Shown: piece after piece, positions 1 through 64,000 of the stretch
How positions within the stretch are numbered: position 1 is the first letter of the stretch
Layout of the letters: every line of letters starts with the position of its first letter
Source: Actinomycetes bacterium
GTDB lineage: Bacteria > Actinomycetota > Thermoleophilia > Gaiellales > F1-60-MAGs149
Direction: 5' to 3'
Length of the DNA: 64,000 nucleotides
Assembly: GCA_025360225.1 (NCBI GenBank)
Contig: JANYCN010000064.1
Location: 1 to 64,000 of the forward strand
Position numbers and translations under genes: made by a program
The notes under the pieces: generated by a model
What the model saw: only the letters and a program-made list of their open reading frames with translations
Told to the model about the DNA's origin: nothing
Database searches by the model: none

Positions 1-78
1 AGCTCCGGCGACCGCGCCCCGGCCCGCTCTGCGTGCCGGATCGTGGGCTTCGCGGGAACCTCGCGCGCCGCTTGCCCG

Positions 79-720
79 CTAGGAGCCGGTCGACCCGCCG
101 CGTCGGGCGCGTCGTTCGACGCCGTTACGCGGGCGCGCCGCCAAGGCGTGCCCGAGCAGCTCAGCGGCGAGGATGCCGTCCGGCGCGCCGTAGGCGATGA
201 GCTCGTCGCAGAGGATCCTCGCCCCCGGACGCGGGAGAGCTACGCCGACGTTGACGAGCGGGCTCGCCAACGCGCGCTCGAGCGCGCGGCACATCCCATC
301 GGCACCAGGGGCGCGTGACCGGCCAGCAGCATCGAGCGCGGCGAGCAACGGGCCGCGCGTCATCGTCACGCGAACGGGGCGATCGGCGGCCGGCTCGATC
401 GGGCGGTGCACGCCCTTCGCAGCGACGCGCTCCTCCGGAACGCCGAGAGCAGCCGCGAGGTCGAGGACGTCTCGCTCAACGGCACGGACGGCGTCACGGT
501 GGCGCGCCGCCGGCACGCTGAGGAGGTGTTGGAGCGCCTTCTCCCGCGCGCCGGCGAGCGCCGTGGCTGCTCGCGCCCAGCTGAAGACTGCAGGGTTGCG
601 GTCGCGCGCCTCCTCCAGCCGCTCGCCGACCGCGGCGATCTCTACGCGAGCCGCAGCGAGGCGTCCGGCGACGAACGCGTCGGTCGGATCGCCCTGGCCG
701 CCGTCCCTCGCCTCGGCCAC
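79..720 (-). CDS. hypothetical protein, 213 aa
   Basis: I do not recognise this protein. It starts at a GTG and is rich in alanine and arginine, probably largely helical. It has no signal peptide, no membrane segment and no motif I can name. It lies 3 bases downstream of the stop of the next gene on the minus strand, so it is probably the last gene of a three-gene unit (1190 to 79). Codon use resembles the neighbours and the opposite-strand frames look like shadows. The 78 bases before its end show nothing I can identify. Confidence 0.55.
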   Translation of the reverse strand: MAEARDGGQGDPTDAFVAGRLAAARVEIAAVGERLEEARDRNPAVFSWARAATALAGAREKALQHLLSVPAARHRDAVRAVERDVLDLAAALGVPEERVAAKGVHRPIEPAADRPVRVTMTRGPLLAALDAAGRSRAPGADGMCRALERALASPLVNVGVALPRPGARILCDELIAYGAPDGILAAELLGHALAARPRNGVERRARRGGSTGS

Positions 721-723
721 GGC

Positions 724-969
724 CTACAGCTTGCCGAAGCCCGCCTGCTGGAGGCGTGTCCAGAGGTCGGCGGCGGTGTTCGACTGGCGGATGTAGACGC
801 CACCGACCGGCACCTTCTCGCCCTCCATCGACAGCACGACGCCCCGCTTCGGGCTCGTCGCGTCGAGGTAGTGGTCGCCGTCGGCGAGCAGCTCGCCGGG
901 CTCCGAGAACACCACGGCAGCCCGCTCCGCCTCGGAGAGCGGTGCGAGCCAGCCGAAGGTGCGGCTCAC
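724..969 (-). CDS. hypothetical protein, 81 aa
   Basis: This is a small unknown protein. Its GTG start overlaps the TGA of the upstream gene (GTGA at 966-969), which argues for translational coupling. The N-terminal part (SRTFGWLAPLSEAERAAVVF) and a GG-VYIRQS stretch near residue 57 look like a compact soluble domain. There is no signal peptide or membrane segment. The function is unknown; only the context of a three-gene unit supports it. Confidence 0.5.
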   Translation of the reverse strand: MSRTFGWLAPLSEAERAAVVFSEPGELLADGDHYLDATSPKRGVVLSMEGEKVPVGGVYIRQSNTAADLWTRLQQAGFGKL

Positions 970-1190
970 TTCTTCTTCGCCGCCTTCTTGGACGCCTTGA
1001 GCGGGTTCATCATCTTCTCCTTGGCGTCAGCAGGCGCCTCGGTGAGCGGCAGGACCGCCAGGCCGCAGGGGCCCTGGATGCGGACGCGCACGTGCGCGCA
1101 CTTCTCAGGAACGCTCCAGAGGGCGACGGTGCGGTGGCCGTCCTTGCAGATGAAGACGTTGGCGGTCTTCGAGGTCGTCGACGATTCCAT
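966..1190 (-). CDS. small protein with lysine-rich tail, 74 aa
   Basis: This is an unknown protein starting MESSTTSKTANVF. An earlier ATG at 1232 is possible, but it would touch the divergent OsmC start. A -10-like TACCAT ends 6 bases before the ATG at 1190, which favours this start and a leaderless message. The protein has two cysteines (near VFICKDG and PEKCAHV) and a very basic C-terminus, KASKKAAKKK, which could bind nucleic acid. That role is inference only. Confidence 0.5.
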   Translation of the reverse strand: MESSTTSKTANVFICKDGHRTVALWSVPEKCAHVRVRIQGPCGLAVLPLTEAPADAKEKMMNPLKASKKAAKKK

Positions 1191-1196
1191 GCTCGC

Positions 1197-1202
1197 ATGG
1201 TA
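1197..1202 (-). promoter_or_regulatory. -10 box of leaderless start at 1190
   Basis: Read on the minus strand, TACCAT is followed by 6 bases and then the ATG. No clear -35 is visible. Confidence 0.4.
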
Positions 1203-1230
1203 CGACGGATCGGCTAGGATCGGCGCCAGC

Positions 1231-1677
1231 ATGGCTCCCGTTGCGAAGACGTTCGGCTACGAGGTCGCCCTCGCGTGGGAGGGTGGGCGGGCCTCGACGA
1301 TCACCGCCGGGACCAGACCGGCGCTGCTCTCCGCCCCTCCGGCAGACTTTCCCGGCGGCGACGCGGAGCGTTGGAGCCCCGAGCACCTCTTCCTCGGGTC
1401 GATCGCAAGCTGCACCCTTCTGTCCTTCCTCGCCCACGCTGGGCACGCCGGAATCGACGTCGTCTCCTACGCGGCCACGGCCGGCGGCACCATCACGCGA
1501 CGCGCGGTGAACGGGCGCTACGCGTTCGTCTCGGTCGAGCTGCGCCCGCGGATCACCGTTGCCCTCGGCCAGCGCGCCGCGGCCTTCGCGATCACCGCCA
1601 AGGCAGAGCGCGACTGCTTCATCACCGCCTCGACGAACGCCGACGTCACCGTCTACTGGGAGATCGAAGACCGATGA
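1231..1677 (+). CDS. OsmC family protein
   Basis: This 148-aa protein is of the OsmC/Ohr fold, a family of thiol-dependent peroxidases that reduce organic hydroperoxides. The family-typical stretch WSPEHLFLGSIASCTLLSFL (about residues 48-67) carries the first conserved cysteine, and DCFITASTNADV near the C-terminus carries the second. The length fits the OsmC rather than the YhfA fusion group. The ATG follows a TAGGAT hexamer by 10 bases. The stop overlaps the start of the ureohydrolase gene (ATGA), making it the first gene of a four-gene operon. It could be a detoxification enzyme or a YhfA-like protein of unknown role. Confidence 0.85.
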   Translation: MAPVAKTFGYEVALAWEGGRASTITAGTRPALLSAPPADFPGGDAERWSPEHLFLGSIASCTLLSFLAHAGHAGIDVVSYAATAGGTITRRAVNGRYAFVSVELRPRITVALGQRAAAFAITAKAERDCFITASTNADVTVYWEIEDR

Positions 1678-2717
1678 GCGAGCCCGCCAACGGACACGAC
1701 GCCGACGCGCGCAGGGCGCGGCCCGGGCGGATACAGGCCAACCGGCCCGGTGAGCGTGGCTACGCCGGCGTCGGGCTGACGTACGGCCGGCTGCCGCTCG
1801 CCCTCGATCCGTCAGGTCTCGTCGGCGCCGACATCGCGGTTCTCGGCGCACCGTTCGACGAGGGGGTCTCCTACCGCACCGGCACGCGCTTTGGGCCACG
1901 GGCGATCCGGCTCGCCGAGGACACCGGCTTCCCGGCGGAGCGCCCCAGCATGGAGCTCGGGATCGACCCGTTTCTGACGCTCGACATGGTCGACTACGGC
2001 GACATCGACGTCGAGCCGTCGAAGCTGGACGTCTCACACGCGAGGCTCCACGCGGCCCTGGCCGAGATCTACGACGCCGGCGCGGTGTCGGTCGTGCTCG
2101 GCGGCGACCACTCGCTGTCGTCACCCACGCTGCACGCGCTCGCTGACCGCTGGGGCGCAGACGGCTACTCGGTGGTGCACTTCGACACCCACGCCGACAC
2201 CGGCGAGCTCGACTACGAGGCGCCGCACGGGCTGCCGTTTCGCAAGGCGGTCGTTGACGGACACCTGAACGGTAACAACATCGTCCAGGTCGGGCTGCGT
2301 GGCACCTGGCCGTTTCCCGCCGACTTCCAGTGGATGCGCGAGGCCGGCTTCCGCTGGCACACGATGGGCGACATCGTCGAGCGCGGCATCGGCCCGGTCG
2401 TCCGCGAGGCGATCGCTCACGCCCGCGAGCGCGCACCGCGGACGTACCTGACGGTCGACATCGACTCCCTCGACCCCGCCTACGCGCCTGGTACAGGCAC
2501 GCCCGAGCCGGGAGGGTTGACGTCGCGCGAGCTGCTCTGGGCCGTCCGCACCGTCGCGAGCGAGCTCGACCTCTGCGCGATGGACATCGTCGAGGTCTCA
2601 CCGCCGTACGACGCGGCGGGGATCACCGCGCTGGCCGGCCACCGGGTGGTGCTCGAGACCCTGAGCGGGATCGCGTTGCGACGCAGCGGACAGCCGGCGC
2701 GCCGCGAAGCGCCGTGA
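1674..2717 (+). CDS. agmatinase/arginase family ureohydrolase
   Basis: This 347-aa manganese-dependent ureohydrolase has all the family metal-ligand motifs: GGDHS, DTHAD, DIDSLDPAYAPG followed by TGTPEPGG, and EVSPPYD. The family hydrolyses guanidino groups (agmatine, arginine, guanidinobutyrate, guanidine) to urea. The PGTGTPEPGG loop favours an agmatinase-type over an arginase-type enzyme, but the substrate cannot be fixed from sequence. The start overlaps the OsmC stop as ATGA. The stop overlaps the GTG of the DUF815 gene, so the three are co-translated. Confidence 0.9.
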   Translation: MSEPANGHDADARRARPGRIQANRPGERGYAGVGLTYGRLPLALDPSGLVGADIAVLGAPFDEGVSYRTGTRFGPRAIRLAEDTGFPAERPSMELGIDPFLTLDMVDYGDIDVEPSKLDVSHARLHAALAEIYDAGAVSVVLGGDHSLSSPTLHALADRWGADGYSVVHFDTHADTGELDYEAPHGLPFRKAVVDGHLNGNNIVQVGLRGTWPFPADFQWMREAGFRWHTMGDIVERGIGPVVREAIAHARERAPRTYLTVDIDSLDPAYAPGTGTPEPGGLTSRELLWAVRTVASELDLCAMDIVEVSPPYDAAGITALAGHRVVLETLSGIALRRSGQPARREAP

Positions 2718-3808
2718 CGCTCGTCGCGTACGCCGACCTGGAGAACGACCCGCTCGTCCACGCTGCGCGATCGGGAAGCGGTCTCGAGCACGCCCTGTTC
2801 ACCGAGCCGGGCGGGCTTCGACTGGCGATCGTGCAGCGAATCATCGCGTCGAGCGGCCCGTTCGCGACGGTTGCACGGCGCGGCGTCGTCGACGACGAGA
2901 GGCTCGCGGTCGCTGCCGACGAGCTGCGGTCGCTGGCGACGCTCGCACGCTCGCCGAAGGAGGAGCGCACCGTCGCGACCGGCCCGCACGCCGAGCTCGT
3001 GGCCCAGGTGCTCGCAACCAGCGACTGGGGATCCCTGGCGCCCGACCTCGCCCGCTTCCATCGCGTCAACGGGTGCGGGGCTCTCGCGACGCACCGGGTG
3101 CTGCGCGCCGCCGCCGGTGCTCTGCACGGCGTCGCTGACCCCGACCCGATCGAGCTCGGAGACCTGGTCGGGCGCCGCGAGCTCCGCGACGGGCTCCTCA
3201 GCGACCTCGACGCGTTCACGGCAGGTGACCCGGCGAACGACGCGTTGCTGTACGGCCCGCCCGGCACTGGCAAGTCCGCGACGGTGCGCGCGTGCGCGTC
3301 TGCCTACGCCAACCGTGGGTTGCGACTGGTGCAGGTCGCGCGCGACGAGCTAGACGACGTTGACCGGGTCTTCTCGCTCGTGGCCGGCGAGGGGCCGCGC
3401 GTGCTGCTGTTCCTCGACGACCTGGTGTTCGACGATGGTTCCCGCGCCGACCGGGCGCTGCGGGCGGCGCTCGAGGGTGGCGTGACGCGACGCCCCGAGA
3501 ACGTCCTCGTCTGGGCAACCTCGAACCGGCTGAACATGACGCACCAGACGCACTCCGAGCGCTCTGACGAGATCGACGAGGGCGAGGCTCGGGGCGAGAA
3601 GGTCGCGCTCGCGAACCGCTTTGGTCGCCGCGTACGCTTCGATCTCCGCGGTGAGGACTGGTACGTTGCGATCGTGACGAGGCTCGTGATCGACCGGCTC
3701 GGTCGTGTCCCTGACGGGTGTATCGACGAGGCCCTCCGCTTCGCCCGTACGGGCGCCGGCCCGCGCCCACGCACCGCCCACCACTTCGTCGCCAGCTACC
3801 GGCCATGA
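2714..3808 (+). CDS. DUF815 family AAA+ ATPase
   Basis: This 364-aa protein of the DUF815 group has a Walker A (GPPGTGKS, about residue 180), a Walker B-like LLFLDDL and a sensor-like ATSNRLNMTHQTH segment. The function of the family is not established; its members are P-loop ATPases. The GTG start at 2714 overlaps the preceding TGA. The stop overlaps the rpiA ATG (ATGA), so it sits inside a tightly coupled operon between a ureohydrolase and a pentose-phosphate enzyme. No reason for that pairing is obvious. Confidence 0.85.
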   Translation: MTLVAYADLENDPLVHAARSGSGLEHALFTEPGGLRLAIVQRIIASSGPFATVARRGVVDDERLAVAADELRSLATLARSPKEERTVATGPHAELVAQVLATSDWGSLAPDLARFHRVNGCGALATHRVLRAAAGALHGVADPDPIELGDLVGRRELRDGLLSDLDAFTAGDPANDALLYGPPGTGKSATVRACASAYANRGLRLVQVARDELDDVDRVFSLVAGEGPRVLLFLDDLVFDDGSRADRALRAALEGGVTRRPENVLVWATSNRLNMTHQTHSERSDEIDEGEARGEKVALANRFGRRVRFDLRGEDWYVAIVTRLVIDRLGRVPDGCIDEALRFARTGAGPRPRTAHHFVASYRP

Positions 3809-4518
3809 GCGTCGACGCGCGCAAGCGCGAGGCGGCCGAGGCGGCGGTCGCGGCCGAGGTGAAGAGCGGGATGATCGTCGGCCTCGGCACCGGCTCGACC
3901 GCAGTGCACGTCGTTCGCGCGATCGGTCGCCTGCTCGCGACCGGCGAGCTGACGGCGGTCGTCGGCGTCCCGACATCCGAGGCGACCGCTGACCTCGCGC
4001 GCGAGGTCGGGATCCCGCTCGCGACCCTCGAGCAGCAGCCGCGGCTGGCCGTCTGCATCGATGGCGCGGACGAGATCGCCCCCGATCTCGGCCTGACGAA
4101 AGGCCTCGGTGGCGCCCTCCTACGGGAGAAGATCGTCGCATCGGCCGCTGACCGGTTCGTGATCGTCGCGGACGACGCGAAGCTCGTCGAGCGTCTCGGC
4201 ACGCGCGCGCCGATCCCTGTCGAGATCGTTCCGTTCGCAGCGGCGGTCTGCGCCCTCGCGCTGGCCGCGCTCGGCTGCACGCCGACGCTCCGCCATGGGC
4301 CCGACGGGGCCCCGTACCTCACCGACGAGCGAAACCACATCCTCGACTGCGCGTTCCCCGACGGCATCGCTGCACCGGGCGAGCTCGACCTCGCGATCGA
4401 CCGGATCCCCGGCGTCGTCGAACATGGGCTGTTCCTCGGCGTTGCCGACGTGGCGTTCGTCGCCAGCACCGACGGCGTGTCGGTGCGCCGTGCTCAGGCG
4501 CCGGCGAGCCAGGCGTAG
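3805..4518 (+). CDS. rpiA: ribose-5-phosphate isomerase A
   Basis: This cytosolic pentose-phosphate enzyme interconverts ribose-5-phosphate and ribulose-5-phosphate. It has the RpiA motifs GLGTGSTA (phosphate loop), DGADEIAPDLGLTKGLGGAL (active-site Asp and Lys) and DDAKLVERLG. At 237 aa it has the normal length for RpiA. The ATG overlaps the DUF815 stop. The last 25 bases overlap the end of the convergent amylosucrase gene. A 52-base piece closely matching the GLTKGLGGALLRE part recurs at 6555-6606. Confidence 0.95.
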   Translation: MSVDARKREAAEAAVAAEVKSGMIVGLGTGSTAVHVVRAIGRLLATGELTAVVGVPTSEATADLAREVGIPLATLEQQPRLAVCIDGADEIAPDLGLTKGLGGALLREKIVASAADRFVIVADDAKLVERLGTRAPIPVEIVPFAAAVCALALAALGCTPTLRHGPDGAPYLTDERNHILDCAFPDGIAAPGELDLAIDRIPGVVEHGLFLGVADVAFVASTDGVSVRRAQAPASQA

Positions 4519-6434
4519 CCGAGCCCGTCGAGCGTGAGCCGACCGTCGACGACCCGCACGGGGCCGTCGGCCGAGACGACCGTGACGAAGCTGGTGATGC
4601 CCGAGGCGCGCAGCAGATCGTCGCTCACCGACTGGCGCTCGTCGCCGAAGTTCGCGAGCGCGAGCAGCCGCTGCCCGCGCCGGTGGTGCCGAGTGAAGGC
4701 GAGCACGTGCCGGTTCCCGGAGTCGAGCACCGCGAGCGTAGCGTCTGCGCGCAGGGCGTCGCCGCTTCGCCGTGCGGCGCCGAGCCGGCGCATCGCGGAG
4801 AACACGCGCTCCTCCACGGAGCCCGACACGGAGCGTCGGGTCGCCACCTCCCACGACATCGGCGGACGGTTGATCCAGCGGCTGTCCGCGGCATGCAGCG
4901 GATCGTCCTGCCAGCGCGCGTCGTTGGCGAGGGCGATCTCGTCACCCATCCAGATCAGCGGGATGCCGCCGTACGCGTAGACGACCGAGTACAGCAACAC
5001 CAGACGGCGGATCGCACCAGCGAGCGCGAGCTCGTCGCCGTCGATTCGCGCCTGGTCGATGCCAGCGAGCGCTGCGGCCATCCCCGAAGTCCGGACGTCG
5101 CCGGTCTCCGGGTTGTGCTGGAAGTCGACGCCTTTGGCGTGTGACCCCGTGAACCGGTCGGCGTAGAAGTCGGCGAGAAACCGGCGATGGGCCGCCCCGT
5201 CGATTCCGGCGGCCGCGGCGTCATCGTCACTGACCGCCCACCCGATGTCGTCGTGGCAGCGCAGGTAGTTGACCCAGGTCGTGCCGAGCGGCGGCGTTCC
5301 GACTCCTCGCAGCGCACGCACCATGAGGTTGGCGTCGCGGCTGGCGGCTGCCGACCAGAGCATCACCATCAGCTGGTTGTTGTAGGCGATCTCACACTCC
5401 GGACGGAACGCGTCGTGTCCGCCGAGGTAGGGCAGAAGGAGCTTCGCCGGGACGATCGCCTCGGCCTTGAACACGACGGACGGGGCGGTGACGCGCATCA
5501 AAGCGCGGAACGCCTGCAGCAAGCGGTGTGCGCCGTACTGGTTCTGGCAGTCCGTGCCCATCACCTTCCACGTGAACGGCACCGCGTCCAACCGCAACAC
5601 GTCGACGCCCCGGTTTGCAACGGACACCATCTCCTCGAACATCGCTGCGAACGTGTCCGGGCTCGTGTAGTCGAGGTCCCACTGCCACGTGTTGAACGTC
5701 GTCCAGACGACGCGCCCCATCGCTGGCTCGTCGGTGAAGCTCCCGGGCGCCGTGTCGGGGAACACCTCAGGAAGGGTGCGCTCGTACAGGTCGGGCACCG
5801 TGCGATCGGGGAAGGTCAGGTAGCGCGCTCTCATCCGACGGTCTCCCGCCACGGCGGCGCGCGCCCAGGCGTGCTCGGCGGCGGTGTGGTTGATCACGAG
5901 GTCAACGCACAGGTTCATGCCGCGCTCGTGCAACGCCGCCGCGACCGCCTCGAGGTCGGCGATCGTCCCAAGCCGCGGATCGAGCTCGCGGTAGTCGGCG
6001 ACGGCGTAGCCGCCGTCGCTCTCACCCTCGCGTGGTCGCAGGAGCGGCATCAGGTGCAGGTAGGTGACGCCGAGCTCCTGCAGGTAGTCAAGGTGCCCCG
6101 GGAGCGCGGCGAGGGTGCCGCAGAACCGATCGACGTAGGTCGCGTAGCCGATCTGGCAGGCGCCGAGGTACCAGTCGTCGTCCACCTCGCGGAGCCGGTC
6201 TCGGAGCCGCAACGCCGGGCAACGTGCAGTGGCGCCCGCGAGGGCGACGCCGACGACCCGCTCGAGCAATGCCGGCGTGGCCTGGGCGCCGTACAGCGCG
6301 ATGAGCGCTTCCACGAGATCGTCGCCGGCGCGCGCGAGCCGCGCGCAGAACGCGGCGCCTTCCAGCTCGCCGAGCGCGGAAACCGCGTCAACCGCGATCG
6401 ACTCGGTCAGGTTCTCGATCCTCGGCGCCGTCAC
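4494..6434 (-). CDS. amylosucrase (GH13)
   Basis: This 646-aa GH13 alpha-glucan-forming enzyme is expected to use sucrose to extend an alpha-1,4-glucan and release fructose. The length and architecture match amylosucrase: a helical N-domain of about 90 aa, then YLGACQIGYATYVDRFCG and DLVINHTAAEHAWA. The catalytic set is an Asp nucleophile in LRLDAVPF, a Glu acid/base in FKAEAIV and a stabilising Asp in RCHDDIGW. The last two motifs distinguish amylosucrases from ordinary amylases. The start is a GTG preceded at 9 bases by TAGACT. No signal peptide is seen, so it should be intracellular. A sucrose hydrolase of the same subfamily is the main alternative. Confidence 0.85.
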   Translation of the reverse strand: MTAPRIENLTESIAVDAVSALGELEGAAFCARLARAGDDLVEALIALYGAQATPALLERVVGVALAGATARCPALRLRDRLREVDDDWYLGACQIGYATYVDRFCGTLAALPGHLDYLQELGVTYLHLMPLLRPREGESDGGYAVADYRELDPRLGTIADLEAVAAALHERGMNLCVDLVINHTAAEHAWARAAVAGDRRMRARYLTFPDRTVPDLYERTLPEVFPDTAPGSFTDEPAMGRVVWTTFNTWQWDLDYTSPDTFAAMFEEMVSVANRGVDVLRLDAVPFTWKVMGTDCQNQYGAHRLLQAFRALMRVTAPSVVFKAEAIVPAKLLLPYLGGHDAFRPECEIAYNNQLMVMLWSAAASRDANLMVRALRGVGTPPLGTTWVNYLRCHDDIGWAVSDDDAAAAGIDGAAHRRFLADFYADRFTGSHAKGVDFQHNPETGDVRTSGMAAALAGIDQARIDGDELALAGAIRRLVLLYSVVYAYGGIPLIWMGDEIALANDARWQDDPLHAADSRWINRPPMSWEVATRRSVSGSVEERVFSAMRRLGAARRSGDALRADATLAVLDSGNRHVLAFTRHHRRGQRLLALANFGDERQSVSDDLLRASGITSFVTVVSADGPVRVVDGRLTLDGLGYAWLAGA

Positions 6435-6554
6435 GGAGGGCGAAGTCTAGGGACGCTCGGTCAGCCGGGAGCCGATACCCGCCCTGGTTGCGGTGGCGAT
6501 CAAGGACGAGCCCCGGCAAGCCGGTTAGCGTGATCGGCCGCCTGAGGAGCGCTT

Positions 6555-6606
6555 CGCCCCCGATCACGGCCTGACGAACGGCCTCGGCGGCGCGCTCCTA
6601 CGGGAG
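6555..6606 (+). pseudogene. fragment of rpiA
   Basis: This stretch is nearly identical to rpiA bases around 4077-4128. Only a few substitutions separate them over about 48 bases, mostly in third codon positions of the GLTKGLGGALLRE segment. Nothing else of rpiA is found on either side. It looks like a leftover of a partial duplication or recombination. It overlaps the stop of the hyuB gene on the other strand and lies next to a repeat end at 6618. Confidence 0.6.
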
Positions 6607-8313
6607 CGCGGCGTGGGCTAGTGGTGTGATTGTGTAATGGCGAGGGGTGCGCACGAGCCGCCCCGGCGGGCCGATGTAGCGCACGCGGACACCGTGCTCG
6701 CGTTCGGCCGACTCCGCGGTGACCCGACCGTTCACGACGTCGTCGAGGATCGCGGCGATCAACCGCTCCGCGGGCGGGCCATAGCCGGCGCCGCCGGGCA
6801 GGACGAGATCGACGCGTTCGTCGGCTGCGAGCGTGACGAGGCGCTTCGCTGGCGGCTCGGATCCGTCTGCAAGCCGGTAGCTGCCGACGCTCCCAGACCG
6901 GCCACCGGCGAGCCCCGACCCGGCGAACCGTGTCCGTTCGATCAGCGTCGACACCGCCCACGGCCGGTCGCCGCGAGAGCTGACGGAGACCGCCTGAGCC
7001 AGGCCGCCACGGAACCGGCCCGCCCCTCCGGAGTCGGGCACGAGCTCCTTGCGGTGCATCACGAGCGGCGTGCGCGACTCGAACACCTCCACGGGGACGC
7101 CCGCGACGCCGGACGGGAAGCCGTTCGTCTGCAAGCCGTCCTTGCCGGACCGAGCGCCAGCGCCACCGGACTGGAACAACGTGAACGTGAACCGCCGAGC
7201 GCTGCCCGGCCACTCGCCACGCCACACCGTCAGCCAGCTCGCCTCCGACCCGCCGGCCATCAAGCGCCCGGGCATCGCCTGCGCGAGGGCGCCGAACACC
7301 GTGCACGGGATCAGGTGACCGAGCAGGTGGCGGGCCGCGACGGCCGCGGGCTCGCGACAGTTGAAGATCGAGCCCTCCGGCGCCGTCACGTGCACCGGAC
7401 GGAACGCGCCCTCGTTGTGCGGCACCTCGGCGTTGATCGCCGCCTTGATCGCGAATGACGAGTAGGCGTGCGTGTAGTTCAAGACGACGTTCAACCCCCG
7501 TCCAACCTGGTCGGAGGAGCCGGCGAAGTCGACCGTGCACTCATCGCCGGCGATCGTGACGGTGACGACGACGTGGATCGGCTCGCCGTCGATGCCATCC
7601 GCCCAGGTGTCGTTCGCGTACGACCCGTCCGGAAGGGCAGCGATGGCGAGACGCATCGCGCGCTCCGAGCGGTCGATGATCGCGTCCGCCAGCGGGTCGA
7701 TCGAGTCGAGCGCGAACTCGTCGAGCAGGTGGCGCAGGTCGCGAGCGCCAACGTCGTTACACGCCGCCTGCGCGTACAGGTCGCCGATCGTCTCGTCCGG
7801 CACGCGCACGTTCGCCGCGAGGATGGCGAGCAGGTCGTGATTTGGCTCGCCGGCGCGGAACAGGTGCATGATCGGGATCCGCACGCCCTCCTCGTAGATC
7901 TCCGTCGCACCGCCACCGTACACCTGGCCGCCGATGTCGGGCGAGTGACAACACGACGCGAAGTAGCCGATCGGACGACCAAGGTGGAACACGGGCGTGA
8001 CGACCGTCATGTCGTTGATCTGCCCGGCCGTTTGCCACGGATCGTTCGTGATCAGCACGTCACCGTCAACGAGCGTGGCGGGTGGGATCGTCGCGAGGAA
8101 GTGACGGAGGCCCGTCGCCATCGCGTTGATGTGCCCCGGGGTGCCCGTGAGCGACTGCGCGACCATGTTGCCGCGGCTGTCGAACACGCCGCAGGCGAGA
8201 TCCTGCGACTCGCGCACGACGGTCGAGAACGCCGTGCGCAGCAACGTCACCTGCTGCTCGTTGACGGTCGAGAGGAGGCGGTTCCAGAGCACCTCGAGCG
8301 TCAGGACGTCCAT
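6598..8313 (-). CDS. hydantoinase B/oxoprolinase family protein
   Basis: This 571-aa protein is homologous to the HyuB subunit of ATP-dependent N-methylhydantoinases, 5-oxoprolinases and acetophenone carboxylases. Family motifs include RESQDLACGVFD, GTPGHINAM, NDPWQTAGQINDM, CCHSPDIGG and GGAGRFRGG. The start overlaps the HyuA stop (ATGA), as expected for partner subunits. The last residues (TITPLAHAALP) are encoded by the terminal repeat at 6618 and by DNA next to the rpiA fragment, so the native C-terminus has probably been replaced. Confidence 0.9.
   Translation of the reverse strand: MDVLTLEVLWNRLLSTVNEQQVTLLRTAFSTVVRESQDLACGVFDSRGNMVAQSLTGTPGHINAMATGLRHFLATIPPATLVDGDVLITNDPWQTAGQINDMTVVTPVFHLGRPIGYFASCCHSPDIGGQVYGGGATEIYEEGVRIPIMHLFRAGEPNHDLLAILAANVRVPDETIGDLYAQAACNDVGARDLRHLLDEFALDSIDPLADAIIDRSERAMRLAIAALPDGSYANDTWADGIDGEPIHVVVTVTIAGDECTVDFAGSSDQVGRGLNVVLNYTHAYSSFAIKAAINAEVPHNEGAFRPVHVTAPEGSIFNCREPAAVAARHLLGHLIPCTVFGALAQAMPGRLMAGGSEASWLTVWRGEWPGSARRFTFTLFQSGGAGARSGKDGLQTNGFPSGVAGVPVEVFESRTPLVMHRKELVPDSGGAGRFRGGLAQAVSVSSRGDRPWAVSTLIERTRFAGSGLAGGRSGSVGSYRLADGSEPPAKRLVTLAADERVDLVLPGGAGYGPPAERLIAAILDDVVNGRVTAESAEREHGVRVRYIGPPGRLVRTPRHYTITPLAHAALP
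6618..6650 (+). repeat. solo end of the CTAGTGGT repeat family
   Basis: CTAGTGGTGTGATTGTG and the following ATGGCG match the ends of the elements at 32228, 41718 and 59638. No opposite end is found nearby. It lies inside the 3' end of hyuB and 12 bases from the rpiA fragment, so this spot has been rearranged. Confidence 0.6.
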
Positions 8314-10367
8314 CAGGCGAGCTCCACCACGAGGTTCCAGCTCGCATCGACCGTGGCATGCGCGTCCGGGCCAATGACGAGCGTCGACTCGCGCTCCTCA
8401 ACGATCGCCGGGCCAGCGAGCGTCGCGCCCGGCGCGAGGCGTCGTCGGTCGTACACGTCGACCAGCGTCATCCCGCCGCGCTCCGGCACGTAGGCAAGCC
8501 GTTGTCCCTTGAGCGGGTCGCCCACCTCGCCCGGCACGTCGAGGCGCAGCGTCGGACGCGGACCGCTCGAACGGACGCGCCAGGAAACCGCCTCGATGCC
8601 TACCCCGGCCGGTCCGAGCCGGTCGTAGAGCTCGCGGTAGCGCGCCTCGAAGGCGACGCGCAAGGCGGCGTCATCCTGCCCCGGCGCGATCGTGACGCGG
8701 ATCTCGTGTCCCTGCCCGACGTAGCGCAGGTCGGCCTCGCGCTCGTGCGTGATCGCGTCCTCGGCAACGCCTGAGGCACGCAGCACGGCAGCACCCTCCT
8801 CCTCCATCGAACGGAGAAGCGCCTCGGCGCGCGCGCGGTCGAGGCCGTCAAGCGGCGTCGGCCAGGAGCGAACGAAGTCAAAGGCCAGCGGCGCGACGAG
8901 GAACCCGGCGGCGCTCATCACGCCAGCTCCGAACGGGGCGATCAGGCGCGGCGCACCAAGCGCTCGAGCGACCCGGAAGCCGTGCACCGGACCGGCGCCG
9001 CCGAACACGAACACCGGCAGCGAACGCGGGTCACGGCCACGCTCGAGCACGTGCACGCGCGCGGCGTTCGCCATCCCCTCGTTCACCGCCTGGTGCATGC
9101 CCCAGGCGGCCTCCTCGACGCCCAGCCCGAGCGGCGTGGCGACGTCGCGCTCGATCGCCGACCGGGCGGCGGCCACATCGAGGGCCATCGCACCACCGAG
9201 GAAGAACGCCGGGTCGAGGTAGCCGAGCAGGAGGTCGGCGTCGGTCACCGTCGGCAGCACACCACCGTTGCCGTAGCACGCAGGTCCTGGCGCCGCACCA
9301 GCCGAGTCGGGGCCGACGCGCAACAGGCCGAGGGAGTCCACGCGAGCGATCGAGCCGCCGCCGGCGCCGATCTCGATCATCTCGATCACGTCGATCCGCA
9401 CCGGCAGGCCCGAGCCCTTGCGGAAGCGGTAGCGCCGATCGACCTCGAAGTCGCCGGAGCGCAGCGGCTCGCCGTCGGCGATCACGGCGAACTTCGCCGT
9501 CGTCCCGCCGAGGTCGAAGGAGAGCAGGTCGCGAACGCCTGCCCGCGAGCCGTGGTGGGCGGCTGCGAGCGCGCCGGCGGCAGGGCCCGACTCGAGGAGA
9601 CGGACAGGGAACCGGCTAGCCGTCTCAACGGTCGCGGTGCCGCCGCTGGAGAGCATCAGCCGGAACGCGCCGACGAAGCCGAGCCGGTCGAGGCGTTGCT
9701 CGAGCGCCGCCAGGTACTCCCGCGTGACGCGTTGGACGTAGACGTTCGCGATCGTCGTCGACGTGCGCTCGAACTCGCGGATCTCCGGCACGACGTCGGA
9801 GGAGATCGATACCTGCAGCGCGGGCGCGACCCGGGCGAGCGCGTCGCGGGCGAGCAGCTCTGAGGCCGCGTTCGCGTAGGAGTGGAGGAACGCGATCGCG
9901 ACCGCCTCGACCCCTTCCTCGACCAGCTCGCGGCCGAGCTGCTCGACCAGCGCGACGTCAACGACCCGGCTGATCGTGCCGTCTGCGAGCGTCCGCTCGG
10001 GCACGTCGAAGCGCAGGTAGCGCGGCACGAGGGGCTCGGGGAGCTCGAGGTCGATGTCGTACAGCTCGAAACGCGCCTCGCGGCCGATCTCGATCACGTC
10101 GCGGAAGCCGGCGGTCGCGAGCAGCGCAGTGGGTGCGCCCTTGCGCTCGATGATCGCGTTCGTCACGAGCGTCGTGCCGTGGATCACCTGGTCGAGCCCG
10201 GCCGCTGCGACGCCAGCCCGCGCGAGCGCGTCCACCAGCACGGTCTCGACCGCGCGCGACGGGTCGTCAGGGGTCGTCAGGGCCTTGGCGACCGTGAAGG
10301 AGCCAGACGCATCGTCGACGCAGATCAGGTCGGTGAACGTGCCACCGATGTCAACGCCGACCCTCAC
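8313..10367 (-). CDS. hydantoinase A/oxoprolinase family protein
   Basis: This 684-aa HyuA-type subunit has an ASKHA-like N-terminal phosphate loop (GVDIGGTFTDLICVD), LLSFDLGGTTAKFAVI, ATVETASRFPVRLLESGPAAG in its centre and a hydantoinase/oxoprolinase C-terminal domain. Members use ATP to open or carboxylate cyclic amides or ketones together with HyuB. It starts at GTG, overlapping the SDR stop, and its own TGA overlaps the hyuB ATG. The exact substrate is not readable. The neighbouring sarcosine oxidase-like gene makes N-methylhydantoin a reasonable guess. Confidence 0.9.
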   Translation of the reverse strand: MRVGVDIGGTFTDLICVDDASGSFTVAKALTTPDDPSRAVETVLVDALARAGVAAAGLDQVIHGTTLVTNAIIERKGAPTALLATAGFRDVIEIGREARFELYDIDLELPEPLVPRYLRFDVPERTLADGTISRVVDVALVEQLGRELVEEGVEAVAIAFLHSYANAASELLARDALARVAPALQVSISSDVVPEIREFERTSTTIANVYVQRVTREYLAALEQRLDRLGFVGAFRLMLSSGGTATVETASRFPVRLLESGPAAGALAAAHHGSRAGVRDLLSFDLGGTTAKFAVIADGEPLRSGDFEVDRRYRFRKGSGLPVRIDVIEMIEIGAGGGSIARVDSLGLLRVGPDSAGAAPGPACYGNGGVLPTVTDADLLLGYLDPAFFLGGAMALDVAAARSAIERDVATPLGLGVEEAAWGMHQAVNEGMANAARVHVLERGRDPRSLPVFVFGGAGPVHGFRVARALGAPRLIAPFGAGVMSAAGFLVAPLAFDFVRSWPTPLDGLDRARAEALLRSMEEEGAAVLRASGVAEDAITHEREADLRYVGQGHEIRVTIAPGQDDAALRVAFEARYRELYDRLGPAGVGIEAVSWRVRSSGPRPTLRLDVPGEVGDPLKGQRLAYVPERGGMTLVDVYDRRRLAPGATLAGPAIVEERESTLVIGPDAHATVDASWNLVVELA

Positions 10368-11149
10368 AGGCCAGGGAAGCGGTCAACCGGAAAGATGTCG
10401 ACCGTCGCCGACCGTTGCTGCGCGAGCATGCCACCGTCCGAGTAGACGATCGAGCCCGTCACGTATGCGGCATCGTCCGAGGCGAGAAAGACCGCCGGCC
10501 CCGCCAGCTCGTCGGGCACGCCGACCCGCTGCAGCGGGATGTTGATACCGCGGCGGCGGCGCTCCTCCTCCGGCAGGCCCTTCGTATCGACCGAGCCCGG
10601 GACGAGCGTGCAGACGCGCACGCCGTAGGGGCCGAGGTCGAGCGCGAGGGCGCGGGTGAAGGCCTCGATGCCACCCTTCGCCGCGTCGTAGGCAGCGTTG
10701 CCGCGGTGCGCGCGCGAGGCGCCTCCGGATGAGAGGTTGATGATCACGCCGCTTCGCTGTGCCGCCATCAGCCGCGCCGCCCGGAGCGCGGTGTTGTACG
10801 ACCCGGTGAGGTTGACGTCAATGATGTCGTCCCACCAGGCGTCGTCTGCATCGAGAAAGTGGCGTTCGGTCGCTGTCAGGGCAGCGTTGTTGACGAGCAC
10901 GTCGAGCCTGCCGTAGCGCTCGAGGGTCGCCGAGAAGAGCGCATCGCAGGCCGACCGGTCGGCGACGTTGCAGGCAGCCGCGAGCGCGCCCTCGAGCGGT
11001 GCGGCGACGCGCTCCGCGCTCTCCACGTCGATGTCGGAGACGACGACGCGGGCGCCCTCCGCGGCGTAGCGCTCGGCGATCGCCCGCCCGATGCCGCTCC
11101 CCGCGCCGGTGACGATCGCGACCTTCTCCGCGAGCCTTCCCTCAACCAC
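10364..11149 (-). CDS. SDR family oxidoreductase
   Basis: This is a 261-aa classical short-chain dehydrogenase. TGAGSGIG binds the nucleotide. DIDV after the second strand suggests NAD rather than NADP. NNAA is present, and the catalytic Ser (NLSSGG) and Tyr-Lys (AAYDAAKGG) are intact. It starts at GTG, overlapping the end of the flavoprotein gene by 8 bases, and its stop overlaps hyuA. It probably oxidises an intermediate of the same pathway. The substrate is unknown. Confidence 0.85.
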   Translation of the reverse strand: MVEGRLAEKVAIVTGAGSGIGRAIAERYAAEGARVVVSDIDVESAERVAAPLEGALAAACNVADRSACDALFSATLERYGRLDVLVNNAALTATERHFLDADDAWWDDIIDVNLTGSYNTALRAARLMAAQRSGVIINLSSGGASRAHRGNAAYDAAKGGIEAFTRALALDLGPYGVRVCTLVPGSVDTKGLPEEERRRRGINIPLQRVGVPDELAGPAVFLASDDAAYVTGSIVYSDGGMLAQQRSATVDIFPVDRFPGL

Positions 11150-12302
11150 GATGCGCCTCCCAGCGTCCCTTCAGCGCGGGCCGGTCGAGCCGGAAACGCG
11201 CGATGTCCCACGTTGGCTGGCGACCGGTCGCCAGGTCGGCGAGCACGTCACCCAGCACGGGCGCGAACTTGAAGCCGTGCCCCGAGCAGGCCGATGCGAC
11301 GACGATCTGCTGGTGCTCGGGATGACGGTCGAGGATGAAGTCCTCGTCCGGCGCCATCGTATATCGGCACTGCACGATCGCGTTGACACGACCCGTAAGG
11401 CCACGAACGCTGCCGAACGTCGACTCCAGCAGCCGCTGCTGGATCACGTCGTCGACGCCGCATGGCGGGTCATCCGGGTCGATCTGCGGGCCGATCCGGT
11501 CGATCATCATCTTCACGCCGTCGGGCGAGCCAAGCAACGGGAAGATCGAGCCAAGCGTCGTCGAGCCGGCGAATCGCTGCAGGACGAGCGGGAACCGCCC
11601 CGGCGCGAAGGACGCGCGGTCGGCAGGCTCGAAGAAGGCAAGCTGCTCGCGGAGCACCGCGAGCGGCAGCGCCAGCCCGAGGTCGCGAAGCAGTGGCCCG
11701 ACCCACGACCCCGCAGCGAGCACCACCGAGGAGCCGGCGATCGTTCCGTGATCGGTGTCAACGAGCACACCGCCGCCGCTCGGCCGGACGCCGAGCACGC
11801 GCTCGCCCTCGCGGACGACCGCGCCGGCGGCTCGCGCGCCGGCTGCGAGGCTCGCGACACAGCGGTCGGCTGTGAGCATCGCGTAGTCAGGCTGGAAGAA
11901 GCCTGTGGCGTCATCGGGCGGCGTCAACTGCGGGTAGCGCGCCACGATCTGGTCGCGATCGACCTCCTCGTACGGCACGCCAGAAAGACGCATCGCAGAG
12001 CGCATCTCGTTCATGTAGGTCGCATCGGGCGGGCCGAAGTCGACGCCGCCGCACGGCACGATCAGCCGCTCGCCCGCCGCCTCGGCAACCTCATGCCAGG
12101 CGCCGAGGGACGCACGCGCGAGGGCGATGTAGTCGGTCGACTGGTACGTGAGACGGATGATCCGCGACGGGCCGTGCGAGCTGCCACGATCGTTTCCGAC
12201 AGCAAACCGCTCGACAAGGGTGACGGCGTGTCCACGGCGTGCGACCGCGTAGGCCACCGCACTGCCGATCACTCCTCCGCCAACAACGATCACGTGTTCC
12301 AC
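11142..12302 (-). CDS. monomeric sarcosine/N-methyltryptophan oxidase-like FAD enzyme
   Basis: This 386-aa flavoprotein of the MSOX/MTOX group oxidatively demethylates N-methyl amino acids. It has a GGGVIG dinucleotide fold at the N-terminus and SSHGPSRIIRLTY. The C-terminal block QCRYTMAPDEDFILDRHPEH then SGHGFKFAPVLGD is very close to Bacillus sarcosine oxidase. The Cys in QCRYT lies where the covalent FAD cysteine sits in that family. The GTG start is set by TAGCCT ending 6 bases upstream. It is the first gene of the HyuAB cluster. Pipecolate or N-methyltryptophan oxidase activity is possible. Confidence 0.85.
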   Translation of the reverse strand: MEHVIVVGGGVIGSAVAYAVARRGHAVTLVERFAVGNDRGSSHGPSRIIRLTYQSTDYIALARASLGAWHEVAEAAGERLIVPCGGVDFGPPDATYMNEMRSAMRLSGVPYEEVDRDQIVARYPQLTPPDDATGFFQPDYAMLTADRCVASLAAGARAAGAVVREGERVLGVRPSGGGVLVDTDHGTIAGSSVVLAAGSWVGPLLRDLGLALPLAVLREQLAFFEPADRASFAPGRFPLVLQRFAGSTTLGSIFPLLGSPDGVKMMIDRIGPQIDPDDPPCGVDDVIQQRLLESTFGSVRGLTGRVNAIVQCRYTMAPDEDFILDRHPEHQQIVVASACSGHGFKFAPVLGDVLADLATGRQPTWDIARFRLDRPALKGRWEAHRG

Positions 12303-12308
12303 GCGAGG

Positions 12309-12314
12309 AGGCTA
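12309..12314 (-). promoter_or_regulatory. -10 box of leaderless start at 12302
   Basis: On the minus strand, TAGCCT is followed by 6 bases and then the GTG of the sarcosine oxidase-like gene. This would be the promoter of the whole 12302-6598 cluster. Confidence 0.45.
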
Positions 12315-12362
12315 ACCGATCCAGCGCTTGCGCTCCCGGCGCGGCCCGTGCACGATCCGGCC

Positions 12363-13430
12363 ATGCAACGCCGTGGACTGCCATCGCTGCTGGCGATCGT
12401 CGCAGCGCTCCTGCTGCCGACGCCGGCGGGCGCGGCGACCTACACGCTGCCGGCCGCCTCCGTCGACGTGACGCTGACGAACGATGGCGGGCTACTCGTG
12501 CGGGAGTCGGTCACCTACGACTTCAGCGCGGCGGCGCACGGGGCATGGCTCGACGTGCCACTCGACGGCTCGACGATCAGCCACGTTCTGGTCAGCGAGG
12601 GCGGCCACCCCTACAGCGACGGGGCACCGACCGAGCTGGGATCGAGCGCGCCGGATGGCACGTACGGAACGGCCGTCGTGAACGGCGCGGAACGGATCGT
12701 CTGGCACCTGACCGCGAACGCCGGACCGCGCACGTTTCAGATCGCGTACCAGCTCACGCAGCGCGTGATCGCCCACGACGACGTGGTCGATGCGAGGCTC
12801 GAGGTGTGGGGACCGGGGTGGACGGTCGACCTTGCCTCGCTCGCCGTGACCGTCCATCTGCCAGAGGGGTCGCCGGACACGGTCAGTGGCTGGCTCGAGG
12901 CGCCGGCGGTCATCACGCCACTTCCGGCGAACGGTCCGTCGGCGACCATCACCGCCAGCAGGAGCGTCGCGGGCACGACGACCGTGCTTCGCTTCACCGC
13001 GCCGCGCTCCGTGCTGGAGACGACGCACGACGCGATCGTGGTGCACGACCAGGTCGCCGCTGCGATCGCCGCCGAGGAGGCCTCGACGATCGTCCCTGGC
13101 ACCGGCGACTCCCCGTCGATCACGGTCGACCCCGGCACGGAGTTCGCCCCGGGCTTCGGCGATCCATCCGGCGATTCCAGCTTCCCGACCGGGATCTTCT
13201 TCCTCGCCATCCCGCTCGTCGCGGTCCTCGCGATCATCGGGGCGATCAAAGGCGGGGGCCAGCGCAGGATCGGCAACCAGACGACATCAGACACGTTTCC
13301 GCCGACGCAGGGTTTCCCGCCGTCGACGCACTCCTCGCCGCCGTCCGGAGGCGGAGGCTCAGGCGGAGATGGTGGAGGAGGCTCAGGCGGAGATGGTGGA
13401 GGAGGCGGAGGCGGAGGCGGAGCCTGGTAG
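12363..13430 (+). CDS. DUF2207-type membrane protein
   Basis: This 355-aa predicted membrane protein has a signal peptide (LLAIVAALLLPTPAGAA) and an extracytoplasmic beta-rich domain, with VDVTLTNDGGLLVRESVTYD typical of DUF2207. One transmembrane helix follows (IFFLAIPLVAVLAIIGAI). The C-terminus is very glycine-rich and ends in GAW, as many family members do. Its function is unknown. The glycine tail is encoded by a tandem repeat that overlaps the end of the convergent MFS gene by 48 bases. It is divergent from the sarcosine oxidase-like gene. Confidence 0.75.
   Translation: MQRRGLPSLLAIVAALLLPTPAGAATYTLPAASVDVTLTNDGGLLVRESVTYDFSAAAHGAWLDVPLDGSTISHVLVSEGGHPYSDGAPTELGSSAPDGTYGTAVVNGAERIVWHLTANAGPRTFQIAYQLTQRVIAHDDVVDARLEVWGPGWTVDLASLAVTVHLPEGSPDTVSGWLEAPAVITPLPANGPSATITASRSVAGTTTVLRFTAPRSVLETTHDAIVVHDQVAAAIAAEEASTIVPGTGDSPSITVDPGTEFAPGFGDPSGDSSFPTGIFFLAIPLVAVLAIIGAIKGGGQRRIGNQTTSDTFPPTQGFPPSTHSSPPSGGGGSGGDGGGGSGGDGGGGGGGGGAW
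13353..13421 (+). repeat. 24-bp tandem repeat plus GGAGGC hexamers
   Basis: Two perfect 24-base copies (13353-13376 and 13377-13400) are followed by three further GGAGGC-like units. They encode the GGGGSGGD tail of the DUF2207 protein and, antisense, the SASAS tail of the MFS protein. Such hexamer tracts are prone to slippage. Confidence 0.8.
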
Positions 13431-14525
13431 CAGCGTGCCGACGACCAGCAGGGCAACGGCGGCAGCGGCCGCGAACACGCCGCCAGCCGACGCGCCGTAG
13501 AGCGGCAGCCAGAGCATCGGCCCGACGGCCGTCCCCGCGAACTTGAAGGCCTGGTAGACGCTCACGACGCCAGCCCTGTTTGAAGCGGACGTCTCGACCG
13601 CGAGCGTGTTCAGCCCGGCCCAGAGGAACGCCGAGGCAACACCCGCGAGCGTCCACACGGCAGCCAACGCGAGCGCCGAAGGCAGGACGCCGAGGAAGCT
13701 GACGGCGAGCGCGCCACCGACCGCGCCACCGATCGCCGTGCGCCGGGCACCCTGGCGATCGGCGACGACGCCTGCAGCGCGGCCGAGCACGAGCCCGGCG
13801 GCGCCGTACGTCGCGAGGACGACCCCGCGCCAACCGGGAGCGATCGCGAACGCGTCGTCGATCCGGATCGAGACGAGGAAGGGCAGGCCGGTGAGCCCGA
13901 GGTAGCCGAAAAACGCTGCCGCCGAGAGGAGTCCGACGCGGACCGTCAGGAGCGCGCGGAACCGGGGCCGCGCGGCATCGCTCGTGACCCCGTCGGGCGG
14001 CGGGTAGAAGGCGAGGACGACGGCGACGAGCGCCGGGCCGATGAACACGAGGCGCCAGTCGACGACCGCCGCGATCCCCCCGAGAAGCGGCGCGAAGGAC
14101 ACGCCACCGGCCTGGATCCCCGCGAACGTGCCGATCGTCCGCCCGAGGCGCTCCCGGCCGACGAGGTCCGCCACCCCGGCCAGCAGCAGCGGTGTCGTGA
14201 AGGCGTTCGCGACGCCCTGCAGCGCGCGGGCCGCGAGGAACATGTCGAGCGACGGCGCGAGGCCGGCGAGCGCCGACGCGACGGCGTATCCGACGTACGC
14301 AACGCGCACCGTTCGCCGTCGGCCAAGTCGCTCCCCGAGCGTCCCGGACACCAGCTGCAACGCTGCGAACGGGACGAGGTACGCGGGCACGGCGAGGGCA
14401 ACCTCGGCCGTCGAGACGTGGAACGCCGTGCGGATCTCGGGCACGAGCACGGCGAGGACCGCGCCGCCGAACGGCCCGAGGAACCCTCCGGCGTAGAGCG
14501 CCCACAGCGCGCTGCGGTTCACCAA
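13383..14525 (-). CDS. MFS transporter
   Basis: This 380-aa major facilitator has about twelve hydrophobic segments, a GERLGRRRTVRV loop between helices 2 and 3 and a second DRQGARR loop in the C-half. The substrate is unknown. The start is TTG (14525) or the adjacent GTG (14522), both inside a repeat end that fills the short gap after the ACC deaminase gene. The C-terminal SASASASSTISA is antisense to the glycine tail of the DUF2207 gene. It is probably co-transcribed with the deaminase. Confidence 0.85.
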   Translation of the reverse strand: MVNRSALWALYAGGFLGPFGGAVLAVLVPEIRTAFHVSTAEVALAVPAYLVPFAALQLVSGTLGERLGRRRTVRVAYVGYAVASALAGLAPSLDMFLAARALQGVANAFTTPLLLAGVADLVGRERLGRTIGTFAGIQAGGVSFAPLLGGIAAVVDWRLVFIGPALVAVVLAFYPPPDGVTSDAARPRFRALLTVRVGLLSAAAFFGYLGLTGLPFLVSIRIDDAFAIAPGWRGVVLATYGAAGLVLGRAAGVVADRQGARRTAIGGAVGGALAVSFLGVLPSALALAAVWTLAGVASAFLWAGLNTLAVETSASNRAGVVSVYQAFKFAGTAVGPMLWLPLYGASAGGVFAAAAAVALLVVGTLLPGSASASASSTISA

Positions 14526-14537
14526 TCAGATCACTAG
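14519..14537 (-). repeat. solo end of the CTAGTGGT repeat family
   Basis: Read on the minus strand, CTAGTGATCTGATTG matches the family end with one change. Its CTAG gives the TAG stop of the ACC deaminase gene, and the following TTGGTG gives the start region of the MFS gene. Confidence 0.55.
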
Positions 14538-15541
14538 AACGCGCCGGCGTACCCCGACAGGGCAGGCTGCCCGCCGAGATGCGCGTATAGCACCTTCGAG
14601 CCCGGCGCGATCGTGCCGTTGCGGATCAGGTCGATCATCCCCGCCATTGACTTCCCCTCGTAGACAGGGTCGGTGAGCATCCCCTCGAGCCGCCCGACGA
14701 GGCGGATCGCCTCGATCGTGCTCGCGTCCGGCACGCCGTAGATGCCGGCGTGGTAGCCGTCGACGAGGATGATCTCCTCATCGCTGATCGGCCGACCGAC
14801 GCCGATCGCGTCCGCCGTCTGTCGGGCGATGCGCGCGAGCTGCTCACGGGTTTGCTCGAGCGTCGCCGAGCCATCGATGCCGAGGACGGTGCGCGGCCGG
14901 TCCTGCGCCGCGAACCCCGCGATCATCCCCGCGTGGGTCGAGCCGGTGACGGTGCAGACGACGATCGTGTCAAAGAACGTGCCGAGCGCCGACTCCTGCT
15001 CGGCAACCTCCATCGCCCAGCCGGCGAAGCCGAGCCCGCCGAGCGGGTGGTCAGACGCGCCCGCGGGGATCGCGTACGGCCGTCCGCCGCGGGCCTCGAC
15101 GTCGGCGATCGCCTGCTTCCACGAGTCGCGGTAGCCGATGTCGAACCCGGCGTCAGACAGCCGGACATCGGCGCCCATGATCCGCGAGCAGAGGATGTTT
15201 CCCACGCGGTCGTAGACGACGTCGGGCCAGTCGACCCAGTGCTCCTGCACCAGCACGCAGGCCATGCCGAGGTGCGCGGCGGTCGCCGCGACCTGGCGGG
15301 TGTGGTTGGACTGCACGCCGCCGATCGAGACGAGCGTGTCCGCTCCCTGGGCGATCGCGTCCGGTACGAGGTACTCGAGCTTGCGCACCTTGTTGCCGCC
15401 AAAGGCGAGGCCGGAGGAGACGTCCTCGCGCTTCGCCCAGATCTCAACCTCGCCGCCGAGGTGCTCGGAGAGGCGGCGCAACGGATGGACCGGCGAGGGG
15501 CCGAAGGTGAGCGGGTAGCGCTCGAAGTCGCTGAGTGGCAT
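14534..15541 (-). CDS. acdS: 1-aminocyclopropane-1-carboxylate deaminase
   Basis: This 335-aa PLP enzyme splits ACC, the plant ethylene precursor, into ammonia and 2-oxobutanoate. It matches AcdS closely along its whole length: [18 protein letters not shown] at the start, [13 protein letters not shown] with the PLP lysine, [15 protein letters not shown] and [21 protein letters not shown] and VLYAHLGG keep the Tyr-Glu and Leu that separate true ACC deaminases from D-cysteine desulfhydrases. A good GGGAGG ribosome site lies before the ATG. The stop TAG lies in a repeat end. It follows an acyl-CoA dehydrogenase gene by 13 bases. Confidence 0.93.
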
Positions 15542-15554
15542 ATCGATCCTCCCT

Positions 15555-16706
15555 CTACGAGAACAGCTCGCGGCTGACGATCAGGCGCATGATGTCGGAG
15601 GTACCTTCCCAGAGCTCGTCGAGCTTCGCGTCGCGCAGCCACTTCTCGGCCGGATACTCAGGCGAGTAGCCGTACCCGCCGAGGGTCTTGATGCACGCGT
15701 CGGCGGCGAAGACGGCGGCCTCCGCGGCACAGACCTTCGCCATCGCGGCGAGCTTCGCCGCCGGGTGCCCGCCGTCGATCAGCCGCGCAGCGTGATGGCA
15801 GAGCAGGCGGGCCTGCTCGACCTTCATCGCGGCGTCGGCGATCCTGAACGACACCGCCTGGTAGGAGCTGATCGGCTTACCGAAGGCGCTCCGCTCCTTC
15901 GCGTAGGAGATCGCGTACTCGACGGCGGCTCGTCCGACGCCGACGGAGGCAGCCGCGAGCGTGACGCGCGAGGCATCGAACGTCCCCATCAAGCCGTAGA
16001 AGCCCTGGCCCTCGGCGCCGATCCGGCGATCGGCCGGCACGAACACGTCGGCAAGGAACAGCTCGGTCGTCGGGATCGCCCGCTGGCCGAGCTTCGCGAG
16101 CGGCGCGCCCCACGAGAACCCCGGATCGTCGTGGTGCACGACGAAGGCCGTCACCCCCTTGGAGCGCGTCCCGGGAGCGACCGTCGCGAAGACGATGTAG
16201 AGCTCGGCGATCCCGCCGTTCGAGATCCACGTCTTCTGTCCGTTCAGCAGGTAGCCGCCGTCGACAGCGCGCGCGCTGGTCGTGAGCGCGGCGGCGTCAG
16301 ACCCAGCCCCCGGCTCGGTCGTCGCGAGCGCCGAGTAGACCGGAGCGTCACCGCAGAGCGCCGTCACGTAGCGACGCTTCTGCTCGTCCGTGCCGAGAGC
16401 GAGGACCGTCGCAGCGAAGAACCCTCCGCTCGTGATGAAGTTGCCGAGCGCGGCGTCGCCCCATGCCAGCTCCTCGGTGACGAGACAGTGGGTGAAGAGG
16501 TCATCGATGCCGCCGCCGCCGTACTGCTCGGGGAGCATGAAGCTCGTCAGCCCGAGCGCAGCAGCCTTGCGAAACAGCGGCGTCGGCGTCTCGTGCGCGT
16601 CGGAGTCGTAGTGGCGCGAGACGGGGCGGATCTCGTGCTCCGCGAACTGGTGGCAGACGTCGACCAGGTCGCGCTGCTCGTCGGTCAGACCAGGAAGGTG
16701 ATGCAT
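15555..16706 (-). CDS. acyl-CoA dehydrogenase
   Basis: This is a 383-aa FAD-dependent acyl-CoA dehydrogenase. It has [18 protein letters not shown] and [11 protein letters not shown] substrate/FAD loops, [20 protein letters not shown], and a C-terminal [20 protein letters not shown] block. The final [20 protein letters not shown] carries the Glu (WEGT) used as catalytic base in short/medium-chain enzymes. I chose the ATG at 16706 because it gives the family N-terminus; the open frame runs on upstream without homology. It precedes acdS in a likely operon. The chain-length preference is not readable. Confidence 0.92.
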
Positions 16707-16756
16707 CTCACTGGCAGTGTCACACCCCGTCGATGCGGCCGGCGCCAGACGCCATC

Positions 16757-16762
16757 TACCAT
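16757..16762 (+). promoter_or_regulatory. -10 box of leaderless start at 16770
   Basis: TACCAT is followed by 7 bases and then the GTG of the thioredoxin gene, fitting leaderless transcription. Confidence 0.45.
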
Positions 16763-16769
16763 CCCGAAC

Positions 16770-17516
16770 GTGATCACCGACGCCACCGACGCGACGTTCC
16801 AGGAGCTCGTGCTCGACGCCTCCCACGAGGTGCCGGTCGTCGTCGACTTCTGGGCCGCCTGGTGTGGCCCGTGCCGCCAGCTCGGGCCGGTGATCGAGGC
16901 AGCGGTGACGGCCCGCGATGGCGCGGTGCGACTCGTCAAGGTCGACACCGAGGCGAGCCCGCGCACCGCGGCGGCCTTCCGCATCCAGAGCATCCCGGCG
17001 GTGAAGGCGTTCCGGAACGGCAAGGTCGTCCGCGAGTTCGTCGGCAACCAGCCACCGAAGGCGATCGAGGCGTTCCTCGACGCGCTCATCCCATCGGCTG
17101 CCGAGCTCGCAGTTGCGTCCGGTGACGAGGTCGCGTTGCGCGCAGCGGTCGCCGCCGAGCCACGCCACCTCGAAGCGCGCCTCGCTCTCGGCCGCATCCT
17201 GCTGCGCCGAGGCGCGAACGCCGACGCGGTCGAGGTGCTGGCAGACGCGGCGCACGACGCGATCGGCGCTGGGCTCCTGGCGCGCGCCGAGCTGGCGCTC
17301 GACCCTGCCGCCGACCCCGAGGGCGCCGCCGCCCTGGCGCTGCTCGATGACGACCCCGCGCGGGCGATGGAGCAGCTGATCGCCGCGATCACCGCGTCTG
17401 ACCAGCCGCGCAAGGACCGGCTGCGCAAGGTGATGATCGGCATCTTCGGCGAGCGTGGCAGCGACGATGAGCTCGTCGTGCTCTACCGACGGAGGCTCGC
17501 TTCGGCGCTCTACTGA
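16770..17516 (+). CDS. thioredoxin domain protein with TPR tail (YbbN/CnoX-like)
   Basis: This 248-aa protein has an N-terminal thioredoxin fold with an intact WCGPC redox site (near residue 33), DTEASPRTAAAFRIQSIPAV and the cis-proline. A C-terminal helical region of about 130 aa resembles the TPR region of YbbN/CnoX co-chaperones. E. coli YbbN lacks the CxxC, so this one could still act as a reductase. The GTG start is supported by TACCAT 7 bases upstream. It is divergent from the acyl-CoA dehydrogenase and separate from the ABC cluster. Confidence 0.85.
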   Translation: MITDATDATFQELVLDASHEVPVVVDFWAAWCGPCRQLGPVIEAAVTARDGAVRLVKVDTEASPRTAAAFRIQSIPAVKAFRNGKVVREFVGNQPPKAIEAFLDALIPSAAELAVASGDEVALRAAVAAEPRHLEARLALGRILLRRGANADAVEVLADAAHDAIGAGLLARAELALDPAADPEGAAALALLDDDPARAMEQLIAAITASDQPRKDRLRKVMIGIFGERGSDDELVVLYRRRLASALY

Positions 17517-17524
17517 CGAGCTCC

Positions 17525-17569
17525 TTGCACCGATCCAACGCACCTGTCATGATCCCCGACCTGAGGTCG
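17525..17569 (+). promoter_or_regulatory. promoter and palindromic operator of the ABC cluster
   Basis: TTGCAC (17525-17530), a 17-base spacer and CATGAT (17548-17553) make a plausible sigma-70-type promoter. A perfect palindrome CGACCT-G-AGGTCG (17557-17569) covers the expected transcription start, as a repressor operator would. No regulator gene is adjacent. The binding-protein gene follows with a strong GGAGGAGG site. Confidence 0.45.
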
Positions 17570-17589
17570 AGGTACGGAGGAGGAACGGG

Positions 17590-18939
17590 ATGCACGGTGT
17601 CAGCAAGGGCGCCCGGCGCGGGTGGCTACTCGCGCTCGCGCTGCTCGCAAGCGCAGCGCTCGCGGCGTGCGGCGGGTCGTCGGACACGCCAGCCACGAGC
17701 GGCGGCGGGACGACCTCCGGCGGCAAGGTCGAGCTGACCTTCTGGTACTGGGGTGAGGACGACGCTCCGGGCGCGAACGGCTGGCTCGCGAGCGCGGTGA
17801 AGGCGTACGAGACCGCCAACCCGAACGTCTCGATCACGGTCGTGCCGCAGGCAACGGACACGTTCACCGCGACCTTCGCGACGGCTGCTGCCGCCAAGTC
17901 AGGCCCGGACATCGCCGCGCAGTGGGCGACCGGCCCCGTTCTCACCCAGGTCTGGAACGGCGCGATCACGGCGATCTCCGACCTCGTGCCGGCAGACGAG
18001 ACGAAGCACTGGCTGAACACCTCCGAGAACACCTACAACGGCAAGATCTGGGCGATGCCCGAGTACCTGATCGGGGTCCCGTGGGTCGGCAACAAGACCG
18101 TCCTCGCCCAGGCGGGGATCTCGACGCTGCCGACGACCTGGCCCGAGCTGATCGCTGACTGCACGGCGCTCCGCGCGAAGGGCGTCACCCCGTTCGCGTT
18201 CGGCAACGACACCTACTGGACGACGCAGCTGATGCTGCAGAGCCTGAGCTCGGTCGACGACGTCGTCCAGGCGTCGATCGGCAAGAAGAGCTACACCGCC
18301 CCGGAGTTCGCTGACTTCGAGAAGGGCTGGGCGCAGATGGCCTCCGCAAAGTGCTTCAACGACGACGTGTCCTCGGTACCGATGTCGAAGGGCACAGAGC
18401 AGTTCGCGGGCGGCAAGGCGGCGATGACGATCGGCACCGACGGCAACGTTCGCGCCTGGGCGAAGACGCTCGGCGAGGCGAACATCATGCTCGGGAAGTG
18501 GCCGACGTACGGCTCAGGCCCGCTGAAGGACTACTACAACGCGACGCAGTCAACCTCCTACTTCGTCACGTCGTGGTCGAAGCACCAGAAGGAGAGCGCG
18601 GCGTTCCTCGTCTTCCTCCACTCCGCAGAGCAGATCAACGCCTGGTACGCGGCGACCGGCACGCCGCCGGCCGATGACCGCTTCGACACGACGAAGATCA
18701 CCGGTGCGATCGACAAGCAGCTGTACTCGTTCAACACGACCGGGCCGCAGGTGTGGCTGCAGAACTTCTTCCCGCCTCAGGTCGACGGCAACGGCAACGC
18801 GCCGGCCCAGCAGCTCGTGCTCGGCGGCCAGGGTGACGCGGCTGCCGCGGCAACGACGCGGGAGACCGCGGCCGCGCAGTGGCGTGCACAGAAGCCCGAC
18901 GAGGTGAAGAACTGGTCCAACTTCCACCCGGGCGGCTAG
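17590..18939 (+). CDS. CUT1-type ABC transporter substrate-binding lipoprotein
   Basis: This is a 449-aa family 1 extracellular solute-binding protein. A signal peptide ends in a lipobox (LAAC, about residue 27), so it should be lipid-anchored outside the membrane. The mature part starts with a GGSSD linker and ELTFWYWGEDD. It continues as a sugar-type binding protein with GTEQFAGGKAAMTIGTDGN, where a conserved GK-AM segment is usual. A purine-rich GGAGGAGG precedes the ATG. Two CUT1 permeases follow after three enzyme genes. The ligand is unknown. No ATPase gene is nearby, so a shared MsiK-like ATPase is likely. Confidence 0.9.
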   Translation: MHGVSKGARRGWLLALALLASAALAACGGSSDTPATSGGGTTSGGKVELTFWYWGEDDAPGANGWLASAVKAYETANPNVSITVVPQATDTFTATFATAAAAKSGPDIAAQWATGPVLTQVWNGAITAISDLVPADETKHWLNTSENTYNGKIWAMPEYLIGVPWVGNKTVLAQAGISTLPTTWPELIADCTALRAKGVTPFAFGNDTYWTTQLMLQSLSSVDDVVQASIGKKSYTAPEFADFEKGWAQMASAKCFNDDVSSVPMSKGTEQFAGGKAAMTIGTDGNVRAWAKTLGEANIMLGKWPTYGSGPLKDYYNATQSTSYFVTSWSKHQKESAAFLVFLHSAEQINAWYAATGTPPADDRFDTTKITGAIDKQLYSFNTTGPQVWLQNFFPPQVDGNGNAPAQQLVLGGQGDAAAAATTRETAAAQWRAQKPDEVKNWSNFHPGG

Positions 18940-18943
18940 CGGC

Positions 18944-19717
18944 TTGCGTCTGCTGACCGACCAGGTCGCGATCGTCACGGGCGCTGCTCGGGGGATCGGG
19001 TTCGGGATCGCGGGCGTCCTCGCTGCCGAGGGCGCCCGCGTGATTCTCGCTGACGTCGATGGCGACGGCGCGCAGGCGGCGAGCGAGCGTCTCGGCGCCT
19101 CGACGGAGGGGTGCGCGCTCGACGTCACCGACCGCGCCGCGTGTCTCGCCCTGGCAGCACGTGTCCGGCACGAGCACGGCAGGATCGACGTCCTCGCGGC
19201 GAACGCCGGCATCTACCCCGAGGCGACGATCCTGGAGATCGACGACGCGAACTGGGATGCGATCATGTCGGTGAACGTCCGCGGCATGCTGAACGTCATG
19301 CAGGCGTGCCTGCCGACGATGATCGAGCGCCGCTACGGCCGCATCGTCGTGACGTCATCGATCACCGGCCCGATCACCGGCCAGCCAGGATTTGGCGTCT
19401 ACGGCGCGTCGAAAGCGGCGATGCTCGGGCTGATCCGGTCGGCAGCGATCGAGGTTGCTCGGCAGGGGGTGACGATCAACGCGGTGATGCCCGGCAACGT
19501 CCGGACTCCCGGCTTCGAGGAGGTCGGCGAGGCGCACCACCGACGGATGCTTGCCTCGATCCCCGCAGGTCGGCTGGCCGAGCCTGAGGACATCGGCTGG
19601 GCCGTCCGGTTCCTCGCCGCTCCGGAGGCCGGCTACATCACCGGACAGACGCTGGTCGTCGACGGCGGGCAGGTCCTGCCGGAGTCTGCGATCGACACCA
19701 CGGAGGACAACGGATGA
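18944..19717 (+). CDS. SDR family oxidoreductase
   Basis: This is a 257-aa classical short-chain dehydrogenase. It has TGAARGIG, DVDGDG after strand 2 (NAD-type), NAGI, catalytic Ser in VTSSITGP and Tyr-Lys in VYGASKAAM. It starts at TTG 4 bases after the binding-protein stop and ends in an ATGA overlap with the aldolase-like gene, so it is in the ABC operon. The C-terminus is that of an ordinary 3-oxoacyl-reductase-like or sugar dehydrogenase. It probably oxidises a hydroxyl on the imported compound. Confidence 0.85.
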   Translation: MRLLTDQVAIVTGAARGIGFGIAGVLAAEGARVILADVDGDGAQAASERLGASTEGCALDVTDRAACLALAARVRHEHGRIDVLAANAGIYPEATILEIDDANWDAIMSVNVRGMLNVMQACLPTMIERRYGRIVVTSSITGPITGQPGFGVYGASKAAMLGLIRSAAIEVARQGVTINAVMPGNVRTPGFEEVGEAHHRRMLASIPAGRLAEPEDIGWAVRFLAAPEAGYITGQTLVVDGGQVLPESAIDTTEDNG

Positions 19718-20844
19718 TCACCTCGTCGGAACGGACGTACCGGCTGCTCGAGGCTCAGGTCGGCCTGAGGCTAGCGGAGGTCGAGACTCCCGTCGCGGTG
19801 ATCGATCTCGACCGGCTCGACGCGAACCTGGAACGCCTCCAGACCTACGCCACCACGCATGGGATCGCGCTCTGGCCGCACACCAAGACCCACAAGGCCC
19901 GCGAGATCGGTGTCCGTCAGCTGGCCCTCGGAGCGGCCGGGCTGACGGTCGCGAAGAGCGGCGAGGCGGCGGTGTTCCACGAGGCCGGCGCCGAGCGGAT
20001 CCTGATGCACTATCCACCGTTCGGCGAGCCGAAGGCTGAGCGCCTCGCGGTGCTCGCCGCCGAGGGCCTCGAGCTGACCGTCGCCGTCGATAGCGTGCAG
20101 GGTGCGGAGGCACTGTCGCGCGCCCTGGCGCGGCATGGCGCGCACGCGGCGCTGCTCGTCGAGCTCGACTCTGGCCTGCACCGCACCGGCCAGCCAACGG
20201 TCAATGGAGCGCTCGCGGTCGCCCGTGGCCTCTCACGCCTGCCGAACGTCACCGTCGCCGGGATCAGCACCTACCCGGGCCACTGCCGCGGCGATGCGGC
20301 GATGGTGCACCGCCAGATCCTTGCTGCAGACGAGCTGCTGCGCGCGACGCGCGACGCGTTCATCGACGCCGACATCGACTGCCGACGCATCTCGGGAGGC
20401 TCGACGCCGACCCGCTACCACACGCACGAGACGTGCGTGAACGAGCTGCGTTCCGGCACGTACGCCCTCCACGACCGCAACGATCCTGCCGACCCCGGCG
20501 TGGAGATGGGGGCGCTGTGGATCGAGGTGTCGGTGATCTCTGACGCGGTCGCCGACCAGGTCGTGATCGACGCAGGATCGAAGACCTTCACCAGCGATAG
20601 CCACGACGACGGCGGCAACGGGGTGATCATCGGCAGGCCCGACGCGCGGCTACGCCAGATCAACGAGGAGCACGGCTACGTCGACGTCTCCCGCGACGCC
20701 GACCGCCCAAGGCTCGGCGATCACCTGCAGGTGATCCCGAACCACGCGTGTGGCTGCGTCAACCTCCACGACGCCCTGCTGGCGGTGCGTGGTGGCGTCG
20801 TCGAGTCCGTCCTGCGGGTTGCCGGTCGCGGCGTGATCCGCTGA
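19714..20844 (+). CDS. D-threonine aldolase/D-serine dehydratase-like PLP enzyme
   Basis: This is a 376-aa fold III PLP protein of the alanine racemase-N group. The lysine in WPHTKTHK is the expected Schiff-base residue. The C-terminal NHACGCVNLHD carries the His and Cys metal ligands typical of D-threonine aldolases and eukaryote-type D-serine dehydratases. The family acts on D-beta-hydroxy amino acids. It overlaps the SDR stop (ATGA) and is followed 3 bases later by the amidase gene. It may cleave a D-hydroxyamino acid released from the imported amide; the precise reaction is inference. Confidence 0.82.
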   Translation: MITSSERTYRLLEAQVGLRLAEVETPVAVIDLDRLDANLERLQTYATTHGIALWPHTKTHKAREIGVRQLALGAAGLTVAKSGEAAVFHEAGAERILMHYPPFGEPKAERLAVLAAEGLELTVAVDSVQGAEALSRALARHGAHAALLVELDSGLHRTGQPTVNGALAVARGLSRLPNVTVAGISTYPGHCRGDAAMVHRQILAADELLRATRDAFIDADIDCRRISGGSTPTRYHTHETCVNELRSGTYALHDRNDPADPGVEMGALWIEVSVISDAVADQVVIDAGSKTFTSDSHDDGGNGVIIGRPDARLRQINEEHGYVDVSRDADRPRLGDHLQVIPNHACGCVNLHDALLAVRGGVVESVLRVAGRGVIR

Positions 20845-20847
20845 ACG

Positions 20848-21756
20848 ATGCAGCGATTCCTCGCCCGCGACGCGAAGTACGCCTACAGCCCTCGCCACGC
20901 CTCGATCGGGACCGTCGAGCGGGGCGAGACCTTCACCGTCGAGTGCGTGGAGGGCTGGTCGAGCTACTTCCGCTCGCCAACCGACTTCACGCCCGAGTCC
21001 CACCACGCGGCGGAGGCGGTGAAGTGGGCCGTGACCGGCCCGATCGGCGTCGCCGGCGCGCGGGCGGGCGGGGCCGTGGCGATCACGCTGCAGGCCGTCG
21101 AGATCACGACGCCCGGCGTTGCGGTGTACGGGCCATACGCGGAAGGGGCCGACCCCTTGTCGTGGTGGGACAACGAGACAGGCGTCGAGATCTACCCGCT
21201 CAGCGACGGCGAGATCCGCTTTGACGAGCGAACGACGCTCCGCGCGCGGCCGATCGTCGGCTGCCTCGCGACCGTCCCCGGCGAGGGCGAGCGCCACGCC
21301 ATGCTCCAGGGCACCTACGGCGGAAACCTCGACTGCAAGCTGCTCGGTGTCGGCGCGACGTTCGTGCTGCCGAGCGCGATCGATGGCGCCGGGCTGTACC
21401 TCGGCGACTGCAAGGGGTTGATGAGCGACGGGGAGATCGTCGCGCCGCCCGAGGTCGGGGCGCTCATCACGGCAAGCGCCGTGCCACGCGATCGGCCAGC
21501 CGAGATGCGCTGGCCAAGGATCGAGACGGCGACGCACATCACGACCGTCGTCTCGGCGAACCCGCTCGAGCGTGCTGCCCGCGAGGCGTTCGCAGAGCTC
21601 CTCGCTTGGATCACATCGGATTACGATATAACTCGTCGCCAGTGCGCGCTGCTGATGGCGATGGTCGCCGACACCGGCATCTGCCAGGTCTCGAACACCG
21701 AGTGCACTGCGTACTGCACCGCTCCCCTCGACGTCCTCTCACGGTACGCCCGATGA
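20848..21756 (+). CDS. acetamidase/formamidase family protein
   Basis: This is a 302-aa protein of the FmdA/AmdA fold. The N-terminus SPRHASIGTVERGETFTVEC, the central TGPIGVAGARAGGAVAI and the HAMLQGTYGGNLDCK stretch are typical; the last includes a conserved Gly-Gly-Asn. The family hydrolyses short amides such as formamide and acetamide. It lies between the aldolase-like gene and the permease genes (ATGA overlap), so its substrate is probably an amide made from the transported compound. Confidence 0.87.
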   Translation: MQRFLARDAKYAYSPRHASIGTVERGETFTVECVEGWSSYFRSPTDFTPESHHAAEAVKWAVTGPIGVAGARAGGAVAITLQAVEITTPGVAVYGPYAEGADPLSWWDNETGVEIYPLSDGEIRFDERTTLRARPIVGCLATVPGEGERHAMLQGTYGGNLDCKLLGVGATFVLPSAIDGAGLYLGDCKGLMSDGEIVAPPEVGALITASAVPRDRPAEMRWPRIETATHITTVVSANPLERAAREAFAELLAWITSDYDITRRQCALLMAMVADTGICQVSNTECTAYCTAPLDVLSRYAR

Positions 21757-22637
21757 GGAGCCCCGGCTCGCGCCTACGCGCGACCATCACCTCCTACCTG
21801 CTGATCCTGCCCGCAGGCGCGTTCCTCAGCGTCGTGTTCCTCTACTCGCTCGCGCGCCTCGGATACATCTCCGTCCACAACGGCAACACCGGCCTCGAAG
21901 GGCCAGCGCAGATCGACGCGTACCGGTTCATCGTCGACGACCCGCTGTTCCGGCAGGCCGTCAAGCACAACCTGCTGCTGCTGCTCTCCGTCCCCGTCGT
22001 GACGGTTCTGGCGCTGACGATCGCGTTCGTCTTGCACGAGGGAATCCGTGGCTGGCGTCTCTACCGCACGATCGTGTTCGTGCCGTACATGCTCGCCATC
22101 CCCGTTCTCGGCACGACGTTCGTGTACCTGTTGAGCCTGAACGGCATGCTCAATAGCCTTCTGCAGACGATCGGGCTCGGCTCGCTTCGCCAGGACTGGC
22201 TCGGTGACCCGAGCTACGTTCTCGGCTCGATCGCGACGATCATCATCTACCACGAGCTCGGCTTCGGCGTCGTGCTGTTTCTCGCACGCCTCCTGAGCCT
22301 GCCGGAGGAGGTCGATCAGGCGGGCCGCATCGACGGCTGCACCTGGTGGCAGCTGCGTCTGCGCATCACCCTGCCGCAGATGCGCAGCGTGATCATGGCG
22401 TTCGTCACCCTCGAGCTGATCACGATGCTCTCGTGGGTGTTCGCGTACGTCTACTCGACGACGCACGGCGGACCGAACTTCGCCTCGAGCGTCCTCGAGC
22501 TGTACATCTTCAACGACGCGTTCTCCTTCCAGGCACCGAGCTTTGCCGCCGCCGCCGCGATCCTGCTGCTTGCCGCGACGACGGTGCTGATCGCGATCCA
22601 GGTGAAGCGCACGAGCGTGGAGGTAAACCCTGAGTAG
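21753..22637 (+). CDS. CUT1 ABC transporter permease (MalF-like)
   Basis: This 294-aa inner-membrane permease has about six hydrophobic helices. The EAA loop EEVDQAGRIDGCTWWQLRL contacts the ATPase. The start overlaps the amidase stop as ATGA. It should form a heterodimer with the next gene product. Its position after three enzymes, rather than directly after the binding protein, is less usual. Confidence 0.9.
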   Translation: MRSPGSRLRATITSYLLILPAGAFLSVVFLYSLARLGYISVHNGNTGLEGPAQIDAYRFIVDDPLFRQAVKHNLLLLLSVPVVTVLALTIAFVLHEGIRGWRLYRTIVFVPYMLAIPVLGTTFVYLLSLNGMLNSLLQTIGLGSLRQDWLGDPSYVLGSIATIIIYHELGFGVVLFLARLLSLPEEVDQAGRIDGCTWWQLRLRITLPQMRSVIMAFVTLELITMLSWVFAYVYSTTHGGPNFASSVLELYIFNDAFSFQAPSFAAAAAILLLAATTVLIAIQVKRTSVEVNPE

Positions 22638-23466
22638 CATCCACCACCGCAGCACGGCCGGCTGGGCTGGCGCGCAGGCGGCGATGGTCGGCGTCGGCGT
22701 GATGACGCTCTACCCGCTGTACTTCATCGTCATCACGGCGTTCAAGACGCGCAAGGAGTACCTCTCCAACCAGTTCTGGCCGCCGTCCGACCCGACGCTG
22801 GAGAACCTTCGCCAGGCGTTCCGCAGCGGCGACCTGCTCACGTGGGTCGCGAACAGCCTGCTGCTGACGGTGGTGAGCGTGCTCCTCGCCGCGATCGTCG
22901 CGGCGCTCGCCGCCTACCCGCTCGCACGCTCGCGGTTCCCCGGCCGCAGCGCATTTCTCGGGTTGAACATCGTGCTGATGGTGGTGCCACCGGTCGTGCT
23001 GATCGTGCCGCTGTTCCTGTTCTTCGTTGACCGGGGGATGGTCAACTCGCGCGTCGCCGTCGTGATCATCTACGTTGGTCTGCTGATCCCCTTCTCGGTG
23101 TACATGCTGACGAACTTCTTCGCGACGATCCCACGGTCGTTGGAGGAGGCGGCGAGGATCGACGGCGCAGGCCAGCTGCGAACCCTGTGGAGCGTGATCG
23201 CGCCCCTCTCAGCGCCGGCGATCGTCACCGTCGTCGTCGTCAACGCGGTGTGGGTGTGGAACGAGCTGCTCGTCGCCCTCGTGTTCCTGCAGGACAACAA
23301 CGCGCGCACCCTGACCGCCGGGCTGACGTTCTTCCAGGGACGGTTTCTCACGAACGAGCCGCTCGTCATGACCGGCGCGCTGATCGCAACGGTGCCGATG
23401 CTCGTGCTCTACGTCGCCGGCCAGCGCTTCTTCATCAAGGGGCTGACAGCGGGGTTCGGGAAGTGA
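22630..23466 (+). CDS. CUT1 ABC transporter permease (MalG-like)
   Basis: This 278-aa partner permease begins with the transmembrane segment MTLYPLYFIVITAFK. It has a MalG-type EAA loop (LEEAARIDGAGQLRTLWSVI) and ends KGLTAGFGK, as the family does. The first ATG is at 22684 and would trim the cytosolic N-terminus. A GGAGG at 22619-22623 lies 6 bases before a CTG at 22630 that overlaps the upstream stop, so CTG may be the real start. The last 32 bases overlap a convergent hydrolase gene. Confidence 0.87.
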   Translation: MSSIHHRSTAGWAGAQAAMVGVGVMTLYPLYFIVITAFKTRKEYLSNQFWPPSDPTLENLRQAFRSGDLLTWVANSLLLTVVSVLLAAIVAALAAYPLARSRFPGRSAFLGLNIVLMVVPPVVLIVPLFLFFVDRGMVNSRVAVVIIYVGLLIPFSVYMLTNFFATIPRSLEEAARIDGAGQLRTLWSVIAPLSAPAIVTVVVVNAVWVWNELLVALVFLQDNNARTLTAGLTFFQGRFLTNEPLVMTGALIATVPMLVLYVAGQRFFIKGLTAGFGK

Positions 23467-24061
23467 CGCCGGCGAGCGCGAGCACCGCCTGCTGCGCGAC
23501 CCGCTGCCACCTGACGGCGTGACGCAGCAGCTTGTGCTCACCGCCGTGGATGATCAACCGCTCAAGGGTGCGAGCACACGGAGCGGCCTCAGCGGCGTAC
23601 CGCGCTGACTCCGTCGGCGGCGTCGAGCGGTCGTGGTCGCCCTGCACGATCACCACGTGGCGACCCTCGAGCTGGCTCACCGGCTCCCCCGGCGGCACCC
23701 AGGGTGCGAGCGCGACGACGCCAACGACGGCGGACGAGTCGGCGACTCGGAGAGCCACGCGCGCGCCCATCGAGTGTCCGAGAAGGACGATCGGTACGCC
23801 CGGCCAGCGGGCGCGTACGTCGTCGATCGCCGCACGTCCGTCGGCCTCACGGGCGCCGTCGTTCCAGCCGGCGGCGCCGTAGCGCACGAACGCGACGGCG
23901 ACCCCCTTGCGCGCCAGACCGATCGCGAACGGGTACATCCGCACCGCCGCGAGGGCAAGGGGGCCAGCGCGGCGCGTGGTGCGCACGTGCCCGCCGTGCA
24001 GCACGACGACGACTGCCGCGGCCGGCGACCGGGGCTCGACCACACGCAGGAAGCGCGCCAT
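23435..24061 (-). CDS. alpha/beta hydrolase
   Basis: This is a 208-aa serine hydrolase. It has VVVVLHGGHV (oxyanion region), the nucleophile elbow LLGHSMGAR, an acidic residue in VQGDHDRSTP and the final His in IHGGEHKLL. It is short, with little room for a lid. The ATG at 24061 overlaps the stop of the upstream three-repeat gene. It is the last gene of the lipoate/2-oxoacid dehydrogenase operon and converges on the permease gene. The substrate is unknown. Confidence 0.83.
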   Translation of the reverse strand: MARFLRVVEPRSPAAAVVVVLHGGHVRTTRRAGPLALAAVRMYPFAIGLARKGVAVAFVRYGAAGWNDGAREADGRAAIDDVRARWPGVPIVLLGHSMGARVALRVADSSAVVGVVALAPWVPPGEPVSQLEGRHVVIVQGDHDRSTPPTESARYAAEAAPCARTLERLIIHGGEHKLLRHAVRWQRVAQQAVLALAGVTSRTPLSAP

Positions 24062-25326
24062 CAGGAGCGGGCGGCGATCGCGTGGAGCGCGACGCCGAGC
24101 TCGCGGAAGCGTCCAATCGAGCCACCAAGCCCGCCCCACGGGTCGGTCAGCACCTTCCAGGCAAGCACCTGTGACCAGCCGGCGGAGAGCGATCCACCGA
24201 GGAGCCGAGCCGCCACCTCGCGGGCGTACGGCACGTAGTCGAGCGTCGCTGCATCGTCATCGACCAGGTCAAACGGGTCGGCGTCGTAGATCGCCTCGTG
24301 CACCGCTCGAGCGAAGGGCTCGCGGGCGAGGATCCCCGCCACGTCGCGGACGGCTGGCTCCGCCAGGGCGGGGTTCTGGCCCGCCAGCTCGCGGTAGAGG
24401 GTGGTGAGGTCGGCGAGATCCACACCGAACGCTCGATACTCGGCGATCGACGCAAGCTCACCCCCGAGCTCCCACTGTCGACAGACCGCCCAGGCGATCG
24501 CCCCGCACACGGCTGCGTCGCTCGGCACGTCACGGACGAGGCGCGCTACCTCGTCGGCGACCAGCGGGCACGTCGACTCGGTGAGGCCATCCACCGTCAT
24601 CAGCTCGTGCCGCTCGAGGAGCGCGACGATTCCGGCGGCGAGCGGATCGTCCGACTCGTCCTTCACGGCCGGCTGAGGCGGCGGAAGCCCCGGAAGCTCG
24701 CCAAGGATGAAGGGGACGAGCGGCACGAGGGCCGCGAGGTCCTCGCTGACCAGGGCGAGCGGCGCCTCGGACACCGTTCCGAACTCGGCCAGCAGCAGCG
24801 CCGAGGCGACGACGGCCCAGCCTGCCGCGTCGAGCGACTCGCCCTCGATCGGCGCAGCAAGCGCCACGGCGACGTTCTCGTAGCGCCGGAAGGCCGCCGT
24901 GTGCGCTGACGGTGAGATGTCGAGGTCGGCGATGCCAGCGGGGTCGTGGTCGTCGAGGATCCCGAGGATCGCGGTGTCGAGCAGGTCGAGCAGCTCCGAT
25001 GGACCTTCATCGTCGTCGTCGTCCTCGTCTGGGTCGTAGCTCCCAGCCACCTCGTCGGATGCTGCGACGGCAGCGGCAACGTCGCAGCCGACCCCCGCGA
25101 ACCGCTCAAGCGGGCCCGCCTCGGCCGCTCCCATTCGACGGCTGAGGAGCGCCCAGATGACGGCCGCACACTCGCCCGGCAGGAACGCTTCGCCCACGAC
25201 AACCTCTGCGACGTCCTCGGCCTCGGCGCCATAGGCGTCCTCGGCATCGAGGCCCGGCAACATCACGCCTAGCGGGTCGTGCTCGGCGAGGAGCGCGACG
25301 ATGCTGTCACGCAGCGACGCCTCCAT
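24061..25326 (-). CDS. unknown acidic protein with three internal repeats
   Basis: I do not recognise this 421-aa protein. It contains three related units, beginning DSIVALLAEHDPLGVM (near residue 5), TAILGILDDHDPAGIADL (about 120) and AGIVALLERHELMTVDGL (about 230). Each is followed by a helical stretch with small residues. A run of acidic residues (DPDEDDDDDEG) links units one and two. There is no signal peptide or membrane helix. Its ATG overlaps the lipA stop and its stop overlaps the hydrolase start, so it belongs to the lipoate operon. A scaffold role is possible but unproven. Confidence 0.65.
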   Translation of the reverse strand: MEASLRDSIVALLAEHDPLGVMLPGLDAEDAYGAEAEDVAEVVVGEAFLPGECAAVIWALLSRRMGAAEAGPLERFAGVGCDVAAAVAASDEVAGSYDPDEDDDDDEGPSELLDLLDTAILGILDDHDPAGIADLDISPSAHTAAFRRYENVAVALAAPIEGESLDAAGWAVVASALLLAEFGTVSEAPLALVSEDLAALVPLVPFILGELPGLPPPQPAVKDESDDPLAAGIVALLERHELMTVDGLTESTCPLVADEVARLVRDVPSDAAVCGAIAWAVCRQWELGGELASIAEYRAFGVDLADLTTLYRELAGQNPALAEPAVRDVAGILAREPFARAVHEAIYDADPFDLVDDDAATLDYVPYAREVAARLLGGSLSAGWSQVLAWKVLTDPWGGLGGSIGRFRELGVALHAIAARS

Positions 25327-26252
25327 CACAGAGCGGCGGCCCTGATCGCGCCGGTCGCAGCCAGCTGCTGCTCCTCGGCACGGTAGCTCGAGCGCACGAG
25401 CGGACCGGCGAACACCGAGCCGAAGCCAAGCCGCTCGCCTTCGGCCCGGAACCGACGGAACGAGTCGAGCGCCACCCAGCGATCGAGCTCGAGATGCCGC
25501 GGCGTCGGCTGCAGGTACTGGCCGATGGTCACGACGTCGACACCGCTCGCCCGTAGGTCGCCCATCGTCTCGACGATCTCGTCGTCCGTCTCCCCCATCC
25601 CCGCGACGATGCCAGACTTCACCAGCAGCGCCGGCCGCTGCGGCCAACGCTCGGCCCAGACCTCGCGCGCCCGACGCAGCAGGTGGAGCGCAGCGTCGTA
25701 GTCGCCCTTGATCCGCACGATCGGCTGCACGCGCCGACACGTCTCGATGTTGTGGTTGAACACGTGCGGGCCCGCCTCGAGCACGGTCGCGAGCGCCGCC
25801 TCCTCCGCCCCGAGGAAGTCGGGAACGAGCACCTCAACGGTTGTCTCCGGGCAGCGTCGCCGCAACGCGGTGATCGTCTGCGCCCAGTGCACGGCGCCGC
25901 GATCATCGAGGTCGTCGCGGTCGACGCTCGTGACGACGACGTGACGCAGGCCCATCCGCTGAGCCGCCGCCGCGACCTTTGCCGGCTCGAGCGGATCAAG
26001 GTCCTCGCCGTGCTTGCGTGAGCGCACGGCGCAGTAGCGGCAGGCGCGCGTGCACGTCTCGCCGAGGATCTGGAAGGTCGCGGTGCCGCGTCCCCAGCAC
26101 TCACCGATGTTCGGGCAACGCGCCTCCTCGCAGACGGTGTGAAGGTTGCCGTCGCGCACGATCTCCAGCAGCTCACCGAAGCGCGATCGCTGGGAGGGCG
26201 CGCGGACGGTCATCCAGTCGGGACGCTCGCGGGCGATCGGCGACCAGGGCAT
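25326..26252 (-). CDS. lipA: lipoyl synthase
   Basis: This 308-aa radical SAM enzyme inserts two sulfurs into octanoyl-protein. The auxiliary cluster cysteines (CEEARCPNIGEC), the radical SAM cysteines (CTRACRYC) and the C-terminal RSSYRAEE with its essential Ser are all present. It sits downstream of lipB and the E2 gene whose lipoyl domain it would serve. The stop overlaps the next gene (ATGA). It is 3 bases from the VOC gene upstream. Confidence 0.97.
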   Translation of the reverse strand: MPWSPIARERPDWMTVRAPSQRSRFGELLEIVRDGNLHTVCEEARCPNIGECWGRGTATFQILGETCTRACRYCAVRSRKHGEDLDPLEPAKVAAAAQRMGLRHVVVTSVDRDDLDDRGAVHWAQTITALRRRCPETTVEVLVPDFLGAEEAALATVLEAGPHVFNHNIETCRRVQPIVRIKGDYDAALHLLRRAREVWAERWPQRPALLVKSGIVAGMGETDDEIVETMGDLRASGVDVVTIGQYLQPTPRHLELDRWVALDSFRRFRAEGERLGFGSVFAGPLVRSSYRAEEQQLAATGAIRAAAL

Positions 26253-26255
26253 GGC

Positions 26256-26621
26256 TCAGACGCTCGCTTCGACGATCTCGATCAGGACGCCATCCGGGTC
26301 GTGCAGTCCGGTGAACCGGCGACCGTCGGCGTCGGTCGAGACATCACCGAGGAACTCGGCGCCGCGCGCGGCCAGATCAGCGTGCAACGCGGAGAAGTCG
26401 TCGGTCTCGATCGTCAGGTACAGGCCGGCCTCCTGCATCCACTTGCGGCCACGCTTGCGCTTCTCCGCGCCACCCTCGATGCGTACCTGGAGGTCGCCGC
26501 GCTTCGCCGCGACGGCGTCAGGTCCTAGATCGGAGATCTCCATCCCGAGGACGTCGGCGTAGAACGCCCGCGTGGCGGCGAGATCGGACGCGTACACCGT
26601 GAGCGCCGCCGCCAACCTCAC
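26256..26621 (-). CDS. VOC family (glyoxalase-like) protein
   Basis: This 121-aa single-domain vicinal-oxygen-chelate protein has two beta-alpha-beta-beta-beta units (LTVYASDLAATRAFYADVLG and LYLTIETDDFSALHADLAA). The C-terminal HDPDGVLIEIVE carries the conserved Glu metal ligand. It lies between lipB and lipA with an ATGA overlap to lipB. The basic insert EKRKRGRKWMQE is unusual. Function in the operon is unknown; dioxygenase-like or resistance-protein-like roles are possible. Confidence 0.8.
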   Translation of the reverse strand: MRLAAALTVYASDLAATRAFYADVLGMEISDLGPDAVAAKRGDLQVRIEGGAEKRKRGRKWMQEAGLYLTIETDDFSALHADLAARGAEFLGDVSTDADGRRFTGLHDPDGVLIEIVEASV

Positions 26622-27316
26622 GCCGGCACCGCCTCGAAGCGCAGCCCGAGCGTCTCAGCGAGCCGCGCGAGGACGGCGTCGGTCGCCTCGGTCCGCGAGA
26701 CGGCGCGCCCGGTCTCGCGCTCGACGGAGGTGACCTCGACCTCCGGGAGCCCGCACGGGACGAACAGCGCGAACGGCTCGAGGTCGCAGGAGACGTTCAG
26801 GGCGAAACCGTGGGTGGTCACCCATCGCGAGACGTGGATCCCGATCGAGGCGATCTTGCGGCCGGTCGCCGTCCAGACCCCGACGTGCCCGCCGCCGCCG
26901 CGCGCCTCCGCCTCGACGCCGAGGTCACCGAGGGCGAGCACGAGCGTCCTCTCGAGGCGCTCGACGTAGGCGCGCAGGTCACGGCCATAGTCCGCGAGGT
27001 CGAGGATTGGATAGCCGACGAGCTGGCCAGGGCCGTGGTAGGTCGCGCGACCGCCGCGGTCGATCGCGACGACCTCGATGCCGCGCCGCTCGATCAACGT
27101 GCGAGCTGGCAGGTCGCTCGCCTCGTCCGTCGACGCCCCCAGCGTGATCGTCGGAGCGTGCTCGCACAGCACGAGCGTGTCGGGGATCGCGCCCTGCGAC
27201 CGTGCGCCCGCGAGCTGCGTCATGAGCGCCAACCCGTCCGCGTACGGCGTCACTCCCGACAGGTCATACAGGTACGCGCCACCGGGCTGGCGGCGAAGCG
27301 GGACGGTCGCCGTCAT
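26618..27316 (-). CDS. lipB: lipoyl(octanoyl) transferase
   Basis: This 232-aa enzyme moves octanoate from acyl carrier protein to lipoyl domains. The motif RATYHGPGQLVGYPILDL, the catalytic Lys in GRKIASIGIHV and the catalytic Cys in FVPCGL are present. The start overlaps the E2 stop (ATGA) and the stop overlaps the VOC gene. Octanoylation and sulfur insertion therefore follow E2 synthesis directly. Confidence 0.95.
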   Translation of the reverse strand: MTATVPLRRQPGGAYLYDLSGVTPYADGLALMTQLAGARSQGAIPDTLVLCEHAPTITLGASTDEASDLPARTLIERRGIEVVAIDRGGRATYHGPGQLVGYPILDLADYGRDLRAYVERLERTLVLALGDLGVEAEARGGGGHVGVWTATGRKIASIGIHVSRWVTTHGFALNVSCDLEPFALFVPCGLPEVEVTSVERETGRAVSRTEATDAVLARLAETLGLRFEAVPA

Positions 27317-28773
27317 GCGGTGTAGGCGTCGATCGGCCAGGTCTCGAGGTTGCTGCGCAGGTCGCGCATGAACTGCGCGGCGTATGCCCCATCGACGAGC
27401 CGGTGGTCGTAGGTCATGGGCAGGAACATCATGTGACGGATCCCGATCGCGTCGTGCCCGAGCGCGTCAGTGATCACGACAGGGCGCTTGACGATCGCCA
27501 TCACGCCGAGGATCGCCGTCGTCCCGAGCGGCAGGATCGGCGTGCCGATCAACGAGCCGTAGCCGCCGGGGTTCGTGATCGAGAACGACGCGCCCGACAT
27601 CTCGTCCGCCGTCAACTGCTTCTTGCGAGCCCGGTCGGCGAGGTCAGCGAGCGACCGCGCGAGCCCGACCATCGAGAGCGTCTCGGCGTTCTTGATCACC
27701 GGGACGAGCAGGCCCTTGCCGTCGTCGACCGCGACCGCCATGCCGAAGTTGACGGCGCGCTTGATGATCGCCTGCTCGCCGCGGATCTCGGCGTTCACCC
27801 ACGGCCACTTGCCGATCGCGTCCACGGCCGCCTTCATGATGAACGGCAGGAACGTCAGGCTGACGCCGTGGCGACGCTTGAACTCGTCCTTCAGCTCGCC
27901 GCGGTACCCCGCGATCGCCGTCATGTCGACCTCGGTCACGCTCGTCAGCTGCGCCGTCGTCAGCTTCGACTCGAGCATGTGCTTCGCGATCGCCTTGCGG
28001 ATCGTCGAGAAGGCGTACACCTCGTCACCGGCTCCGACCGCAGCAGGCTCCAACGCCGGCGCGGCAAGGATTGCGACGGGCGCCGCCGAAGCGACCGGCG
28101 GCACCGGGGCGACGACGACCGCTGGCGCAACGACCGACACCGGCGCGGCGCTTGACACGGCTGAAGCCGGCGGCGCGGCAACGGTGCGACCGGTGAGGTG
28201 CTGCTCGACGTCGTTCTTCGTGACGCGCCCCCCGTTACCGGTGCCGATGATCTGGGCGATGTCGAGACCGTGCTCGGCGACCATCCGTGCGACGACCGGC
28301 GACATGAACGACCGCATCGAGTCGTCGGCCGGTGCGCTCGAGGAAACGGGGGGCACCGGCGCTGGCGGCGCGGTCGGAATTGGCGCTGCGAACCCGCCGG
28401 TCGTCGTCGCGGGCCCGAAGTGCGGCGGTGGCTCGACCTCGGCCGGCGGAGGCGGAGGCGGAGGCGGAGGCGGAGGAGGCGGCGGAGGCGCGGGCGCGGG
28501 CGCGGGCGGTGCCGGGGAACCACCCCCCGTGTCGATCCGAGCGATCGTCGTGCCCACCGGCACCGTTGTTCCCTCGGCGACAAGCAGCTCGACGACGGTA
28601 CCGGAAGCGGGGCTCGGCACCTCCGTATCGACCTTGTCGGTCGAGATCTCGACGATCGTCTCGTCCGCCTCGACCCGCTCGCCGAGCTGCTTCGCCCAGC
28701 GGCTGACGGTGCCTTCCGAGACGCTCACGCCCATCTGCGGCATCACGACGTCCACCACGGTTCCAACTGGCAT
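27313..28773 (-). CDS. 2-oxoacid dehydrogenase E2 (dihydrolipoamide acyltransferase)
   Basis: This is a 486-aa E2 core subunit. Residues 1-80 are one lipoyl domain with the modified Lys in EISTDKVDTEVPSP. A proline linker follows, with about fifteen prolines in a row encoded by GGAGGC hexamers at 28448-28489. Next is a peripheral-subunit-binding domain (SPVVARMVAEHGLD). The C-terminal acyltransferase domain has the catalytic YDHRLVDG. The single lipoyl domain and heterodimeric E1 partners suggest a branched-chain or acetoin-type complex rather than an AceE-type pyruvate complex. No E3 gene is nearby. Confidence 0.93.
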   Translation of the reverse strand: MPVGTVVDVVMPQMGVSVSEGTVSRWAKQLGERVEADETIVEISTDKVDTEVPSPASGTVVELLVAEGTTVPVGTTIARIDTGGGSPAPPAPAPAPPPPPPPPPPPPPPPAEVEPPPHFGPATTTGGFAAPIPTAPPAPVPPVSSSAPADDSMRSFMSPVVARMVAEHGLDIAQIIGTGNGGRVTKNDVEQHLTGRTVAAPPASAVSSAAPVSVVAPAVVVAPVPPVASAAPVAILAAPALEPAAVGAGDEVYAFSTIRKAIAKHMLESKLTTAQLTSVTEVDMTAIAGYRGELKDEFKRRHGVSLTFLPFIMKAAVDAIGKWPWVNAEIRGEQAIIKRAVNFGMAVAVDDGKGLLVPVIKNAETLSMVGLARSLADLADRARKKQLTADEMSGASFSITNPGGYGSLIGTPILPLGTTAILGVMAIVKRPVVITDALGHDAIGIRHMMFLPMTYDHRLVDGAYAAQFMRDLRSNLETWPIDAYTA

Positions 28774-28807
28774 CAGGGTCTGCTCCTTGCGCTCGCTCGC
28801 GGGATCA

Positions 28808-29785
28808 TCAGTACGCCGCCATCCGCTCGATCGCACGGACGACGTCTGCGACCTGGGGGATGAACGCCTTCTCGAGCGGTGGCGAGAACGGCACTGGCGT
28901 GTCGGGGGCAGCGACGCGCACGACCGGAGCGTCGAGCAGACCGAAGCCCTCCTCGGCGACGGTCGCCGCGATCTCGGCACCGAAACCACCGGTGCGGGTG
29001 TCCTCGTGCAGAACGATCAGCCGCGAGGTGCGGGCGACGGAGGCCAGCACGGCCTCGCGGTCCCACGGGATGATCGTACGCAGGTCGATGATCTCCACGG
29101 AGGTGCCGTCACGCTCCGCGACCGTTGTTGCGGCCTCCTCGGCCGTGTAGACCATCGCGCCCCAGGTGACGATCGTCACGTCGCTACCGGCGCGATGCAC
29201 GCGCGCCTGGCCGAACGGCGTCGTGTAGTCGGTCTCCGGCACCTCGCCTTTGATCCGGCGGTAGAGGTGCTTGTGCTCGAAGTACAGCACGGGGTTCGGG
29301 TCCCGGATCGCCTCCACGAGCAGGCCCTTCGCGTCCTCAGGCGTCGCCGGACAGACGATCTTCAGGCCCGGGATGTGGGCGAAGCTCGACTCCGGGTTCT
29401 GGGAGTGGAACGGGCCGCCGGAGAACCCGCCGCCGGAGGGGCAGCGAACGACGAACGGCAGGGCCGTCCCCGTCCGGTAGTGCTGTTTGGCCGCGACGGT
29501 CGTCAGGTGATCCCAGGCGCAGGAGATGAAGTCGGCGAACTGCATCTCCGCCACCGGGCGCAGCCCCATCATCGAGGCGCCGGTGCAGGCGCCGACGATC
29601 GCCGTCTCCGCGAGCGGCGCGTCGAGGACGCGCCACGGTCCGAACTCGGCCTGGAAGCCCTGCGTGACCTTGAAGGCGCCGCCGTAGACGCCGACGTCCT
29701 CGCCGATCACGAAGACGCGGTCGTCGCGGCGCATCTCCTCGCGGAGGCCGTCGGAGATCGCCTGCAGGTAGGTCTTGATCGCCAT
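28808..29785 (-). CDS. 2-oxoacid dehydrogenase E1 component, beta subunit
   Basis: This is a 325-aa transketolase-like subunit. It opens with TYLQAISDGLREEMRRDD, followed by GEDVGVYGGAFKVTQG. APLAETAIVGACTGASMMGLRPVAEMQFADF carries the Glu that activates thiamine diphosphate. The C-terminal domain contains HEDTRTGGFGAEIAA. The ATG overlaps the alpha-subunit stop. A 34-base gap separates it from the E2 gene. It matches branched-chain E1 beta more than pyruvate E1 beta, though the two are hard to separate. Confidence 0.93.
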   Translation of the reverse strand: MAIKTYLQAISDGLREEMRRDDRVFVIGEDVGVYGGAFKVTQGFQAEFGPWRVLDAPLAETAIVGACTGASMMGLRPVAEMQFADFISCAWDHLTTVAAKQHYRTGTALPFVVRCPSGGGFSGGPFHSQNPESSFAHIPGLKIVCPATPEDAKGLLVEAIRDPNPVLYFEHKHLYRRIKGEVPETDYTTPFGQARVHRAGSDVTIVTWGAMVYTAEEAATTVAERDGTSVEIIDLRTIIPWDREAVLASVARTSRLIVLHEDTRTGGFGAEIAATVAEEGFGLLDAPVVRVAAPDTPVPFSPPLEKAFIPQVADVVRAIERMAAY

Positions 29786-30834
29786 CAGCGGTGGTGCGGG
29801 GTGTCGAGCTCGCCGGGATCGGCGAACAGCCCGTCGAGGATGGAGTCGGCGTCCGGCAGCGCGCTTGCCTCGGCGCGCCGGAGGGCGTCCGCGAGCTCTG
29901 CCTTGACGTCGCCGCGCACCTGCATGTCGGTCTCCTCGTCGAACTGCGCGAGGTGCTCTCGCAGGAACGCACGGTAGCGCTCGATCGGGTCGCGCTGCGA
30001 CCACGCGTCGTGTAGGCCCTTTGGCACGTAGTAGGCGTCGTCGTGGACGGCGTGGCCCTCCATCCGCAGCGTGACGAGCTCGAGGAGCGTCGGGCCGCCC
30101 CCGCCGCGCGCGCGGTCGAGCGCCGCGCGCGTCTCCCGGACGACCGCGACCACGTCGGTGCCGTCGACGACGACACCGCCGAACCCGTACCCGGCGGCTC
30201 GGTCGGCGATGTGCCCGGTCGCGAACTCGAGGTCGTTCGGCGTCGAGTACGCGAACTGGTTGTTGTTGACGACGAACACCACCGGCAGGCGCCGGACGCC
30301 GGCGAAGTTGAGGGCCTCGTGCCAGTCCGACCGGCTCGTTGCGCCGTCGCCCGACCAGCCGATCGCGACGCGAGCCTCGCCGCGGATGCGGAACGCGAGC
30401 GCGACGCCGCACGCAACCGGCACGTTCGCCGGCAGGTGCGAGACCATCGCGTGCAGGCCGAGCCGCGTGTCGGCCATGTGCACGTTCCCGTCCCGACCCG
30501 CCGTGAAACCGTCCACGCGACCCATGTACTGCGCGAAGATCCGCCACGGCTCGGTGCCGCGCGCGACGTGCACACCCATGTCCCGCTGGAGCGGGAAACC
30601 GACGTCGTCGCGCTCCATCGCAAGCCCGACACCGACAGCCGCCGCCTCGTTCCCACGACCGGTGTAGAACGACCCGGGGACCTTCCCCTGACGGAACAGG
30701 ATGTGCCCACGCTCCTCGATCCCGCGCGTCAACAGCATGAGCCGGTACAGTTCCTGCAGGTCGACGCGGTCGAGGCCGGCAGCGCGTGCATCGTCGAGGG
30801 TGGACGAGGCGGGGGCAAGGCGCGCGGACTCCAT
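29785..30834 (-). CDS. 2-oxoacid dehydrogenase E1 component, alpha subunit
   Basis: This is a 349-aa thiamine-diphosphate subunit. The cofactor motif runs GDGATSRSDWHEALNFAGVR to VVNNNQFAYST. RTGIEERG-type start (MLLTRGIEERGHILFRQGK), HMADTRLGLHAMVSHL and a phosphorylation-loop-like HAVHDDAYY are present. The ATG at 30834 is favoured over upstream codons because TACCCT ends 7 bases before it. It heads the operon E1a-E1b-E2-lipB-VOC-lipA-unknown-hydrolase. Confidence 0.93.
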   Translation of the reverse strand: MESARLAPASSTLDDARAAGLDRVDLQELYRLMLLTRGIEERGHILFRQGKVPGSFYTGRGNEAAAVGVGLAMERDDVGFPLQRDMGVHVARGTEPWRIFAQYMGRVDGFTAGRDGNVHMADTRLGLHAMVSHLPANVPVACGVALAFRIRGEARVAIGWSGDGATSRSDWHEALNFAGVRRLPVVFVVNNNQFAYSTPNDLEFATGHIADRAAGYGFGGVVVDGTDVVAVVRETRAALDRARGGGGPTLLELVTLRMEGHAVHDDAYYVPKGLHDAWSQRDPIERYRAFLREHLAQFDEETDMQVRGDVKAELADALRRAEASALPDADSILDGLFADPGELDTPHHR

Positions 30835-30841
30835 CGGAGAG

Positions 30842-30847
30842 AGGGTA
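30842..30847 (-). promoter_or_regulatory. -10 box of leaderless start at 30834
   Basis: On the minus strand, TACCCT is followed by 7 bases and the ATG of the E1 alpha gene. It is the likely operon promoter; no convincing -35 is seen. Confidence 0.45.
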
Positions 30848-30943
30848 CTACGCACGGGGCCGCCGGCCGTGGCGCTACGCCGCCGGTCGCCGGCTCCGGC
30901 GGCGAGGCTCCAGCCGACACGGGCACACCGCCACGCGATCGCA

Positions 30944-30949
30944 TACGCT
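30944..30949 (+). promoter_or_regulatory. -10 box of leaderless start at 30956
   Basis: TACGCT is followed by 6 bases and then GTG. It decides the start of the zinc-ribbon gene. Confidence 0.45.
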
Positions 30950-30955
30950 AGTGCC

Positions 30956-31255
30956 GTGCCCCGTGACCCCCGCAAGAACCGCATCCTTGGCGATCGTTGC
31001 GCGATCTGTCCACGCTGCGGTCATGGTCGCCGCTACCTCGTCGGCGTCACCGAGCCGAGCGCGGCGCCGTGCCCCGACTGCGGCGCAACGATGATCGTCG
31101 CATGCCCCGACTGCGAGGAGACGATCGAGTCGGTGATGCAGGTGCACTGCCGCGCCTGCGGCGCGGCGCTGCGTCCAGGCGAGCTCTGGGGCGGGGTGAT
31201 CCGCCGCAAGGCCGAGCCGGCGACAGCAGCGCTGCTGTCACCTGACGACCTGTAG
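30956..31255 (+). CDS. zinc-ribbon protein, 99 aa
   Basis: This small cytosolic protein is built from cysteine pairs: CAICPRCG (about residue 16), CPDCG, CPDCEE and CRACG. That is enough for two zinc ribbons. The function is unknown; such proteins often bind nucleic acid or other proteins. The GTG start is supported by TACGCT exactly 6 bases upstream. It is divergent from the E1 alpha gene and does not overlap its neighbours. Confidence 0.7.
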   Translation: MPRDPRKNRILGDRCAICPRCGHGRRYLVGVTEPSAAPCPDCGATMIVACPDCEETIESVMQVHCRACGAALRPGELWGGVIRRKAEPATAALLSPDDL

Positions 31256-31319
31256 GAGCTTCAGGGGCACCGAACGACGCGCGGACACGCGTGAAAGCGT
31301 AAATTCTGACGCTGCGACG

Positions 31320-31348
31320 TTGGCTTCTGCAGGTGGGACGGGTAGGCT
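31320..31348 (+). promoter_or_regulatory. promoter of the SGNH hydrolase gene
   Basis: TTGGCT (31320-31325), a 17-base spacer and TAGGCT (31343-31348) lie 15 bases before the ATG at 31364. This leaves a very short leader. Confidence 0.45.
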
Positions 31349-31363
31349 CGATGCGACCCACCG

Positions 31364-32239
31364 ATGCGCCGACTCTCCCCCCTCATCGCGCTCTTTCTTA
31401 CCGTCGTCACGCCGCTTCATCTGGCGGCCGCGTCGCGAGCGACGACGACCGCGGCGACCGTTCTGATCGGCCTCGGCGACTCCTACGCCTCGGGAGAGGG
31501 CGCACCGCCGTACGACCACGGGACGACGATCTGGTTCGCGTGGCACCGCGACACCTGCCACCGCGGCCCCCTTTCCTGGCAGCGACTCGTCGGCGTGACC
31601 GCGTCGAACCATCTCGCGTGCTCGGGCGCTACCGTCAGCACCGTCCTCGAGCGCGGCGGTCAGCAAAGGTCGCCCGACGACGTAGCGCAACTGGATCGCC
31701 TCCGCGCGATCGCGCGCCGCGGTCGTGTCACGACCATCCTCGTGATGGTCGGCGGCAACGACCTCGGGTTCGGCTCGATCCTCACCCGTTGCGTCATCGC
31801 CACCTGCCTGCGGGACGCGGATGCCCAGAGGCGAGCGGTCGCGCAGCTTGGGCTCCGGCTCGCTCGCCTGTACACCGCGATCCGGGGGGCGAGCGGGGGC
31901 GCGAGGGTGATCGTCGTCGGCTACCCCGACATCCTGCCCCGCCCGGGCGCACGAACGGTCGGCTGTGACTGGCTCGCACCAGACGAGGTTCGGCGGGCTG
32001 AGGAACTCGAGCAGCTGGTCGACGAGACCACCGCGCGCGCCGCAGCGATCGCCGGCGCTGAGATGGTGTCGACCCGTCGGGCGCTCCATGGGCACGAGCT
32101 CTGCACGCCCGACCCCTGGGTGCGTCCGATCGCCGTGCTGCAGGCTCGAGTCTGGCGAGCGATCACCGACCCCGAACAGGGCCACCCGAACGCGCGCGGG
32201 CAGCGCGCCATCGCCCGTGTCGTGCGCCTTGTGGTGTGA
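31364..32239 (+). CDS. secreted SGNH/GDSL-type hydrolase
   Basis: This 291-aa protein has an N-terminal signal peptide (SPLIALFLTVVTPLHLAAA). It shows the SGNH blocks: GLGDSYASGEG (nucleophile Ser), VMVGGNDLGFG (Asn) and GHPNARG (His). The spacing resembles actinobacterial secreted esterases and lipases such as those of Streptomyces. Several cysteines (TCH, ACSG, RCVIATC, GCDW) suggest disulfides. The substrate is unknown. The TGA stop is inside the left end of a repeat element. Confidence 0.85.
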   Translation: MRRLSPLIALFLTVVTPLHLAAASRATTTAATVLIGLGDSYASGEGAPPYDHGTTIWFAWHRDTCHRGPLSWQRLVGVTASNHLACSGATVSTVLERGGQQRSPDDVAQLDRLRAIARRGRVTTILVMVGGNDLGFGSILTRCVIATCLRDADAQRRAVAQLGLRLARLYTAIRGASGGARVIVVGYPDILPRPGARTVGCDWLAPDEVRRAEELEQLVDETTARAAAIAGAEMVSTRRALHGHELCTPDPWVRPIAVLQARVWRAITDPEQGHPNARGQRAIARVVRLVV

Positions 32240-32374
32240 TTGCGGGATGGCACGGTCATCGGGTGTCAGGAGCGAGCGGGAGCGTTGCGCGTCTGGGGCA
32301 CGTTCAAGCGGCGCGCAAGCGCTGGACGATCCAGGCAGCCGGGTGACCACCCCATCTCGCAATCAGACCACCAA
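32228..32374. repeat. CTAGTGGT-family inverted-end element, 147 bp
   Basis: The left end CTTGTGGTGTGATTG and right end CAATCAGACCACCAA are inverted copies. The interior shares long stretches with the 41718 element: a 33-base block near 32261 with one difference, and GCTGGACGATCCAGGCAG near the right end. It encodes no protein. Its left end supplies the stop of the SGNH hydrolase gene. Confidence 0.8.
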
Positions 32375-32572
32375 TGTCGCGCGTCCGAAGTTCGTTCACC
32401 AATGCCTGCGAGAAGCGAGTCTGGCCAGTGAGGGCAACCGATCTTGCTGATCGCGGGCTTGCTGGATAGCACGCCCGCTCGCGACGCGCTCGGGCGGTGG
32501 TCCAGAGGACGCTTCGCAGCCCCGCGAATGCCACCGAACATCGGACGCGCGACACGAGCGTTGGAAGGCGCC
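32375..32572. other. non-coding stretch
   Basis: With the repeat before it, this makes 333 bases without a gene between the SGNH hydrolase and the convergent lipoprotein gene. The open frames here have no recognisable content. I see no terminator with a T run. Confidence 0.5.
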
Positions 32573-33502
32573 CTACCGCAGGCGAGCGTCGACGCCAACG
32601 CTGCGCAACGCGGCAACCAGACGCCTGCCGACCGCCGTCTCGCGCCGGACGAGCACCTGAAACGCGTGTTGTGCCACGTCGTGGCGTTGCCACGAGCGAA
32701 TCACCAGTCGCATCAGCTGTGACTCGATCGCCGCCCAGCGCTGCACCTCTGCAACCGCGCGGCGCTCCTTCGCCGACCCGACCCGAGGTCCGCGATCGAG
32801 GCCCTTCGCGAGCCGGTCGTAGATCCGTTCAATCAGCTTCGCCTCGCGCACGATCGACGCAGGGCGCTTCGCCTGGTTCAAGGCGTGAACCAGCGGACGC
32901 AGGGCAACGACGCAACCCCACGCCGAGCTGGCCAGAGCGGCAGCAGGGGTCAGAGCGACCGGTCCGTCGATCGCGGCGAACGGGAGCGACACGCCAAGCC
33001 TCTCGGTGACCCCGGCCGCGCTCAAGCGGAACGCCGCACCAAGCGACGCGAGCCGGGCGTTCGCCGCCCGCGCCGTCGGCATGTCGCACAGGTACACAGC
33101 TCGAGCCGCGGCCGACGGTCGGCGCTCCAGCTGCGCGGAGTACGCGGCGAGCGCTTCCGCACCGGCCAGTCCCGCATCCCAGGCACGCCCAACCACGGGA
33201 TCACGAGCGCCGGAGCGCCCGGAACGCAGGGCGGCGACGGCCGCGACGAGCCTCGCCGCAGCCCCACCGTCCACCGCGGCCTGTACCGCAGCGACGCGCC
33301 CTGCGAGAGCGGCGGCCTGTGCGACGACCGCTGGGTCAGGGGGCACCGTTGCCTCGGGCACCGTCGCGACGACGAGCGTGCGGATCGTGCCGGAGGTCAG
33401 CTGCGGCGTCGTCGGCTCGTCGCCACAGCCGGCGAGGCCAAGCACGATCACGGCGAGGGCCAGGAACGCGCGGAGCCGTCGAGGGAACGCCACGCCCCTC
33501 AC
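32573..33502 (-). CDS. putative lipoprotein, unknown function
   Basis: This 309-aa protein has a signal peptide ending in a lipobox (LAGC, about residue 26), so it should be membrane-anchored outside. The rest is alanine-rich and helical, with two cysteines (YLCDMP and AWGCVV). I recognise no domain. The GTG start overlaps the TIM-barrel stop (GTGA), making it the last gene of a five-gene operon starting at 36515. Confidence 0.7.
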   Translation of the reverse strand: MRGVAFPRRLRAFLALAVIVLGLAGCGDEPTTPQLTSGTIRTLVVATVPEATVPPDPAVVAQAAALAGRVAAVQAAVDGGAAARLVAAVAALRSGRSGARDPVVGRAWDAGLAGAEALAAYSAQLERRPSAAARAVYLCDMPTARAANARLASLGAAFRLSAAGVTERLGVSLPFAAIDGPVALTPAAALASSAWGCVVALRPLVHALNQAKRPASIVREAKLIERIYDRLAKGLDRGPRVGSAKERRAVAEVQRWAAIESQLMRLVIRSWQRHDVAQHAFQVLVRRETAVGRRLVAALRSVGVDARLR

Positions 33503-34245
33503 CGTCCCGCTACCAGCTCGTGCAACGCGGCGATCGTCGTCGCCGCCCGGCTCTCCTCGACGTCGTGAAGGACCAGCGGAACGTCGCGGCCGAGCAGCAG
33601 GAGGAGCTGCACGAACGCGCGGTGGTCGACCCGCTCCAGATCCTTCGCGTGCGCCAACACCACGTCGTCAGCGAGCAGCGCGAACGCGTGAGCGAGGATC
33701 GCCGTCTGCTCGCTGACGCGACCGCCCACCAGGTTCGCGGCGTCAAGAAGCACGCCCAGTCGTGGCGAGGCGAGCTCGTCGAGGAGCCGGCGGGCCTGGA
33801 CGGCGTCACACACGGTCACGCCGGCCTCCGGCTCGACGGCGAGCGTGACGCCCCGAGACTCCGCCAGCGGCAGCACCGCGGCAAGGCTCGCACAGGTGTC
33901 CGCCCACGCCTCGGCAGAACGGTTGTCAGGGTGGGACCGCCACGGGTCGAGGGCATCGCGCGTGCCAGCACAGACGCTGACGACAGGCGACCCGACCGAG
34001 ACAGCGACCTCAACCGCAGCGCGGAGGGTTGCGACGCTGCGCGCTCTCTCCCCTGCGTCAGGATGGGCGAGGTTGGCAGTGCCGGACACGGCAACCAGCG
34101 GCACCGCCGCGCCGCTCGGCCAGCCTCGAGCGATCGTTGCCGACGCCTGCACACCGGCCGCTCCCGCCTTCAAGGCTGCGGCAAGCACCCCCTCAGACGT
34201 CTCTGCCGAGAACGAGCGGGCATGGATCGCGACGGTGACGGTCAT
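33499..34245 (-). CDS. sugar phosphate isomerase/epimerase-like TIM barrel
   Basis: This 248-aa protein belongs to the xylose isomerase-like/AP endonuclease 2 barrel group. The metal-ligand positions are readable in LAVEPEAG (Glu), VLLDAANL (Asp), LAHAKDLERVDHR (His-Lys-Asp) and a C-terminal Glu. These enzymes isomerise sugars or inositols. The ATG overlaps the stop of the Gfo/Idh gene, a common partner for such barrels in polyol or inositol catabolism. It is somewhat shorter than usual. Confidence 0.8.
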   Translation of the reverse strand: MTVTVAIHARSFSAETSEGVLAAALKAGAAGVQASATIARGWPSGAAVPLVAVSGTANLAHPDAGERARSVATLRAAVEVAVSVGSPVVSVCAGTRDALDPWRSHPDNRSAEAWADTCASLAAVLPLAESRGVTLAVEPEAGVTVCDAVQARRLLDELASPRLGVLLDAANLVGGRVSEQTAILAHAFALLADDVVLAHAKDLERVDHRAFVQLLLLLGRDVPLVLHDVEESRAATTIAALHELVAGR

Positions 34246-35345
34246 GGACCGCCCGTGACCTCGGCCAGCGTGACGCGCTCACCGGTGCTCGCGGAGCGGG
34301 CGATGGCAACGATGCACCGGACGGCAGCGAGACCATCAGTGACCGACGCACCACGCTGTGGCGCCCCGTCAACGATCGTCGCCGCCCACCCCTCGAGCTG
34401 ACGGCGGTAGTGGTCGCCATCCGGACAGAGCGGTCGGTGGAACGATCGATCGGAGGCCGCGAAGCACTCGACCTCCGAGGCCATCCGGTACCAGGGCTGG
34501 AAGATGCGAGCGACGACCGAGCCGTTCTCGCCGTAGACGTGAAATCCCTCATGCCAGTCCATCTGCACGGTGAGCGTCAGGTCGAGGTGGCCGACAGCGC
34601 CGTCGGCGAACTCAACCGCAACGAACCAGCAGCGGGCACCCAGGCGGTCGGCGAAGGTCGCGCGGACCGCCACGATTGCGCCGCACAGGTCCCGAGCAAG
34701 GTCAACGAGGTGGCTCGCGTGTCCGAGCAGCGGGTAGCGCACACGATCGGCCTTCGGCTCGCCGGCAGGGCGCGACGCGGCATCGCTGCGGATGATCGCG
34801 GGCTGAAGGGCATCCGTCATCGCGTAGCGGTAGGCGGAGTCGCAGTACCAGGCACGCATCGCCACGACACCGCCGGCCCGTTCAGCGAGAAACGCGCGAG
34901 CGTACTCCACGCCGGCGTCGAAGCGGCGCATGTTCCCGACCTGCAGCGTCAGACCGCTCGCAGCGACGGCCGCCACGAGCTGCTCGCACTCCTCGACGGC
35001 GACGCCCATCGGCTTCTCGACGAACACGTGCTTGCCGGCGTCGAGCGCTGCGATCGCCAGACGGACGTGGAACTGGTCAGCAACAGCTACGACAACCGCG
35101 TCAACGTTGTCGTCCGCGAGCATCTCGTCGTAGCTGGTGTAGGTGACGGTCGGTCGGTGCCGCGAGGAAACGGCATCGAGGAGGTCTGGTGCGCTGTCGC
35201 ACAACGCATACAGCTCGAGACCGACGCCCTTCGCGCACGCGTCGAGGTGTGCCGCCTGGGCGATCGGCCCGGCCCCGAGCACGCCGACCCGAAGGGCGTT
35301 ACCGACGGATCGCTCGGGCAAGGGCCGAGACGTCCTCGTTGCCAT
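34242..35345 (-). CDS. Gfo/Idh/MocA family oxidoreductase
   Basis: This is a 367-aa NAD(P)-dependent sugar oxidoreductase. It has the Rossmann GVLGAGPIAQAAHL and the family Lys in HVFVEKPMGVAVEE. In the C-domain PLLGHASHLVDLARDLCG carries the catalytic His region. The ATG at 35345 overlaps the upstream gene by 47 bases; a TTG at 35321 is an alternative start. It acts with the downstream TIM barrel in an unassigned sugar or polyol pathway. Confidence 0.85.
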   Translation of the reverse strand: MATRTSRPLPERSVGNALRVGVLGAGPIAQAAHLDACAKGVGLELYALCDSAPDLLDAVSSRHRPTVTYTSYDEMLADDNVDAVVVAVADQFHVRLAIAALDAGKHVFVEKPMGVAVEECEQLVAAVAASGLTLQVGNMRRFDAGVEYARAFLAERAGGVVAMRAWYCDSAYRYAMTDALQPAIIRSDAASRPAGEPKADRVRYPLLGHASHLVDLARDLCGAIVAVRATFADRLGARCWFVAVEFADGAVGHLDLTLTVQMDWHEGFHVYGENGSVVARIFQPWYRMASEVECFAASDRSFHRPLCPDGDHYRRQLEGWAATIVDGAPQRGASVTDGLAAVRCIVAIARSASTGERVTLAEVTGGP

Positions 35346-36159
35346 ACCCAGCCGCCACGAGACGCTCCTCAAGCTCGGCGACGAGGCGAGTCGCCGGGAG
35401 GTCGAGCCCGAGACCGTCAGCCTCTGCAAGCGCGATACGGATGTCCTTGAGGTGCATCCAGAGCCGGAAGCCGAGCGGGTAGGTGTCATTGATGACGTTC
35501 GCCGACCGGTTGCGGATCACCCACGAGTCGGCGGCGCCGCCCTGCAGCGCGAGAACGAGGTCGTCCATCGGCAGCCCCGCCTCCTGCCCGTACACGAGCG
35601 CCTCAGCGAGTCCGGCGTATGCTCCCGCGAGGAAGATCTGGTTGACGGCCTTTGCCGCCTGCCCCGAACCGACGTCGCCCATGCGGGTGATCGACTGGGA
35701 GAAGCACTCCAGGACGGGCGTCACGCGCGCGACTGCCTCGACCGAGCCACCGCAGAACACGGTGAGCGTTCCGCGCTGCGCCCCTTCCGAGCCTCCGGAC
35801 ACCGGGGCGTCAACCAGCAGCGCACCATGGGCGGCGAGCGCCGCAGCGAGCGTCCGCTCGACGGTCGGCGAGACGGTCGAGCAGTCGACCACGACGGCGC
35901 CGTGCTGGACGGTCTCGGCGATGCCGCCGTCGCCGAGCACCACCGACTCCAGATCGGGCCCGTCAGACACGCAGGTCAGCACGACGTCGGCGCCGATCGT
36001 GGCCTCGCCAGGCGACGCAGCGCGGGTCGCACCGAGCGCTGCGAGCGGCTCCTCGCGCTCGCGAGTGCGGTTATGCACCGTCACCTGGTGCCCGCGACCG
36101 ATCACGTGGCGCGCCATCGCTCCACCCATCGTGCCGAGCCCGACGACGGCAACACGCAT
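35299..36159 (-). CDS. beta-hydroxyacid dehydrogenase (3-hydroxyisobutyrate dehydrogenase family)
   Basis: This is a 286-aa oxidoreductase. It has an N-terminal GLGTMGGAMARHVIGRGH nucleotide fold and VDAPVSGGSEGAQRGTL as substrate loop. GSGQAAKAVNQIFLAG carries the catalytic Lys. Relatives act on 3-hydroxyisobutyrate, tartronate semialdehyde or related acids. The start overlaps the ASCH gene stop. The substrate may be a product of the Gfo/Idh-TIM barrel pathway. Confidence 0.87.
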   Translation of the reverse strand: MRVAVVGLGTMGGAMARHVIGRGHQVTVHNRTREREEPLAALGATRAASPGEATIGADVVLTCVSDGPDLESVVLGDGGIAETVQHGAVVVDCSTVSPTVERTLAAALAAHGALLVDAPVSGGSEGAQRGTLTVFCGGSVEAVARVTPVLECFSQSITRMGDVGSGQAAKAVNQIFLAGAYAGLAEALVYGQEAGLPMDDLVLALQGGAADSWVIRNRSANVINDTYPLGFRLWMHLKDIRIALAEADGLGLDLPATRLVAELEERLVAAGYGNEDVSALARAIRR

Positions 36160-36515
36160 CAGGCGCGCCCCTGGCGGATCTCGGAGAAGTGGATCACGGT
36201 GACCAGGTTCGCCTCGTCAACGTCCTGGTTGTAGAGGCGGCGCATGAAGTCGAGGAACTCGTCGATGTGCCGGATCTCGGGGTTCTCGTGCTGGATCTCG
36301 CGCGGCGAGAGCTCGCCAAGGGGCTTCACGTCGACCTTGTCGATGACGGCATCGAAGACGCGCTCGCGCGGCCCGAACCGCTGCCCGACGAGCACCGGCA
36401 CGACCATGCCGCGGCGATACTTGGTGGTCTTATCACCGAGGCGGATCGTCGCGGTCTTGCGCCGGTGCCGGAGCTGGTCGGCGACGAGCGGCGAGTAGAA
36501 CATCAGGGCGAACAC
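36159..36515 (-). CDS. ASCH/PUA-like domain protein
   Basis: This 118-aa protein starts MFALMFYSPLVADQLRHRRKTATIRLGD. That pattern fits ASCH domains: a basic RKT-TIR stretch at the presumed RNA-binding cleft, with VPVLVGQRFGPRERVFDAVI strands after it. ASCH domains are proposed RNA-binding or cofactor modules. It begins with GTG after a GGAAGG site and heads the minus-strand operon, divergent from groESL. Confidence 0.7.
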   Translation of the reverse strand: MFALMFYSPLVADQLRHRRKTATIRLGDKTTKYRRGMVVPVLVGQRFGPRERVFDAVIDKVDVKPLGELSPREIQHENPEIRHIDEFLDFMRRLYNQDVDEANLVTVIHFSEIRQGRA

Positions 36516-36679
36516 GGCGGGCCTTCCGATCGGATCTCGTCTCCCCGGATGCTACCGCCTAGGAGACCGTCAAAGAGGTTCGGTGCTGTCGCAGCGGATG
36601 GGCGAGATCTCCGCCGATCCCACCCACGCGCCATCGCCGACCTCTCTCGACGTGCTCCTGGTGACACCGGCGAAGCGAT

Positions 36680-36706
36680 CTGGCGCTCTCGCCCCGAGAG
36701 TGCCAA
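36680..36706 (+). promoter_or_regulatory. CIRCE operator 1 (HrcA site)
   Basis: CTGGCGCTC-N9-GAGTGCCAA closely follows the consensus TTAGCACTC-N9-GAGTGCTAA. It lies just upstream of the groESL -35 box. Confidence 0.8.
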
Positions 36707-36713
36707 CTCCCGC

Positions 36714-36742
36714 TTGACGAGTCGCCCTCAAGGGGGTACGAT
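36714..36742 (+). promoter_or_regulatory. groESL promoter
   Basis: TTGACG (36714-36719), a 17-base spacer and TACGAT (36737-36742) lie exactly between the two CIRCE copies. Confidence 0.8.
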
Positions 36743-36747
36743 CCCCA

Positions 36748-36774
36748 TTGGCACTCACCTTTCCCGAGTGCCAG
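36748..36774 (+). promoter_or_regulatory. CIRCE operator 2 (HrcA site)
   Basis: TTGGCACTC-N9-GAGTGCCAG covers the expected transcription start and leader, so HrcA here would block initiation. In the RNA it also forms a stem upstream of the AGGAGG site. Confidence 0.9.
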
Positions 36775-36799
36775 AATCGGTCATTCCAGGAGGAAGCGC

Positions 36800-38759
<1,960 letters not shown>

Positions 38760-38788
38760 GTTCGGCTCAGCCGAACCTGTCCGAACGA

Positions 38789-38832
38789 GAGGGGCCCCGG
38801 AGACGCTGATCTCCGGGGCCCCTCGGCCTTTC
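38789..38832 (+). terminator. Rho-independent terminator of groESL
   Basis: A perfect 15-base stem (38789-38803 with 38810-38824) surrounds a 6-base loop and is followed by GGCCTTTCT. A smaller perfect hairpin (TTCGGC-TCA-GCCGAA) sits at 38761-38775 just after the stop. Confidence 0.85.
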
Positions 38833-38884
38833 TGGCTACACGCTGGCGTCCGCAGCAGCCGCGCGCCGACACGCTTCGACGCGC

Positions 38885-39304
38885 CTACCCGTCGGGAAAC
38901 GCTTCGCCGTTGAAGGGGTTGAAGATCCGCACGCCCTCGATCACGTCACCGTGCCCGAGGTCCTCCGTCACGAGCACGCGGCAGCCGCCGTCCCGCGCGA
39001 CGACGATCAGCAACGAGTCCCAGAGCGAGAGCCGCCGCGCCACGGACAGCTCGGCAGCGTTGATCACGCGCGAGGGGGTGACCGCGAGCACGTCCATCGC
39101 GGCCATGTGACGCAGACCGTTCAGCGCCAGCGCCGGATCCACGTCGCAGAGGATGCGAGCCGCGACGACGAAGAACTCCTGGAGGACCTGCGTGGAGATC
39201 GTGAGACCGTCTCTCGCGATCACCTCACGCGCGATCTGGCGCTTGACGGGATCGCGTTGATCGACGGCGTAGACGAAGATGTTGGTGTCGGCGAGGAACC
39301 TCAA
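38885..39304 (-). CDS. PIN domain toxin (VapC-like)
   Basis: This is a 139-aa PIN-fold ribonuclease candidate. The acidic metal site is readable as LADTNIFVY (Asp), VLQEFF (Glu), WDSLLI (Asp) and VTEDLGHG (Asp). Its TTG start overlaps the antitoxin TGA (TTGA at 39301-39304), a typical coupling for toxin-antitoxin pairs. VapC toxins cut specific RNAs, often tRNA or rRNA. The gene ends close to the groESL terminator. Confidence 0.85.
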   Translation of the reverse strand: MRFLADTNIFVYAVDQRDPVKRQIAREVIARDGLTISTQVLQEFFVVAARILCDVDPALALNGLRHMAAMDVLAVTPSRVINAAELSVARRLSLWDSLLIVVARDGGCRVLVTEDLGHGDVIEGVRIFNPFNGEAFPDG

Positions 39305-39537
39305 AGGTGATCGTAGACATCGTCGCGGCTCCACGACCGACCCCCCTCGCCGGAGGACGCGCGCGATGTCGCGGCCAGCGCGAGGAAGGCGTCACACGCG
39401 ACACGCCCAGTGCCACCACTCACGTAGTGCACAAGGAAGTCGCGAACAACGGCGTTCACGCTCGTCTCCTCAACGAGCGCTCGAATCCGTGCATCCCGCA
39501 GGAGATCGTCATCGATAGCGAGCGTGAGATTTCCCAC
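39301..39537 (-). CDS. ribbon-helix-helix antitoxin (VapB-like)
   Basis: This 78-aa protein begins VGNLTLAIDDDLLRDARIRA, the strand and first helix of a ribbon-helix-helix DNA-binding domain. It continues VEETSVNAVVRDFLVHYVSG. The C-terminal 35 residues would wrap the toxin. The GTG start is chosen because it lies 6 bases after TACACT; the ATG further up lies beyond the promoter. The start codon itself is inside the palindromic operator. Confidence 0.82.
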   Translation of the reverse strand: MGNLTLAIDDDLLRDARIRALVEETSVNAVVRDFLVHYVSGGTGRVACDAFLALAATSRASSGEGGRSWSRDDVYDHL

Positions 39538-39564
39538 GTAACCAGTGTAGCACGGGTTACGTGG
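39534..39564. promoter_or_regulatory. palindromic operator and leaderless promoter of the vapBC-like pair
   Basis: Inverted repeats CCACGTAACC (39534-39543) and GGTTACGTGG (39555-39564) flank 11 bases that hold the minus-strand -10 box TACACT (39544-39549). The antitoxin GTG begins 6 bases after it. The layout fits autorepression by the antitoxin-toxin complex. Confidence 0.75.
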
Positions 39565-39596
39565 CAACCAACGGAGCCGGCGGAGCGTCCACCCGG

Positions 39597-39602
39597 TACG
39601 AT
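39597..39602 (+). promoter_or_regulatory. -10 box of leaderless start at 39609
   Basis: TACGAT is followed by 6 bases and then the ATG of dapB. This fixes the start against the earlier ATG at 39561. Confidence 0.5.
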
Positions 39603-39608
39603 CCGCTC

Positions 39609-40388
39609 ATGCCTCCCTTGCGCGTCTGCATCTCCGGCGCGCTCGGCGCCGTCGGGCAGCACCTCATCCGGGGCGTGCACGATGCGCCCGACCTCGTCCT
39701 CGTGGCCGCCGTCGCGCGCCGGGGCGTTGGCACTGACGTCGGCGGCAGTGTGCGGATCACCGACGACCTCGCGGCAGCGCTGGACAGCGGCGTCGACGTC
39801 GTCGTCGACTACACCCACCCGAGCGTGATCCACGAGCACATCGCGCTCGCGTTCGAGCGGGGGATCGGCATCGTGATCGGAACGACCGGGCTTGCCGACG
39901 CCGACTTCGACGAGATCGACGCAGCCGCACGCGCCGCGGGCGTCGGTGCCGCGACGGGCAACATGGCGATCACCGCAGCGTTGCTCCAACACCTCGGGAA
40001 GATCGCCGCCGCGCACGTCCCGCACTGGGAGGTGATCGAGTACGGCGGCGCGACGAAGCCCGACGTCCCGAGCGGCACCGCGCGCGAGCTCGCCGAGCTG
40101 CTCGGCCGCGTGCAACGGCCGGTCGTCGACCTCGCGTCAGGCGACCTGTACGGGCCGGCCGAGGCCCGCGGCGCCGTGTTTGGCGGCGCCCACGTCCACT
40201 CGATCCGCCTCCCAGGATCCAGCCCGTCGGTCGAGGTCGTGTTCGGCCTCCCTGGCCAGCGCCTGCGCATCAGCTATGACATGCAGTCCGACTCGAGCAT
40301 CTTCGTCGACGGATCGCTGCTCGCCGCCCGTCGCGTGGTCGGCCACGTCGGGCTCGTTCGCGGGCTCGACAGCCTGCTGTTCGCGTAA
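39609..40388 (+). CDS. dapB: 4-hydroxy-tetrahydrodipicolinate reductase-like protein
   Basis: This 259-aa protein has the DapB fold: an N-terminal CISGALGAVGQHL nucleotide loop, VVDYTHPSV, IGTTGL, TGNMAI and PSGTARELAELL. In lysine and diaminopimelate synthesis it would reduce hydroxy-tetrahydrodipicolinate with NAD(P)H. The segment that normally carries the paired catalytic histidines and a Lys (HHxxK) reads YGGATK. The Lys is kept and both histidines are lost. It may be a divergent subfamily or have a changed role. A small DUF3291 gene follows 6 bases later. Confidence 0.8.
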   Translation: MPPLRVCISGALGAVGQHLIRGVHDAPDLVLVAAVARRGVGTDVGGSVRITDDLAAALDSGVDVVVDYTHPSVIHEHIALAFERGIGIVIGTTGLADADFDEIDAAARAAGVGAATGNMAITAALLQHLGKIAAAHVPHWEVIEYGGATKPDVPSGTARELAELLGRVQRPVVDLASGDLYGPAEARGAVFGGAHVHSIRLPGSSPSVEVVFGLPGQRLRISYDMQSDSSIFVDGSLLAARRVVGHVGLVRGLDSLLFA

Positions 40389-40394
40389 CGCCCG

Positions 40395-40835
40395 GTGCAG
40401 CTTGCCCAGGTCAACGTCGCCCAGCTCGTCGCCCCGATCGACGCACCGGAGATCGAGGGGTTCGTCGCGCTGCTCGACCCGATCAACGCCGCCGCCGACC
40501 GAGCACTGGGGTTCGTCTGGCGGCTCGAAGCGGACGATGGAAACGCAACGTCGATCCGCGCGTACGACGACGAGCGCATCATCGTCAACCTGAGCGTCTG
40601 GCGCTCGCTCGAGACGCTGCGCGCCTTCGTCTTCGACGGCGACCACGTCGCAGTGCTGCGCCGACGCCGCGACTGGTTCCTCCGCATGGAGCCACCAACG
40701 AGCGCGTTGTGGTGGGTGGAGGACGGAGCACGACCGACCGCGAGCGAGGGACGAGAACGGCTCGAGCGGCTCGCGGCCGACGGGCCGACCGGCCAGGCGT
40801 TCACCTTCCAGCGGCCATTCTCACCGGACGCCTGA
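40395..40835 (+). CDS. DUF3291 family protein
   Basis: This 146-aa protein matches DUF3291 (LAQVNVAQLVAPIDAPEIEG, ADRALGFVWRLE, LSVWRSLETLRAFVF, WFLRMEPPTSALWWV). It belongs to the dimeric alpha-beta-barrel group with monooxygenase-like members, but no function is established. GTG start, 6 bases after dapB. The last 35 bases overlap the end of the convergent MidA-like gene. Confidence 0.8.
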   Translation: MQLAQVNVAQLVAPIDAPEIEGFVALLDPINAAADRALGFVWRLEADDGNATSIRAYDDERIIVNLSVWRSLETLRAFVFDGDHVAVLRRRRDWFLRMEPPTSALWWVEDGARPTASEGRERLERLAADGPTGQAFTFQRPFSPDA

Positions 40836-41736
40836 GCGCCGCGACGAGCACGCGGAACGGGAGCCGGTCGTCCATGAGCCGGGCGAGGCGCCAGTCGTCG
40901 TCGCTGCGCGCGGACGACGCCGGTGGGGCGATGCGGTGGCGCCGCAGGAAGTCGGCCTGGGAGCCGTACCACAGCTCCACGAGGCCGAGGTCGGCGAGCA
41001 CGCCCCGCACCTGCGCGAAGTCGACGTCCGCCGTCATGTCCTGCGTCCCCGGCGCCTGTAGCGGGTCGCCTCCCGGCTGCCCACCGATGTAGGTGCGAAT
41101 CGGTTCGCGGCGGCCGTCGCCCGGCCCGTCGTTGCCGTAGTCGACGAGCACGACGCGTCCGCTCGTCAGTGGACGGACGAGGTCGGCGAGGTACCGGTGC
41201 ATGGCCGGCCGTAGAGCGAAGCGACCCTTCGTAGACGGAGCAGCGAGGTCGGTCTCACGCGAGACCTGCACGAAACGCCCGTCCTCGACGTCGACGAACA
41301 CCTCGCGCCCGTCGACCACGAGCCGGACGGCGAGCGCGTCAAGCAGCTCGTTCGCGACGATCGCGCCAGCAAACGTCTCGACCTCCGCGAGGGAGGCAAC
41401 GACCCGCTCCCGCTGCTGCGCCCGCATGCCGGCCGCCCGATCGACGAGGAGGATCTCGGCACCGGTAGCGGCCAGGCGAGCGGCAAGCGTCCCGTCGCCC
41501 GGCCCGACCTCAATGATGCGGGCAGCGCCTGCAACCTCCGCGGCGATCGCATCGCCGAACGCCGGGTGCAGCGTCGGTGCAGTCGCGAACGCGCCGCGCG
41601 GCCCGATCGTCGCGCCGCGGGCGTAGAAGCCACCCTCCTCGTCGTAGAGGCACGCGTCCATCCACGCATCGAAACGGATCGGGCCGCCCTCGGCGATCCG
41701 CTGGCGAAGGCGCGTGGCTAGTGGTGTGATTGTCAA
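40801..41736 (-). CDS. MidA-like SAM-dependent methyltransferase
   Basis: This 311-aa protein of the COG1565/MidA group has RFDAWMDACLYDEEGGFYA, the SAM loop IIEVGPGDGTLA, VANELLDALAV and PGTQDMTADVDF. In eukaryotes MidA (NDUFAF7) methylates an Arg of a complex I subunit; the bacterial role is open. No ATG or GTG precedes the conserved region. The best start is a TTG at 41736 inside the left end of a repeat element, so the native 5' end seems to have been replaced. Confidence 0.8.
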   Translation of the reverse strand: MTITPLATRLRQRIAEGGPIRFDAWMDACLYDEEGGFYARGATIGPRGAFATAPTLHPAFGDAIAAEVAGAARIIEVGPGDGTLAARLAATGAEILLVDRAAGMRAQQRERVVASLAEVETFAGAIVANELLDALAVRLVVDGREVFVDVEDGRFVQVSRETDLAAPSTKGRFALRPAMHRYLADLVRPLTSGRVVLVDYGNDGPGDGRREPIRTYIGGQPGGDPLQAPGTQDMTADVDFAQVRGVLADLGLVELWYGSQADFLRRHRIAPPASSARSDDDWRLARLMDDRLPFRVLVAALRRPVRMAAGR

Positions 41737-41898
41737 AATTGCATCGTTCTTGGGTGTCTGGAGCGAGCGGGAGCGTTGCGCGTCGCGCAGGGGTTGCTGA
41801 GGCAAGCGCAAGCGGCGCGCGGCGTTCCCGCGAAGCCGCAGCTCGCTGGACGATCCAGGCAGTCGGATGCCCACGCCATCTCACAATCAGACCGCTAG
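41718..41898. repeat. CTAGTGGT-family inverted-end element, 181 bp
   Basis: The left end CTAGTGGTGTGATTGTCA and right end TCACAATCAGACCGCTAG are inverted copies. The interior repeats that of the 32228 element and contains CTGGAGCGAGC near the left and GCTCGCTGGACGATCCAG near the right, which can pair. Its CTAG tips give the stop of the 41895 gene, and its left end carries the start of the MidA-like gene. Confidence 0.85.
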
Positions 41899-42752
41899 GC
41901 TCGTCGCAACAGCGGGCGTGTCAGACACGTCGGTCCACCGTCACCCTTGAGCGAGATCTCGGAGCCGGCGTACGCATGCACCTCGACGCCGGCCGCCTCC
42001 ATCGCCCGCCGCGCCCGCGGGTTGCCGTCGACGACGACGACGACGCCTGGTGCCACCGCGAGGACGTTGCACGCCATCGACCCGTACTCGTCGGCATCGA
42101 CGGGGATCGTCCGGATGTGCCGCTCCTCGAGCATCTCGACGAGCGGCACCGGCATCAGCGGCTCAAACACGACAGCGAGGTCGGCGGCGATCGGCGAGAT
42201 GAACGACATCGTGTGGAGCACGTGCGCTCGGCCGCGATCGTGGGGAAGGTCGACGCGCTCGACGGCAACGCCGCGCGCGCCCAGGAGCGCCGCGAGCTGC
42301 ACGTGCGCGGCAGCGTTCGTCCGGTAGCCACGGCCGGCGACCAGCGTCGACGGGTCGAGCCAGAACAGGTCGCCGCCATCCGCCGTCGCCTCGCCGGCGA
42401 GGTGCGCGATGACCGGGACGCCGGCAGCGACGAGCGCCGACTCGGCCGGCGCCCACTCGCCCTGCCGGGCCGGCTTCGCCGAACGGAGCACGATCGCGCC
42501 GTCGCCGACGGTGAAGGCGGAGTCGTACATGTAGACGGCGTCAACGTGCCCGTCAGCCGCGGGCGCCACGACCACCTCAGCGCCGAGCGACGTCAGGAGC
42601 TCGCAGAGGTCGTCGTGCTGCCGTTCGAGCAGCGCGCCGTCTGGCTGCCGCCAGCCAGCTCCCGCGAAGTCACCGGTCGTCGTCGGACGGCGAACGAGCA
42701 CTCGACGCAGACGCTCTGACATCGACGTCACGCCATAGGTCGTCTCGGTCAT
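41895..42752 (-). CDS. dimethylarginine dimethylaminohydrolase family protein
   Basis: This 285-aa member of the guanidino-modifying fold has RRPTTTGDF near the start, DGGDLFWLDPSTLVAGRGYR, a His-bearing HVLHTMSFISP and the C-terminal catalytic-Cys motif GDGGPTCLTRPLL. Relatives hydrolyse dimethylarginine, arginine or similar guanidines. The ATG at 42752 overlaps the stop of the PAP2 gene. The TAG stop is part of a repeat tip. The substrate cannot be fixed. Confidence 0.87.
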   Translation of the reverse strand: MTETTYGVTSMSERLRRVLVRRPTTTGDFAGAGWRQPDGALLERQHDDLCELLTSLGAEVVVAPAADGHVDAVYMYDSAFTVGDGAIVLRSAKPARQGEWAPAESALVAAGVPVIAHLAGEATADGGDLFWLDPSTLVAGRGYRTNAAAHVQLAALLGARGVAVERVDLPHDRGRAHVLHTMSFISPIAADLAVVFEPLMPVPLVEMLEERHIRTIPVDADEYGSMACNVLAVAPGVVVVVDGNPRARRAMEAAGVEVHAYAGSEISLKGDGGPTCLTRPLLRRA

Positions 42753-43603
42753 CCAGGAACCTCCTTCGGGTGAACCCACGGCAGGCGGCCGACGGCCCAC
42801 CAGCCGACCAGCGCGAGGACGACACCGGCGAGGATGTCGGAGACGTAATGGTCACCGAGGTACACGATCGTGAACCACATCAAGGCGGGATAGAGCACGA
42901 GCACCAGCCCGACACGCCGACGCCACGCGTACGCGAACATGAACGTCAGGAGCGCGTACGCCGCATGCAGCGACGGGACGGCCGCCACCGGGTTGACGTG
43001 TAGGCGGCGCGTGAGGATCGACCGGCTCTGCGGCAGTCCATTAGCATCGCCCTCGAGCGCGCCGATCCGCACGACGTCGACGCCATGGTGCAGCTTCGCG
43101 GCGAGCCACGGCGGCGCGGTGGGGAACAGGAAGAAGATGACCGCTCCGGCAAACGACACCACCAGCAGGGTGAGCATGCAGCGGTAGAACAGGTCACGGC
43201 GCTCGAGCCAGATGAGGAAGAGCAGCGTCGGCGGGACGAAGAAGTGGGCATGATCGAACGACCCGACCGCATGGTCGAACCACGTCAGGTGACCCGTCCA
43301 GAGGGCGTGCTGCAAGAACTCGTTCGGCAGGTGCCCGAGGAACAGGAACCGGTCGATCGCGATCATCGGCTCGAACGACGGCCCCCGGTGCCACCAGGTG
43401 TCGTTCACCAGCCACGCCCAGCCCCGGAGGTACTCGTACGTGAGCATGGCACCGATGAACGGCACCCAGTCAACCAGGTACCGCCGCCACAGGCCGAGCA
43501 CGAGCGCCGGCGCTAGAAGGATCAGGAAGTAGCGATCCGCCGAGATGTAGAGCCCCTTGACGAGGACCATCACGGCGAGAGCCGCGACGTACGACGCGAC
43601 CAT
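42749..43603 (-). CDS. PAP2 superfamily membrane phosphatase/transferase
   Basis: This 284-aa protein has about six transmembrane helices and PAP2 motifs: an Arg-bearing LTRRLHVNPVAAVPSLHAAY (second motif with PSLH) and YLGDHYVSDILAG (third motif with catalytic His). The WFDHAVGSFDHAHFFV stretch resembles inositol-phosphoceramide synthase/AUR1-like members. It would act on a lipid phosphate at the membrane. Probable first gene of a two-gene unit with the DDAH-like gene. Confidence 0.83.
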   Translation of the reverse strand: MVASYVAALAVMVLVKGLYISADRYFLILLAPALVLGLWRRYLVDWVPFIGAMLTYEYLRGWAWLVNDTWWHRGPSFEPMIAIDRFLFLGHLPNEFLQHALWTGHLTWFDHAVGSFDHAHFFVPPTLLFLIWLERRDLFYRCMLTLLVVSFAGAVIFFLFPTAPPWLAAKLHHGVDVVRIGALEGDANGLPQSRSILTRRLHVNPVAAVPSLHAAYALLTFMFAYAWRRRVGLVLVLYPALMWFTIVYLGDHYVSDILAGVVLALVGWWAVGRLPWVHPKEVPG

Positions 43604-43640
43604 GAGAGTGAGACGACGACGGCTCCAGATGCCGGTATCC

Positions 43641-43646
43641 TACCGT
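43641..43646 (+). promoter_or_regulatory. -10 box of leaderless start at 43654
   Basis: TACCGT is followed by 7 bases and then ATG, favouring 43654 over the GTG at 43645. Confidence 0.4.
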
Positions 43647-43653
43647 GGCGACG

Positions 43654-44724
43654 ATGGTCGAGCATCTGAACCCGAAGCCCGGCAGTGGCGTCATCGCCGT
43701 CCGTACCGCGGTCGGTCTGCACGTTCGCGATGACCGCGCGTTCACGTTGTTCGACGGACCCGACGCCGCGCGCTTCCTGCAAGGGATGGTCACGAACGAC
43801 GTCTCCGCCGTGGCGGTCGGCGACGCGACCTACGCGTTGCTCCTGACACCAAAGGCGCGGATCCTCTGCGACCTCCGGCTGACACGCCTCGCCGAGTCAA
43901 CCTTCCTCGCCGACCACGCCGTCGACGCTGGCGCGCTGCTGCGCTCGACGCTGAGGCGCTACCGCTTGCGCTCGCGCACGACGATCGACGACGCCGACGC
44001 CGGCTACGCGGTTGCGATCGTTGCCGGTGCGCGAGCCGGGATGCTGCTGCTTGATGCGTTCGGCGTGATCCCACGCGCCGACGCGGCAGAGAACACCGGA
44101 ACCGCGATCCTCGTCGACGGCGTCGAGGTGCACCTGCTCGCCAGCCCGTGCTGTGGCGAGAAGGCGTTTGAGCTGATCGGCCCGATCGCGGCCGTCTCGG
44201 CTGCGGCGGACCAGCTCGCGCTCGGGCTGCCGAAGCACAACGGGTCGTGGTTCACCTTCGACGAGCTCGACACGCTCCGCGTCGAGGCCGGCGTACCGAG
44301 CTTCGGTGCTGAGATCGACGAGCGGGTGTCTCCCTCCGAGGTCGGCCTCGTCGAGCGCGCCGTCTCCTTCACGAAGGGGTGCTACACCGGGCAGGAGCCC
44401 GTCGCTCGCCTGCACTACCGCGGACATGCCAATCGCGGACTGCGATCGCTGCTTCTCGACGACGTCGCGCCGCGGCCCGGCGCGACGATCTCGCTCGGCG
44501 AGCGGGAGGTCGGACGGGTCACCTCTGCCCGGTGGTCGCCGACCCTTGGCCGCGTCGTCGCTCTGGCGATCGTGCGCACCGAGGTCGAGCTCGGCGCGAC
44601 GGTCACCGTTGACGTCGCCGGTGCAGGCATCGTTGCTGCTGTGCCTGCCTACGACTGGAAGATGCGCCCGGCACGAATCGAACGTGCGACACCTGGCTCC
44701 GCAAGCCAGTGCTCTATCCCCTGA
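43654..44724 (+). CDS. ygfZ: folate-binding protein YgfZ
   Basis: This 356-aa GcvT-like protein is thought to help assemble iron-sulfur clusters with tetrahydrofolate. The signature KGCYTGQE is intact (TKGCYTGQEPVARLHYRG), with FDGPDAARFLQGMVTNDV at the start. The last 20 or so residues after AYDW (KMRPARIERATPGSASQCS) are encoded by the strand opposite a tRNA gene and are unlike the family. The C-terminus has probably run into the tRNA gene. Confidence 0.9.
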   Translation: MVEHLNPKPGSGVIAVRTAVGLHVRDDRAFTLFDGPDAARFLQGMVTNDVSAVAVGDATYALLLTPKARILCDLRLTRLAESTFLADHAVDAGALLRSTLRRYRLRSRTTIDDADAGYAVAIVAGARAGMLLLDAFGVIPRADAAENTGTAILVDGVEVHLLASPCCGEKAFELIGPIAAVSAAADQLALGLPKHNGSWFTFDELDTLRVEAGVPSFGAEIDERVSPSEVGLVERAVSFTKGCYTGQEPVARLHYRGHANRGLRSLLLDDVAPRPGATISLGEREVGRVTSARWSPTLGRVVALAIVRTEVELGATVTVDVAGAGIVAAVPAYDWKMRPARIERATPGSASQCSIP

Positions 44725-44735
44725 GCTACGGGCGC
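44663..44735 (-). tRNA. tRNA-Arg, anticodon GCG
   Basis: It folds as a full cloverleaf: acceptor GCGCCCG/CGGGCGC, D arm GCTC/GAGC, anticodon stem CTGGC/GCCAG with loop TTGCGGA, T arm GCACG/CGTGC, discriminator A, and no encoded CCA. The loop gives anticodon GCG, reading CGC. The body resembles actinobacterial tRNA-Arg(CCG). Bacteria normally read CGC with an inosine (ACG) tRNA, so this anticodon is unusual. It overlaps the ygfZ 3' end by 62 bases on the other strand. Confidence 0.9.
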
Positions 44736-44805
44736 TCCGAACAAGAACGATACCAGGGACGCCAACCCCCCGCGCCAGGCAGCGCGGTGCTGACGAGGTG
44801 CTGGC

Positions 44806-46062
44806 TCAGACGACGACGGCGGCGACGGCGCGGATGCCCGCAGCGATGCCGTCAACCATCGCAGCAAGCTCGTCCTCCGTCGTGATGTACGCCGGAGAGA
44901 TCTGGATGCCGACGCCGCGAAGCCCCCGCGTGCACACCCCGTGCTGGCGGATCGCCGCGGCAGCACGATCGGCCAGCCCTGGTCGCTCAGCGAGCGCCTC
45001 CGCGGAGAACTCGACGCCGCCAAGCAGCCCAACGTGGCGCACCTCGCCGACGAGCGGGAGCTCGCGCAACGGCTCGAGAAGGCCCACCAGCACCGGCTCG
45101 AGCGACCGGACACGGGCGACGAGGTCCTCGCGCTCGACGATGTCGAGGTTCGCCATCCCGGCGGCACAGCAGGCGGCGTGACCCGAGTAGGTGAAGCCGT
45201 GACGGAACGGCGGCGCGCCGGCGGCCCAGAACGCCTGCTTGACGCGCGGCCCAGCGATCACGCCACCGAGCGGCAGATACCCGGACGTCACACCCTTCGC
45301 GAAGGTGATCAGGTCGGGCTCGATGCCGTAGCGCTGGCACCCAAACCACTCGCCAAGGCGTCCGAACCCACAGATCACCTCGTCCTGGATCAGGAGGACG
45401 TCGCGTTCCGTGCAGATGCGCCGAACCTCCGCCCAGTAGCCCTCCGGCGGCGGGATCACGCCACCGGCGCCGATCACCGGCTCGCCGATGAACGCCGCGA
45501 CGCGCTCTCCGTGGCGATCGAGCAGCTCTTCGAGGTCATCCGGGTCGTCCCACCTCACACGCAGCGTGTCCGGGATGATCGCGTTGCCGTACCCCTCGAG
45601 GTTGCCCGGGATGCCGGCGAGCGCGGTGCCGTACGCGTTCATGCCGTGATAGCCGTGCTGGCGCGAGATGATCGCCGTCTTCTGCGGCTGGCCGGCGATG
45701 TTCCAGTAGCGACGAACGAGCTTGCAGGCGGTGTCGACCGCCTCCGACCCACCGGAAGCGAACATCACCGCGCCATCGTCGAACGGCGAGAGGTCAACGA
45801 TGCGATCTGCGAGCGCAAGCGCCGGCTCGTTCGCGTGGTCGAGGAAGCAGTGGTGGGCGGCGAGCCGCGCCATCTGTGCCGCAGCCGCGTCGGCGATCTC
45901 CTGACGGCCGTGGCCGACCGAGCAGAACCAGAGGCCGGCGGACGCATCAAGGTACTCGCGCCCCGCGCGATCCCAGATGCGTGCGCCGTCCCCGCGCGCG
46001 ACGACGAACTCCGCATCGTCGACCGCGCCCATTGCCGCGAAACCGTGCCAGAGGCGTGTCAT
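44806..46062 (-). CDS. class III aminotransferase
   Basis: This 418-aa PLP enzyme has MFASGGSEAVDTACKLVRRY, the aromatic HGYHGMNAYGTAL, LLIQDEVICGFGR and the Schiff-base lysine in ITFAKGVTSGYLPLGG. The overall pattern resembles beta-alanine-pyruvate, putrescine and GABA transaminases of the omega group, which move amino groups from terminal amines to pyruvate or 2-oxoglutarate. The ATG is supported by TACCCT 7 bases upstream. It is separate from the PiT gene, whose stop lies 16 bases upstream. Confidence 0.9.
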   Translation of the reverse strand: MTRLWHGFAAMGAVDDAEFVVARGDGARIWDRAGREYLDASAGLWFCSVGHGRQEIADAAAAQMARLAAHHCFLDHANEPALALADRIVDLSPFDDGAVMFASGGSEAVDTACKLVRRYWNIAGQPQKTAIISRQHGYHGMNAYGTALAGIPGNLEGYGNAIIPDTLRVRWDDPDDLEELLDRHGERVAAFIGEPVIGAGGVIPPPEGYWAEVRRICTERDVLLIQDEVICGFGRLGEWFGCQRYGIEPDLITFAKGVTSGYLPLGGVIAGPRVKQAFWAAGAPPFRHGFTYSGHAACCAAGMANLDIVEREDLVARVRSLEPVLVGLLEPLRELPLVGEVRHVGLLGGVEFSAEALAERPGLADRAAAAIRQHGVCTRGLRGVGIQISPAYITTEDELAAMVDGIAAGIRAVAAVVV

Positions 46063-46069
46063 ACCTCGT

Positions 46070-46075
46070 AGGGTA
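46070..46075 (-). promoter_or_regulatory. -10 box of leaderless start at 46062
   Basis: On the minus strand, TACCCT is followed by 7 bases and then ATG of the aminotransferase gene. It lies just before the end of the PiT gene. Confidence 0.45.
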
Positions 46076-46078
46076 CTA

Positions 46079-47239
46079 CTACGCGGTGGCCTTGGGCTTC
46101 TTCGCCTTCTTCGCCTTCCTCGTCGGGGCGTCGACGGCCGAGGCCGTCGGCGTCTGCTCGGTCGCGACCTGCGCCTCCCAGCCAGCGAACAGGCTGCGGC
46201 GCATCACGATCAGACCAGCGACGCCAGCCGCGACGCAGGCATAGAGCGCGAACTGACCGCCCGGAGCGCGACCGACCTCGGCGAACAGCGCGCCGACCAA
46301 CCCGGCGCAGGGCAGGGTGATCACCCAGGCGACGATGACCTGCGCCGCCACGCCCCACCGGGTCGAGCGCCAGCCGTCCTTCGCGCCAGAGCCGAGCACC
46401 GAGCCCGTGATGACCTGCGTCGTGGAGAGCGGCAGACCATAGTCCGCTGCCTTCCAGAGGAACAGCGCGGCGGAGGTCTGCGCGGCGAGGCCAGCGCGCA
46501 GATCGAGGTTGGTGATCCGACGACCGACGGTGTGGACGATCTTCCACCCGCCAAGGTAGGTGCCGAGCGCGATCGCGGCGGCAGCGACGACGATCACCCA
46601 GGTCGGCGGGTCGGCCTTCTTGCCGAGGTGCCCGGTGACGACCAGCGCGAGGCCGATCACGCCCATCGTCTTCTGCGCGTCGTTCGTGCCGTGCGTGAAC
46701 GAGACGAACCCTGCCGACGCAAGCTGCAGGCCCTTGAGCGGCGCCTGGCGACGGTCAAGCCAGCGGCCGACGGCGCCGGAGAGCAGCAGCGAGAGGACCG
46801 CCGCAAGACCGAACCCGAGCAGCGGGACGTAGATCGAGGGCTTCAAGACCTTCTCGGTGATGCCCGCCCACTTGATCACGTCGAACCCGCCGGTAGCAGC
46901 GATCGCCGCGCCCGCGATGCCACCGATCAGCGCGTGCGAGGAAGAGCTCGGGACGCCCCGCCACCAGGTGAAGAGGTTCCAGGCGATCGCGCCGACAAGG
47001 CCGGCGAGGATCGTGCGTAGGGTGATCGCGCCGGCGTCGACGATCCCCTTGGCGATCACGTTGGCGACCTTCAGGGAGTAGAAGGCGCCGACGAAGTTGA
47101 GGACGCCAGAGGCGAGCACCGCGAGCCGTGGCGTGATCGACCTGGTCGAAACCGAGGTCGCGATGGCGTTCGCGGCGTCGTGGAAGCCGTTCGTGAAGTC
47201 GAACAGGAGGGCGACGGCGATGACGATGACGAGTTCCAA
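46079..47239 (-). CDS. PiT family inorganic phosphate transporter
   Basis: This is a 386-aa membrane carrier for (metal-)phosphate. Both PiT signatures are present: FDFTNGFHDAANAIAT at the N-terminus and SFTHGTNDAQKTMGVIGLAL in the middle. About ten hydrophobic segments and a lysine-rich cytosolic tail (KAKKAKKPKA) are visible. The start is a TTG after GAGAGAG-like leader DNA. Direct repeats resembling a PHO box lie about 111 bases upstream. It is divergent from fba. Confidence 0.93.
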   Translation of the reverse strand: MELVIVIAVALLFDFTNGFHDAANAIATSVSTRSITPRLAVLASGVLNFVGAFYSLKVANVIAKGIVDAGAITLRTILAGLVGAIAWNLFTWWRGVPSSSSHALIGGIAGAAIAATGGFDVIKWAGITEKVLKPSIYVPLLGFGLAAVLSLLLSGAVGRWLDRRQAPLKGLQLASAGFVSFTHGTNDAQKTMGVIGLALVVTGHLGKKADPPTWVIVVAAAAIALGTYLGGWKIVHTVGRRITNLDLRAGLAAQTSAALFLWKAADYGLPLSTTQVITGSVLGSGAKDGWRSTRWGVAAQVIVAWVITLPCAGLVGALFAEVGRAPGGQFALYACVAAGVAGLIVMRRSLFAGWEAQVATEQTPTASAVDAPTRKAKKAKKPKATA

Positions 47240-47349
47240 GGGGTGCTCTCTCTCCAGGATCCAGACGAGGGTTCGAGACGATCATCCCGCACTCGCCACC
47301 GCGTTGGAAGCACAATCTTCGCCAGTTCGTAACCCAATGGGTGCCTGAC

Positions 47350-47367
47350 GGTGAAGGTCTGGTGAAA
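47350..47367 (-). promoter_or_regulatory. PHO-box-like direct repeat
   Basis: On the minus strand, TTTCACC-AGACC-TTCACC places two TTCACC units 11 bases apart, as in actinobacterial PhoP sites (GTTCACC repeats). A weaker half unit follows. It faces the phosphate transporter gene. Control by a PhoB/PhoP-type regulator is inference. Confidence 0.5.
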
Positions 47368-47477
47368 GGGGCGCGTGGGCGACCGGAAGATCGCCTTGCG
47401 CCTCGCCACGCCGGCGCGAAACGCCACGCGGTACGCTGAGGCAAGCCACCTCCCCAACCGATGATCGGAGCTCAGCA

Positions 47478-48482
47478 ATGCCCCTCGTCTCGATGCGCCA
47501 GCTGCTCGACGAGGCCGCCAAGGGCGGCTACGGCGTTGGCGCGTTCAACGTCAACAACATGGAGCAGATCCAGGCGATCATGGAGGCGGCGCGTGCGACC
47601 TCCTCGCCTGTGATCATCCAGGCCTCGCGCGGCGCGCGCTCGTACACGAACGATCGGTTCCTCTGGCACCTGATGCTCGCCGCCGTCGAGCTGTACCCGG
47701 AGATCCCGGTCGCGCTGCACCTTGACCACGGCAACAGCCCGGACACCTGCAAGAGCGCGATCGAGCTCGGTTTCACGAGCGTGATGATGGATGGGTCGCT
47801 CGAGGCGGACGGCAAGACACCGGCGTCCTTCGAGTACAACGTCGCGGTGACGCGCGAGGTCGTCGAGGCTGCCCACGCGCGCGGCGTGACGGTCGAAGGC
47901 GAGCTCGGCACCCTCGGCGGCATCGAGGACGGCCATGGGTCAGGTGAGGTGCACCTCACCGACCCTGACCAGGCGGTCGAGTTCGTCGAGCGCACGGGGA
48001 TCGACGCCCTCGCCGTCGCGATCGGCACGTCGCACGGCGCCTACAAGTTCACGCGCGAGCCGGACGGCGAGGTCCTGCAGATGTCGCTGATCAAGGAGAT
48101 CCACGCGAAGCTGCCGACGACACACCTCGTCATGCACGGGTCCTCGTCGGTGCCGAAGGAGCTCGTCGACGAGATCAACCGCTACGGCGGCGACATCAAG
48201 CCGACCTGGGGCGTGCCCGTCGCCGAGATCCAGCTCGGCATCCGCCACGGCGTGCGAAAGATCAACGTCGACACCGACTCGCGCCTTGCGATCACGGCGG
48301 CGATCCGGAAGGTCTTCTCCGAGGACCCGTCGGAGTTCGACCCGCGCAGCTACCTGAAGCCCGCGCGCGCCGGGATGCAGAAGGTGATGGAGGACCGCAT
48401 GAACGCGTTCGGCACCGCCGGGCACGCAGGTGACTACAGCCCGCTCACCCTGGCGGAGATGCAGGCAGGCTACGCAGGCTGA
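47478..48482 (+). CDS. fba: fructose-bisphosphate aldolase, class II
   Basis: This 334-aa zinc aldolase of glycolysis and gluconeogenesis has [19 protein letters not shown], the zinc ligands in [11 protein letters not shown] and in [22 protein letters not shown] and NVDTDSRLA. The length matches the short bacterial class IIB/Fba type. TACGCT at about 47435 may be its -10 box, and GGAG precedes the ATG. The last 38 bases overlap the convergent Rieske gene. Confidence 0.95.
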
Positions 48483-49656
48483 CGAACCGTTCCCTCCGGC
48501 GCGTCGTCAGGAACCGCAGGACGGCGCGCCGGACGTCGACATCGTCCGAGCACAACGCGGCACGCGCCGCGGCGAGGCACACCGCGAGGCCGCGAGACGT
48601 CTCCGCCGGCCCCGCGATCAGCGCCGCCGCGATCTCCGCGTCGAACGGGCCCGGCACGACGACACCAAGCGGCTCGGCGGCCGCAGCGGTGACGAAGGCG
48701 ACCGCTGCCGGGAGCAAGCTCTCGACATCCGCCTCAGCGAGGCCCGGCAGATAGCCCGTGCGGCGTGCTCGCTCCGCCGCGATCCCGAACGCCGCCACGG
48801 GGAGCGCGACCCGCACCGTCACCTCGTCGAGCGCCGCCGCGCGCCGGGCAACGGCGAGCCCCCACGATCCCCGCGCCCAGGGCGCAAGACCGTGGAGGAC
48901 CACGACGACGCCGACGCCGTGCGCGAGCATGCCGGCGACGAGCGACTCACACCCTTCAGCGTCGCCGTGGCGAACGGCGCTCGCGAGCGTCGCCTCGACC
49001 CCTTCCTCGTGCCAGGCAAAGGGCGTCGCTGGATCGGCCGGAACGCGCGGCGCCGCCCGCGCGAGACGCTCGGCAACGGCGGCGGCGACGTCCGCGAGGA
49101 CCGCAGAGGCACCGGCATCGCCGATCACCGACGCGAGCGCGACGACGTCTGCGGCGACCGCCGCCTCGACGTCGAGCCCGACGTCGGCGTGGGTCGCGCC
49201 GTAACGCACGAGCAGGCCAGCGGCGTTCGCGAGCGTCTCGCCGAGGGCCAGGAGGCGCACGACCCGTCGCGCCGCGAGGGATGGCCGGCCGAGCTCGAGC
49301 GCGCCGAGGAGCGACTCGGCGGCCAGGTCGAGCTCCTGCCGCGTTGCGGGGACGTCGGCGTCGACGAGAACGACCTCGCCGCGAACCTCGACGTCATAGG
49401 CGCGAAGGTCGTGGCCGAGCGTCAGGCAGGAACCGGAGCGCAGGTCGAACCGCCAGCCGTGCGCCGGGCAGGTGATCGCGCCACGTTCCACACGACCGAG
49501 ATCGAGCGGGAAGCTCTCGTGCGGGCAGCGTCGGTCGACGGCGCGGACGTGCTCGCCGTCGCGAACGACGACCAGCTCGCGTGGCCCGATCGTCACCGGG
49601 TGGACGCCGCCGGACGCGGCGAGCTCCGCAAGCGTGCAGACCCCGGCGAGTGCCAC
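48445..49656 (-). CDS. Rieske [2Fe-2S] domain fused to unknown helical domain
   Basis: Residues 1-105 of this 403-aa protein form a Rieske ferredoxin domain with [10 protein letters not shown] and [15 protein letters not shown] (Cys-His and Cys-His ligands). It is of the non-heme oxygenase ferredoxin type. The remaining 300 residues are alanine- and valine-rich and helical, with [20 protein letters not shown] and a hydrophobic [11 protein letters not shown], and match nothing I know. There is no signal peptide or membrane helix. It starts with GTG directly after the DUF6941 gene stop. Redox partners are not evident. Confidence 0.75.
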
Positions 49657-50088
49657 CTACTGGTCGAAGTCCTCGCTCGCGGCGTCGTCCAGGCCGGCAA
49701 CGAAGTGCAGCGGCAACGAGCGAAGGTGGTGCCCGTCAACGAGCAGCTCGAACGAGTAGTGGCCAGGATGATCGAAACGAACGCCGTGCATCTGCAGGAT
49801 GATCGGTGCGGTGCGCGCCGGCACGCCAGGGAACGGCGGACGACCGGTCGTGAACTCTCCCACCAGCGGCGGAACGACGTCACCGCCATCGGCGTCGATC
49901 AGCTGGAGCTTCAGCCGGTGGTCGCCCTGCTCGGTGGGGTGGGCCTCCATCCGCACGACGAGCACCATCGTCGGGTAGGTGAGCGGGAAGGTCGAGGCGT
50001 GGATCGAGTCGAACTCGCCGAGGATGTTGAGCTTGCCCTCGCGCGAAACGTTCGCGGCGTCGCACAGGACTGCGAGGTTCACGTGCAC
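49657..50088 (-). CDS. DUF6941 family protein
   Basis: This 143-aa protein opens VHVNLAVLCDAANVSREGKL with NILGEFDSI. That matches a widespread actinobacterial family of unknown function (DUF6941), predicted to be a beta sandwich. No signal peptide is seen. The GTG at 50088 is supported by TAGGGT 6 bases upstream. It is followed immediately by the Rieske fusion gene, suggesting a shared role. Confidence 0.75.
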   Translation of the reverse strand: MHVNLAVLCDAANVSREGKLNILGEFDSIHASTFPLTYPTMVLVVRMEAHPTEQGDHRLKLQLIDADGGDVVPPLVGEFTTGRPPFPGVPARTAPIILQMHGVRFDHPGHYSFELLVDGHHLRSLPLHFVAGLDDAASEDFDQ

Positions 50089-50094
50089 CCTCGC

Positions 50095-50100
50095 ACCCTA
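50095..50100 (-). promoter_or_regulatory. -10 box of leaderless start at 50088
   Basis: On the minus strand, TAGGGT is followed by 6 bases and the GTG of the DUF6941 gene. Confidence 0.45.
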
Positions 50101-50111
50101 CTACGCCGACC

Positions 50112-50345
50112 CTACATCTGTGAGCTGATTCGCTGGATCACGTCGGCGCCGACAGCACGCGTGATCTCGATGTGATCGAGCAGCGCCCGGATCTCCCCTG
50201 ACGACGCGCGGTTCGTCACGTACGGGTCGGCGAGGACCTCGGCGAGGTCGCGGCCGGCGCCGACCTCGCGCAGGACGTGGGCGACGAGCAGCTCCTCTGC
50301 CTGGGAGCCGAAGAAGCGCTTGAGATGGTCGTCCGAGTCTGCCAT
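50112..50345 (-). CDS. hypothetical protein, 77 aa
   Basis: This unknown protein begins MADSDDHLKRFFGSQAEELL and continues VAHVLREVGAGRDLAEVLAD, then PYVTNRAS. It is mostly helical and acidic at the start. A TATCAT hexamer 8 bases before the ATG could drive it. It is divergent from the 50402 gene and upstream of the DUF6941-Rieske pair. The regular amino acid make-up supports a real gene. Confidence 0.55.
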   Translation of the reverse strand: MADSDDHLKRFFGSQAEELLVAHVLREVGAGRDLAEVLADPYVTNRASSGEIRALLDHIEITRAVGADVIQRISSQM

Positions 50346-50401
50346 TACCGGGCATGATATCGGCGATGGCGCGCAGGTCGCCGCCGGAAGGGGAGGCCGC
50401 T

Positions 50402-50749
50402 TTGCAACCGAGACAAGACGACCACCGGTTCGCCGAGCGAACCGTGCGGGGACGGGACGACGACGGTGCCGTCGAGACGGTCACGATCTACATCGACCGT
50501 CTCCCTGGCGGGGTGTGGAGCGTCGGCCGCGCCGTCAACGTCGACCAGCGCGAGAACGTGACGCCACGACCCGAGGACGGGGTGTTCACGGGCTTCGAGA
50601 TGGCCGACGCCCTCAGCGCGGCGAACGAGGCGCTGGAGTCGGACCTCGAGGCGTCGCTCGATAACGACGACCATAACGCGGACGTACGCCCGTTCGGCGA
50701 GGGCGAGCTGACGAAGAAGCTCGAGCGCTGGTTCTTCGACAACGCGTGA
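50402..50749 (+). CDS. hypothetical protein, 115 aa
   Basis: This unknown soluble protein includes VETVTIYIDRLPGGVWSVGR and FTGFEMADALSAANEALESD, and ends KKLERWFFDNA. I chose a TTG start because GGAGG (50392-50396) lies 5 bases before it and homology-like content begins there. An ATG at 50354 would put the two divergent genes only 8 bases apart. The stop overlaps the GTG of the penicillin acylase gene. Confidence 0.55.
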   Translation: MQPRQDDHRFAERTVRGRDDDGAVETVTIYIDRLPGGVWSVGRAVNVDQRENVTPRPEDGVFTGFEMADALSAANEALESDLEASLDNDDHNADVRPFGEGELTKKLERWFFDNA

Positions 50750-53091
50750 GACCGCCGCGCCGCACCGCCGGTCGCACGGCGTTCGCCGGTGGACTGGTCG
50801 CCGCTGGCGCGCTCGCGGCTGCGCGGCGCGCGTACCGCTCAAGCCTGCCGCGTCACGACGGCGTCCTGCACCTGCCGGGCCTCTCGGCCCCGGTCTCGGT
50901 GGTGCGGGACGCGAACGGCACACCCCACGTCCGCGCCGTCGCCGAGCGTGACGCGATCGCCGCGCTCGGCTTCTGTCACGCACAGGACCGGCTGTTTCAG
51001 ATGGAGCTGCTACGCCGGCTGACCCGTGGACGGCTCGCCGAGCTGGTCGGCAAGGCCGGGCTCGAGACCGACCGCTACGTGCGGATCCTCGGTCTCGGCG
51101 ACTCAGCGGACGGGGAGGCGGCGAGCCTCACCGGCGACGACCGGACGTTCCTTCTCGCGTACTGCGCCGGGGTGAACGCATGGCTCGAGTCGCCTGCCTT
51201 CCGTCTGCCGGTCGAGCTGCGCGCGCTGCTGGCCGGGCGACCGGCACGCTGGGAGCCGGGGGATGCGCTCCTGCCGATCCGCTTCCTCGCGCTCACGCTC
51301 GGCATGAACTGGGAGGCGGAGCTCGTGCGGGCGCGGTTGCAGGAGCGGCTCGGCGAGCGGCTCGATGCGCTCGATCCCGGGTACCCGGCGACCGGCATCA
51401 CGACGATCCCCGACGCCGCGATCACGGCGGTCGCAGCGGCGATCCGCACGCGCTCGCGAATCGGCGGGCCCGCGTCTGGATCGAACAACTGGGTGCTCGA
51501 CGGCTCGCGAACGACGACCGGCTCGCCGATCCTTGCGAACGACCCGCACCTCGGGCTGCAGGCCCCGGCCGTCTGGTACGTCGCCGACCTCGCCTGGGAC
51601 GGTGGACGGGCGGCCGGCGCCACCGTGGCCGGGCTGCCCGCGGTCGTGATCGGCCAGTCCACGCACGCCGCCTGGGGCTTCACGAACACGATGGCCGACA
51701 CGCAGGACCTGTTCCGCATCGACCTCACGACCGAGCCACACACGACGCGTCGTGAGGAGATCGTGGTGCGCGGGCGGCGCCAAGCACACGTCGAGGAGGT
51801 CGTCGTGACCCGCCACGGGCCGGTCGTCACGCCGCTCGCGCCGGGTGAGCGCACGGCCTTCGCGCTCAGCTGGACGGCGCTTGCGCCCGGACGCACCGTC
51901 CAGGCGTTCCGCGCGTTGCCGGTGGCGCGGACCGGCGACGAGGTCGTCGCCGCGCTCGAGGGCATCTCGGGCACCGTGTTGAACTGCGTGTGGGCGACGG
52001 TCGACGGAGAGGTTGGCTACCAGATGATCGGCGGCCCGATCCCGATCCGCGGACGCGGCGACGGACGCCTGCCACAGGACGGTTCCGACGCCGCTGCTGG
52101 TTGGGTCGGGACGATCCCGTACGGCGACCTCCCGGCGTGGCGCGCGCCCGCCGCCGGCGCGATCGTCACGGCGAACAACCGCATCGTCTCGGACGAGTAC
52201 CCGTACCCGATCTCTCGTGAGTGGCTCGCGCCGTACCGCGCGGAGCGGATCGGGGAGCTGCTCGCGGCGCGCGAACGCCACTCCGTCGACGACTGCGCTG
52301 CGATCCAGGTCGACGTCCGCTCGCTCCCGCTCGGACGGCTCGCCCGTCTGCTTGCGAGCACCCGCGGCGCGACGGCGATCGAGGCGCAGGCCCTCTCTCT
52401 GCTCGGCGGGTGGGACGGCGAGATGTCGACCGGTTCCGTCGCCGCGTCCGTCGCCGCGACCTGGCACCGACACCTCGTGGACGACGTCTTCGCGGAGGTC
52501 GGCGGCGAGCTTGACCACTTCCTCGCTGTCAGCGGCTTCTCGGCAGTGACGGCGAACACCTCGTTCTTCGGGCAGATCACACCAGCGCTGCTCGGACTGC
52601 TCGAGAGCCGCGAGGACGCGTGGTTCGGCGACGGACGGACGTGGGACGGGGTCGCGGCGAAGACCCTCGAACGCGCGTGCCGCGAGCTCGAAAGGCGGCT
52701 CGGTCCCGACCTCACAGCGTGGACGTGGGGCGAGCTGCACACGCTCGAGCTCGCGCACCCGCTCGGTACGATCCCCGGGCTCGGACGGCTCCTCGGCCGT
52801 GGCCCGATGCCGCTGCCGGGCGACACCGACACCGTCTGGGTCGGCTGGCAACCGCCGCCCGGGCGGGGTGCCATGCCGGTCACGACAGGGCCCGGCGTGC
52901 GGTTCATCGCCGACCTCGCAGACCCTGATAACACGCGCATCGTGCTCTGCGGCGGGCAGTCCGGCCACCCGGCGAGCGGCGCCTATGACGATCAGTTGAC
53001 CGACTGGCTGCTCGGGCGGACGCGCCGGCTGCACTGGTCGGACGGAGCGATCGCCGCTGCCGCCGTGGCCACGCTGACGCTCGAGCCGTAG
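50746..53091 (+). CDS. penicillin acylase family protein
   Basis: This is a 781-aa N-terminal nucleophile hydrolase precursor. An N-terminal hydrophobic segment (AFAGGLVAAGALAAA) should send it to or across the membrane. The alpha part contains RDANGTPHVRA and GFCHAQDRLFQMEL. The self-cleavage site is before the Ser of GSNNWVLDG (about residue 246), and ILANDPHLGLQAPAVWY follows. Family members cleave penicillins, cephalosporins or acyl-homoserine lactones, or have unknown amide substrates. GTG start overlapping the upstream stop. Confidence 0.92.
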   Translation: MRPPRRTAGRTAFAGGLVAAGALAAARRAYRSSLPRHDGVLHLPGLSAPVSVVRDANGTPHVRAVAERDAIAALGFCHAQDRLFQMELLRRLTRGRLAELVGKAGLETDRYVRILGLGDSADGEAASLTGDDRTFLLAYCAGVNAWLESPAFRLPVELRALLAGRPARWEPGDALLPIRFLALTLGMNWEAELVRARLQERLGERLDALDPGYPATGITTIPDAAITAVAAAIRTRSRIGGPASGSNNWVLDGSRTTTGSPILANDPHLGLQAPAVWYVADLAWDGGRAAGATVAGLPAVVIGQSTHAAWGFTNTMADTQDLFRIDLTTEPHTTRREEIVVRGRRQAHVEEVVVTRHGPVVTPLAPGERTAFALSWTALAPGRTVQAFRALPVARTGDEVVAALEGISGTVLNCVWATVDGEVGYQMIGGPIPIRGRGDGRLPQDGSDAAAGWVGTIPYGDLPAWRAPAAGAIVTANNRIVSDEYPYPISREWLAPYRAERIGELLAARERHSVDDCAAIQVDVRSLPLGRLARLLASTRGATAIEAQALSLLGGWDGEMSTGSVAASVAATWHRHLVDDVFAEVGGELDHFLAVSGFSAVTANTSFFGQITPALLGLLESREDAWFGDGRTWDGVAAKTLERACRELERRLGPDLTAWTWGELHTLELAHPLGTIPGLGRLLGRGPMPLPGDTDTVWVGWQPPPGRGAMPVTTGPGVRFIADLADPDNTRIVLCGGQSGHPASGAYDDQLTDWLLGRTRRLHWSDGAIAAAAVATLTLEP

Positions 53092-53101
53092 GCGCGGAAT
53101 C

Positions 53102-53923
53102 GTGCCGCCCGCGGCTCTGGTCCTCGCTCTGTCGGCCGCAGCGCTGCACGCCGCCTGGAACCTGTTGCTCGCACGCGCACGCGACACCGAGGCCGCCACC
53201 GCGGTCGCGCTCGTAGCGGCAGAGATCGCGTTCGCCCCGGTGGCGATCGGCCAGTGGCACGTCGATCGCGCTGCGGCTCCCTTCATCGTCGCTTCGGGCC
53301 TGCTCGAGCTCGCGTACGTGGCGCTCCTCGCGGCCGCCTACGCGCGCGGTCCGCTCACGATCGTGTACCCCGTGGCGCGCGGGACCGCTCCGGTGCTGAT
53401 CACCGTCGGGTCAGCCATCGCCCTCGGGATCGTGCCGAGCGCCCCGCAGATCCTCGGCGTCGTCGCGGTCGCAGCCGGCGTCATGCTCGTACGCGGGCTC
53501 CGTCGCGGGGTCGCGGTACGCGAGCTCGCTCTGCCGCTCGCCGTCGCCTGCACCATCGCCGGGTACACCCTGGTCGATCGCAGCGGGATCCAGCACGCCG
53601 CCGCGATCCCCTACTTCGAGCTGACCGGGCTGATCACGTGCAGCTACCCGGTGATCATCGCGTACCGCCGCGGGCTTCCGGCGATCACGAACGAGCTGCG
53701 TTGGTCGTCGCTCGTTGCCGGGGTGGCGATGTTCGGCGCGTACGCGCTCGTGCTTGCCGCCCTTCGCATCGCACCTCCCGGCCCGGTGTCAGCGGTGCGG
53801 GAGTCGAGCGTCGTCGTCGCGACCCTGCTCGGCGCCGCGTTCCTCGGCGAACGCGTCGGCCGTGGGCGCCTGATCGGTGCGGTCCTCGTCACCGCCGGTG
53901 TGGTGGTGATCGCGCTTAGCTGA
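53102..53923 (+). CDS. EamA/DMT family transporter
   Basis: This 273-aa protein has about ten hydrophobic helices in two EamA repeats (ALSAAALHAAWNLLLARA and TIAGYTLVDRSG). RGTAPVLITVGSA and GPVSAVRESSVV are typical of the metabolite exporter group. The substrate is unknown. It starts at GTG 10 bases after the penicillin acylase gene, and its last 8 bases overlap the convergent FAD-linked oxidase-like gene. Confidence 0.85.
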   Translation: MPPAALVLALSAAALHAAWNLLLARARDTEAATAVALVAAEIAFAPVAIGQWHVDRAAAPFIVASGLLELAYVALLAAAYARGPLTIVYPVARGTAPVLITVGSAIALGIVPSAPQILGVVAVAAGVMLVRGLRRGVAVRELALPLAVACTIAGYTLVDRSGIQHAAAIPYFELTGLITCSYPVIIAYRRGLPAITNELRWSSLVAGVAMFGAYALVLAALRIAPPGPVSAVRESSVVVATLLGAAFLGERVGRGRLIGAVLVTAGVVVIALS

Positions 53924-54812
53924 GCGTGCGCGTGAGCAGCAGCGCGCCGTGCGGCCCAACGCCGAGGACCTGGCGCCCACGCCACGCAGTCCCCGGCTCA
54001 GGATCAAGCTCGAGCGCCGCCGGAAACGAGCTCCACGGGTGCCAGGAGGAGGTGGTCGCGATGCGGATGCCGCTCGCGGCGAGCACGCGGGCAACGCGCG
54101 GCACCTCGTACCGCGACGCCGCCCATGCACGGGCGACGTTCTGGCCACACTCCCGCCCGCCGAGGCCCTGCCGCGCAACGGCGGTCTCGAGGCGCGCCGC
54201 CGCCTCGCCGGCGTCCCCGGCAACGATGATGATCGCTAGCGCACCGCCAGCGACCGGGCCACCGTCGAGCGTCGGCTGCCCGGCGAGCGCCAGCAACAGC
54301 TCGCTCTCGGCGGGATCGGCAACGAAGGCGATCTCCGGCAAGGCCCCACCTTGGGCCAGCACCCGGAGACCGGCAACGCCCTCCGCGAAGGTCGCGTAGG
54401 CGAGGCCCCGACCCGCCTGCGCCGCCGGGCGCGGCCGACAGGCGAGCAGCAGCTGTTGCTCGCGACGGGCGAGGAGCAGCGACGCGAACCCTGGTCCGCT
54501 CGCTCCGGCTCCCGGCGCGTCACCCGCCACGAGCTCCGCGACGCTCGCCAGCTCGTACTCCTCGGGAAACACTCCAAGCGTCAGGCCGTGCTCGCGGGCC
54601 CGTCCCTCGACCGCAGCCGCGACGATCGAGCCGTCCGCCCAGACCGCGCGGGCGGCCTCGTCAGCCTCCACCGCCCCGACGGCGACGGCGGTCGGGCGTT
54701 GGGCGACTGGCGCCGAGGTTCCGTCGAGCCCGAACGATCTCGCCCAGGTCAGCGCTGCAAAGGACGATTCCACGGTCGGAAGAGTATCGAGAGGTACAGG
54801 AACCAATTTCAC
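53916..54812 (-). CDS. short FAD-linked oxidase-like protein
   Basis: This 298-aa protein resembles the C-terminal half of FAD-linked oxidases of the alkyl-DHAP synthase/glycolate oxidase type. REHGLTLGVFPEEYELASVA recalls the LGHFPQSFE region, LPEIAFVADPAESELLLAL is in the middle, and YEVPRVARVLAASGI lies near the end. The N-terminal FAD-binding domain and the Gly-rich GGW segment are missing, so it may not bind FAD. GTG start with GGAGG 8 bases upstream. It could be a degenerate or specialised relative. Confidence 0.45.
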   Translation of the reverse strand: MKLVPVPLDTLPTVESSFAALTWARSFGLDGTSAPVAQRPTAVAVGAVEADEAARAVWADGSIVAAAVEGRAREHGLTLGVFPEEYELASVAELVAGDAPGAGASGPGFASLLLARREQQLLLACRPRPAAQAGRGLAYATFAEGVAGLRVLAQGGALPEIAFVADPAESELLLALAGQPTLDGGPVAGGALAIIIVAGDAGEAAARLETAVARQGLGGRECGQNVARAWAASRYEVPRVARVLAASGIRIATTSSWHPWSSFPAALELDPEPGTAWRGRQVLGVGPHGALLLTRTLS

Positions 54813-54889
54813 TGAATAGTCCTCCAGCTTTCGTGCATAATGGTGATGGTCGCGCGAGCGGCGCGCGCCCGTGACGGGAGGCGGTAGAG

Positions 54890-57772
54890 GTGAGACGAGG
54901 AACACGAGTCGCGATCGGCATTGGATCGATCGTGGCCGTTGGCGCGGTCGCGGCGGTCGCGACGCGCCAGCATGCGACGCGGCACGCAGCGCCAGCACGA
55001 TCAGCGAGGCAGGCGATCAACTATCACTCGAAGGCGGTGATCCACGAGAAGCTCGGCAGCGGTGAGGCAGAGCAGGGCGGGCTCGGGTCGCCGATCGAGC
55101 AGACGAACGACAACCGCGCGTACCCCGCGTCGACCGTCGCTCCGCGGCAGGCAGCGGCGAGCAGGGCGGCGTTCGTGCGGGCCTATGGCCGCACCGCGAA
55201 GGCGCGCGCGACCGCGCGCCATCGTCATCTCGCAGCGTCGGCGACGCCGCTCGGTGGGCAGTGGAAGGACATCTCGCCGAACAGCGCGGTCGTCCCCGCC
55301 CCCGTGACGTACACCGGCAAGGCGACGACCAACGCCGGACGCGTGACGACGATCCTCGTCGACCGCAACTGTGCGGGCAGCGACTGTCGCGTCTGGGTCG
55401 GCGCTGCCGGCGGTGGCGTGTGGGCAACGGAGAACGGCCTCGCCAACAGCCCCGAGTGGAAGCCCGCCTCCGTGGGCCTCACATCGAACGCGATCGGCTC
55501 GCTGCTCCAGGACCCGACCGACCGGACCGGCCGCACGCTGTACGTGGGCACCGGTGAGCCGAACGGCTCTGGCGACTCCGAGGCGGGCGTTGGCCTGTTC
55601 AAGTCGACCGACCTTGGCGCGCACTGGACGCTCGTCCCTGGCAGCGTTCCGGTGTCCGCGGGCCGCTCGATCGCGACCGTCGCCGTTGACCCGGCGAACG
55701 CGCGCCACATCCTCATCGGCACCGCCGTCGCCCGCGCTGGCAACGCCGCCGTGCAGGGTGGACGCTTCACGCCAGCCGGCGCGCCGGACGTCGGCATCTA
55801 CGAGTCGACGGACGGCGGCGCAACGTTCGCGCTGGCGTTCAGCCAGCCAGGCGACACCGTGATCCCTGGCACGTCGAACGGCACGGACTTCTTCGCGGGT
55901 GGCATCGACAACATCCAGTTCGACCGCACGGCGCTCGTCGCCGGCCAGCCCTCGCGCGCCTACGCCTCGACGTTCGCCTACGGCGTGTGGCGCTCGGACG
56001 CGGTCGACGAGGCCGGTGACGCGGCCTGGAAGCCGATCTTCACCTCGCCATTCATCGCCGACAGCGCCGCGTCACGGTCGTCGATGGCTCTCGCACCGAT
56101 CGGCTCGAAGCTGCGCATCTACGTTGGCGACGCCGGCTACGGCCCGCCGCCGAACTACCCGGATGCCTCCGCGCTGTTCCGCGTCGACGACGCGAACGTG
56201 CCCGCCGGCAGCCTGACGGACGGCACGAACAACCCGGGCTGGACGAGCCTGTCCGACCCGACGCCTGGCACTCCCGGCAACTCGTCCTGGAGCTTCTGCG
56301 GCGGCCAGTGCTCCTACGACATGCCGGTGGCCTCGCCGCCTGGCGCGCCGGACAACGTCTGGATCGGCGGCCAGATGCAGTACGACGAGATCTTCACCGC
56401 GCACCAGCCGTCGAACGGCCGCGCCGTGCAGCGCTCAACGGACGCAGGCGCCTCGTTCACAGACATGACGAACGATGCGACCGGCCCCGCGCCGCTCGGC
56501 ATGCATCCCGACCAGCACGCGATCGCGTTCGTTCCGGGACACCCGGACATCGCGTTCCTCGGCTCGGACGGCGGCGTCGTCCGCACGAGCGGCTCGTTCG
56601 TCGACACGTCGGCTGACTGCGACCTTCGCGGCCTCGTCGGGCCGCAGCTGAGCGAGTGCAAGAACAGCCTGAAGGCGATCCCGACGCGCATCTTCAGCCT
56701 CAACCAGACGCTGCGCACGCTGCAGTTCCAGAGCCTCACGGTGAGCCCGACCAACCCGGAGCACGACATCATCGGCGGCACCCAGGACAACGGCACGTGG
56801 GCCCTCGACGGTTCCGGCGCCGGCTTCGAGTCGGTCGGCGGCGACGGCGGCCTCTCGGCGATCGACCGTGGCGGCGTGACGCGCATCCACACCTACTACG
56901 ACGCACAGGTCGACGTCAACTTCAACGGCAACGACCCGCTCGCCTGGGACTGGATCTCCGACCCGTTCTTCTCCGGCGCTGCAGCGGCAGAGGCACGCTC
57001 GTTCTACATCCCCGTCGCAGCCGATCAGGCCGCTGCCGGGACGCTCTACGCCGGGCTCGGCCACGTCTACCGCACCCGGGACAACGGCGGCGACCAGGCA
57101 GCGATCGCCGCCAACTGCAACGAGCTCGCCTTCACGGGAGCGATCCAGTGTGGCGATTGGACGGCGATGGGCGAGAACCTCGCTACCGGCTCCTTCACCG
57201 TACCGGCGGGCACGCCCGGCCGCTCGGGAGCGAGCTTCGTCGCCGTGATCCAGCGGGCGACCGACGCATCGACGATGTGGGCAGCGACGCGCCGTGGACG
57301 GATCTTCGTCTCGAAGAACGTCAACGCTGCGGACGCCGACGTCCACTTCAACCGCATCGACACGGCGGCAACGCCGGGACGGTTCATCAGCGGCATCACC
57401 GTTGACCCGAAGGACGCGAACCACGCCTGGATCACGTACTCCGGCTACGACGCCTACTCGCTCGCCGTCGGTGGCGCCACGGGCCACGTGCTCGAGGCCC
57501 GCTACAACCCGGCGACGGGGTCGGCGACGTTCACGAACCTGTCGATGGACATCGGTGACACCCCGGTCCTCTCGATCGCCCGCGACGCTCGTACCGGCGA
57601 CCTGTACGCCGGCACGGACTGGGGCGTCCTACGGCTCGCGCGTGGCGGCTCGAGCTGGCAGACCGCCGGCGTCGGCATGCCGCCGGTCCAGGCATACAGC
57701 GTGGCGATCGCGCACAACACGCTGTACGTCGGCACCCATGGCCGCGGCGCCTGGACGTTGGCGCTGCGTTAG
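54890..57772 (+). CDS. large secreted Asp-box (BNR-like) beta-propeller protein
   Basis: This 960-aa protein has an N-terminal signal/anchor (IGIGSIVAVGAVAAVATR). Repeated Asp-box-like motifs follow, such as FKSTDLGAHWTLV, YESTDGGATFALAF, QRSTDAGASFTDM and YVGTGEPNGSG, spread along the chain as in sialidase- or VPS10-type propellers. Cysteine pairs (DRNCAGSDCRVW, SFCGGQCSYDM) suggest disulfides. No catalytic residues can be assigned, so it may bind polymers rather than cut them. GTG start with GGGAGG 8 bases upstream and a possible CATAAT -10 at 54836. Confidence 0.75.
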   Translation: MRRGTRVAIGIGSIVAVGAVAAVATRQHATRHAAPARSARQAINYHSKAVIHEKLGSGEAEQGGLGSPIEQTNDNRAYPASTVAPRQAAASRAAFVRAYGRTAKARATARHRHLAASATPLGGQWKDISPNSAVVPAPVTYTGKATTNAGRVTTILVDRNCAGSDCRVWVGAAGGGVWATENGLANSPEWKPASVGLTSNAIGSLLQDPTDRTGRTLYVGTGEPNGSGDSEAGVGLFKSTDLGAHWTLVPGSVPVSAGRSIATVAVDPANARHILIGTAVARAGNAAVQGGRFTPAGAPDVGIYESTDGGATFALAFSQPGDTVIPGTSNGTDFFAGGIDNIQFDRTALVAGQPSRAYASTFAYGVWRSDAVDEAGDAAWKPIFTSPFIADSAASRSSMALAPIGSKLRIYVGDAGYGPPPNYPDASALFRVDDANVPAGSLTDGTNNPGWTSLSDPTPGTPGNSSWSFCGGQCSYDMPVASPPGAPDNVWIGGQMQYDEIFTAHQPSNGRAVQRSTDAGASFTDMTNDATGPAPLGMHPDQHAIAFVPGHPDIAFLGSDGGVVRTSGSFVDTSADCDLRGLVGPQLSECKNSLKAIPTRIFSLNQTLRTLQFQSLTVSPTNPEHDIIGGTQDNGTWALDGSGAGFESVGGDGGLSAIDRGGVTRIHTYYDAQVDVNFNGNDPLAWDWISDPFFSGAAAAEARSFYIPVAADQAAAGTLYAGLGHVYRTRDNGGDQAAIAANCNELAFTGAIQCGDWTAMGENLATGSFTVPAGTPGRSGASFVAVIQRATDASTMWAATRRGRIFVSKNVNAADADVHFNRIDTAATPGRFISGITVDPKDANHAWITYSGYDAYSLAVGGATGHVLEARYNPATGSATFTNLSMDIGDTPVLSIARDARTGDLYAGTDWGVLRLARGGSSWQTAGVGMPPVQAYSVAIAHNTLYVGTHGRGAWTLALR

Positions 57773-57794
57773 GAGGCTAACGGCTTCCTAGGAG
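57768..57794. terminator. bidirectional hairpin between convergent genes
   Basis: GTTAG-GAGG-CTAAC and an overlapping TAGGAGGC/GCTTCCTA stem span the 15-base gap between the propeller gene and the acyl-CoA ligase gene. The stems are short and have no T run, so function as a terminator is uncertain. Confidence 0.35.
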
Positions 57795-59161
57795 CCCAGC
57801 TCGTCGAGCGACTCCCGCACCGCGGCCCGGCGCACCTTGCCGGTCGCGGTGCGGGGGAGCTCATCGACGAAACGGATCGACCGCGGGTAGCGGTACGGCG
57901 CCGAGACGTTCCGGGCGTGCTCCTGCAGGTCGGCGACGTGGTGGTCGTCGCCGACCTGCCCTGGGCGCAACACGACGTCGGCGTGCACGATCGCGCCCCG
58001 CACCGCGTCGCGCCGGCCGACGACGGCCGACTCGAGCACCGCAGGGTGCGACGCGAGCGCCTCCTCCACCTCGCCGGGCCCGATCCGGTACCCGGCAGAG
58101 GAGATCACGTCGTCGCGCCTGCCCTTGAACCATAGGCGGCCGTCCTCGTCACGCTCGACGAGGTCACCGGTGTGCCAGAGCCCGCCGGCGAGCTTGGCGC
58201 GGGTGGCGTCCTCGTCGTGCCAGTAGCCGCTGAACAGCGTCGGCAACGAGGCTGGCTCAGCGCAGAGCTCACCGTCGACGACGTGCACCGCCACGCCGGG
58301 CAGCGGGTGGCCCATCGAGCCGGGAACCGGCGCCTCCCCGACGAGAACACCGGTGACGGCACCCGTCTCGGTCTGCCCGTAGCCGTCACGGATGACGATC
58401 CCGTACGCCGCGCGCCACGCCTCGACCGTCGCCGCGTCAAGAGCCTCGCCAGCCGCAAGCGCCTCGCGCACGCCAGAGAGGTCACCGACCCCGAACGACC
58501 CCGCCTTCGCACAGAGCCGGTACTCGGTCGGCGCCATGCACACGACGTCGGGACGGACGGCGGCGAGCTCTGCAAGACGGCGGTCCGGGTCAAAGCGCAC
58601 CGCTGCCTGCAGGACGACCTCGGTGTCGTAGAGCTCGCCGGGGAGCCACACGTTGCGCAAGGACTTCGACCACCCCGTGCCGGCCGTGCACCAGACGCGA
58701 TCGCCGCCTCGCACGCCCATCCAGCGCTCGAGCTGCAGGCGATTTGCCTCCACGTACCGACGGGCGTGCAGCGCCCCCTTGGGCTTCCCCTCCGTCCCCG
58801 AGGTGTAGAGCAGGAACGCCGGCGCCTCGTCCGGGAGCGCAGGACGCGGCGCCTCGCCGGCGGCGAGCGGCACGTCTGCGACATCCACGAGGGCCAGAGC
58901 GGCGCCAGAACGATCGAGGCGGTCGGCGAGGTCGCGGTCGGTGAGCTGTTCCGGGCACGGCAGCGCGATCGCTCCGAGCCGGTAGAGCGCGCGGATCGTG
59001 CAGAGCCACTCGAGGCCCTTCGGCAGCCGAACAAGGACCACGTCGCCCGGACGAGCCCCGCGTTCGTACAACCCTGCGGCGACCCGGCGGGAGAGCTCGT
59101 CGACCTGCTCGGGCGAGACGCGATGGACGCCGCCGTCAGCATCGAGGACGGCGACCCTCAC
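57788..59161 (-). CDS. AMP-dependent acyl-CoA synthetase/ligase
   Basis: This is a 457-aa adenylate-forming enzyme. It has the P-loop FLLYTSGTEGKPKGAL, the aromatic DGYGQTETG, GLWHTGDLVERDEDGRLWF and FKGRRDD hinge. The C-terminal LPRTATGKVRR carries the catalytic Lys. The pattern is closest to medium-chain or benzoate-type acyl-CoA ligases. It overlaps the MaoC gene by 4 bases, so it is likely to activate an acid whose enoyl form MaoC hydrates. It is slightly short at the N-terminus. Confidence 0.9.
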   Translation of the reverse strand: MRVAVLDADGGVHRVSPEQVDELSRRVAAGLYERGARPGDVVLVRLPKGLEWLCTIRALYRLGAIALPCPEQLTDRDLADRLDRSGAALALVDVADVPLAAGEAPRPALPDEAPAFLLYTSGTEGKPKGALHARRYVEANRLQLERWMGVRGGDRVWCTAGTGWSKSLRNVWLPGELYDTEVVLQAAVRFDPDRRLAELAAVRPDVVCMAPTEYRLCAKAGSFGVGDLSGVREALAAGEALDAATVEAWRAAYGIVIRDGYGQTETGAVTGVLVGEAPVPGSMGHPLPGVAVHVVDGELCAEPASLPTLFSGYWHDEDATRAKLAGGLWHTGDLVERDEDGRLWFKGRRDDVISSAGYRIGPGEVEEALASHPAVLESAVVGRRDAVRGAIVHADVVLRPGQVGDDHHVADLQEHARNVSAPYRYPRSIRFVDELPRTATGKVRRAAVRESLDELGS

Positions 59162-59541
59162 GGCACGATGACCATCGCCGAGCCGGTGACGACGCAGCGG
59201 TCGCCGACGAACGCCTCGGTCGAGAGACCAGCGCGAGGGCCCGAGAGGTCGGTGACGACGACGACCACGCGCACGGCGTCGCCCGGGCGCACGGGCGCGC
59301 AGAACGTCAGCGTCTGGGAGAGGTAGATGGTGCCGGCTCCGGGAAGATCGGTGCCGATCACGGCAGAGATGAAGGCTCCGGTGAGCATCCCGTGGGCGAC
59401 CCGCCCGCGAAACCGCGTCGCGGCGGCAAGGTCGTCGACGAGGTGGACGGGGTTGTGGTCGTCCGAAGCAGTGGCGAACTGCTCGATCCGCTGGTCGGTA
59501 ACGAGGAACGTGCGTTCTGCGCGGTCGCCAAGCACCACCAT
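59158..59541 (-). CDS. MaoC-like (R)-enoyl-CoA hydratase
   Basis: This 127-aa hot-dog-fold protein carries the hydratase-2 catalytic set: Asp and His in FATASDDHNPVHLVD and a HGML turn. The family adds water to trans-2-enoyl-CoA to give (R)-3-hydroxyacyl-CoA. The ATG at 59541 is chosen because TAGACT ends 7 bases upstream; an earlier ATG at 59568 lies before that box. It is co-transcribed with the acyl-CoA ligase. Confidence 0.87.
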   Translation of the reverse strand: MVVLGDRAERTFLVTDQRIEQFATASDDHNPVHLVDDLAAATRFRGRVAHGMLTGAFISAVIGTDLPGAGTIYLSQTLTFCAPVRPGDAVRVVVVVTDLSGPRAGLSTEAFVGDRCVVTGSAMVIVP

Positions 59542-59548
59542 CGTGAGC

Positions 59549-59554
59549 AGTCTA
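59549..59554 (-). promoter_or_regulatory. -10 box of leaderless start at 59541
   Basis: On the minus strand, TAGACT is followed by 7 bases and ATG of the MaoC-like gene. Confidence 0.45.
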
Positions 59555-59637
59555 CGCCGCACGTTCACGCACGACGGAGTGACACGACGGCCACCGACCG
59601 CCTCCCGCCGACGTGCTCAGGCGCCCCGCCCGGGTCG

Positions 59638-59714
59638 CTAGTGGTCTGATTGTGAAATAGCGTGGGGTCATTCGCGCGCCTGATGACGCCGCCATTTGAC
59701 AATCACACCACTAG
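59638..59714. repeat. CTAGTGGT-family inverted-end element, 77 bp (short form)
   Basis: CTAGTGGTCTGATTGTGAAAT (left) and the complement of CTAGTGGTGTGATTGTCAAAT (right) differ at two positions. Only about 35 bases lie between them, so this copy lacks the interior of the 32228 and 41718 elements. The right CTAG gives the TAG stop of the MFS exporter gene. Confidence 0.85.
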
Positions 59715-61246
59715 TCGACCAGTGCGGGGGTGATGGCCTGCTCGACGGGCGCGTGCTGTGGCAGGCCGAAGGCGGACAGCGCGGAGGCGATCAGGCACAA
59801 CGCGGCGCCGGCCCAGAACGCGCCGTGCATGCCGTTGACGAACGCCTTCGAGGCGGCGGCGTGCGCCGGTTCACCAGCGATCCGCCCAACGAGCGCTCCC
59901 TGTCCACCAACGACGAGCTGCTCGAGCCCGGCCGCCTTCGCCTGGAGCGCGGTCGGCAGCGAGGCGACGTGCGTCTTCCAGTCACTCGCGCTGATCGCAG
60001 CGACGACCGATCCCATAACGGCGATCCCGATCGCGCCGCCCACCTGCCGGGAGGAGTTGAGGACGCCTGATGCGACACCCGACTTTCGCGGGTCGACGGC
60101 GCTCATCGCGGCGCCTGAAAGCGCCGGCATCGCCATCGCGATCCCCGCGCCCAGGCACGTGAAGAGCGGCCAGATCCGCGCGTACCTGCTTGCCTCGTCG
60201 ATCTGGGTCAGCCCGAACATGCCGACGGCGGTGAGACCCATCCCGAACGTCATCGGGATGCGCGGACCGACCTTCTGGTTCAACCGGCCAGCGAGCGGCG
60301 CGACGAACATGATCATTAGCGTCATCGGCATCGAGCGCAGGCCGGCGTCGACGGCCGAGTAGCCCTTGACGTTCTGGAAGTAGAGGGTGACGAAGAACAG
60401 CGAGCCGAAGAGGGCAACGCCGACGAGCACCGCGACGGCGTTCGCGACGGCGAACTGGCGGATCTTGAAGAAGCCGAGAGGCACCATCGGCTGGTCGACG
60501 CGCAGCTCCCAGACGATCCAGGCGATGATCGCGACGACGCCGGCCGCGAGGAGCCCGACGATGTACGCGGAGAACCAGCTGTGCTCGTTGGTCTTGATCA
60601 GGCCGAACGTCAGGGCAAACAGCCCGCCGGTCACGAGCACGGTGCCGACCGCGTCAAGCCGGGTCGTGCTCGGGTCGCGTGACTCGTCGACGGCCATCAG
60701 GCAGACGATCGCGGCGATCACGCCAACCGGCGCGTTCACCCAGAACACCGATGCCCAGCCATAGTGCTCGACGAGGAACCCGCCAGCGATGGGGCCGACG
60801 GCGATGCCGAGGCCGGAGATACCAGCCCAGATGCCGATCGCGACCGGGATCTGCGGGCGCGGGAAGGCGTTCACGAGGATCGACAGCGACAGCGGGTTCA
60901 TGATCGCCGCGCCGATGCCCTGCAGGGCGCGGGCGATGATCAACTGGGTGTCAGAGGTCGCGAGCGCGCAGGCGACGCTGAAGACCGTGAAGAGCGCGAG
61001 ACCGACGATGAACATCCGCTTCCGACCGAACCGGTCGCCGAGCTTGCCGCCGAGAAGGATCAGCGACGCGAAGCTGAGGACGTACGCGTTCACCGTCCAC
61101 TCGAGGTTCGCCGGGGTCGCGTTGAGCTCGCGCTGGATCGTCGGTAGGGCGACGTTCACGATGGTGTTGTCAAGCATGATCATGAACAGCGCGAAACACA
61201 TCGCGAAGAGCGTGAACCACTTGCGGTTCGGGTTGTCGGTCGTCAC
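59711..61246 (-). CDS. DHA2-type (14-TM) MFS drug exporter
   Basis: This 511-aa proton-driven exporter of the EmrB/QacA group begins with FAMCFALFMIMLDNTIVNVA, which carries the family LD-TIVNVA motif. It has GKLGDRFGRKRMF between helices 2 and 3 and AIMNPLSLSILVNAFPR. About fourteen hydrophobic segments are visible. The ATG overlaps the stop of the TetR gene, so it is under that regulator. The stop codon is part of a repeat tip. Its drug or metabolite substrate is unknown. Confidence 0.93.
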   Translation of the reverse strand: MTTDNPNRKWFTLFAMCFALFMIMLDNTIVNVALPTIQRELNATPANLEWTVNAYVLSFASLILLGGKLGDRFGRKRMFIVGLALFTVFSVACALATSDTQLIIARALQGIGAAIMNPLSLSILVNAFPRPQIPVAIGIWAGISGLGIAVGPIAGGFLVEHYGWASVFWVNAPVGVIAAIVCLMAVDESRDPSTTRLDAVGTVLVTGGLFALTFGLIKTNEHSWFSAYIVGLLAAGVVAIIAWIVWELRVDQPMVPLGFFKIRQFAVANAVAVLVGVALFGSLFFVTLYFQNVKGYSAVDAGLRSMPMTLMIMFVAPLAGRLNQKVGPRIPMTFGMGLTAVGMFGLTQIDEASRYARIWPLFTCLGAGIAMAMPALSGAAMSAVDPRKSGVASGVLNSSRQVGGAIGIAVMGSVVAAISASDWKTHVASLPTALQAKAAGLEQLVVGGQGALVGRIAGEPAHAAASKAFVNGMHGAFWAGAALCLIASALSAFGLPQHAPVEQAITPALVD

Positions 61247-61845
61247 TGGGCGTCCTTTCCGGATGCGATGAGGGTGGCGAGCGCGTCCATGACGCGTGGC
61301 ATGTCGGCAAGTCCAGCGGAGCCCTCGATGGCGTTGCGGTGGTTCGCAAGCAGCGAGATCGCAACGGCGAGCCAGGCGATCAGCTCGGCATCGACGTCGC
61401 CGCGCACCGCTCCCGTGGCCTGACCGGCGCGAACGACCTCGGTGACCGTGTTCCAGTGACCGTCGGTGCTCGCCTGGAGGACGGCACGCACGTCGGCGTC
61501 GTCCGTCATCGTCACGGCGAGGCTCCGCAGCCGTGACAGCTCGGCCCAGGTCGGGTCGGCCATCAGCCGCGCGGACACGTCGAGGAGCGTCGCGAGCGGG
61601 TCGTCGGAGCCCGCGAGCGCGTCGAGGACCCGACGCTTCACCTCGAGCCCCGCCTCCGCGATCACCGCCGCGAAGAGGGCGTGCTTGGAGGGGAAGTGCT
61701 TGTACAGCGTCGGCTCCGAGCAGTCTGCCGCGGCGGCGATCTCAGCGGTCGCGGCACCGTGGAACCCGCGCATTGCGAACACGCCCCGGGCCGCGGCGAG
61801 GATCACCGTACGGCGTTCGAGCGCCGTCAACCTCGTGTCCCGCAT
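61243..61845 (-). CDS. TetR family regulator
   Basis: This is a 200-aa repressor. The helix-turn-helix is in LAAARGVFAMRGFHGAATAE followed by IAAAADCSEPTLYKHFPSK. The C-terminal ligand domain is helical. The ATG at 61845 is chosen because an operator-like palindrome (61863-61880) lies directly upstream; the longer frame would translate through it. It should repress itself and the exporter gene it overlaps, and be released by an exported compound. Confidence 0.9.
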   Translation of the reverse strand: MRDTRLTALERRTVILAAARGVFAMRGFHGAATAEIAAAADCSEPTLYKHFPSKHALFAAVIAEAGLEVKRRVLDALAGSDDPLATLLDVSARLMADPTWAELSRLRSLAVTMTDDADVRAVLQASTDGHWNTVTEVVRAGQATGAVRGDVDAELIAWLAVAISLLANHRNAIEGSAGLADMPRVMDALATLIASGKDAQ

Positions 61846-61862
61846 CTGCCCGGGGCCACGAG

Positions 61863-61880
61863 TGAGTGAGCGTTCACTAA
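61863..61880. promoter_or_regulatory. TetR-type operator
   Basis: TGAGTGAGCGTTCACTAA is a near-palindrome with AGTGA/TCACT half-sites, typical of TetR-family operators, 18 bases before the regulator gene. Confidence 0.65.
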
Positions 61881-61894
61881 CCACGCTCGGGACT

Positions 61895-62164
61895 CTAGTG
61901 CTCGCCGGCCTCTCGATCAAGCGCCTGCCGCTTTCGCCGCTCGTGCTTGCTAGCAGCGATCACCGCCCAGGTCGCCGGGACGGCCCAGAAGAGGCCATAG
62001 CCGATCCCTCGACCGGTCGGCTGGTTGAGGAGCGTCACGTGCACGAGAGCGAGGAGCGCCGCGATCGGTGGGCCACCGATGAGCGCCTGCGGGCCACCGT
62101 CAAGCGACTCCCACCAGAGCAGGAACCGGGGCGGCGTGGCCCGTTGACCGGGACGAGAGCTCAC
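61895..62164 (-). CDS. small membrane protein, 89 aa
   Basis: This unknown protein has two hydrophobic segments (PIAALLALVHVTLL and GYGLFWAVPATWAVIAAS) and basic ends (SSRPGQRATPPR and KHERRKRQALDRE). It is probably an inner-membrane protein with both termini inside. It lies between the TetR and XRE genes, transcribed towards the TetR gene. No homologue comes to mind. Confidence 0.5.
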   Translation of the reverse strand: MSSRPGQRATPPRFLLWWESLDGGPQALIGGPPIAALLALVHVTLLNQPTGRGIGYGLFWAVPATWAVIAASKHERRKRQALDREAGEH

Positions 62165-62230
62165 ACCAGGGATCGTACTCTGATCCTCAATCTGACGGCG
62201 TTCGCCGCGCCGAGTCGATCCTGATACAAA

Positions 62231-62248
62231 TGTACGTGATAACGTACA
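62231..62248. promoter_or_regulatory. perfect palindromic operator over a leaderless promoter
   Basis: TGTACGT-GATA-ACGTACA has perfect 7-base arms. TAACGT (62240-62245), within it, is followed by 6 bases and the GTG of the XRE-cupin gene, so it can serve as the -10 box. A further TACAAA at 62225 with TTCGCC at 62201 is an alternative promoter. The layout suggests autoregulation. Confidence 0.65.
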
Positions 62249-62251
62249 AGA

Positions 62252-62803
62252 GTGACCGTCTCCATCGGCCCCCGCATCCGGATCCTGCGCAACGACCGCT
62301 TCCTGTCGCTGCGCGACCTGGCTGACCGCTCCGGGGTGTCGGCGCCGATGCTGTCCCAGGTCGAGCGCGGCGAGACATCACCAACGCTCGCTGTGGCGGA
62401 GAAGATCGCCGACGGGCTCGGGCTCTCGCTCTCGGGCCTGCTGCGTCTCGACGAGGCACCGCCGGTCGAGATCGTCCGTGTCACCGGACGCCAGGGTGGC
62501 GGAACGGTCGACCATCGCTGGGAGGTGCTCACCCCCGATCACCCGGGTCAGCGCATCGCCGTGTCTCGCCACGAGCTCGCAGCACGCGCCGCGACCGGCG
62601 GCGCGCCGATGCACCAGCCCGGCGCGCGCGAGTTCGCGCTGGTCGAGACCGGCCCGGTCACGCTCGAGGTCGACGGCGAGCTCCATCGGCTCGAGACCGG
62701 CGACACGATCACGTTCGACGCCGACCTTCCCCACCGCTTCGTCGCCGCCGACGAAGCGGCCGCCATCATCTCCGTCGTCACCGCCAGCCTGAGGAGCAGC
62801 TAA
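62252..62803 (+). CDS. XRE-cupin transcriptional regulator
   Basis: This 183-aa protein has an N-terminal helix-turn-helix ([20 protein letters not shown] then [18 protein letters not shown]) and a C-terminal cupin (about 100-180, [32 protein letters not shown]). Such regulators sense small ligands through the cupin. The GTG start is set by the palindrome and -10 box just upstream. leuC begins 2 bases after its stop, so it may regulate the leu genes or simply be read through. Confidence 0.88.
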
Positions 62804-62805
62804 CC

Positions 62806-64000
62806 GTGCCCCAGTCCACCTTCGAGAAGATCTGGGATGACCACGTCGTCGCCGACGATCTGCTCTACATCGACCTACACCTCGTCCACGAGGTGACGAG
62901 CGCACAGGCGTTCGACGGGCTACGGCTCGCTGGGCGCGGCGTTCGACGCCCCGATCGCACGCTAGCGACCGCCGACCACAACGTGCCGACGACCGGGCTC
63001 GAGCGTGGCATCGAGGACGAGCTCTCCCGTATCCAGCTCGACACGCTCGAGCGGAACGCTCGCGAGTTCGGCGTTCCGTTCTACGGCCTCGGCCATCGCC
63101 GGCAGGGGATCGTGCACGTCATCGGGCCGGAGCTCGGCGTCACCCAGCCAGGGATGACGATCGTGTGCGGCGACTCGCACACCGCGACGCACGGGGCGTT
63201 CGGTGCGCTCGCGTTCGGCATCGGCACCAGCGAGGTCGAGCACGTCCTCGCGACCCAGACGCTGCCGCAGCGGCGGCCGCGCACCATGCGCGTGCGCTTC
63301 GAGGGCGCGCCAGGGACCGGCGTGGTGGCGAAAGACCTGATACTCGGGCTGATCGGTCAGGTCGGCACCGCCGGGATGACCGGGCACGTCGTCGAGTACA
63401 CCGGGCAGGCGATCCGGGCGCTGTCGATGGAAGGCCGCATGACGGTCTGCAACATGTCGATCGAGGGCGGCGCGCGAGCCGGCTACATCTGCCCGGACGA
63501 GACGACGTTTCGGTACCTCGAGGGGCGCCCGGGCGTCAGCGGCGGCGACCTCGCACGCTGGGAGCGCTACACGACCGACGAGGGCTCGAGCTTTGACAGC
63601 GAGATCGTGGTCGACGTCCCCGCGCTCGCGCCGATGGTCAGCTGGGGGACGAACCCAGGGCAGGTCGCGCCGATCACCGGTCGCGTTCCTGTCGCAACGA
63701 CGGCCGACGAGGAGCGTGCGCTGGCATACATGGCGCTGACCGGCGGCACGGCGATCGAGGACATCGCGATCGACCGGGTGTTCATCGGCTCGTGCACGAA
63801 CGGCCGGATCGAGGACCTGCGGGCCGCGGCCGCCCTCGTCGAAGGCAAGCGGATCGCCGCGACCGTGTCGGCGATGGTCGTCCCCGGCTCGATGCAGGTG
63901 AAGCTGCAGGCCGAGCGGGAGGGCCTCGACCAGGTCTTCGTGGCCGCGGGCTTCGAGTGGCGCAGCGCCGGCTGCTCGATGTGCCTCGGCATGAACCCCG
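62806..64000 (+). CDS. leuC: 3-isopropylmalate dehydratase large subunit (partial, runs off the end)
   Basis: This aconitase-family subunit of leucine synthesis isomerises 2- to 3-isopropylmalate with an iron-sulfur cluster. 398 codons are visible without a stop. It has [37 protein letters not shown] and the cluster cysteines in [14 protein letters not shown] and [11 protein letters not shown]. Only the final part is missing. The GTG start has GAGGAG 9 bases upstream and follows the XRE-cupin stop by 2 bases. leuD is expected just beyond the window. Confidence 0.95.

Follow-up and report, generated by a model that had tools for sequence, protein, structure and literature searches.

Arginine CGN codons in the order Gaiellales are very probably decoded by tRNA-Arg(GCG), tRNA-Arg(UCG) and tRNA-Arg(CCG), which together replace tRNA-Arg(ACG) and TadA. 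The starting point is a tRNA-Arg(GCG) gene, the only tRNA gene in the window (the whole stretch of 64,000 nucleotides that was analysed). Possession of the GCG tRNA together with the lack of ACG and TadA is a trait of the whole order, while the rest of the class Thermoleophilia uses ACG and TadA. The replacement of wobble inosine is known in other bacteria, so that Gaiellales is a clean new case and not a new kind of system.

Arginine tRNAs and TadA in the source genome and its class

The source genome (G000) is 97% complete and assembled in 89 contigs; its tRNAs were counted with Rfam and their anticodons assigned by ARAGORN. Among the 42 tRNA genes, the arginine anticodons are GCG, TCG, CCG and TCT, with the UCG tRNA at locus L017 and the CCG tRNA at locus L006, and no tRNA-Arg(ACG) was found. 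TadA was not found in this genome either; the cut-off of its profile is 150 bits, and the top two matches score 46.8 and 29.2. The protein with the higher score is a yeast-type cytosine deaminase (2.6e-31 for the PDB match versus 1.6e-13 for TadA) and the other is RibD, with a RibD_C domain scoring 157 bits and a gene flanked by ORFs named by eye as epimerase-like and riboflavin-synthase-like; both are ruled out as TadA. The sequence-only reading, which had proposed listing the tRNA-Arg genes and tadA, had suggested that the GCG tRNA could replace the inosine route. That suggestion is now strongly supported, as both the genome and the order are without ACG and TadA and the UCG tRNA would cover the codon served by inosine.

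The class was sampled with 249 genomes, 78 from Gaiellales and 171 from the rest of Thermoleophilia. With a strict pattern, the GCG tRNA is found in 64 of the 78 order genomes. All four sampled families carry it. Two further genomes of family f4 (G015 and G250) have a GCG tRNA with a variant D-stem that was recovered by BLAST and ARAGORN, and the apparent lack of both GCG and ACG in this family was rejected for that reason. Conservation in relatives, another check proposed by the earlier reading, is thereby established, and a sequencing error at the anticodon, which that reading had considered, is practically excluded because GCG orthologues occur across the order. The UCG tRNA has the same count within the order (64/78) and is absent from all 171 other genomes of the class; CCG is present in several order genomes besides the source genome. 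With the strict pattern, ACG occurs in one order genome (G164) versus 123 of 171 in the rest of the class. TadA is matched at 6.1e-34 or better in 148 of these 171 genomes, and a strong TadA is found in none of the 78 order genomes, where the best match is 5e-21. Family f6, outside the order, had also seemed to lack both GCG and ACG; this was rejected, since a D-loop variant that escapes the strict pattern had masked its ACG genes, which are present in seven of the eight genomes tested.

An intact GCG gene is missing from 12 order assemblies, five of them more than 90% complete (G020, G080, G102, G153 and G193). TCG is present in four of the five, and GCG is found in other members of the genera to which most of them belong; gaps in the assemblies are therefore likely to explain these five. 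One assembly (G225; L269, G225:C244) holds just the 3' part of the GCG tRNA (positions 27–73), 100% identical to that of relatives and preceded by unrelated sequence, reflecting either a chimeric contig or a broken gene. In G164, which has GCG as well, the ACG gene lies on a 3-kb contig (L258, G164:C160) and its body is identical to that of another family; it is either contamination or a real remnant. The GCG tRNA also turns up in public MAG contigs that bear the titles Bifidobacterium breve and Burkholderiales (L162 and L202), of which L162 shows the Gaiellales synteny with ygfZ and PAP2 too; these MAGs are probably mislabelled or contaminated.

Could the GCG tRNA be an extra, non-essential isoacceptor, with a normal ACG/TadA system merely missed by a 97%-complete assembly? 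The split of the assembly into 89 contigs would allow it, and GCG does stand beside ACG and TadA in five of the 171 class genomes outside the order (G120, G134, G138, G072 and G091), from which it follows that GCG alone does not imply inosine loss. However, 77 of the 78 order genomes lack ACG, all 78 lack a strong TadA and UCG is confined to the order. That assembly gaps account for the joint absence in all of these genomes is not credible, and the extra-isoacceptor explanation is very improbable. Among the five genomes with both systems, G120 and G134 (L253 and L254), from another family, have tRNA-Arg(GCG), tRNA-Arg(ACG) and TadA encoded within about 8 kb, which, as far as gene content can tell, shows that the two decoding systems are able to coexist. 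In G138 (L255, G138:C2:490000-505000) 12 tRNA genes are clustered, among them genes with the arginine anticodons ACG, GCG, CCG, TCT and CCT; the arrangement suggests a tRNA array that is mobile or carried by a phage.

The tRNA gene, its putative promoter and its neighbours

The features of the locus are as follows.

43645–44724, plus strand: gene for a YgfZ/GcvT-like folate-binding protein, convergent with the tRNA (ORF list, Pfam GCV_T 92.6 bits, synteny)
44663–44735, minus strand: tRNA-Arg(GCG) gene, 73 nt, CCA unencoded (ARAGORN, Rfam tRNA 65 bits, fold)
44700–44702, minus strand: anticodon GCG, positions 34–36, flanked by U32, U33, G37 and A38 (sequence, ARAGORN)
44747–44752, minus strand: −10-like element TATCGT, 11 nt upstream of the tRNA 5' end (sequence, order-wide conservation)
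44806–46062, minus strand: class III aminotransferase gene upstream of the tRNA (Pfam PF00202 272 bits, synteny)

The complete tRNA-Arg cloverleaf with a GCG anticodon described in the earlier reading is confirmed by ARAGORN, which places gcg at position 34, and by Rfam; its strand, absent from that description, is minus. The match to Rfam family RF00005 spans the whole gene and scores 65 bits, where the gathering score is 29 (E 7.5e-12), and just one of 200 shuffled sequences folds as well. The sequence, divided by structural element, is GCGCCCG-TA-GCTC-AGGGGATA-GAGC-A-CTGGC-TTGCGGA-GCCAG-GTGTC-GCACG-TTCGATT-CGTGC-CGGGCGC-A, in which the anticodon loop TTGCGGA is closed by the stem CTGGC/GCCAG. 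The commoner form of the 5' half of this stem is CTGCC, and an independent origin of the CTGGC gene was considered and rejected, as similar stems occur in other members of the order and the gene stays beside ygfZ. A20, C35 and A73 match identity elements of E. coli ArgRS. U32 and A38 are able to pair, and an internal 32–38 pair is required in bacterial G34 tRNAs (PMC8266599).

The −10-like element is conserved across the order. Of 40 distinct orthologues from the order, 39 have a TANNNT hexamer ending 8–14 nt upstream of the tRNA, whereas equally wide control windows average 0.33 of 40. This conservation is a strong footprint of what would be a dedicated promoter for tRNA-Arg(GCG). The upstream aminotransferase gene lies on the same strand as the tRNA, 70 bp away, and also neighbours the tRNA in a member of the family (G003). 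On the other side, the ygfZ frame enters the tRNA gene antisense by ~62 bases (44663–44724) and has its stop codon inside it (44722–44724), so that the complement of the tRNA encodes the last residues of the YgfZ protein. In the two families examined, ygfZ is a conserved neighbour of the GCG tRNA at most loci, in varying relative orientation, and PAP2, aminotransferase and aldolase genes are sometimes also nearby. The synteny with ygfZ indicates that tRNA-Arg(GCG) is an old orthologue.

That the gene is a functionless pseudogene or a tRNA-like sequence, for which the intrusion of the ygfZ frame from the opposite strand might speak, can be dismissed with near certainty in view of the complete cloverleaf, the order-wide conservation with stems that stay paired through base changes, and the −10 element held at a near-fixed distance. 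With high probability, the gene instead encodes a working tRNA-Arg that would be expressed and charged with arginine.

Origin of the GCG tRNA and its counterparts in other phyla

When the wobble base is masked, the GCG tRNA reaches identities of at best 0.90 to other Gaiellales GCG tRNAs, 0.85 to Gaiellales CCG tRNAs and 0.78 to ACG tRNAs of the class. In its D-loop it follows the CCG type, having one base fewer than is usual in ACG tRNAs. Its neighbours in a masked tree are CCG-type tRNAs and GCG tRNAs from other phyla, at low resolution because the gene is short. The sequence-only reading had noted the resemblance to tRNA-Arg(CCG) and proposed that a single C34-to-G34 change could have created the gene. 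Derivation from a CCG-type tRNA is partly supported: the identities and the D-loop favour it, and 72 bases are too few to settle it. A recent single-base change in the source genome is not what happened, the gene being an old syntenic orthologue beside ygfZ.

Counterparts outside the phylum bear on the origin as well. GTDB genomes were scanned with a pattern that fixes the D-loop and part of the anticodon stem, and near-identical GCG tRNAs, whose likeness is partly built in by this pattern, were found in MAGs titled Chloroflexi/Chloroflexota, Dehalococcoidia, Bipolaricaulota, Zipacnadia and others. None of the 20 GCG-bearing MAGs tested outside the phylum has a TadA match above 62 bits. In 201 genomes from the phylum of one such MAG, titled Dehalococcoidia, the GCG pattern occurs in 100; TadA of at least 128 bits occurs in 24, and none of these 24 has the GCG pattern. 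An intermediate TadA-like protein (95–125 bits, covering profile positions of about 5–145) is found in 15 Chloroflexota genomes, all with the GCG tRNA (G279, G292, G302, G311, G320, G329, G354, G370, G378, G386, G410, G425, G449, G457 and G465), and in several of them the protein and the GCG tRNA are encoded within a few kb on one contig. This protein is possibly a repurposed TadA relative.

Two other origins deserve weighing. One is horizontal transfer: a phylum without TadA, for example Chloroflexota or Bipolaricaulota, may have donated the GCG gene, or GCG and UCG as a whole set, to the ancestor of Gaiellales. In those phyla the GCG tRNA has almost the same body as the common Gaiellales form, and the two are intermixed in the tree, but the outgroups were found with the pattern that itself imposes part of the likeness and 72 bases carry too little signal; roughly one chance in a few is as much as transfer deserves. 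Slightly less probable again is an A34-to-G34 mutation of an ancestral tRNA-Arg(ACG). It has a precedent in the Mycoplasma pneumoniae group (PMC3711424), and G37 is common to the GCG tRNA and the ACG tRNAs of some sister families. It is opposed by a D-loop that most ACG tRNAs of the class exceed by one base, by the identity of at best 0.78 to ACG against 0.85 to Gaiellales CCG, and by the position of the GCG tRNA in the masked tree. Both alternatives concern where the tRNA came from and not what it does.

Proposed decoding of the CGN box and its significance

In the proposed mechanism, G34 of tRNA-Arg(GCG) would read CGC by Watson-Crick pairing and CGU by G-U wobble, U34 of tRNA-Arg(UCG) would read CGA and probably CGG, and tRNA-Arg(CCG) would read CGG. 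The three would cover the whole CGN box, which would make inosine, tRNA-Arg(ACG) and TadA unnecessary. Served by G34, U34 and C34, arginine would be decoded like other four-codon boxes, without the bacterial inosine exception. ACG and TadA were probably lost or replaced at the base of Gaiellales, and the GCG and UCG tRNAs would have been gained before that loss.

The sequence-only reading had also proposed that the tRNA could matter for fast decoding of CGC. The sampled genes of the source genome use CGC for 53% and CGA for 8.7% of their CGN codons, but inosine-using relatives prefer CGC likewise. In a small comparison based on simple gene calls (nine order genomes versus 17 other class genomes), the CGA share of CGN is 8.9% in the order versus 6.7% elsewhere in the class, no significant shift (p = 0.18), and the CGC, CGT and CGG shares do not differ. 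A consequence of the switch for codon usage was therefore rejected, none being detectable in these nine and 17 genomes.

The rest of the class decodes CGN in the standard bacterial manner, with TadA-made tRNA-Arg(ICG) and with CCG; Gaiellales differ in lacking ACG and TadA and in possessing UCG in addition. The closest known systems are other bacteria without inosine. The Mycoplasma pneumoniae group has GCG and UCG tRNA-Arg and has lost tadA (Yokobori et al. 2013, PMC3711424), and Gaiellales resemble these TadA-less Mollicutes in having GCG in place of ACG, with UCG present. However, the Mollicutes have reduced parasite genomes without CCG and a GCG tRNA that is believed to have arisen from ACG by A34-to-G34 mutation (PMC3711424), whereas Gaiellales have genomes of about 1.3–4.2 Mb, with the window at 70% GC, keep CCG and have a CCG-like tRNA body. 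A passage in Shulgina and Eddy 2021 (PMC8629427), citing Rafels-Ybern et al. 2019, gives bacteria of the Candidate Phyla Radiation (CPR) tRNA-Arg GCG, UCG and CCG and no ACG. On that account the CPR have the same three-tRNA CGN set without inosine, but Gaiellales are a single order of Thermoleophilia, a class in which ACG and TadA serve the remaining sampled families. A G34 tRNA-Arg for CGC and CGU without inosine also recalls archaeal-type decoding, though genome and tRNA are here bacterial. The link between a missing A34 tRNA and missing TadA has published precedent (PMC3711424, PMC8629427 and PMC8072771). A literature search, with the surveys of Rafels-Ybern 2019 and of Diwan and Agashe 2018 outside its scope, found no paper joining Gaiella to the trait of GCG without TadA.

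A more general proposal can be put forward tentatively, at somewhat less than even chances. A GC-rich, non-reduced actinobacterial order may have dropped wobble inosine by way of a CCG-derived or transferred G34 tRNA-Arg and a new U34 tRNA-Arg, and TadA loss may then be a repeated switch with more than one molecular route.

The tRNA substrate of TadA is near-universal in bacteria, and tadA is essential in E. coli. The sharp, order-wide loss of TadA beside relatives that keep it provides a natural comparison for the replacement of an essential decoding step, and the sequence of events can be tested with the sister families and the few genomes that have both systems. Bacterial A-to-I mRNA editing also depends on TadA, so that Gaiellales and many Chloroflexota, which lack it, would not be expected to edit mRNA in this way.
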